Shown here one piece after another: positions 1 to 34,203 of a stretch of 34,203 bases of DNA. Location: positions 1 through 34,203 of the forward strand of contig CALWGV010000084.1 in assembly GCA_944380185.1 (NCBI GenBank). The letters are read 5' to 3'. The notes below the pieces were generated by a model. The model saw only the letters and a program-made list of their open reading frames with translations. It made no database searches and was not told the DNA's origin. Numbering within the stretch: position 1 is the first letter of the stretch; the number at the start of each line of letters is the position of its first letter. The DNA is from an uncultured Lachnospiraceae bacterium (lineage in GTDB: Bacteria > Bacillota > Clostridia > Lachnospirales > Lachnospiraceae). A program made the position numbers and the translations under genes.

Positions 1-881
1 TGGTAGTTGCTGCTACCGACGGTGTTATGGCTCAGACCCGTGAGCACATCCTGCTGGCTCGTCAGGTAGGCGTTCCTTACGTTGTTGTGTTCATGAACAA
101 GTGCGACATGGTAGACGACGAGGAGCTCTTAGAGCTGGTTGACATGGAGATCCGCGATCTGCTCAACGAGTATGATTTCCCGGGCGATGACACCCCGATC
201 ATCCGCGGTTCCGCTCTGAAGGCTCTGGAAGATCCCGATGGCCCTTGGGGCGACAAGATCATCGAGCTGTTCAACGTAATCGACAACTACATCCCTACCC
301 CTCAGCGCGATGTTGATAAGCCTTTCCTGATGCCTGTAGAGGACGTATTCTCCATCACCGGCCGCGGCACCGTTGCCACCGGACGTGTGGAGAGAGGTAC
401 CGTTCATGTGCAGGACGAGGTTGAGATCGTCGGCCTGAAGGAAGAGAAGAGAAAGGTTGTTGTTACCGGTGTTGAGATGTTCCACAAGCTGCTGGACGAG
501 GGCCAGGCTGGTGATAACATCGGTGCTCTGCTGCGCGGCGTGCAGAGAAACGAGATCCAGAGAGGACAGGTTCTGGCGAAACCCGGTTCCATTCATCCTC
601 ACACCAAGTTCACCGCTGAGGTGTACGTGCTGACCAAGGACGAGGGCGGCCGCCACACTCCTTTCTTCAACAACTACAGACCTCAGTTCTACTTCAGAAC
701 CACCGACGTTACCGGTCAGTGCGAGCTGCCCGAGGGCGTTGAGATGTGCATGCCTGGCGATCACGTAACCATGACCGTTGAGCTGATCCACCCCGTAGCT
801 ATGGATCAGGGTCTGCTGTTCGCTATCCGCGAGGGCGGCAGAACCGTTGGTTCCGGTAAGGTTGCCACCATCATCGAGTAA
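1..881 (+). CDS. tuf: Elongation factor Tu, 3' part (5' end outside window)
   Basis: EF-Tu carries aminoacyl-tRNA to the ribosome as a GTPase in the cytosol. The reading frame is open from base 3 and starts in the G-domain just before the conserved [10 protein letters not shown] segment. NKCD (G4) and SALKALE (G5) guanine-binding motifs follow, then beta-barrel domains 2 and 3, ending in [10 protein letters not shown], a normal EF-Tu C-terminus. About 290 codons are present of the usual 395-400, so roughly the first hundred residues, including the P-loop, lie upstream of the window. A strong terminator follows, consistent with tuf closing the str operon (rpsL-rpsG-fusA-tuf). The ATG at 27 is internal, not a start. 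Confidence 0.98.
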
Positions 882-921
882 TCGGTGAGGGCGATTTACA
901 GCCAATCATAACAGTAAAATG

Positions 922-958
922 AGAGCTGCAGTCTCCATATGGGGGCTGCAGTTTTTTT
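922..958 (+). terminator. Intrinsic terminator after tuf
   Basis: CTGCAGTCTCC (926-936) pairs with GGGGGCTGCAG (941-951) around an ATAT loop, giving 11 bp with two G-U pairs. A run of seven T follows (952-958). It closes the str operon and separates it from the flavoprotein gene. Confidence 0.95.
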
Positions 959-977
959 GTTAAATTCCATATAGGGC

Positions 978-1006
978 TTGCTTTCCTGTTAAAAACTTGC
1001 TATACT
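978..1006 (+). promoter_or_regulatory. Sigma-A type promoter for the flavoprotein gene
   Basis: A -35 box TTGCTT (978-983) and a -10 box TATACT (1001-1006) are separated by exactly 17 bp. It lies between the tuf terminator and the gene starting at 1095, leaving a leader of about 80 nt. Confidence 0.75.
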
Positions 1007-1094
1007 CTTGTTTGCCAGAATCAGACTAACCTCGCCCGTCGATGAGGGGGAGGGGCTGATTTGAGAAAAAGCAATGATATGAGGAGGAAACAAA

Positions 1095-2867
1095 ATGAAA
1101 AGGTCAAAAGTATTGGCAGCGCTGCTGGCCGCCTGCATGCTCTTGTCTCTGGCCGCCTGCTCGGGCGGTGAAGGGGAGCAGACAACTGCTGCGCCCGGGA
1201 CAGAGGCAGTGGAGACGACAGCAGGCGCAGAGGAGACGCCCGCAGCGGCAGAGCCTGCAAATGGCACCTTTGTCGGCACGGCGCCCGGCTATGACAGAGA
1301 GATGTCTGTATCGGTCACCTTCGAGGATGGCAAGATTACCGATCTGGAGCTGGGTGAAAATCATGAGACGTCGGCGGTGATCAGCCGCTGCTTCCCGGTG
1401 ATCGAGGAGAGAATCATCGAGGCGAATTCACCGGTGGTGGACTCGGTGACGGGAGCATCCTTCTCCAGCTTCGGCGTGAAGGCTGCTGTGGCTGATGCTA
1501 TGGCTCAGGCCGGCATGGAAGCCCCTGAGATCACCTTTATGACCAATGCGGGTGTGGAGTATGAGGCGACCACGCTGGATAACGAGGAGTGCGACATTGT
1601 CGTCATCGGCGGCGGCCCGGCCGGCCTTTCCGCGGCCATCGTGGCCAAGCAGACCGCTCCTGAGCTCAATGTAATCGTGGTGGAGAAGCTGGATATCCTG
1701 GGCGGCAACGGCAAGCTGGATATGAACTTCTATGATCTGTTTGGTTCTCAGGCTCAGGAAGAAGCCGGTATCGAGTACACGGTGGAGGATTTTGTCAACG
1801 ACTATGCCGATGCCGGAGATACCCCTGAGAGAATTCAGGTGTGGGCCGAGGAGGAATTCACCACCGATGCCTGGCTGCGCGATATGGGCACGGAGCTGAA
1901 TTACACCTACGGCATGGGCAACCATATGGTAGATGCCGACACCTACGCCGGCGAGACCATCATGGACAATATGGAAAAGACCGCCTATGAGCTGGGCGTG
2001 GACATCCGCACCGGCACCAAGGGCGTGGACTTTGTCTGGGACGGTGAGGCCGTGGCAGGTGTTTCCGTGGAGACCAATCATTCCGAGAGCTATGACATCC
2101 TGGCCAAGAAAACCATCATTGCCACCGGCGGCTTCTGCAGCAACACGGAGCTGCTGGCAAAATATGCTCCCGGCTATGAGGTGCTGACCACTTCCAACAT
2201 GATGGGTACCACCGGAGATTTCGTACCGGTATTCGAAGAAAATGATATGCTGTTGGAGCGTATGGACTACATCCGCGCATTCCCTTATATTCTGAAGAAC
2301 CGCCGCGATCTGACTTCCTCCGGTCAGGCCTTTGTCCTGGTCAATGGAAGCGGCGAGCGTTTCCTGGACGAGACCAGCGCTGCCGGTCTGGAGCTGGGCA
2401 CTTCGATTCTGGAGCAGGATACTGCCTGGATGGTTATCGACTCCAAGGGTTTGGAGACTGATGGACGTCTGAGAAAGCAGACCTCTGCCGGTTACTGGCT
2501 GGAAGCAGACTCTGTCGAGGCTCTGGCTGAGCAGATGGGAGTACCCGCAGATGCGCTGCAGGCTTCCATCGACGCCTACAATGCCGCTTTTGAGGGAACC
2601 GAGGATGAGTTTGGCGCAGCTCCTTCCACAACCATTGATGCCGGTCCTTACTACGCGGTTGAGGTGGTGACGGCCGATCACATGAGCAAGGGCGGTCTGG
2701 GCTGCAACGAGTATGCCGAGGCCCTGTACAGCGACGGCTCCGTGGTGGAGAACCTGTACGGCGCAGGTGAGGTAACCTGGCAGTCCGGCGGATATTCTCA
2801 GTCCGTATGCTTCGGCAAGATTGCCGGCCGCAATGCTGCCAACGCGATCCTGGAGACAGCTGAGTAA
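1095..2867 (+). CDS. FMN-binding, FAD-dependent reductase lipoprotein (fumarate/urocanate reductase-like)
   Basis: A 590-residue extracytosolic flavoprotein. The signal peptide ends in lipobox LAAC (Cys22), so it is likely lipid-anchored outside the membrane. After an Ala/Glu/Thr-rich linker comes an FMN_bind domain (about 57-136) with DSVTGASFSS (116-125), the type of site to which ApbE attaches FMN covalently, here probably on Ser122. An FAD-binding domain follows: GGGPAG (172-177), ATGGF (343-347) and a GAGEV segment near 556-560. In family members, electrons pass from FMN to FAD to an organic acceptor. The C-terminal segment where fumarate reductases have an NRLGGN-type Arg reads instead GGYSQSVCFGKIAG (565-578), so fumarate is not a safe substrate guess. 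The ATG has AGGAGG seven bases upstream. It is a single-gene unit with its own promoter and terminator. Confidence 0.9.
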   Translation: MKRSKVLAALLAACMLLSLAACSGGEGEQTTAAPGTEAVETTAGAEETPAAAEPANGTFVGTAPGYDREMSVSVTFEDGKITDLELGENHETSAVISRCFPVIEERIIEANSPVVDSVTGASFSSFGVKAAVADAMAQAGMEAPEITFMTNAGVEYEATTLDNEECDIVVIGGGPAGLSAAIVAKQTAPELNVIVVEKLDILGGNGKLDMNFYDLFGSQAQEEAGIEYTVEDFVNDYADAGDTPERIQVWAEEEFTTDAWLRDMGTELNYTYGMGNHMVDADTYAGETIMDNMEKTAYELGVDIRTGTKGVDFVWDGEAVAGVSVETNHSESYDILAKKTIIATGGFCSNTELLAKYAPGYEVLTTSNMMGTTGDFVPVFEENDMLLERMDYIRAFPYILKNRRDLTSSGQAFVLVNGSGERFLDETSAAGLELGTSILEQDTAWMVIDSKGLETDGRLRKQTSAGYWLEADSVEALAEQMGVPADALQASIDAYNAAFEGTEDEFGAAPSTTIDAGPYYAVEVVTADHMSKGGLGCNEYAEALYSDGSVVENLYGAGEVTWQSGGYSQSVCFGKIAGRNAANAILETAE

Positions 2868-2911
2868 ATAGAAAACAGCTAAAAAGCGGCTGTGAAATAA
2901 CGTCCTGAAAG

Positions 2912-2949
2912 AAAGTCCATCTGGGGTTTGCCGCAGATGGACTTTTTTT
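2912..2949 (+). terminator. Intrinsic terminator after the flavoprotein gene
   Basis: AGTCCATCTG (2914-2923) and CAGATGGACT (2934-2943) form a perfect 10-bp stem, extended by A-T pairs, and run into seven T (2943-2949). Confidence 0.95.
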
Positions 2950-2952
2950 AAG

Positions 2953-2981
2953 TTGACAGAAAGAAAAAGATTCCTTATCAT
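2953..2981 (+). promoter_or_regulatory. Strong sigma-A promoter for the FG-GAP-like gene
   Basis: A consensus -35 TTGACA (2953-2958) and a -10 TATCAT (2976-2981, five of six consensus bases) are separated by 17 bp. It lies directly behind the preceding terminator. Confidence 0.85.
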
Positions 2982-3064
2982 GAATATAGTGACAGGTCAG
3001 TCCGAAAAGGAAAAAGGCTGATTGACGGCGCAGAATGCCTGCAGGAGAAGGAGGAGGTATTTGG

Positions 3065-4117
3065 ATGAAGGCAAGCAAAAGAGTGTTGGCGAATCTAAGC
3101 AAATGTTATTCTCTGGCAAAGCTCACCTACAGAGGACGTGAGCATTTTCTGGTGGCGGCTGAGAAGACAGATCGCTGTCTGCTGTTTGATCTGGACGGCA
3201 ATGAGGTGGCGACGGTCTGGGATGGTCCCGGCGGAGTAATGACCATGGAGCAGATCCCCGGAACAGACGGCGTTTTTCTGGCCACACAGAAGTTTTATTC
3301 GCCCAATGACTCCGCTGAGGCCAGTATCGTTTTAGTGGAGCCCGACGGAGAAGGCGGCTTTAAACGGCGTAAGCTTCTGGATCTTCCTTTTGTGCATCGC
3401 TTTGGCATTCTGGAGAGAGGAGGAGTCCGCTACCTGGCGGCGGCCACGCTGAAGTCTGCCCATGCTTATAAGGAGGACTGGACCTGCCCCGGACGAGTTT
3501 GGGTAGGAGAGCTGCCGGAGGATTTGTCCCCTTACAATGAGGAGAATCCCCTGCCGATGAAGGCGCTCGTCAGCGGCCTGTACCATAATCATGGCTTTTG
3601 CAAGGTAACGCGGGACGGCGTCCAGAGCGCTCTCTTCGGTTCGGATCAGGGTGTGCTCAAGGTAACGCCGCCGGAGAGCAGGGACGGCGATTGGAGCTGT
3701 GAGACCCTTCTGGAGGAGAGAGTCAGCGACATGCTGCTGGCAGATTTTGACGGGGACGGAGAGGACGAGCTTTTGACTCTGTCGCCTTTCCATGGAGATA
3801 CGCTGCGGATTCACAAAAAGCAGGACGGAAAATATCAGACCATATACACCTATGAAAAGCCTTTGCCCTTCCTGCATGCGATCTGGCTGGAGAACATCGG
3901 AGGGAGAGAGGTGGCTTTCATCGGCAACCGTAAAGGCAAAAGGTACCTGCTGGCGATCAGCTGCACGGATCCTGAGGAGCTGACCTTCCGGGCAGATATA
4001 CTGGACGAGGGGGCAGGGCCGGCCAATGTGATGACCTATCGCCATCAGGACAAGGTCTATCTGGTGGCGGCCAATCGCGAGACCGATGAGATTGCCCTGT
4101 ATGAGCTGCAGGAATAA
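3065..4117 (+). CDS. FG-GAP/VCBS-like repeat protein of unknown function
   Basis: A 350-residue protein with no signal peptide or membrane segment, so probably cytosolic. The sequence is rich in short beta-strand-like repeats with acidic turns. The clearest is DFDGDGEDE (227-235), which resembles the calcium-binding loop of FG-GAP/VCBS beta-propeller blades. A His/Asn-rich stretch (GLYHNHGFCK, 171-180) may be an active or binding site, but this is only a guess. The start at 3065 is chosen because AAGGAGGAGGT lies six bases upstream; an earlier in-frame ATG at 3035 precedes this RBS and has none of its own. It has its own strong promoter. No partner gene reveals its role. Confidence 0.8.
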   Translation: MKASKRVLANLSKCYSLAKLTYRGREHFLVAAEKTDRCLLFDLDGNEVATVWDGPGGVMTMEQIPGTDGVFLATQKFYSPNDSAEASIVLVEPDGEGGFKRRKLLDLPFVHRFGILERGGVRYLAAATLKSAHAYKEDWTCPGRVWVGELPEDLSPYNEENPLPMKALVSGLYHNHGFCKVTRDGVQSALFGSDQGVLKVTPPESRDGDWSCETLLEERVSDMLLADFDGDGEDELLTLSPFHGDTLRIHKKQDGKYQTIYTYEKPLPFLHAIWLENIGGREVAFIGNRKGKRYLLAISCTDPEELTFRADILDEGAGPANVMTYRHQDKVYLVAANRETDEIALYELQE

Positions 4118-4241
4118 TATTGGCGGGGCAATACCAGCTGAGCGATACCGGCTGAGCAATATGAGCCGGATAGATATCGGGGTGATGCCTGCCGGATGAC
4201 AGGCGGATTGTGAGACAAAAATGGAGCGGGGCTTTGCCGCA

Positions 4242-4268
4242 GGGCGGGAAGAGGAGAATCTTCCGCCC
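4242..4268 (+). repeat. Stem-loop in the spacer before the HAD gene
   Basis: GGGCGG-g-AAGA (4242-4252) pairs with TCTTCCGCCC (4259-4268), with one bulged G and a six-base loop. No T-run follows, so it is not a standard terminator. It may shape the 5' leader of the HAD-cls pair. The upstream part of the spacer (4118-4200) holds degenerate AGCTGAGCGATACCGGCTGAG-like short repeats. Confidence 0.4.
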
Positions 4269-4311
4269 TCCCTGGCGAGCCCTGTTTCTGACATGACGGA
4301 GGAAAATAAGA

Positions 4312-5010
4312 ATGCGATATCCGATACTTCTGCTGGATGCAGACGGGACGCTCCTGGATTTTGAACGTGCAGAGGATCAGGCTCTGAGGCTTACTCTTCA
4401 CCGGCACGGTCTTCCCTCTGACGAGGAGACGTTGTCTTTGTACAAGGAAATCAATCGCGGGCTGTGGACGGACTTTGAGAATGGGCTGATCACGAAGCAG
4501 CAGATTCTCTCCCGCAGGTTCCGGGAGCTCTTTGCGCAGCTGGGTATACGGGATGAGCTGGCAGGCTTCGAGGAGGAATATCAGCTGGCGCTGGGAGAAG
4601 GCGGGTTTCTGCTGCCGGGGGCCCTGGAGATCTGCCGGGAGCTGCGGGAGGCGGGCTGCCGTCTCTATATACTGACCAATGGAGTGGAAGCTACGCAGCT
4701 CAGCCGCCTTGAGCTCAGCGGTCTGAACCCTCTGCTGTCCGGGGTGTTTGTCTCAGAGACAACGGGATATCAGAAGCCCCAGAGGGAATACTTCGAGTAT
4801 GTATGGCAGCGGATTGGCGGTTTTGCGGCGGAAGAGGCGCTGATGGTAGGCGATTCTCTCAACTCGGATATTCGCGGCGGCGCGGGCGCGGGGGTTGATA
4901 CCTGCTGGTATAATCCCCGGGGCATGGAAAACCGCACGGAGACAAAACCGGACTATGAGATACGAGACCTAAATGAGCTGATTAACATTGCAAGAGAGGG
5001 AAGATTGTGA
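4312..5010 (+). CDS. HAD-superfamily hydrolase, YjjG/YfnB-like nucleotidase
   Basis: A 232-residue cytosolic HAD phosphatase. All four motifs are present: LLLDADGTLLDF (nucleophile Asp9, acid/base Asp11), LTNGVE (Thr122), Lys155 in QKPQREY, and GDSLNSDIRGG (Asp181, Asp186). The DADGTLLDFERAE start and the TNG motif are typical of the YjjG/YfnB branch, whose characterised members dephosphorylate pyrimidine nucleoside monophosphates including non-canonical ones. GGAGG lies about ten bases before the ATG. Its stop overlaps the GTG start of the cardiolipin synthase gene by four bases (GTGA), so the two are translationally coupled. Exact substrate is inferred from family only. Confidence 0.9.
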   Translation: MRYPILLLDADGTLLDFERAEDQALRLTLHRHGLPSDEETLSLYKEINRGLWTDFENGLITKQQILSRRFRELFAQLGIRDELAGFEEEYQLALGEGGFLLPGALEICRELREAGCRLYILTNGVEATQLSRLELSGLNPLLSGVFVSETTGYQKPQREYFEYVWQRIGGFAAEEALMVGDSLNSDIRGGAGAGVDTCWYNPRGMENRTETKPDYEIRDLNELINIAREGRL

Positions 5011-6551
5011 AGAAAATACTGAAAAAAATATTGGGGGTGCTGACAAGCCGGGTATTTGTGGTGGGCTTCCTCCTGCTTTTGCAGATAATATGGGCTTTTG
5101 CCATCCTGTTTCGCCTGGTGCGGTATTCCCTGCCTCTCTCCGTGGCCTTTACCCTGCTGAGTGTGCTGGTAGTGGCCTACATTATCAATCGGCCCAGCAA
5201 TCCGTCGGTGAAGCTGGCCTGGGTGGTTCCGATTCTGGTTTTCCCCCTTTTCGGCGGCCTTCTCTATATTGCCGTGGGCGGCAAGAGGCCGAAGCGGAAA
5301 ATGAGAAGAGCACTGATTAAAGCAGACGAGCTGACCAGTCCCTATGTGGAGGATCACCGGGAGCTGCTGGAGGAGATCAAGGCGGAGGATCCGCATCTGG
5401 CCGGGCAGATGGGATATCTGGCTGCCAAGGGCTATCCGGTCTACCGCAATACCGAGGCGGAATATTTCCCCCTGGGGGACGACAATTTCCCGGTGATGCT
5501 GGAGGAGTTAAAGAAGGCGAAGCATTTTATCTTCCTGGAATATTTTATCGTCCAGGAGGGAAAGATGTGGAACAGCATTCTGGAAATCCTGAAGGAGAAG
5601 GCGGCCGAAGGCGTGGACGTGCGCTTTATGTACGACGACGTGGGAAGCCTTTTCAAGGTGCCGGCAGGCTACTATAAAAAAATCGAGGAGATGGGCATCA
5701 AATGCATCTGCTTCAATCCCTTTGTGCCCTTCCTGTCAGTGGTGATGAACAACCGGGATCACCGCAAAATCATGGTAATCGACGGCCATACGGCTTTCAC
5801 CGGCGGAATCAATCTGGCGGATGAATATATCAATATCGGTTCCAAGTTCGGACACTGGAAGGATACGGGAGTGGTGCTGCGGGGCGAGGCGGCCTGGAGT
5901 CTGACATTAATGTTCCTCAATATGTGGAATGCCTTCCGTCCCACGGACAGCGACCTGGAAAAGTTCCGTCCCGAGGTGTGGGGGGCGGATAAGCTTCATG
6001 GGGAAGGCTATGTGCTGCCCTATGCGGATACACCGATGGACGAAGAGATTGTCGCGGAAAACGTATACATGAATCTGATCAACGGGGCCACCCGGTACGT
6101 CTACATCTTTACCCCTTATCTGATTACGGACCATGAGATGACCACCAGCCTCTGCCTGGCGGCCCAGAGAGGGGTTGACGTAAGGATTATTACGCCCGGT
6201 ATTCCGGATAAGAAGACGGTATATCAGCTGACCCGCGCCCACTATCCGGAGCTTTTGGACAACGGTGTCCGGATCTATGAGTATACGCCGGGCTTTGTCC
6301 ATGCCAAATGCGTGGTGTGCGACGATGAGGTGGCAACGGTGGGCACGATCAATTTTGACTATCGCAGCCTCTATCTGCATTTTGAGTGCGGGACGATGCA
6401 TTACCGCAACAATGTGGTACGGCAGGTGAAGGATGATTTTTTGCAGACCCAGGAAAAATGCCATGAGGTGATGGAATACGCGACGGACCGCATCAGCCTG
6501 ATAAAGGAAATCTACTATGCCGTCCTGCGTCTCTTCGCCCCGCTGATGTAA
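5007..6551 (+). CDS. cls: Cardiolipin synthase (phospholipase D family)
   Basis: A 514-residue membrane enzyme that condenses two phosphatidylglycerols (or similar lipids) to cardiolipin. Two N-terminal membrane helices (about 15-37 and 41-60) and a third hydrophobic stretch (about 70-91) precede two PLD catalytic motifs. These are HRKIMVID with His252/Lys254/Asp259 and HAKCVVCDD with His432/Lys434/Asp439. Both HKD motifs are intact and the length is normal for Firmicutes Cls. The start is GTG, overlapping the HAD stop by four bases, with GAGAGGG just upstream. It is the second gene of a two-gene unit; no clear terminator is seen after it. Confidence 0.95.
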   Translation: MKKILKKILGVLTSRVFVVGFLLLLQIIWAFAILFRLVRYSLPLSVAFTLLSVLVVAYIINRPSNPSVKLAWVVPILVFPLFGGLLYIAVGGKRPKRKMRRALIKADELTSPYVEDHRELLEEIKAEDPHLAGQMGYLAAKGYPVYRNTEAEYFPLGDDNFPVMLEELKKAKHFIFLEYFIVQEGKMWNSILEILKEKAAEGVDVRFMYDDVGSLFKVPAGYYKKIEEMGIKCICFNPFVPFLSVVMNNRDHRKIMVIDGHTAFTGGINLADEYINIGSKFGHWKDTGVVLRGEAAWSLTLMFLNMWNAFRPTDSDLEKFRPEVWGADKLHGEGYVLPYADTPMDEEIVAENVYMNLINGATRYVYIFTPYLITDHEMTTSLCLAAQRGVDVRIITPGIPDKKTVYQLTRAHYPELLDNGVRIYEYTPGFVHAKCVVCDDEVATVGTINFDYRSLYLHFECGTMHYRNNVVRQVKDDFLQTQEKCHEVMEYATDRISLIKEIYYAVLRLFAPLM

Positions 6552-6744
6552 AAATTGCGGGTACTGCAGGCGCGGGACTGAGATGCTGCGCCGGATTTAG
6601 GCGGCCGGAGGCAGGTGGTCAGATCCAAACCGGGAGGGTGTGAGATCGTAAGAAAACTGTAAGAAGAACCGCCGTAAATATCGAAAAATTTTGTGATAAA
6701 CTGGATAAATGGAACACAAAAGAATCAGGAAAGGAATGAGAGCT

Positions 6745-7413
6745 ATGGGAAAGATCAGACGAGGAGCAGTCCTGGGGCTTTGCATGATCGTGATGCTTGC
6801 GCTGGCAGCCTGCAGCAGCGCGGGAGAAGGGGCAAGCGCGACGGTTGACTTCGGTCAGTATCACAGTGATGCGCCCGACGGCGAAGAGACCGACGAAGCG
6901 GCCGCCGGGACGGAGGCAGCCGTGCCTGGCGGGCAGACAGATGCCGCTGAGGAGAGCCAAAGCGGTGAAAGCGGCGCAGGCGAAACGGAAGGAGCGGCGG
7001 ACGCGGAAACAGAGACGGCTGCAGAGAGCGGCTACAGGCCTGATGAGGAGGCGATGGCAGCTTTTAACCGGAGCAAATATGCCCAGACGGTGCTCGATTA
7101 TTTTGCGTCGGAGGGACGGGGCGAAGAGGCTTTCTCCGAGCCGATCTTTGATTCCGAGAACCGGCTGTACTCTCAGGAGGAGCTTATGGAGCTTTCCGCT
7201 GACCTGTGCAAGATTTTCCGCAATGAGATCTATGCCAGGCATGGGATGATTTTCGGCGAGGAGGATTTAAACGAGCTCTACGGCGCTTTTTCCTGGTATG
7301 AGGGGACCACAAGCATGGCTGATTTCGAGTCTCAGCCTCTGCCTTTCAATGACACTGAGACGGCCAATATTGATGCAGTGGTAGCTGCGGAGAGAGCCAA
7401 CGGCTACCGCTGA
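6745..7413 (+). CDS. YARHG-domain lipoprotein
   Basis: A 222-residue predicted lipoprotein with signal peptide and LAAC lipobox (Cys23). It has a long low-complexity Ala/Glu/Gly/Thr linker (about 25-112) that would reach into the cell wall, and a C-terminal YARHG domain containing RNEIYARHGMIF. YARHG domains are extracellular and of uncertain function, common in Clostridia and often next to peptidoglycan-related domains. The start at 6745 is preferred because AAAGGA lies nine bases upstream and the signal peptide then begins MGKIRRGAV. In-frame ATGs at 6709 and 6736 would add a non-typical extension. It is transcribed alone and ends in a strong terminator. Confidence 0.85.
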   Translation: MGKIRRGAVLGLCMIVMLALAACSSAGEGASATVDFGQYHSDAPDGEETDEAAAGTEAAVPGGQTDAAEESQSGESGAGETEGAADAETETAAESGYRPDEEAMAAFNRSKYAQTVLDYFASEGRGEEAFSEPIFDSENRLYSQEELMELSADLCKIFRNEIYARHGMIFGEEDLNELYGAFSWYEGTTSMADFESQPLPFNDTETANIDAVVAAERANGYR

Positions 7414-7480
7414 GACGGCCCGGCAGAAGATTGCCGGCAAATTCAAGAATATAGCGGATTAAGCCAAGGGCGAGAAGGGG

Positions 7481-7522
7481 AACCGGCAGACAGAAGGATA
7501 CAGCGTTTTGTCTGCCGGTTTT
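7481..7522 (+). terminator. Intrinsic terminator after the YARHG gene
   Basis: AACCGGCAGACA (7481-7492) pairs with TGTCTGCCGGTT (7509-7520) as a 12-bp stem ending in a short T-run. A smaller stem, CCGGCA (7420-7425) with TGCCGG (7432-7437), precedes it. Confidence 0.85.
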
Positions 7523-7531
7523 GTCGTCACT

Positions 7532-7554
7532 TTTTTCCGCACAGGGCGGAAAAA
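7532..7554. terminator. Symmetrical stem-loop, possible second or bidirectional terminator
   Basis: TTTTTCCGC (7532-7540) and GCGGAAAAA (7546-7554) pair perfectly around ACAGG. Being flanked by T on one side and A on the other, it has terminator form on the minus strand. On the plus strand it lies in the leader of the PRD regulator and could act as an attenuator instead. Confidence 0.45.
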
Positions 7555-7610
7555 CCTGCTAAGGAAAGTGGATAACCCTGTTTGTATAGTTGTGACAGGA
7601 GGATAAAGGG

Positions 7611-9539
7611 ATGATGGACGAGCGTTTTTTGTGGATTGTGCGCTATCTCGACGAGGAGGGCAGAGAGGTCCCGGTGCGGGAGCTGGCAGAGCGGATGGAT
7701 GTATCTGCCAGGACTGTACGGAATATCCTCTCTCAGAATACAGATCAATGGAATAACGGCGGCTTCTTGCTGCAGCGGAGCCTGACCGGCGTGTCCATCC
7801 GCGTGAAAGATAAGGACAGGCTGCGCCGATTCCTGTCTGCGGGGACATCCGGCGGCTTTGACAATACGTCCCGCCTGAACCATATGCTGTGGCGTCTTTT
7901 GCAGAAGGGAGGATATCTGCGGATCGAAGAGCTGGCAGAGGAGATGAATGTGAGCCGGGCGACGCTGGACCGGCTGATGCCGGAGCTTAAGGCGGTGGCG
8001 GCGGAATATAACTTGACCGTGGTGTCCCGCCCCAAATACGGTATCCGCCTGGACGGAACGGAGGTAAACAAAAGAATATGCTATGCGCACCGCGTGCGCT
8101 CCCGGATCCTGGAGGATGATGAGGCGCTGACAAAGAGGGTTCAGGAGATACTTCTGGCGGCAATCCAAAATAATGGACTGGTGCTGGGAGACATCAACTT
8201 CTATAACCTGGTGCAGCACTGTGTCATCGCCCTGCGCCGCATTGCCTCGGATAATCGGCTGGATGAAACCTCTCCGCTGCAGACCGGGGAGGAGACGGAG
8301 GAGGAGATAGCGGCAGAGAGGCGGACCGCCCGGGAGATCGTGGAACGCCTGGAGACGGAATTCCGGGTCGATATTCCGGCAGGGGAGGAGCAGTATATCG
8401 TGATGCACCTGCTGGGAAAAAGGGTGCTGGATCGAAGCCACACTATTACGGATGAGGTATTGGAGTGCATCGACGCAATCTTTGCGGAGATAAAGGAGAA
8501 AAAGGGTATTGACCTGACCGGAGATACCGAGCTGCGGGCCGCCCTGGCCCTCCATGTGCAGCCTTTGCTCTCCCGGCTGCGCTATGGACTTAAGCAGGAC
8601 AATCCCATCCTGTCAGATATCAAGCGGGAGATGACCGCGGGCTATGAGCTGGCGCTGTGCGCCGTGTCCGTGATCGAGAGGCTTTTTGGATATCGGATGA
8701 ATGAGGATGAAGCCGGATACTTAGCCCTGCATTTCACCGTGGCCATGGAGAGAAGGGAGACGGGGACGCGGGGCAAAAAAATCGCTGTGGTCTGCGCCTC
8801 CGGCAGAGGAACAGCCAGGCTCATCGTATACCGCCTGACAAAGAGGTACCATTTCCGGCAGGAGGATTTGATCCTGACCTCCGCTCTTCTTTTGGACACC
8901 CTGAATATGTCGGAGCTTCTGTGTATTTTGTCCACAATCCCTTTGACGAAGGAATACCCCGTGCCGGTGATTCTGATCGATCTGGCCATGAGCGAGCAGA
9001 GCATGGAGAGAGTGGATCGTTTTCTGGCAGAGGGCGGACGGAATGCGGAGCAGGGCGATGGGGGAGAGGGCCGACAGGCGGAGATATTGGACGGCGGAAA
9101 AGACAGAGAACGGGGTGGAGATACGGAGATATTTTGCTTTCCCGACCAGCGGCTGGGAAGCCGGGAGGAGGTCCTGAATTTCCTGTGCGGTCATCTGGAG
9201 GAAAAAGAAGGAGATGGGATTCCGGCGGATTTTCGCAGCCAGGTCTTTCGGCGGGAGGAACTGTCCTCCACAGAGGTGGGAGGGAGTCTGGCCCTGCCCC
9301 ATCCCTATCAATATGATGGGAAAAAGACCTTGCTGGCGGTACTGACTCTGCGCAAGCCGGTTCGCTGGAAATACAATACGGTGCGGCTGGTGATCCTGAT
9401 GGCCTTTCCGATGGAGGAGAGCGAGGAGAGCCGCCGGCTAAACGACGCAGTGGCAGCTCTGGCCTGTGACCGGGAGGCCCAGAGACGCTTGCTGGAAAGC
9501 CGGGACGAGACGGCAGTGCGCAGTCTGCTGCTGGGATAG
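7611..9539 (+). CDS. LicR-like PRD transcriptional activator with EIIB and EIIA domains
   Basis: A 642-residue regulator with the full LicR/MtlR layout. There are two N-terminal helix-turn-helix regions (about 5-60 and 90-135), two PTS regulation domains, a Gat-like EIIB domain with CASGRGTA (Cys395), and a fructose-type EIIA domain with ALPHPY (His564). All four PRD histidines are visible (His203, His266, His315, His374). HPr phosphorylates such proteins to activate them; the cognate PTS components phosphorylate them to silence them when sugar is absent. It almost certainly controls the downstream cellobiose-family PTS genes. A Gly/Asp/Glu-rich linker (about 473-505) separates EIIB and EIIA. 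AGGAGG lies eight bases before the ATG; a second ATG follows directly. Confidence 0.93.
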   Translation: MMDERFLWIVRYLDEEGREVPVRELAERMDVSARTVRNILSQNTDQWNNGGFLLQRSLTGVSIRVKDKDRLRRFLSAGTSGGFDNTSRLNHMLWRLLQKGGYLRIEELAEEMNVSRATLDRLMPELKAVAAEYNLTVVSRPKYGIRLDGTEVNKRICYAHRVRSRILEDDEALTKRVQEILLAAIQNNGLVLGDINFYNLVQHCVIALRRIASDNRLDETSPLQTGEETEEEIAAERRTAREIVERLETEFRVDIPAGEEQYIVMHLLGKRVLDRSHTITDEVLECIDAIFAEIKEKKGIDLTGDTELRAALALHVQPLLSRLRYGLKQDNPILSDIKREMTAGYELALCAVSVIERLFGYRMNEDEAGYLALHFTVAMERRETGTRGKKIAVVCASGRGTARLIVYRLTKRYHFRQEDLILTSALLLDTLNMSELLCILSTIPLTKEYPVPVILIDLAMSEQSMERVDRFLAEGGRNAEQGDGGEGRQAEILDGGKDRERGGDTEIFCFPDQRLGSREEVLNFLCGHLEEKEGDGIPADFRSQVFRREELSSTEVGGSLALPHPYQYDGKKTLLAVLTLRKPVRWKYNTVRLVILMAFPMEESEESRRLNDAVAALACDREAQRRLLESRDETAVRSLLLG

Positions 9540-9611
9540 GGCGATAACAGGGCGGAGGCAGTCTTGTGTGCACGAGAGAGGAGGAAGCGGCTGGCCAAGC
9601 CGGGAGATGGG

Positions 9612-10496
9612 ATGAAAATCATGCTGGTATGTATGTCGGGGATTACGACAAATGTTTTGTCTAATAAGCTGCAGGCCTACGGAACGAAAAAAGGAAGGGA
9701 AGACAGTTTCCTCGCCTGTAAGACCGGTGAGGCTGAGGAGTTTCTGCCGGAAATGGATCTGATTCTGATTGCCCCCCAGGCCCGCTACGCGGCCGATGGA
9801 ATCCGCAGGAAGGCGGAAGAACAGGGCATTCCCGCCAAAGACGTGGAGGAGGAGGCCTTTGTTCTTGGCCGCGTGGAGGAGATCTATGGACAGATAGACA
9901 GGTTTCGTCCCGCGCAAGAAACAGGAATGACAAAAGAGGCGGCAGGGGAAAAAGGGAGGAGAGAGAGGAAGCTGAGGCCTTGGGATATCTTTGCCATTTG
10001 CGGCGACGCTGCGGTCAGCTGCTTCCCTCTCCTGCTTCTGGCAGGCGGCTCTTGGCTTGTCAGCCGGCTGACTGAATCGGAGACGGCCAATGTCCTTTGG
10101 CAGGTCAGCGGAGGGATTTTTAACCTGTATTTCCTCTTTGCGGTGGGATATCAATACGGAACACGACTGCAGCGGCCGCGTTTTCAGGGAGCCATCCTCG
10201 CAATGGGCAGCCCCCTGGTGCTCCTTCCGCTGACAGGAGTGGAGACGCATGGCGCGGGCACGCTGCGCATCAGTACAGGGAACATCCCGCTGGATTATTT
10301 TGGATTTCGCTACACGCCGGTCATGCTGGCTTTTGCTTTGATTGCGATTCTTGCGCTGGATTTACTGTATCGCCGCAGCACGAAGGGACACGATATTACC
10401 TTTAATGCGCGGACCATGGCCAATATGGCGCTGCAGGGAGGTCTTGTCTTTGCGGTTTTTCTGCTTCTGCGCTTTCTGCTGCAAATCCTTTCTTAG
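9612..10496 (+). CDS. PTS cellobiose-family EIIB fused to a half-length EIIC-like membrane domain
   Basis: A 294-residue protein. Residues 1-98 form a lactose/cellobiose-family EIIB domain with the phosphorylatable Cys7 in LVCMSGITTN. A basic linker (about 100-120) leads to about five hydrophobic segments (126-150, 159-180, 190-207, 225-245, 267-292). This C-terminal part resembles only the N-terminal half of the EIIC encoded next door: both have a charged turn followed by GxxLxLLP/GAFMLLTP and then a long helix before a cytosolic loop. The second EIIC half, with the NISEPLVFG substrate loop, is absent, so it cannot be an ordinary permease. The start at 9612 is chosen because the EIIB fold begins there and GGGAG is five bases upstream; a TTG at 9564 would give a longer, unlikely form. 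It may be a membrane-tethered EIIB or a sugar sensor for the PRD activator. Confidence 0.75.
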   Translation: MKIMLVCMSGITTNVLSNKLQAYGTKKGREDSFLACKTGEAEEFLPEMDLILIAPQARYAADGIRRKAEEQGIPAKDVEEEAFVLGRVEEIYGQIDRFRPAQETGMTKEAAGEKGRRERKLRPWDIFAICGDAAVSCFPLLLLAGGSWLVSRLTESETANVLWQVSGGIFNLYFLFAVGYQYGTRLQRPRFQGAILAMGSPLVLLPLTGVETHGAGTLRISTGNIPLDYFGFRYTPVMLAFALIAILALDLLYRRSTKGHDITFNARTMANMALQGGLVFAVFLLLRFLLQILS

Positions 10497-10591
10497 CAGG
10501 CTTTTCCTTATGGAGAGGAAAAAGGAGATAAGGTAATGCAGGGCGTCCGGCGCTATGATGGAGGTATCTTACAAAGCAGGAGGTACCAAGT

Positions 10592-13637
<3,046 letters not shown>

Positions 13638-13647
13638 GGAGGCGGCC

Positions 13648-14016
13648 ATGGAAGGATTGGAACTGGTCAGCTTTCAGCTGATCTCAGCGGCCGGCGGAGC
13701 CAAGAGCATGCTGATCGAGGCCCTGCAGCTGGCGAAGAAGGGTGATTTCCAGGCGGCAAGAGACAAGATAAAAGAGGCCGATGAGTGCTTTGTCCAGGGA
13801 CATCAGTCCCATATGGAGCTTCTGACAAAGCAGGCGGAGGGAGAGTCCCTGCCCTTTGACCTTCTGCTGGTTCACGCGGAGGACCAGATGATGAGCGTGG
13901 AGATAACAAAGCTGCTGGTCGAGGAGCTGATTGAACTGTACGAGAATAAGGCGGCGGATCTTCAGTCTGCTTCCCACCGCCCGGAGCAGCCGCAGGGCAG
14001 TACCAGGCCGCTCTGA
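13648..14016 (+). CDS. PTS lactose/cellobiose-family EIIA
   Basis: A 122-residue helical phosphocarrier of the LacF/CelC type, which works as a trimer. The phosphorylated His76 is in LLLVHAEDQMM. GGAGG lies shortly before the ATG, ten bases after the EIIB stop. The domain normally ends near LIELYEN (about residue 100). Here about 22 further residues run into the 3' end of the convergent methyltransferase gene, overlapping it by 55 bp. It completes the set EIIC-GH1-EIIB-EIIA, and no terminator separates it from the opposing gene. Confidence 0.95.
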   Translation: MEGLELVSFQLISAAGGAKSMLIEALQLAKKGDFQAARDKIKEADECFVQGHQSHMELLTKQAEGESLPFDLLLVHAEDQMMSVEITKLLVEELIELYENKAADLQSASHRPEQPQGSTRPL

Positions 14017-14882
14017 GTGACCGGCAGCCCCACTTCCTCGGCCTCCACATGGCCGCCGAGGCGGCGGGTGATCTCCGTGTTCATCATGTAGGAGAGGACG
14101 GCGGGCTGGAGTCCGGTGGTATAGGAGTTGATCAGGAAGAATAAAGGCTCCTTTGCTAGGATAGCCGTGCAGGCCTTGACGAGCGGATGGATGGCGTCTT
14201 CGATCTTCCAGATCTCGCCCTTGGGGCCGCGGCCGTAGGAGGGGGGATCCATGATGATTCCGTCGTATGCGTTGCCGCGGCGGGCCTCGCGCTCCACAAA
14301 TTTCATACAGTCATCGACAATCCAGCGGATGGGGGCATTCTCCAGGCCGCTGGATTTGGCGTTTTCCCTGGCCCAGGTGACCATGCCCTTGGAGGCGTCC
14401 ACATGGGTCACGCTGGCTCCCGCCGAGGCTGCCGCCAGAGTGGCCCCGCCGGTGTAGGCGAAGAGGTTGAGGACCTTGATGGGGCGGATAGGGGAGTCAG
14501 CGCCGGCTGCAGCCTGCGTTTCCCGCTGTACTCTGCGGCGGATGAGGGCAGAAAACCAGTCCCAGTTGACCGCCTGCTCAGGGAAGAGGCCGGTATGCTT
14601 GAAGCTGAAGGGCTTTAGCTGAAAGGTCAGGGGGCGGCCGGCCGCGGTGGTGTAGCCGATGCTCCACTGTTCCGGCAGGTCAAAAAACTGCCACTGGCCG
14701 CCGCCCCGTTCGCTGCGGTGGTAGTGAGCGTTGGGATGTTTCCAGCCGCGGTGCGTCCGAGGGGTGTCCCAGATTACCTGGGGATCGGGCCGCACCAGAA
14801 GGTATTTGCCCCAGCGCTCCAGCTTTTCGCCCTTTGAACAGTCAATCACCTCATAATCCTTCCATTTATCTGCAATCCACAT
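13962..14882 (-). CDS. Class I SAM-dependent rRNA methyltransferase-like protein
   Basis: A 306-residue cytosolic methyltransferase of the RlmI/RlmK-like class (COG1092 type). The SAM-binding motif I is VLNLFAYTGGATLAA and the catalytic motif IV is DPPSYGRG. The N-terminal part (DRVRPDPQVIWDTP-like region, then NAHYHRSERGGGQW) is typical of this subgroup, as is the end GLVLPCGCSGRWE. The start at 14882 is preferred because AAGGAAGGGA lies eight bases upstream on the minus strand; an in-frame ATG at 14906 has no RBS. Its own promoter is visible. It is a housekeeping-like gene sitting inside the PTS cluster, and its 3' end overlaps the EIIA gene. The rRNA target is not deducible. Confidence 0.88.
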   Translation of the reverse strand: MWIADKWKDYEVIDCSKGEKLERWGKYLLVRPDPQVIWDTPRTHRGWKHPNAHYHRSERGGGQWQFFDLPEQWSIGYTTAAGRPLTFQLKPFSFKHTGLFPEQAVNWDWFSALIRRRVQRETQAAAGADSPIRPIKVLNLFAYTGGATLAAASAGASVTHVDASKGMVTWARENAKSSGLENAPIRWIVDDCMKFVEREARRGNAYDGIIMDPPSYGRGPKGEIWKIEDAIHPLVKACTAILAKEPLFFLINSYTTGLQPAVLSYMMNTEITRRLGGHVEAEEVGLPVTQSGLVLPCGCSGRWEAD

Positions 14883-14919
14883 GAGAAATTTTCCCTTCCT
14901 TGTCATATTTGCTTATCCC

Positions 14920-14948
14920 ATAGTATCATACAAAAATGCCATGGTCAA
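14920..14948 (-). promoter_or_regulatory. Sigma-A promoter for the methyltransferase gene
   Basis: On the minus strand TTGACC (plus positions 14943-14948) and TACTAT (14920-14925) are separated by 17 bp, about 38 bases from the chosen start. Confidence 0.7.
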
Positions 14949-14996
14949 AAGGTATTTTATGAAGAAAGGTTTTTGGAAGAAAAGAGACTGCGCGCA

Positions 14997-15025
14997 TTGT
15001 GGGGCGGCGTTTGCCATGCTATAAT
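14997..15025 (+). promoter_or_regulatory. Sigma-A promoter for the first rpiR gene
   Basis: TTGTGG (14997-15002) and a perfect -10 TATAAT (15020-15025) are 17 bp apart, in the divergent spacer with the methyltransferase gene. Confidence 0.8.
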
Positions 15026-15075
15026 AGCAGCAGAACCTGGCGATGATCTGTCCGCAGTGAAAAAGGGGGAAGGCG

Positions 15076-15867
15076 ATGAAGATTGAACGGGTCAGTCTGC
15101 TGAATCGACTCTGCAGCGTATTTAATCGCTGCACTCCGGGCAGCCCCGACTATGTTCTGGCGGCCTATTTTCTGCGGCATTATTATGAAATGGAGCACCT
15201 GAATATCTACGACGTGGCGGAGGCTTGCTACTGCTCCCGCAGCAGCATTCGCCGCTTTGCCCAGTCCATTGGATTTGACAATTATAAAGATTTCAAAGAG
15301 CAGTTTTCCAAATATGACGACAAAGTCTCCCAGCATGTGGACAGCCTGGGTTATGACGACTACAAGGCCTATCTTCTGCGCTCCGTCAACAGCATGATAA
15401 CAGGGCTCACACATCGGATCTGCGAGGCGGAAGACACCAAGCGTCTGCTGAATGATATCTATGAAAGGGAGACAGTGGTCTTTTACTGCACAGGAATGTC
15501 GGAGACGATCGCCATAGAATTTCAGCGGGAAATGATCCTGTGCCAGAAGCTGGTCCACGTATCTACCGATTTGGAGACCTGCAGGACCCTTCTGGCATCT
15601 TCTCCCGGCAGCAGTCTGCTGATCGTCATAACCGTCACCGGAAATTTTGCCCGTCAGAGTCTGCCGGCGGTCCGGGAGATGCAGGGGAAGAAAACTCTTC
15701 TCATCGTGGAGGAGGGGACGGATCTGGCGGCGGATTTTGATATGGTTTACGCGCTGGCCTCTCAGGACAGCGAGCCCAATGTATACCTGTACGGCCGTTA
15801 TGGGATCATCTGTTTCTTTGATCTGCTCTTCTACCTCTATGACTTAAATTATCCGGTGAACTGCTGA
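15076..15867 (+). CDS. RpiR-family transcriptional regulator (HTH plus SIS domain)
   Basis: A 263-residue DNA-binding regulator. The N-terminal winged helix region (about 1-80) contains LNIYDVAEACYCSRSSIRRF, the RpiR-type helix-turn-helix, followed by GFDNYKDFKE as in other members. The rest is a SIS sugar-phosphate-binding domain (about 115-250), rather divergent. It faces the minus-strand IIBC-GH1 operon and probably controls it, sensing a phosphorylated glucoside. GGGGGAAGG lies just before the ATG. Its gene has its own promoter and is convergent with the IIBC gene. Confidence 0.88.
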   Translation: MKIERVSLLNRLCSVFNRCTPGSPDYVLAAYFLRHYYEMEHLNIYDVAEACYCSRSSIRRFAQSIGFDNYKDFKEQFSKYDDKVSQHVDSLGYDDYKAYLLRSVNSMITGLTHRICEAEDTKRLLNDIYERETVVFYCTGMSETIAIEFQREMILCQKLVHVSTDLETCRTLLASSPGSSLLIVITVTGNFARQSLPAVREMQGKKTLLIVEEGTDLAADFDMVYALASQDSEPNVYLYGRYGIICFFDLLFYLYDLNYPVNC

Positions 15868-15892
15868 TCATAGTGCTGCAGGGCAGAAAAGT

Positions 15893-15929
15893 GCCGCAGT
15901 GCGGCGGAGAATATCCGTCATACTGCGGC
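15893..15929. terminator. Stem-loop between convergent rpiR and IIBC genes
   Basis: GCCGCAGT (15893-15900) and ACTGCGGC (15922-15929) form an 8-bp stem. Short T-runs follow on either strand (CACTTTTCT on minus, CCTTTG on plus), so it may stop both convergent genes, weakly. Confidence 0.5.
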
Positions 15930-15972
15930 CTTTGCATGGTCTCGTATTTTTCGGCATTATGGATTCGGAAAA

Positions 15973-17358
15973 TCAGGCTTTTGCCTCCGCCTTCTTTCCC
16001 AGCACTAAGGTCACAACGAAGGCGACGATGACCGCCAGGATCATGACGACCAGGGACCAGATCAGATTGGTGTTGGTGCCGTCAGGGCTGATGTAGGCCG
16101 GGATGGAGATGAATCCGGGCGTGGAGATGACATACTGGGTCATGCCCACCAGGCCGGCCAGCAGACCGCCTATGCCGCCGCCGATCATTGCGCCGATCAG
16201 AGGATATTTCTTGGTGAAGAGGACGCCGTATACGCCGGGCTCGGTGATACCGCACAGAGCGGTTACGCCTGCGCCGGTGGCGACGCTCTTGTCATTGACA
16301 TCCTTGGCGATCAGAGCTGCTGCCAGGCAGGCGCCGCCCACGGCCACATTGGCGGGGGCCATGCCGGTGCAGATGAGCGGATCGGAGCCGACCTCAGCCA
16401 GCAGGGCAAATACCACGGGATAGGTGGCGTTGTTCATGCCGAAGAATACCATCAGAGGCGTGGTGATGCCAATGATCATGACGGCGATGGGCGGAACGGC
16501 ACGATAGATGGCCAGAACGCCGTTTGCCAGCCAGGTACCGGCCGTATTGCCGATGGGGCCCAGGACGATCAAGGTGACCGGCACGGTGATCAGGATGGTG
16601 ATTAACGGAACGAAGATCGTCCGCAGGTACACCGGCATGTGCTTCTGCAGGAAACGGTAGATTACCGACATAAACAGTACGCCCAGGATGATCGGGAATA
16701 CAGTGGAGTTGTAGGCGATCTGCGCGATGGGAATTCCGGCGAAGCTCAGACCTTCTGCATTATTGATGGTGGAATACAGAAGAATTGCGCCCAGGAAGGC
16801 TCCCAGATAGGCGTTGGATTTGAGCCTGGAGGCGGCAGAAAAGCCAATAAACACCGGCAGGAAGTAGAAGGTCGCCTGGTTGATGGCGTAGATTACCGTG
16901 TAGGTGCCGGACTCGGTGGACACGCCAAAGAAGGTGGTGAGCAGCGTCAGAACCGCGCCGGTAAGTCCGCCGGCTACCAGCACCGGGATAACCGGCGAGA
17001 AGGTGCCGCCGATGAAAGACATAATCGTATTGAGAACATTGCCTTTCTGCCGTCCCATATCCTCCTTCAGCGCCTCAGCGTCTTCCACGACGCCGGTGGT
17101 CTTGATGCCGTCGTGCTTTTCAAATTCCTCATAGAGGGTGGCCACATCCTGTCCCACCACAAACTGGTATTCGCCATTCTGGACAACCATTCCCAGCAGA
17201 CCGGGGATGTGCTTTGCCTTCTCCTCGTTTAATTTGCTGCTGTCGCGCAGCTGCAGGCGCAGACGGGTCATGCAGTGGCTGACGCCGGAAATATTGCCCT
17301 CGCCGCCGCAGGCCTCGATTATTGCACTGCATATCGCTTTATAATCTTTCTTTGCCAT
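15973..17358 (-). CDS. PTS beta-glucoside (Glc-family) EIIBC permease
   Basis: A 461-residue BglF-like permease. The N-terminal EIIB domain has the phosphorylated Cys29 in SHCMTRLRLQL. The EIIC domain (about 105-455) has some ten hydrophobic helices and the conserved substrate-site motif GITEPGVYG. No EIIA domain is attached, so an EIIA must come from elsewhere, for example a glucose-type EIIA encoded outside the window. The ATG has GGGGGAA upstream on the minus strand. It lies 94 bases downstream of the GH1 gene in the same operon. That spacer has a GCCGGA/TCCGGC stem, which could adjust relative expression. Confidence 0.95.
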   Translation of the reverse strand: MAKKDYKAICSAIIEACGGEGNISGVSHCMTRLRLQLRDSSKLNEEKAKHIPGLLGMVVQNGEYQFVVGQDVATLYEEFEKHDGIKTTGVVEDAEALKEDMGRQKGNVLNTIMSFIGGTFSPVIPVLVAGGLTGAVLTLLTTFFGVSTESGTYTVIYAINQATFYFLPVFIGFSAASRLKSNAYLGAFLGAILLYSTINNAEGLSFAGIPIAQIAYNSTVFPIILGVLFMSVIYRFLQKHMPVYLRTIFVPLITILITVPVTLIVLGPIGNTAGTWLANGVLAIYRAVPPIAVMIIGITTPLMVFFGMNNATYPVVFALLAEVGSDPLICTGMAPANVAVGGACLAAALIAKDVNDKSVATGAGVTALCGITEPGVYGVLFTKKYPLIGAMIGGGIGGLLAGLVGMTQYVISTPGFISIPAYISPDGTNTNLIWSLVVMILAVIVAFVVTLVLGKKAEAKA

Positions 17359-17452
17359 AGTTGTTTCCCCCTGTTATTTCTGGCGATGCCGGACACAAAA
17401 ATCTGTCTGTCTCCGGCACCATTGCCAATGTTTAAAAGATTTATGCGTTCTG

Positions 17453-18937
17453 TCAGTTTTCGGCTTCTGTGCTGGTGGCATCGAAGTCGCGCCATTTTTC
17501 CATATCGGCGCCCCATTCCCTGCCGTTAGAGCGGATCAGGCGGGAATACCAGTAGAAGGAGTCCTTCTTATAACGTTTCAGGTCCCGCACCTCACTGTCG
17601 GTGGTGTTGACAAAGACCAGACCGTAGCGTTTGGCCATGCCGTTGCCGGTACTCAAAAGGTCGGTGAAGGACCAGGGATTGAAACCGAAGACCTGAACGC
17701 CGTCGGCAATAGCCAGCCCCACATTGTAAATATACTCGCGCAGATAGTCGATGCGTCCCTGATCGTGGATTTTCCCATCTTCCCCCAGATCCTCGTGAGC
17801 GCCGTAGCCGGCTTCCGTGATGACCATCGGCAGATGGTAGTGATCCCACAGATAGCGCAGAGCGTAGCGCATGCAGGTCGGATCGATGTGCCAATCCCAA
17901 TCGGTGACCTCCACGTAAGGATTGCGGGTGAGGGCATATTCGCCGGGCAGATTGGGATAGGTGAAATCTCCCTTGATTCCGGTCTTGTTGAGGCCAATCT
18001 CCTGCGTGTAGCTGTTGTCGGGAGCAAGCCCCACATCGGAGCGGTAGCAGTTGACGGCGATAAAGTCGATCTTGGCCTGCGCGATCAGCTCCATGTCTCC
18101 GGGCTGGATGCCGGGGTCGATATCGTTCTCCTTCCAGTAGTTCCGGACAAAAGAGCTGTACTCGCGGAAAACATAAAAATCGTCCCAGATTTTCTGCGTC
18201 AGCTCTTCTGCGTTCATCGCGGCGATCTGGTCCTCGGGTTTGCAGGAATAGGGATAAATCGGCACATAGCCGGGGACCGGTCCGATCTTGCCGCCTTCCA
18301 CCAGCTCATGGCAGGCGATGACTGCCTTGGCGTGACACATATTCATGATATGGTTGATCTGCCATTTTTCTTTGAACCAGTCGGTGCAGCCCTTGGATAC
18401 GCCCAGCCAGTCGCCGTAGACGATCTGCATGTTCTGCTCATTGATGGACAGCCAGTATTTGACCCGGTCGCCGAAGTTCTCAAAGCACACGCGGCAGTAG
18501 TAGTCAAATTCATCGATGATATCCCGGTTATGCCATCCACCGTATTTTTCGTCCACCCAGCAGGGCATGTCGTAGTGGTAGAGGGTGACGATGGGAGTGA
18601 TTCCGGCGGCGACCAGCTCATTGATCAGATTGTTGTAAAATTCCAGCCCCTTGGGATTGACCTTGCGGTCTGCTGCGGGAATCAGACGGGACCAGGAGAG
18701 GGAGAAGCGATAGCTGGTAAAGCCGCATTCCTTCATCAGCGCCACATCTTCCTTATAGTGGTGATAGTGGTCTGCCGCAATGGAGTTGTCTGCGTAGGGC
18801 TTTTTGGTCTGCGAATTGAGGTCGATGATGGCGGGGGTTCGCCCGTCTTCTGCAGTGGCGCCTTCCACCTGCCAGGCCGCCGAGGAGGCGCCCCATAAAA
18901 AGCCTTCGGGGAATGTGGGATTTTCTCTGTATTTCAT
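17453..18937 (-). CDS. GH1 6-phospho-beta-glucosidase (divergent subtype)
   Basis: A 494-residue cytosolic GH1 enzyme. The acid/base Glu167 is in SINEQN and the nucleophile Glu375 is in MVITEAGYG, where the usual ENG triplet reads EAG. The phosphate-binding region LLSTGNGMAKRYG (about 427-439; Lys436, Tyr438) is kept, so a 6-phosphorylated substrate is expected. It is only distantly similar to the other GH1 proteins of the window and has about fifteen extra C-terminal residues (GREWGADMEK and on). AGGAGG is nine bases before the ATG on the minus strand. It is the first gene of the operon with IIBC, under a promoter-operator region at 18970-19008. Confidence 0.93.
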   Translation of the reverse strand: MKYRENPTFPEGFLWGASSAAWQVEGATAEDGRTPAIIDLNSQTKKPYADNSIAADHYHHYKEDVALMKECGFTSYRFSLSWSRLIPAADRKVNPKGLEFYNNLINELVAAGITPIVTLYHYDMPCWVDEKYGGWHNRDIIDEFDYYCRVCFENFGDRVKYWLSINEQNMQIVYGDWLGVSKGCTDWFKEKWQINHIMNMCHAKAVIACHELVEGGKIGPVPGYVPIYPYSCKPEDQIAAMNAEELTQKIWDDFYVFREYSSFVRNYWKENDIDPGIQPGDMELIAQAKIDFIAVNCYRSDVGLAPDNSYTQEIGLNKTGIKGDFTYPNLPGEYALTRNPYVEVTDWDWHIDPTCMRYALRYLWDHYHLPMVITEAGYGAHEDLGEDGKIHDQGRIDYLREYIYNVGLAIADGVQVFGFNPWSFTDLLSTGNGMAKRYGLVFVNTTDSEVRDLKRYKKDSFYWYSRLIRSNGREWGADMEKWRDFDATSTEAEN

Positions 18938-18969
18938 TGAGTGATTCCTCCTGTCTTTTCCTCAGAGCT

Positions 18970-18988
18970 TCGATTTCGGCCGAATCGA
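18970..18988. promoter_or_regulatory. Palindromic operator candidate upstream of the GH1-IIBC operon
   Basis: TCGAT-T-TCGGCCGA-ATCGA forms a 19-bp inverted repeat with a perfect 8-bp centre. It lies between a -10 TATACT (minus strand, plus positions 19003-19008) and the GH1 start, where a bound repressor would block the polymerase. The nearby RpiR regulator is the likely ligand. Confidence 0.65.
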
Positions 18989-19002
18989 TATCTGTTAATT
19001 CA

Positions 19003-19008
19003 AGTATA
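19003..19008 (-). promoter_or_regulatory. -10 box of the GH1-IIBC operon
   Basis: TATACT on the minus strand sits about 65 bases before the GH1 start. The -35 region (about GACATT/GCAGGA) is poor, suggesting dependence on an activator. Confidence 0.5.
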
Positions 19009-19115
19009 GAGAAAGAAAAAATGTCCTGCGTTCCAGATTCTGCACCCTGACAGAAGGAGAGGCAGTGCAGGAAACCGGCGTGAGGACGGTGGATGGAGGC
19101 CGAAGGGGGGTATGT

Positions 19116-19143
19116 TTGCTTCGGGAAAAAACTGTGCTAGAAT
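19116..19143 (+). promoter_or_regulatory. Extended -10 promoter of the AraC-like gene
   Basis: TTGCTT (19116-19121) and TAGAAT (19138-19143) are 16 bp apart, and TG precedes the -10 by one base (TGC-TAGAAT), an extended -10. Its place inside the longest open frame supports the later start at 19175. Confidence 0.65.
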
Positions 19144-19174
19144 GGAAGCAGAATATGGCGGGGAGGAAGAACAT

Positions 19175-20959
19175 ATGGCGGACGGCTTGATCCATTTGAC
19201 AATCTATCGGAATACAGTGAATGCTTCCGGCGCGGCATCGGATATCCTTTTGCTGTTCAATTTAGGGGCGTATGTCAATGTCAAAGTGGAAAATGAGACT
19301 ACGGTTCTCGGGGCGGAGGATCTGCTGATCGTCAACCCGGGCAACAGCTTTTGCGTGCAGGGCAGCGATGCTCTCTGCATCCGCTTTGACCTGGAGGCAG
19401 AGCAGTTCCGGGAGTGCTTCGCACACAGACGGTATCGTTTTCTGTGTAATTCCACCCGTGAGATAAACGACAACTATGGATTGCTGCGCCGAATCCTGGC
19501 GCAGGTGCTGGCAGCGTATTATGAGCAGCACGCCTATTTGGCAGCGGAATTAAACCGTCTGTACTACGAGCTGCTGATTTTCCTGGTCAATCATTTTGCC
19601 GTGGAGGAGGCGGCAGCTCCCGGCAGCCGTGCCGAGCAGATGGCAGAGTATATCGAAAGGAACTTCCGTGAGGAGCTGAATCTGCAGCAGGTAAGCGAAG
19701 CCTTTCACATGTCGCCGCAGTATTTTTCCAGGGAATTCAAAACGCAGATGGGACAGACCTATTACAAATATCTCAGCGGCGTGCGGCTTAGGCATGCCAG
19801 GCAGGATTTGGAGGAGACGGACAGGACACTTCTGCACATTGCGATGGATAACGGTTTCCCCAACATGGATTCCTTTCATCGCTACTTCCAGCAGGCCTAC
19901 GGGCAGGCGCCGTTGGATTATCGGGCTATGCGCCGGCGGGAAAAACAGCAGCAAGAGAAGGATAACCGCCGGGCGCTGGGAGAAGTGATGGAGCGTCTGT
20001 CCCCTCTGGTTCGGCCGACGGGAGATGAACGCCCTCTTCTGCAGATTGAGGCGGCAAAGCAAAAACCATATCACGCTTATTGGAGGGAGCTTCTGCATCT
20101 GGGGGATATGGCGCTTCTTGATAACGGGACGATTGCAGAGCACCTTCATATCGTTCAGGAGACTATGCATTTTCGTTTTGTGCGTGTCCGAGCGGATTGC
20201 GGACAGTTTGACCCGGCAGGGGAATATTCTTTTTATGAGGAGGAGCGGCGCCTGGATTATCTGATCGGGGAGGGCTTTATGCTCTGGTTCTATGTGGATT
20301 ATCGCGAGGTGCAGTCCTGGGGGAGGATGTGCAGCTATCTGGACAGGCTGTTTTCGCATTTTGCCAACCGCTACAGCATCGGAAATATCCGAAAGTGGCG
20401 CCTGGAGCTGGTCTACAATACATTGTATAATGAGCAAAAGGCAAAAGCTTACTGGGAGGCCTATGATCTTCTGGGACAGGTTCTGCAGAAATATGGCTGT
20501 GAAAGTCCTCTCCTGGGGGCGGGGCTGACACTGAGTGCGCCGGAGGCGGTCCATAATTTCTGCGCTTATCTGGAAGCGCACGGCCTGACGCTGGCCGAAC
20601 AGACTTTTGAGGCGGAGCCATACCTCTATCTGGAGACGGAGGAAGGGCCCGTCATCACCCGCGCCACGGACAGCAGTTATCTGAGAAATAAGCTGCTGAC
20701 CTTTCGCCGCCGGCTGCCTTATTTTCGCGATGTGGTGAAGAAGGTGTATATTACCAACTGGGCGGACAGTCTCCAGAGAACCAATATAATGAATGACTCC
20801 TGCTACAAGGGAGCCAATCTGGTCAAAACCCTGATGGACTGCTTCGGGCTGGTGGAGGCAGCTGCCAGCGCTGTCCCCTCGGATGCAATCTTTGCAGAGA
20901 GCCTGCAGGGAGATATCCTGTTTGGGGGAAACGGGCTTTTGAATATATGGAGGACGTGA
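19175..20959 (+). CDS. AraC-family regulator with GH39-like domain, truncated by an internal deletion
   Basis: The 594-residue frame has an N-terminal cupin-like sensor region (1-100) and an AraC double helix-turn-helix (about 165-260: LNLQQVSEAFHMSPQYFSRE, then DNGFPNMDSFHRYFQQAYG). A long GH39 beta-xylosidase-like region (about 310-590) follows, containing NIMNDSCYKGANLVK. Full-length relatives continue after GGNGLL for some 150-180 residues. Here the frame stops four codons later (NIWRT), while the expected tail appears in another frame from about 20938. Such regulators govern plant-glycan and glucoside genes; its target was probably the IIBC-GH1 pair downstream. The start at 19175 has GGGAGG nine bases upstream and follows the promoter; an ATG at 19112 overlaps the promoter. 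DNA binding could still be intact. Confidence 0.8.
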   Translation: MADGLIHLTIYRNTVNASGAASDILLLFNLGAYVNVKVENETTVLGAEDLLIVNPGNSFCVQGSDALCIRFDLEAEQFRECFAHRRYRFLCNSTREINDNYGLLRRILAQVLAAYYEQHAYLAAELNRLYYELLIFLVNHFAVEEAAAPGSRAEQMAEYIERNFREELNLQQVSEAFHMSPQYFSREFKTQMGQTYYKYLSGVRLRHARQDLEETDRTLLHIAMDNGFPNMDSFHRYFQQAYGQAPLDYRAMRRREKQQQEKDNRRALGEVMERLSPLVRPTGDERPLLQIEAAKQKPYHAYWRELLHLGDMALLDNGTIAEHLHIVQETMHFRFVRVRADCGQFDPAGEYSFYEEERRLDYLIGEGFMLWFYVDYREVQSWGRMCSYLDRLFSHFANRYSIGNIRKWRLELVYNTLYNEQKAKAYWEAYDLLGQVLQKYGCESPLLGAGLTLSAPEAVHNFCAYLEAHGLTLAEQTFEAEPYLYLETEEGPVITRATDSSYLRNKLLTFRRRLPYFRDVVKKVYITNWADSLQRTNIMNDSCYKGANLVKTLMDCFGLVEAAASAVPSDAIFAESLQGDILFGGNGLLNIWRT

Positions 20960-21234
20960 CTCTGCGCTATCGCTTGAAGGGAATCAAAAATGGCCGTTAT
21001 ATCATCAAACAGCGGACCATAAGTACGGAAGGCGGCAGCGTGCAGGATCGCCTCCTTGAGATGGGAGCGGGGGGAGGCGTCTATGTGCATCCTCATGATC
21101 TGGAATATCTGCGCCAGGTTTCTGTGCCGCATATTCATCTGAAGGAGCGAGAAGCCGTCTCGGGCGAGCTGGATCTGGAGATTACACTTGCGGCCAACGC
21201 TTTTGCCTATGTGCATATCATCTATCAATACTGA
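20938..21234 (+). pseudogene. C-terminal remnant of the AraC-GH39 regulator
   Basis: From about 20938 the frame reads FEYMEDVTLRYRLKGIKNG and ends in AYVHIIYQY at 21234. GRYIIKQRT followed by GGSVQDRLLEMGA and YLRQVSVP matches the closing beta-sandwich of AraC-GH39 proteins. The in-frame ATG at 20947 has no convincing RBS, so it is probably not translated alone. Roughly 60-80 codons linking it to the upstream part are missing. Confidence 0.75.
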
Positions 21235-21476
21235 GCGGGCAAGGACATGAGGATGGCAGATGCATTGGGCAGATGAAGGAAAGGTTAAAAATTCGAAAAA
21301 TAATTGCGATATGACGAGAAGAAAACCTGCAAAAAAAGAGAAAGGTTAATTATAGAGAAAAAAATTAGCAAAAATCCGTGAGAGACCTTTTGCGGATTCT
21401 CTTATAATAAGATCATCAGGACAGCGCGCGTCCATAGAATAGTGAGAAGTATCAGAAGTTTGAGGAGGTTTTCCTG
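21235..21476 (+). promoter_or_regulatory. Leader region of the truncated IIBC gene
   Basis: An A/T-rich 242-nt spacer. A perfect -10 TATAAT lies at 21403-21408, without a good -35 at 16-18 bp, as expected for an AraC-activated promoter. A small stem AATCCG/CGGATT lies just upstream (about 21373-21398). AGGAGG is eight bases before the ATG at 21477. Confidence 0.45.
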
Positions 21477-22966
<1,490 letters not shown>

Positions 22967-23025
22967 GGACCAGGATTAAAGATTAGAACCATACTTGCAG
23001 TAGATTATGGCAGGCGGCCATGAGG

Positions 23026-23064
23026 GCAGCCGTCAGCTGTGGAGGCAGCTGACGGCTGCTTTTT
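23026..23064 (+). terminator. Strong intrinsic terminator closing the decayed IIBC-GH1 locus
   Basis: GCAGCCGTCAGCTG (23026-23039) and CAGCTGACGGCTGC (23046-23059) form a perfect 14-bp stem with a six-base loop, then five T (23060-23064). Confidence 0.95.
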
Positions 23065-23097
23065 CGGTACAGGCATGTCAAATGGGGAGGGCGATGT

Positions 23098-24552
<1,455 letters not shown>

Positions 24553-24597
24553 TTATTTTTCTTGTCCCTGCTTTCGGATTATGGTTTTCCCGCCGCG

Positions 24598-25353
24598 TTA
24601 CGGAAGCGCGTACTTTACCTGGAAGCTGTCCTCCGAGTAGCACATGACCTCGATCTCATTGTCATCGGGATCCTGCATGTAGAAATTATAAGTGTTTTCC
24701 GAGTGCTTTACCGGCACATATGGTCCGGTATAGGGGTTGGTGTTGGTCTTGGGTCCGTGCCAGAGCTGGATCCCTTTATTGACCATGTCCTCGGCGAAGG
24801 CCGATATATCCTTTACAATCAAGGCATAATGGCACTGCCCTTTGTTGTTGGTGCAGTTATCTCTGGGGTAAGGATGACGGATCAGCTCGATGGACTGATA
24901 ATCATTGACAAAGATGAGGGCGGAAGTATCGTCTTGCGCGGTGACGTCCAGCTCGAAAATCTTTGTGTAGAAATCCAGGGATTTCTGCAAATCCTTTACG
25001 TGGTATGTAATTTTGGAGATATATTTTTCTTCGTCGCCGACCATCCAGGTATTATACTCCGGATCCTGCATTTTGATACCTTTGCCCTCGCCGAGCGTGG
25101 TATATTGATAGGAATACCACTCGTCGTGATTATGGCCGTCGTAATCGGTCCAGGCAAGTATGCTGCTCTCCGGGAAAATCTCGATGAACTGGCCCCGATG
25201 GAGCTGATAGTAGATGATGTAGTCTTCGCCGGGGACCTTCTGCAGGACAAAGCCCACGTTCAGGCCCAGGGTATTTTCGTACCAGTCTCTGAATCTGGCT
25301 GTGTCTTTGAGCTTGAAGCTGACATGGCCGATTTCCTTGATATTGCTGTTCAT
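24598..25353 (-). CDS. Two-module VOC-superfamily protein (glyoxalase/dioxygenase fold)
   Basis: A 251-residue cytosolic protein made of two VOC modules (about 6-110 and 113-245). Possible metal ligands are His in EIGHVSF and Glu in QFIEIF of the first module. In the second they are His in ITYHVKD and CHYALIV, and Glu in DNEIEVMCY. VOC enzymes are metal-dependent isomerases, lyases, epimerases or dioxygenases; no member with this exact role is recognised. It lies between an RpiR regulator and a GH1 phospho-glycosidase, so a reaction on a sugar or aglycone intermediate is plausible. AAGGAGG precedes the ATG by nine bases on the minus strand, 20 bases after the rpiR stop. Confidence 0.8.
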   Translation of the reverse strand: MNSNIKEIGHVSFKLKDTARFRDWYENTLGLNVGFVLQKVPGEDYIIYYQLHRGQFIEIFPESSILAWTDYDGHNHDEWYSYQYTTLGEGKGIKMQDPEYNTWMVGDEEKYISKITYHVKDLQKSLDFYTKIFELDVTAQDDTSALIFVNDYQSIELIRHPYPRDNCTNNKGQCHYALIVKDISAFAEDMVNKGIQLWHGPKTNTNPYTGPYVPVKHSENTYNFYMQDPDDNEIEVMCYSEDSFQVKYALP

Positions 25354-25373
25354 GCTGTCTGTCCTCCTTTTTT

Positions 25374-26249
25374 TTAAAAACGTGTATCGCTGTGTTCCTC
25401 TATATTTTTCATGCGCATAGTACTGCTCTTGCCAAATTTGCGGACATATACGCAGGAATATAGGACGTTTAACATATATTCAGTTGCTGTCTGAGAGGAG
25501 AAGGTGGCCTGCTTGGACCATTTGTCCTCGGTGACCGGCACTTTAAGGATGATTTTTGCCTGCCTGCCAATCATAGAGTCCGGATTGGAGGTGATGACGA
25601 TCAGCGGAACCCGATGCTTTCGCAGTATCTTCACCTGATCATAGACGGACTTTGAGTTGCCGCTGTAGGATACGATGATGCCGCAGTCGGCTTCTGTCAG
25701 AATGTCGGCCAGGACATCCTGCTCTCCCTGCAGAGAGTTGATCAGGACAAGCTCGTCTATTTTCAGCATATTGGCGCGAAACACCATTCCCTTGATCAGC
25801 GAGTCTCCCATGGCAAACAGAGCAGTTCTGCGGGAGCGGATAATAAGGTCGACGGCCTTGCTCATCTCCCTGTAGTTGTGTGCCAGCAGGGAATAGGAAG
25901 AATTCAGGGTATTGCTCATGATTACAGACATTTTCTGCGCAATATCCAGAACGCTGTCATTGCTCTGAAAAGGGAAATTGTAATTGACATCCCCTCTGTC
26001 TTCGATCTGCCGTTCCAATTCTGCGGCATATCGGATCTTAAAATCCTTGAAGCCCTCCAGCCCTATTTTTCGGCACAGCTGGACGAGAGAAGAGGTGGAG
26101 GTATAGGTTTCTTTACAGATTTCCTGGGCGGACATTCTCAGGATATCCTCTTTCTTGCGGAGAATGTAATTTGCGATTTCAATCTCAGAACTAGAAAATT
26201 TTCCCTGATCGGCCAGTCTTTCTGCTATTTTTACGTTATCGTGCGACAC
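25374..26249 (-). CDS. RpiR-family regulator of the fructose-PTS locus
   Basis: A 291-residue regulator. The N-terminal helix-turn-helix (about 18-75) includes RMSAQEICKETYTSTSSLVQ and IGLEGFKDFKIRY. The SIS domain (about 115-270) includes ALFAMGDS and GIIVSYSGNSKS, the sugar-phosphate binding loops, all better conserved than in the first RpiR. The start is GTG at 26249, eleven bases after AAGGAGG. It is divergent from the PTS operon and probably represses or activates both sides through the shared spacer. It leads the rpiR-VOC-GH1 operon. Confidence 0.9.
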   Translation of the reverse strand: MSHDNVKIAERLADQGKFSSSEIEIANYILRKKEDILRMSAQEICKETYTSTSSLVQLCRKIGLEGFKDFKIRYAAELERQIEDRGDVNYNFPFQSNDSVLDIAQKMSVIMSNTLNSSYSLLAHNYREMSKAVDLIIRSRRTALFAMGDSLIKGMVFRANMLKIDELVLINSLQGEQDVLADILTEADCGIIVSYSGNSKSVYDQVKILRKHRVPLIVITSNPDSMIGRQAKIILKVPVTEDKWSKQATFSSQTATEYMLNVLYSCVYVRKFGKSSTMRMKNIEEHSDTRF

Positions 26250-26284
26250 CAGTATGACATCCTCCTTATAGTGATTTTACACAA

Positions 26285-26313
26285 ATTATTTCATCTGGGA
26301 AGGGGAATGTCAA
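26285..26313 (-). promoter_or_regulatory. Sigma-A promoter for the rpiR-VOC-GH1 operon
   Basis: On the minus strand, consensus TTGACA (plus positions 26308-26313) and AATAAT (26285-26290) are separated by 17 bp, about 36 bases before the GTG start. A small palindrome TTGTAACAA (26317-26325) lies just upstream. Confidence 0.78.
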
Positions 26314-26391
26314 GCATTGTAACAAAATTCAAAAAAATCAGGAATAAAAGTCGGGTATTTTTGAATGTTTTTACAGGGGAAACGAAAGCTA

Positions 26392-26420
26392 TTTACAAAC
26401 AAATGTGCATTGTGTATAGT
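26392..26420 (+). promoter_or_regulatory. Sigma-A promoter for the fructose-PTS operon
   Basis: TTTACA (26392-26397) and TATAGT (26415-26420) are separated by 17 bp, leaving a leader of about 78 nt before the EIIC start. Confidence 0.75.
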
Positions 26421-26504
26421 GAGGGCAGCAAGGCGGTCCATGTCGGGACAGCAAGCAAAAGAGTATTGAAAGGGTATTTTAAGATCAAGAAAGGGGTACT
26501 AAAA

Positions 26505-27620
26505 ATGTCGGACGTAATCGATACTTTAAAAAACGCAAAGAAACATATTCTGGCCGGCGTGTCATATTTGATTCCGGTCGTTGTGGTCGGCGGTATCTGC
26601 TGCGGCATCGGTGTGGCGGTGGGCGGTACTGCTCCGTGGGAGGCTCCCGGTACGCTGGGGTACTTTATGTTTACTCTCGGCAAATACGGTCTGAATCTGA
26701 TGCCGGCCGTCATCGCCGCCTACATAGCCTATTCGATAGCAGATAAGCCGGGCATCGCCCCTGGCCTGATTATCGGCCAGGTGGCCCAGGACAGCGGCGC
26801 AGGTTTCCTGGGGGGAATCCTGGCGGGATTTTTTGTCGGCATTATCGTGCTGCTGATGAAAAAAGTCAAGATCGGGAAGAGCTTTTCCGCCCTCTGGTCG
26901 ATTATCGTGATTCCGACCATAGTTTCCATCGCAGGAGCTTTCCTGATGCAGTATGCGGTGGGGCCTGTCGTGGCTGCCTTTACCAACTGGCTGACCGCTT
27001 TCGCGGAAGGGATGGGCACCGGCAGCATGATTCTTTTGGCCATTGTGATCGGCTTCTTTGGCTCTATTGATCTGGGGCTGTTCGGCAATAAAGCTCTGGG
27101 GGCCGTCCCTCTGGCAATGCTTTCCACTATTGATCCGGCGACAGGCTTGCCGGTAATGATTGCCCAGAGACTCTTATTGATGGTCAGCACGACCTGCGCA
27201 ATTCCGCCTCTGGTCTGCTGTCTGGCCAGGTATCTCAAGCCCTCCGTGTTTACGGATGAAGAAAAGGAGTCGGCTACCGCGGCGGGATTCCTGGGGCTTT
27301 TTGCTATAACAGAGGGAGCTATCCCTCTTGCATTGTCGGATAAAGTTGTGTATGCTGGTTGTATCGTCGGTTCGATTACAGGCGTCATTGCGGTCAGCCT
27401 GACTGGGGCCGGCTCTATCGTCAACTGGGGCGGACTGCCCAACCTGGCCGGCAATACAAATGTTGTGCTCACATTGATCGCCTGGGCTGTAGGTATTGTG
27501 GTCGGAGCAATGTTTATCGTTGCCTTCAAAAAGACCAGAAATGACCAAGGACAGAAGGCGGATCCAAATGCGGAGGCTAAGATTACACAGAAAGGGGACG
27601 AAGTCGATTTGGACTTCTGA
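26505..27620 (+). CDS. PTS fructose-family EIIC permease
   Basis: A 371-residue membrane protein of the Fru family, with about nine to ten helices. It begins MSDVIDTLKNAKKHILAGVSYLIP..., the typical start of free-standing EIIC proteins in this family. Conserved segments FGSIDLGLFGNKAL and LFAITEGAIPLAL are present; the latter is the family's ITEGAIPF-like substrate motif. The start at 26505 follows AAGGGG by eight bases and the promoter by about 80; upstream in-frame codons reach into the promoter region and are not coding. It is the first gene of a five-gene operon with separate EIIA and EIIB genes. Confidence 0.92.
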   Translation: MSDVIDTLKNAKKHILAGVSYLIPVVVVGGICCGIGVAVGGTAPWEAPGTLGYFMFTLGKYGLNLMPAVIAAYIAYSIADKPGIAPGLIIGQVAQDSGAGFLGGILAGFFVGIIVLLMKKVKIGKSFSALWSIIVIPTIVSIAGAFLMQYAVGPVVAAFTNWLTAFAEGMGTGSMILLAIVIGFFGSIDLGLFGNKALGAVPLAMLSTIDPATGLPVMIAQRLLLMVSTTCAIPPLVCCLARYLKPSVFTDEEKESATAAGFLGLFAITEGAIPLALSDKVVYAGCIVGSITGVIAVSLTGAGSIVNWGGLPNLAGNTNVVLTLIAWAVGIVVGAMFIVAFKKTRNDQGQKADPNAEAKITQKGDEVDLDF

Positions 27621-27629
27621 TGGGAGCCT

Positions 27630-28079
27630 ATGTTGATCTCAAAGGACATGATTTGCATCGGTGCGGATCTCAAAAATAAGACAGAGATCATTCGGATGGT
27701 TGGAGAATTGATGGACCGGGCGGGTAAGCTTGCCGATAAGGAAGGCTACATACAGGATGTTTTTGCCCGGGAAGAGGAGATATCCACCAATCTGGGGGAT
27801 CACATCGCAATGCCCCATGCCCGCACGCCTCATGTCAAAGAGGCCGGCCTGGTTTTTATCCGGCTGAAAGACGAAGTGATGTGGGAGGGGGACAGCTCCC
27901 CGGTCAGCCTTATTTTCGGTATTGCCGCACCGGAGTCCGGAGGAAATATTCATCTGAAGATTCTGGCCACTCTCGCCAGAAAGCTGATTTACGATGAGTT
28001 TAAGCAAAAACTTTTCCGGGCGGAAAGCAAGGAGGAACTATTGACTATTCTCGAGGAAGCGACAGGAGGTTTGGAATGA
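27630..28079 (+). CDS. PTS fructose-family EIIA
   Basis: A 149-residue phosphocarrier of the mannitol/fructose EIIA fold. The phosphorylated His63 is in IAMPHARTPHV. It accepts phosphate from HPr and passes it to the EIIB encoded next. GGGAG precedes the ATG closely, nine bases after the EIIC stop. Its stop overlaps the EIIB start (ATGA). Length is normal for a stand-alone EIIA. Confidence 0.95.
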   Translation: MLISKDMICIGADLKNKTEIIRMVGELMDRAGKLADKEGYIQDVFAREEEISTNLGDHIAMPHARTPHVKEAGLVFIRLKDEVMWEGDSSPVSLIFGIAAPESGGNIHLKILATLARKLIYDEFKQKLFRAESKEELLTILEEATGGLE

Positions 28080-28384
28080 AGCTAGTGGCGGTTACGGCAT
28101 GTGCGGCGGGCGTCGCTCATACATTCATGGCGGCTGAGGCCATTGAAAATGCGGCGAAGGCCAGGGGGCATGAGATAAAGGTGGAGACACAGGGAGCGCT
28201 GGGGATCGAAAACCGGATCACAGAAGAAGATATGAAGGGGGTTGCTGCAGCCATCCTTACGAAAGACATTCCCATCCGGGAGAGAGAAAGATTTCAGGGA
28301 GTAAAGATTTTCAACGTGACATCTACAGCCTGTATTACCAACGGGCCCAAGATTATCGAGGCTGTTGAACAGCAGTGTCAATGA
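28076..28384 (+). CDS. PTS fructose-family EIIB
   Basis: A 102-residue phosphocarrier. Cys9 in VTACAAGVAHTFMAAE is the phosphorylation site; most relatives have TACPTGIAHT, so Pro-Thr is replaced by Ala-Ala. Later parts (EIKVETQGALGIEN) match the family. Its ATG overlaps the EIIA stop by four bases. With EIIC and EIIA it makes a complete permease that phosphorylates its sugar during entry. Confidence 0.95.
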   Translation: MKLVAVTACAAGVAHTFMAAEAIENAAKARGHEIKVETQGALGIENRITEEDMKGVAAAILTKDIPIRERERFQGVKIFNVTSTACITNGPKIIEAVEQQCQ

Positions 28385-28413
28385 TAATAGAATGATACCA
28401 GGAGATGGATGAA

Positions 28414-29418
28414 ATGAAAATAGGAATATTCGGATCGGGAATGATCGTGTCGACGGCGCTCGCGGCCATAAGCGGCATGGAAGACGTCAGCTGTGAAGCA
28501 ATCTGGTGCCGCGAGAGCGGCAGAGCTAATGCGCAGCGGCTTAAGGAGGAGTATCAGATTCCCAGAATATATACAGACACCGAGGCATTCCTCCGGGATG
28601 ACAGCTTTGACACGGTCTATGTGGGCCTGGTCAACAGCGCCCACTATGAGTATACGCGCAGAGCCCTGGAAGCGGGAAAGAACGTCATCTGCGAAAAGCC
28701 CTTTACCGCTACGGGGAGACAGGCCAGGAAGCTGATCGCGATTGCTAAGGCGAAAGGGCTCTTCCTGTTTGAGGCGATAATGACCCGCTATATCGATAAT
28801 TACGATGAGATAGGAAGACAGCTGGATAAGATCGGCAAGGTCACCCTGATACAGACCAATTATTCCCAGTATTCCAGGCGCTTCGGGCGGTATCTGGAGG
28901 GACAGGTGCTGCCGGCCTTCGACCCGGCCTTGGCGGGGGGAAGTCTGTATGACATCAATCTCTACTGCATCCAGTTTATCATGGGCCTGTTTGGCAAACC
29001 GCAGGGTGTCAGATACATGGCCAATATAGGCTACAACGGGATCGACACTTCCGGCGTTCTCTGCATGGATTACGGCGATTTCAAGGCGGTGGCGGTGGGA
29101 GCCAAGGATTCGGATTCTCCTGCCCGCAGCGTGATCCAGGGGCAGAAAGGGTATATTGAGGTGCAGAACCGGTCTCCCATAGTGGAGAATGTCATGCTGC
29201 ACTTGAAGGGCGAAGAGCCGGTCTGTATCGATGTGAAACCGGTGGGAAATGCCATGGCTAATGAATTCCGAAAAATAGCCGAGATCATGCAGAACGGAGA
29301 CTACGAGCTCTGCTACACTTACATGCAGAAGACGCAGGATGTGATGGATGTGATGGAGGCGGCCAGGAAGGATGCCGGCATTCACTTTGACGCCGATGAC
29401 GAGGACGACGATGAGTGA
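28414..29418 (+). CDS. Gfo/Idh/MocA-family oxidoreductase
   Basis: A 334-residue NAD(P)-dependent sugar or polyol dehydrogenase. The N-terminal Rossmann start is MKIGIFGSGMI, and the family motif CEKPF (Glu94, Lys95, Pro96; Lys is catalytic) is present. The C-terminal alpha/beta domain holds GGSLYDINLYCIQ, where many relatives have DxGxHxxD, so the usual His is Tyr here, as in several xylose- or dihydrodiol-dehydrogenase-like members. The start at 28414 has AGGAG ten bases upstream; an ATG at 28405 would touch the RBS. The stop overlaps the lactonase start by eight bases. It probably oxidises the PTS-imported sugar phosphate or a product. Confidence 0.92.
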   Translation: MKIGIFGSGMIVSTALAAISGMEDVSCEAIWCRESGRANAQRLKEEYQIPRIYTDTEAFLRDDSFDTVYVGLVNSAHYEYTRRALEAGKNVICEKPFTATGRQARKLIAIAKAKGLFLFEAIMTRYIDNYDEIGRQLDKIGKVTLIQTNYSQYSRRFGRYLEGQVLPAFDPALAGGSLYDINLYCIQFIMGLFGKPQGVRYMANIGYNGIDTSGVLCMDYGDFKAVAVGAKDSDSPARSVIQGQKGYIEVQNRSPIVENVMLHLKGEEPVCIDVKPVGNAMANEFRKIAEIMQNGDYELCYTYMQKTQDVMDVMEAARKDAGIHFDADDEDDDE

Positions 29419-30361
29419 TAGTGTAATAGTAACCGCCTATGGAAGCGGTGCGGCGGACAGAGGAATCAAGATTTTAGGAGACGGGAAAGAGTGGTGCGGC
29501 CCGCAGTTTCTGCCTGTCGACGGCAAATGCAACTTCTGTATACGAGTGAGAGACCGCCTGTATACGCCTGTGCAGAAAGAGCAGTCCTGCTGTATGCAGG
29601 AGTACCGGCTTGATGAAAAGGGAAGGTATGCGCTGGCGGGCAGCTATCCGACGCAGTATTTTTACTCCTACGGCGCTGTCTATGGGAACTTTCTGCTGCT
29701 GGCCAGTTTTTCGGACGGAGTGGACGCAATCTATGACATGGAGCAGCACAGGGAGATTGATTTCTGTATACATCAGCGAGCAGGGTATGAGCAGAGCGGG
29801 CGCTCCCACTATATCGGAATCACGCCGGACCGGCGCCATGCCTTTGCCGTCGACAACGGGCTCCAGCAGATTTACCTGTATGATATAGTTGACGGACGGT
29901 TTGCGGTGCGCGGCGTAAGAGAATTCTGCGAGGAAAATATCCGCCTGATGTCCTACTCGCCTTTTTCCGGCTGCTATTATCTTAACACGGAGAAAACCAA
30001 CAGAGTCTATGTGCTGGACTATGTGGAGGAGCAGTTTCATATCCGGGGCATCACCGATCTGTCCTGTGAAGAAAAATCTTTCTCCGGCGGCAATGCCGTG
30101 TCTCCGGACGGGCAGAGACTGTGCATATCTGTGCGGGGGGACGATCATCTGCATTATTTCAAGATCAGGCAGGACGGCGAATTGGAGCTGTTGGATAAAA
30201 TTCACTGCGGAAAAATGCCCAGGGATGTGATTTTTGAAAAAGACGGTTTGTATGTGACCTGCACCAATGATAATGTCATCGAAAAGTACCGGATAAAAGA
30301 CAGCTGGCTGGAAAAAAACGGAGAGATATCCGTCTGCCGGCCGATCACATTCGGACTGTAG
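29411..30361 (+). CDS. Seven-bladed beta-propeller lactonase-family protein (YbhE/Pgl-like)
   Basis: A 316-residue cytosolic protein. Segments such as SHYIGITPDRRHAFAVDNG and GGNAVSPDGQRLCISVRGDD are blade repeats of the lactonase (YbhE/Pgl) family, and GKMPRDVIFEKDGLYVTC resembles its closing blades. Members hydrolyse sugar-acid lactones such as 6-phosphogluconolactone. It is translationally coupled (8-bp overlap) to the Gfo/Idh dehydrogenase, so a dehydrogenase-then-lactonase step is likely. It is a little shorter than typical (about 340-350). It is the last gene before a strong terminator. Confidence 0.82.
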   Translation: MSDSVIVTAYGSGAADRGIKILGDGKEWCGPQFLPVDGKCNFCIRVRDRLYTPVQKEQSCCMQEYRLDEKGRYALAGSYPTQYFYSYGAVYGNFLLLASFSDGVDAIYDMEQHREIDFCIHQRAGYEQSGRSHYIGITPDRRHAFAVDNGLQQIYLYDIVDGRFAVRGVREFCEENIRLMSYSPFSGCYYLNTEKTNRVYVLDYVEEQFHIRGITDLSCEEKSFSGGNAVSPDGQRLCISVRGDDHLHYFKIRQDGELELLDKIHCGKMPRDVIFEKDGLYVTCTNDNVIEKYRIKDSWLEKNGEISVCRPITFGL

Positions 30362-30413
30362 GGACGCATGAGAGACAGATAACGGCTATACAGATAACCA
30401 GAGCCAGGCAGAT

Positions 30414-30460
30414 AGCTGCCGCATCAAGGATTAGCAAATCGTAGATGCGGCAGCTTTTTT
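30414..30460 (+). terminator. Intrinsic terminator closing the fructose-PTS operon
   Basis: GCTGCCGCATC (30415-30425) and GATGCGGCAGC (30444-30454) form a perfect 11-bp stem followed by six T (30455-30460). Confidence 0.95.
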
Positions 30461-30502
30461 ACTATTTTCTGAGCCGATTTGCGCCGCCTGTCAGAATTCA
30501 GA

Positions 30503-31387
30503 TCAGCGGGCGAAGATTCGATGAATAAACCGATAGGTCCCTTCGATTTGATCAGCCCTTACGATATGAGCCAGCCCATGGCCGGTTCCGGGCAGAATCT
30601 CCAATGTGACGTCATCCTTTGCTGCCTTCAGAGCGTAATAATACGACTGAGAGAAGGCCAGCGCCATGGTGTCGTCGTCCTCGCCGTGAAGAATATAGAA
30701 GGGCGGCTCGGTTCCGTCGATATCCGCCAGGGGATGGGGGGAACTGCGGAGGATCTCAGCCAGCTCTTCTCCCTTTGCGCGGAACTGGATTTCTTCCAGA
30801 TACTGAGGATTTTCTTTGCCTTTATTGACGATTTTCTCCAGATTATAGTGCTCTTCCAGGCTGGTCATGGCCCAGTAATCAACTACGCCTGCCACGCGGC
30901 AATCGTACTGGCTGTAAGCGGCAAAAGGGTCACTGACCGAACCTTTTGTGCCGCCGATGCCGATCTGGCAGGCGAGAAAGGCTCCGTGTGTCTCACCCCA
31001 GACGATGAATTTGTCCGGATTCAGATCATACTCGGAAGCTATGGATTTTAAGAAGCGGATAGCTGTCGCGGCATCGTGCAGCATGGCCGGATACGCGGCC
31101 TCATCAGCCAGCCGGTAGTTGACGGCCGCCACGGCATATCCGTATCGAAGTCCCTGCAGCATAGCCATAATGTGTCTGGTTTTGTCCCCCCGCACAAACC
31201 CGCCTCCGTGAATGTAGACGATCACGGGGTGGGGACCCTGACCTGCCTGCGGGATATACAGGTCCACTGCCTGCTTTTCCGACTCGTCTGCGTATTTTAG
31301 ATTTTTATATACTTTTGCCGTGCCGTCCAGAACATATTCCTTTATATAGGTGCTGTCATCTTTAACCGGATACGAAATCCATTCCAT
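30503..31387 (-). CDS. Alpha/beta hydrolase (esterase-like), nucleophile Ser replaced by Thr
   Basis: A 294-residue cytosolic alpha/beta hydrolase of the HGGG (hormone-sensitive lipase/acetyl-esterase-like) group. The oxyanion motif HGGG is at 60-63. The nucleophile elbow reads GETHG (131-135) where GESAG is expected, so Thr133 (codon ACA) replaces the Ser. Asp238 in HGEDDDT and His270 in GTGHG complete a triad-like set. Activity is therefore uncertain: it may be a weak esterase, a changed enzyme or a binding protein. AGGAGGT is seven bases before the ATG on the minus strand. It converges on the lactonase gene, and could deacylate a glycoside substrate of that locus, though nothing proves a link. 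Confidence 0.85.
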   Translation of the reverse strand: MEWISYPVKDDSTYIKEYVLDGTAKVYKNLKYADESEKQAVDLYIPQAGQGPHPVIVYIHGGGFVRGDKTRHIMAMLQGLRYGYAVAAVNYRLADEAAYPAMLHDAATAIRFLKSIASEYDLNPDKFIVWGETHGAFLACQIGIGGTKGSVSDPFAAYSQYDCRVAGVVDYWAMTSLEEHYNLEKIVNKGKENPQYLEEIQFRAKGEELAEILRSSPHPLADIDGTEPPFYILHGEDDDTMALAFSQSYYYALKAAKDDVTLEILPGTGHGLAHIVRADQIEGTYRFIHRIFAR

Positions 31388-31748
31388 GTGAATACCTCCT
31401 CGCCTTTATTTGAATTGATATCTGTAGAGTAGCAGGGATGAAATGCTTTGTAAACAGCGCCGGATGTTTCTGGAAATTTGTTCTGAAAAAGATGTGCGTC
31501 GGGGTGAGAGCAGTTGAATTTTATTTGTGAAAAACAGCTGCCAGCTGTCTTTCATCTCCGCGGAGGGCTTTATTCCTCTGCTATTTTCAAATAAAGGTGT
31601 AATTTTCCCGACTATATTGATATAATATCGGCAGCGGCTAGTATTGGGATAAAAGAGGCGAAAGGACAAGGTAGAGAGACTTCTTTCTCTTGAACAGCCA
31701 GTTCGACATTAATCTTAGAGACATGTGAGATGAAGGAGGAAAATGACA
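31388..31748. promoter_or_regulatory. Divergent control region between hydrolase and GNAT genes
   Basis: This 361-nt stretch holds no gene. On the minus strand TTTACA (plus 31449-31454) and TACTCT (31426-31431), 17 bp apart, make a promoter for the hydrolase. Two palindromes, ACAGCTG-C-CAGCTGT (31534-31548) and CTCCGCGGAG (31556-31565), lie in the middle. TATAAT (31621-31626) is a -10-like box for the GNAT gene with no clear -35. Confidence 0.5.
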
Positions 31749-32384
31749 ATGCTGACAATCCGAAATGAGACAGAGGCAGATTACGCTGCGGTAGAAAACC
31801 TGACAAGAAAAGCCTTCTATAATGTGTATGTGCCGGGCTGTATGGAGCACTATCTGGTCCGTGTGATGCGGGAACATGAGGATTTTGTCCCGGAGCTGGA
31901 TTTTGTGGCAGAGCTGGACGGAGAAATTGTGGGGAATATCATGTATACGAAGGCTTGCCTGACGGATGAACAGGGAACGGAGAAGACGGTACTGACTTTT
32001 GGACCTCTCAGTATTCTGCCGGAATATCAGCGGAAGGGTTATGGAAAGCTTCTGATGGAGCATTCCTTTGCCCGTGCGGCAGAACTTTCCTATGATGTGA
32101 TTGTTATCCTGGGCAGTCCGGCCAATTATGTGAGCAGCGGTTTTAAGAGCTGCAGAAAGTATAATGTCTGCACGGAAGACGGAAGATTCCCGGCGGCTAT
32201 GCTTGTAAAGGAACTGATACCCGGTGCGCTGGATGGAAGAAAATGGGTTTATCGGGAAAGCCCGGCGATGAACATTGATGCTGAAGAAGCGCAGCGCTAC
32301 GACGACAGCCTGGAGAGTCTTCCCAGGGAGTGGAGGCCCAGCCAGGAGGCGTTCTATATCATGAGTCACTCTTTTGTGGAGTGA
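31749..32384 (+). CDS. GNAT-family N-acetyltransferase (YhbS-like)
   Basis: A 211-residue acetyltransferase. The acetyl-CoA binding motif A is LSILPEYQRKGYGKLLMEH, with the RKGYGK pyrophosphate loop. VAELDGEIVGNIMYT is the preceding strand pair. The YhbS-like group has the form FGPLSILPEYQ and a C-terminal region of about 80 residues, both seen here. The substrate is unknown. The start at 31749 is preferred since AGGAGG is nine bases upstream; ATG 31743 is too close to it. The gene seems to stand alone and is not obviously linked to the sugar loci. Confidence 0.85.
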   Translation: MLTIRNETEADYAAVENLTRKAFYNVYVPGCMEHYLVRVMREHEDFVPELDFVAELDGEIVGNIMYTKACLTDEQGTEKTVLTFGPLSILPEYQRKGYGKLLMEHSFARAAELSYDVIVILGSPANYVSSGFKSCRKYNVCTEDGRFPAAMLVKELIPGALDGRKWVYRESPAMNIDAEEAQRYDDSLESLPREWRPSQEAFYIMSHSFVE

Positions 32385-32474
32385 CAGCGGATCTGACAGG
32401 AGAATTTTGTCAGCGAGCAGCTTCACTGCCTCCGGTCTGTCTTCGGCCGTAAATCATACACAACTCTATGTTTG

Positions 32475-32621
32475 GTGTGTCATCAGCGCATAGTCGACTT
32501 TTCTGCCGAGATATTCTCTCAGGACATAAATTGCAAATATTTCGCCGTGTTCGGAAAGGGAATCATCGCGGAAGGGGCCGTATCCTACAAAGCCGATGAC
32601 TTCCTGTATTATAAAATGATC
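32475..32621 (-). pseudogene. Remnant of a GNAT acetyltransferase
   Basis: On the minus strand the frame reads FIIQEVIGFVGYGPFRDD, then SEHGEIFAIYVLREYLGRKVDYALM before a stop. VIGFVGYG and IFAIYVL-x6-GRKxGYALM are motif-D/motif-A parts of a GNAT protein. The glycine of GxG is changed (RKVDYA). No start codon and no complete domain remain, so it is a decayed gene downstream of the TetR regulator. Confidence 0.65.
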
Positions 32622-32635
32622 GGTGACGCTGCAGT

Positions 32636-33181
32636 TTATCCCATTGTTTTCGTGAGAATATCGACAATATAGTCTGCGACTTCTTCCGGCGGCTGGCGCA
32701 GGCCATCCTCTATCCAGCACTGGATAACTCCCATGCATCCATATCCTCCATAGTGACTTGCCCACCTGGCCTGAACATCTGAAACATTCAGGAACCGCTC
32801 TTTTAATACATTCTCTGTTTTTTCAAGGCTCATGGCCAGGTACTGCTCAAGCATGAGTATATCATTGCGCTTGGAAAACAATACGCGATACAAATCGATG
32901 TCTTTCTGAATTTCCGATAATATATGGATGAGGATCGTTCGCAGATCTGTACTGTCAATTTGGTCTAAGACTTCCTTTGCCCGAGCGAGACATTCTTTTT
33001 CAATCTGCTCTCGCCAATCAAAAATATCGGAATAGTATTTGTAAAAGGTTGATCGATTAATACCGGCAAGTTCGCAGACTTCTTTTAAGGTAATTTCATG
33101 AAACGCCTTGTCTTCTAATAATTTAATAAAACTGTTGCGTATCATCATCTTTGTGTATCTTACCCTTGCGTCTAATGCCAT
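32636..33181 (-). CDS. TetR/AcrR-family transcriptional regulator
   Basis: A 181-residue regulator. The N-terminal TetR helix-turn-helix is visible as FHEITLKEVCELAGINRSTF followed by YKYYSDIFDWREQI. The C-terminal ligand domain (about 75-175) is variable and ends QPPEEVADYIVDILTKTMG. The start at 33181 has GAGGGGG six bases upstream on the minus strand; a TTG at 33196 would lie before the RBS. Its former neighbour, a GNAT gene, is decayed. The present target is unknown and may be its own promoter. Confidence 0.88.
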   Translation of the reverse strand: MALDARVRYTKMMIRNSFIKLLEDKAFHEITLKEVCELAGINRSTFYKYYSDIFDWREQIEKECLARAKEVLDQIDSTDLRTILIHILSEIQKDIDLYRVLFSKRNDILMLEQYLAMSLEKTENVLKERFLNVSDVQARWASHYGGYGCMGVIQCWIEDGLRQPPEEVADYIVDILTKTMG

Positions 33182-33249
33182 AATAATCCCCCTCAATAGA
33201 GTGTCTTGCGGATAATCGCTGACTGTTTCACCGTGCTGTCAATGATACT

Positions 33250-33278
33250 ATAACATACAAAAGTACAAAAAGCAACAA
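33250..33278 (-). promoter_or_regulatory. Promoter candidate for the tetR-like gene
   Basis: On the minus strand TTGTTG (plus 33273-33278) and TGTTAT (33250-33255) are 17 bp apart, about 70 bases before the start. The spacer has a direct TTTTGTA repeat. Confidence 0.45.
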
Positions 33279-33430
33279 ATGTCTACGAAAGAGCAAGGGG
33301 GGCTGTTCTTTAATTTTTCATGCGAGGAGGAAAGACAATAAGGCAGCAGAATTTTTGCTCTGCATGCGGTCCGTGGCCGAATTTGGCCGAGCAAAATGTT
33401 CCGTACAACGTTGCCGTGCGTATCATATCG

Positions 33431-33478
33431 ATTTTTTTCAAAAAAACCCTTGCATTTCCTGGATGGATAGTGTATACT
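33431..33478 (+). promoter_or_regulatory. S10 operon promoter with A/T-rich upstream element
   Basis: TTGCAT (33450-33455) and TATACT (33473-33478) are separated by 17 bp. A/T tracts at 33431-33447 directly upstream look like an UP element, as in strong ribosomal promoters. Transcription would start near 33485, giving a leader of about 240 nt. The remaining stretch 33279-33430 holds nothing I recognise. Confidence 0.85.
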
Positions 33479-33583
33479 GACTCTTGCTGTGACATTGATA
33501 GCGATGAAGCGTGAGGTTGCTGCCGTTCCCCGCCATAGGATCTGGCAGGTTTTCCGTGGAGCGAATGTCATGTTAGGAAACTG

Positions 33584-33687
33584 ACGACAAGTCACTGTAC
33601 AGATTCGGTAAACTGTCTGCCAAGGAGGCAGAGACGACGTGTGCGTATAGGAAACACACGGGAGAGTGTACAGTCACCGCTTGTCGT
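33584..33687 (+). ncRNA. Multi-branched structured leader of the S10 operon
   Basis: Nested complementary pairs define a branched fold. ACGACAAG (33584-33591) pairs with CTTGTCGT (33680-33687) and ACTGTACA (33594-33601) pairs with TGTACAGT (33667-33674). Inside are the hairpins TCTGCC/GGCAGA (33616-33632) and CGTGTG/CACACG (33638-33660). Such a leader fits a ribosomal-protein autoregulatory site (an operon-encoded protein such as L4 would be the usual ligand), but this is inference. Confidence 0.75.
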
Positions 33688-33696
33688 ACTTCAATC

Positions 33697-33722
33697 AAAA
33701 GTGCGAAAAGGAGGCGACTTTT
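33697..33722 (+). promoter_or_regulatory. rpsJ ribosome binding site in a hairpin loop
   Basis: AAAAGT-g-CG (33697-33705) pairs with CGACTTTT (33715-33722), leaving the loop AAAAGGAGG (33706-33714) that contains the full AAGGAGG site. The site ends 11 bases before the rpsJ ATG; the stem may shorten this distance in the folded RNA. Confidence 0.6.
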
Positions 33723-33725
33723 TTT

Positions 33726-34037
33726 ATGGCAAATCAGGTAATGAGAATCACCCTCAAGGCTTACGATCACAAGCTGGTGGATCAGTCCGCGGCTAAGATC
33801 ATCGACACCGTAAAGAAGACAGGTTCCAAGGTGAGCGGACCCGTGCCGCTGCCCACGAAGAAGGAAGTTGTCACGATTCTGAGAGCTGTACACAAGTACA
33901 AGGATTCCAGAGAGCAGTTCGAGCAGAGAACGCACAAGAGACTGATCGACATCATCTCTCCCTCTCAGAAGACCGTTGACGCTCTGTCTCGTCTGGAGAT
34001 GCCTGCCGGCGTGTACATCGACATCAAGATGAAATAA
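33726..34037 (+). CDS. rpsJ: 30S ribosomal protein S10
   Basis: A 103-residue protein of the small subunit, also known as the antitermination factor NusE. The length is exactly the usual one. Conserved segments include [14 protein letters not shown]-like [24 protein letters not shown], and [18 protein letters not shown]. It is the first gene of the S10 operon, followed by rplC. The start at 33726 has AAGGAGG in its leader; a GTG at 33666 lies inside the structured leader and is not used. Confidence 0.98.
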
Positions 34038-34054
34038 GCCTGAGGCGAGATTTT

Positions 34055-34159
34055 CAGGAAACAATCAATTCAAGACAATCCTGGATGCTTAGATATAGAA
34101 GCAACAAGCGTTTTGTTCCACTTATATCTTGCTGTACTAGGATGATTGCGAAAGCAATC
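34055..34159 (+). promoter_or_regulatory. Structured spacer between rpsJ and rplC
   Basis: The 150-nt gap contains three stems. They are CAGGA/TCCTG (34055-34083), a longer stem with internal loops (GATATA 34092-34097 with TATATC 34123-34128, AACAA 34103-34107 with TTGTT 34113-34117), and GATTGC-GAAA-GCAATC (34144-34159), a perfect stem with a GNRA loop. No T-run follows, so none is an ordinary terminator. Confidence 0.6.
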
Positions 34160-34187
34160 CGCTGTAGATCAACAGGAGGTAGAAAAA

Positions 34188-34203
34188 ATGAAGAAAGCGA
34201 TCT
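34188..34203 (+). CDS. rplC: 50S ribosomal protein L3, first codons only
   Basis: The frame ATG-AAG-AAA-GCG-ATC begins MKKAI, the usual start of clostridial L3, and runs off the window. AGGAGG (34174-34179) lies eight bases before the ATG. Its place after rpsJ matches the S10 operon order, which supports the call despite only five codons. Confidence 0.85.

Follow-up and report, generated by a model that had tools for sequence, protein, structure and literature searches.

Does the divergent fructose-family phosphotransferase (PTS) locus of an uncultured Lachnospiraceae bacterium encode one catabolic pathway, and which of its genes belong to it? The window, the whole stretch of DNA that was analysed, was 34,203 nucleotides long (contig CALWGV010000084.1). 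The initial annotation had placed eight genes around one control region, those of RpiR, a VOC protein and a GH1 enzyme on the minus strand and those of EIIC, EIIA, EIIB, a Gfo/Idh dehydrogenase and a lactonase on the plus strand. All eight were present as placed (Table 1), all were open, and each scored above a curated family cut-off in at least one library. The range given for the locus, 24598–30361, agreed with the gene positions, but it omitted the GH1 gene named in the same annotation and ended before a convergent esterase gene, which was absent from the gene list. The reading preferred here, with a probability of about 0.5, is that the locus is a catabolic cassette dedicated to one specific sugar compound, retained sporadically and possibly mobile, with steps assigned to the PTS, the Gfo/Idh enzyme, the lactonase, the esterase and the VOC protein.

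Table 1. Features of the locus, with positions in the window and profile or folding scores.
Feature	Position	Strand	Description and score
GH1 6-phospho-beta-glucosidase	23098–24537	-	NF007154 625.8 bits, cut-off 624
VOC	24598–25353	-	tandem vicinal-oxygen-chelate protein, 251 aa; PF00903 48.6 bits, above cut-off
RpiR	25374–26249	-	MurR/RpiR-type regulator (HTH_6 + SIS); PF01418 and PF01380 above cut-off
Divergent control region, RpiR/EIIC	26250–26504		intergenic
EIIC	26505–27620	+	fructose-family PTS membrane permease; TIGR01427 176.5 bits, cut-off 157.55
EIIA	27630–28079	+	fructose family; PF00359; TIGR00848 105.6 bits, cut-off 103.5
EIIB	28076–28384	+	fructose family; PF02302; TIGR00829 98.6 bits, cut-off 76.85
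Gfo/Idh/MocA dehydrogenase	28405–29418	+	PF01408 76.7 bits
Lactonase-like beta-propeller	29411–30361	+	PF10282 82.4 bits, gathering cut-off 21.7
Hairpin with T run, probable terminator	about 30414–30460		-29.4 kcal/mol, shuffle mean -12.1; z = -7.46
Esterase-like alpha/beta hydrolase (BD-FAE family)	30503–31387	-	PF20434 136.1 bits, cut-off 26.8

The cassette was defined as eight genes, RpiR, VOC, EIIC, EIIA, EIIB, Gfo, lactonase and esterase, with GH1 not counted. A search seeded with EIIC only retrieved three Erysipelotrichaceae loci, L097, L098 (Breznakia) and L099, whose carriers are probably of a different order from the window's genome and probably gut anaerobes. All eight genes were kept in L097 and L099, where RpiR and VOC were divergent from EIIC–EIIA–EIIB with the Gfo/Idh, propeller and esterase genes, and seven of the eight in L098, with VOC alone missing. 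The L098 and L099 stretches inspected covered about 10 kb on either side of EIIC. The co-conservation proposed earlier as a check was thus borne out in these three loci for RpiR, EIIA, EIIB, Gfo and lactonase (3/3) and for VOC in two of them, but not for GH1. Because the gene arrangement recurs in other genomes, it is more than chance, and the locus is, as judged from the sequences, a genuine, rare and shared unit. What was a one-genome curiosity becomes a gene set that is defined and can be tested, and one carrier is a named strain, Breznakia pachnodae DSM 16784, which is without VOC.

Partial sets were also found. A 5.6-kb contig of genome G688 (L117), found via the lactonase, carried Gfo, lactonase and esterase in this order and ended inside Gfo, and a second Breznakia locus, L121, carried Gfo and propeller with a PTS resembling the lactose/cellobiose type. 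Propellers of the cassette subfamily were present without a PTS nearby in three further genomes (L118–L120). The lactonase was detected at E ≤ 1e-10 in 4/200 genomes of the window's family, where three of the matches were partial (31–33% identity), and in a phylum sample at E ≤ 1e-15 it was detected in 1/398, the window's own genome. A lactonase-seeded search of genome contigs, by a method that reaches close relatives only, matched three stretches, none of them a relative, and eight plasmid records matched at 23–32% identity, none spanning 80% of the query. EIIC was detected in 11/200 genomes of the family sample at E ≤ 1e-30, the other ten at only 32–38%. Relatives of Gfo were found in 66/200 genomes of the family at E ≤ 1e-30, and the closest two outside the window's own genome (48% and 43%) had neighbours that looked unrelated when judged by eye. 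The GC content was 0.51 in the cassette against 0.55 in window bases 1–21400; the GC3 values of the cassette genes (0.56–0.70) overlapped those of the neighbours (0.46–0.76), so that composition leaves recent transfer into the window's lineage undecided. Literature searches for the gene set or its chemistry gave no description.

In the proposed pathway, the fructose-family PTS would import and phosphorylate the sugar compound, and the SIS domain of RpiR would sense the resulting sugar phosphate. The PTS subunits of the window shared 68–82% (EIIC), 56–65% (EIIA) and 75–81% (EIIB) identity with those of L097–L099, and RpiR shared 54, 41 and 54% with L097, L098 and L099, respectively. No Pfam model matched EIIC at E ≤ 0.001, and the protein nonetheless passed NCBIfam TIGR01427. 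The EIIA and EIIB genes overlapped by 4 bp. Comparison of the RpiR/EIIC control regions gave short shared words only and no convincing common operator, and a Pfam scan of ten window proteins showed no 1-phosphofructokinase. The likeness to Frw/Fry-type operons, fructose-family PTS whose substrates are unknown, lay in EIIC, which matched the FrwC-type model best, and in EIIB, which matched a fructose-like IIB model; both scores were below the equivalog cut-offs (212 against 426 bits and 114 against 135, respectively), and the cassette differs by its Gfo, propeller, VOC and threonine esterase. MngA, the 2-O-alpha-mannosyl-D-glycerate PTS, is a fructose-family PTS that imports a glycoside. EIIA, EIIB and EIIC each matched part of its model; however, the cassette subunits are separate and each scored far below the model cut-off, and the scan of ten window proteins showed no mannosidase.

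For the steps after import, the Gfo/Idh enzyme would use NAD(P) to oxidise a hydroxyl, C1 being the most likely site, and the propeller would hydrolyse the resulting lactone to an aldonate phosphate. The Gfo motifs EKP (K98-P99) and D183-x3-Y187, which we take to be the catalytic motif of Gfo/Idh/MocA enzymes, were invariant in 4/4 aligned copies. In the propeller, H133, R178, R242 and R271 were invariant in 10/10 aligned sequences and E194 in 9/10; the L098 propeller, the most divergent cassette copy (32%), had glutamine at the position of E194. This retention of catalytic residues, seen in Gfo, propeller and VOC, was counted in favour of the pathway. Six cassette-type Gfo proteins, including that of L121, formed a single clade that excluded 32 other sequences (support 100/93), and Gfo and propeller occurred together in 6/6 clade members; since L117 and L121 were both found via the propeller, only Gfo counts as independent in their pairing. 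The 8-bp overlap of the two genes was present as annotated (lactonase ATG at 29411, Gfo TGA ending at 29418), and this start agreed with the alignment of relatives. Its use as a sign of consecutive steps did not hold, however, as the overlap was not conserved: the gap in L099 was 26 bp, and the order in L097 was lactonase–esterase–Gfo. Oxidation followed by lactone opening is a plausible chemistry. The propeller missed the cut-offs of the propeller-type 6-phosphogluconolactonase models (NF008258, 25.2 of 370 bits; NF050136, 59.7 of 500 bits). A 6-phosphogluconate outlet is doubtful because 6-phosphogluconate dehydrogenase (PF00393) was not found at E ≤ 1e-5 in the window's assembly, which is 84% complete; the control search was positive in 9/14 known genomes. 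The L-ascorbate PTS with the lactonase UlaG shares the logic of PTS import followed by lactone opening, but its permease family and lactonase fold differ from those of the cassette, and no dehydrogenase is known to precede its lactonase.

C1 was not singled out as the site of oxidation, because the solved relatives of Gfo, which included glucose-fructose and aldose-aldose oxidoreductases and a dimeric dihydrodiol dehydrogenase, also included a sugar 3-ketoreductase, inositol dehydrogenases and a 1,5-anhydrofructose reductase. The enzyme may instead oxidise a ring hydroxyl other than C1 (e.g. C3) of a phospho-glycoside, after which the VOC metal site would remove the neighbouring proton and cause glycosidic elimination or an epimer change, with the propeller and esterase acting later. 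The VOC protein, at 72–73% identity to the L097 and L099 copies, was among the best conserved proteins of the cassette, and H118, E156, H175 and E235 of its C-terminal domain, invariant in 3/3 copies, presumably match the positions of the four glyoxalase I metal ligands. The sugar 3-ketoreductase among the Gfo relatives, weak Gfo matches to glycoside 3-dehydrogenase models (far under the cut-offs) and additional redox genes in some neighbourhoods also favour keto-sugar chemistry. In L099 the extra gene was another Gfo beside VOC; in L121 there were another Gfo, two cupins and an aldo-keto reductase. A published account of the 3-ketoglycoside pathway describes the lactose 3-dehydrogenase LacABC and a putative periplasmic hydrolase, DUF1080 (PMC9007349). 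The likeness is a sugar dehydrogenase that opens the route to bond cleavage, whereas the Pfam scan of ten window proteins showed no DUF1080 (PF06439) hydrolase. The constant partner of Gfo was the propeller, not VOC, and Breznakia retained Gfo, propeller and esterase but lacked VOC, with no match in genome G602; VOC is thus not essential everywhere. A keto-sugar route is the less likely of these two courses, at about one chance in four of being correct.

In the lactone pathway preferred here, the VOC protein would use its putative glyoxalase-I-like metal site to enolise, epimerise or cleave a keto intermediate at some point in the sequence of steps. VOC was found in 2/309 genomes of Breznakia's order, both copies within the cassette, and in 1/200 genomes of the window's family, the window's own; viral contigs and plasmids gave no match. 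The nearest folds were two-domain glyoxalases such as GLOD4, at low confidence, and these matches carry little weight because the AlphaFold model was poor (pLDDT 51).

The initial annotation had counted GH1 as a member. In such a scheme, a beta-glycoside would enter through the PTS, its phosphorylated form would be split by GH1, and the freed sugar phosphate would be oxidised by Gfo plus lactonase. This scheme is improbable. The GH1 gene followed VOC on the same strand after 60 bp and scored as a 6-phospho-beta-glucosidase, a GH1 gene in L097 (about 4 kb from VOC) directly preceded a second lactonase, and the Gfo–lactonase pair of L121 accompanied a lactose/cellobiose-looking PTS. However, the L098 and L099 stretches had no GH1, the two nearest genus relatives of GH1 (77–78% aa) had no cassette set around them, and adjacency is cheap because GH1-like DNA occurred on at least 14 other contigs of the window's genome. 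GH1 is a neighbour, one that may supply the same pool, and the conserved design does not need it. An aromatic route, in which a dihydrodiol dehydrogenase-like Gfo would yield a catechol for a VOC extradiol dioxygenase and a propeller of the muconate-lactonising type, is very improbable: a dimeric dihydrodiol dehydrogenase was among the best solved Gfo relatives and the VOC and PF10282 families both include enzymes of this type, but the dioxygenase role was rejected on its oxygen requirement, which suits probable gut anaerobes poorly, and on the PTS context, which does not fit, and the VOC ligands look like what we take to be the four-residue glyoxalase pattern.

The esterase was present in 3/3 EIIC-found loci. 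In the window its gene is convergent to that of the lactonase, and the hairpin sits between the two genes. Being on the opposite strand and behind this terminator-like hairpin, the window esterase is outside the lactonase transcript. The BD-FAE acetyl/feruloyl esterases share its family and fold and use a serine nucleophile, whereas the nucleophile elbow was GETHG, with threonine for the serine of GxSxG, in 5/5 cassette copies (including L117). The two nearest non-cassette relatives found had serine in the elbow. Residues T133, D238 and H270 and the HGGG motif were invariant in 4/4 aligned copies. The esterase-like protein would act on an acyl or related group at some point in the sequence of steps, although the threonine could mean that it has lost hydrolysis. 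A narrower form of the cassette reading, tentative and put at somewhat under even odds, is an undescribed PTS-dependent pathway whose sugar is acylated or forms a lactone and which combines a threonine-nucleophile (or non-hydrolytic) hydrolase with Gfo, a lactonase of the propeller type and a VOC metalloenzyme of two domains. Identification of the cassette's substrate would extend the known sugar degradation routes of gut bacteria, and the serine-to-threonine change in every cassette copy seen raises the question of a threonine nucleophile in this fold or a new reaction. The predicted esterase model had a pLDDT of 78, and its nearest folds were a rumen lipase and gut carbohydrate esterases.

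The locus was rated as a catabolic PTS operon whose esterase is unusual. The window was a complete contig (C84) of a 2.9-Mb assembly of 112 contigs (84% complete), and the eight genes named in the initial annotation were all found as open reading frames. The range proposed for them, 24598–30361, contained each gene except GH1, which lay outside, and left out a convergent BD-FAE-type α/β hydrolase (esterase), located beyond a hairpin with a T run 3′ of the lactonase gene. The cassette was composed of RpiR, VOC, EIIC, EIIA, EIIB, Gfo/Idh (Gfo), lactonase (propeller), and esterase, with GH1 not counted. The spacing of the cassette genes was operon-like, with gaps of 20 bp (VOC–RpiR), 9 bp (EIIC–EIIA), and 20 bp (EIIB–Gfo), a 4-bp EIIA/EIIB overlap, and the 8-bp Gfo/lactonase overlap described earlier, which was seen in the window sequence.

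Positions of the cassette genes and of other features
Feature	Position	Strand
VOC	24598–25353	−
RpiR	25374–26249	−
EIIC	26505–27620	+
EIIA	27630–28079	+
EIIB	28076–28384	+
Gfo	28405–29418	+
Lactonase	29411–30361	+
Esterase	30503–31387	−
GH1	23098–24537	−
PTS-plus-GH1 neighbourhoods	10592–13338, 15973–18937, 21477–24537
Truncated EIIBC gene with GH1 part	21477–22966
Reductase-like protein	1095–2867
L121, second Breznakia locus	G602:C3:538500-551755
L054, separate PTS cluster	G111:C44:29000-41834

A search of genome contigs seeded with the lactonase gave no relatives. The EIIC-seeded search gave three loci, all from Erysipelotrichaceae: isolate RGIG7102 (L097, EIIC identity 68%), Breznakia pachnodae (L098, 70%), and Solobacterium sp. 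RGIG4473 (L099, 82%). Their neighbouring genes provide independent evidence, because EIIC alone picked these loci. In L099, VOC-RpiR was divergent from EIIC-EIIA-EIIB-Gfo-lactonase-esterase, with an extra Gfo after VOC, and in L097 from EIIC-EIIA-EIIB-lactonase-esterase-Gfo. In L098, which had no VOC, RpiR was divergent from EIIC-EIIA-EIIB-Gfo-epimerase-esterase-lactonase. The epimerase was assigned by eye, on its resemblance to the L121 epimerase, which matches PF01370. All eight cassette genes were kept in L097 and L099, and seven in L098. Of the originally listed genes, seven recurred together in L097 and L099 and six in L098; GH1 was not part of this recurring set. Identities to the window were 68–82% for EIIC, 75–81% for EIIB, 72–73% for VOC, 56–65% for EIIA, 41–54% for RpiR, 44–47% for Gfo, 32–54% for lactonase, and 37–53% for esterase.

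Within the window's family, lactonase matches occurred in four of 200 genomes (its own and three partial, 31–33%), EIIC matches in 11 of 200 (its own and ten at 32–38%), and VOC matches in its own alone (1/200). The phylum sample gave lactonase in one of 398 genomes, its own, at a stricter threshold than in the family search. A 10-kb stretch had DNA matches in all seven genus genomes, its own included; among the matches listed from the others, only the GH1 gene and a neighbouring GH1 fragment were covered.

The lactonase profile matched seven of 315 genomes in the order of Breznakia (E ≤ 1e-40). Three (G601, G602, and G603) contained the cassette. G688 had its final part (L117), with the genes in the order Gfo-lactonase-esterase on a 5.6-kb contig that breaks off within Gfo. 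The propeller of G848–G850 had different neighbours, and neither the PTS nor any further cassette protein was matched in the 14–17.6 kb examined. Loci L118–L120, which lie in three genomes of this order and have propellers of the same subfamily, had lipase-like and β-lactamase-like neighbours (by eye) and no PTS match nearby. VOC was found in two of 309 genomes of this order, a count that perhaps excludes G688, with both copies inside the cassette; Breznakia itself had none. The window's genome probably belongs to a different order, since it was missing from the profile matches despite its own lactonase being in the query. L121 contained PTS, Gfo, epimerase, propeller, two cupin, second Gfo, and aldo-keto reductase genes. 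Its PTS appeared to be lactose/cellobiose-type (EIIC PF02378; EIIA and EIIB by eye), and its cassette-type Gfo was 51% identical to that of the window.

In a tree of 38 Gfo rows, the six to which we assigned the cassette-type label (window, L097, L098, L099, partial L117, and L121) were separated from all the rest by a branch with 100/93 support; these remaining 32 had been taken as best matches, mostly from the window's family, and are not a neutral sample. The propeller accompanied Gfo in all six loci, of which L117 and L121 were located via the propeller. Residues Lys98-Pro99 and Asp183/Tyr187 of Gfo were kept in 4/4. Of the propeller residues which we take to be the catalytic positions of the fold, His133, Arg178, Arg242, and Arg271 were kept in 10/10 and Glu194 in 9/10, the exception being L098.

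As is usual for these families, the PTS would import and phosphorylate a compound and RpiR would act as the sensor. Gfo would then oxidize the product to a lactone, which the propeller would open. Judged from sequence, this best fits the Gfo–propeller pairing, because the pairing occurred in six loci across two PTS types. The main rival is a keto-sugar route with VOC as a bond-splitting or epimerising step; VOC residues His118, Glu156, His175, and Glu235 were kept in 3/3, in an order that is presumably that of glyoxalase I. The 3-ketoglycoside routes described in PMC9007349 use DUF1080 hydrolases, and none was found among the window proteins scanned. An ordinary phosphogluconate outlet is disfavoured by the lack of a 6PGD match in the assembly (84% complete). 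No published description of the gene set was found in a limited search of the literature, which is weak evidence of absence. A separate fructose-type PTS cluster with Gfo (30%), L054, had a stop-interrupted EIIC and genes named by eye as glycyl radical enzyme-like protein and activase, epimerase, and transaldolase-like.

The esterase retained HGGG, Asp238, and His270. The nucleophile position was Thr133 (GETHG) in all four aligned esterases and likewise in the L117 copy. The nearest non-cassette relatives (2/160 family genomes, E ≤ 1e-40) carried GGSAG and GESAG, and both solved relatives with displayed alignments had serine at this position. The model (pLDDT 78) matched the fold of a lipase from the rumen and those of carbohydrate esterases from the gut.

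GH1, located 60 bp past VOC, scored as a 6-phospho-β-glucosidase. The surroundings of its two closest genus relatives (78% and 77% amino acid identity) had no cassette genes except for one short, weak match to RpiR (31% across 55 residues), and one relative adjoined an apparent cellobiose-type PTS (by eye). At least 14 further contigs of this genome also carried GH1-like DNA. GH1 was missing from the L098 and L099 stretches, and in L097 it was ~4 kb from VOC, immediately 5′ of a second propeller. Its proposed membership was therefore not upheld, and GH1 appears to be a neighbour, possibly recruited. β-Glucoside use is markedly expanded in this genome, given the three PTS-plus-GH1 neighbourhoods of the 34-kb contig and the GH1-like DNA elsewhere. 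In one neighbourhood, a β-glucoside EIIBC gene was truncated within its EIIC part and followed directly by a GH1 C-terminal part, apparently what a deletion left of a bgl operon. Near the start of the window, a secreted-looking protein resembled an FMN-binding, FAD-dependent reductase (by eye).
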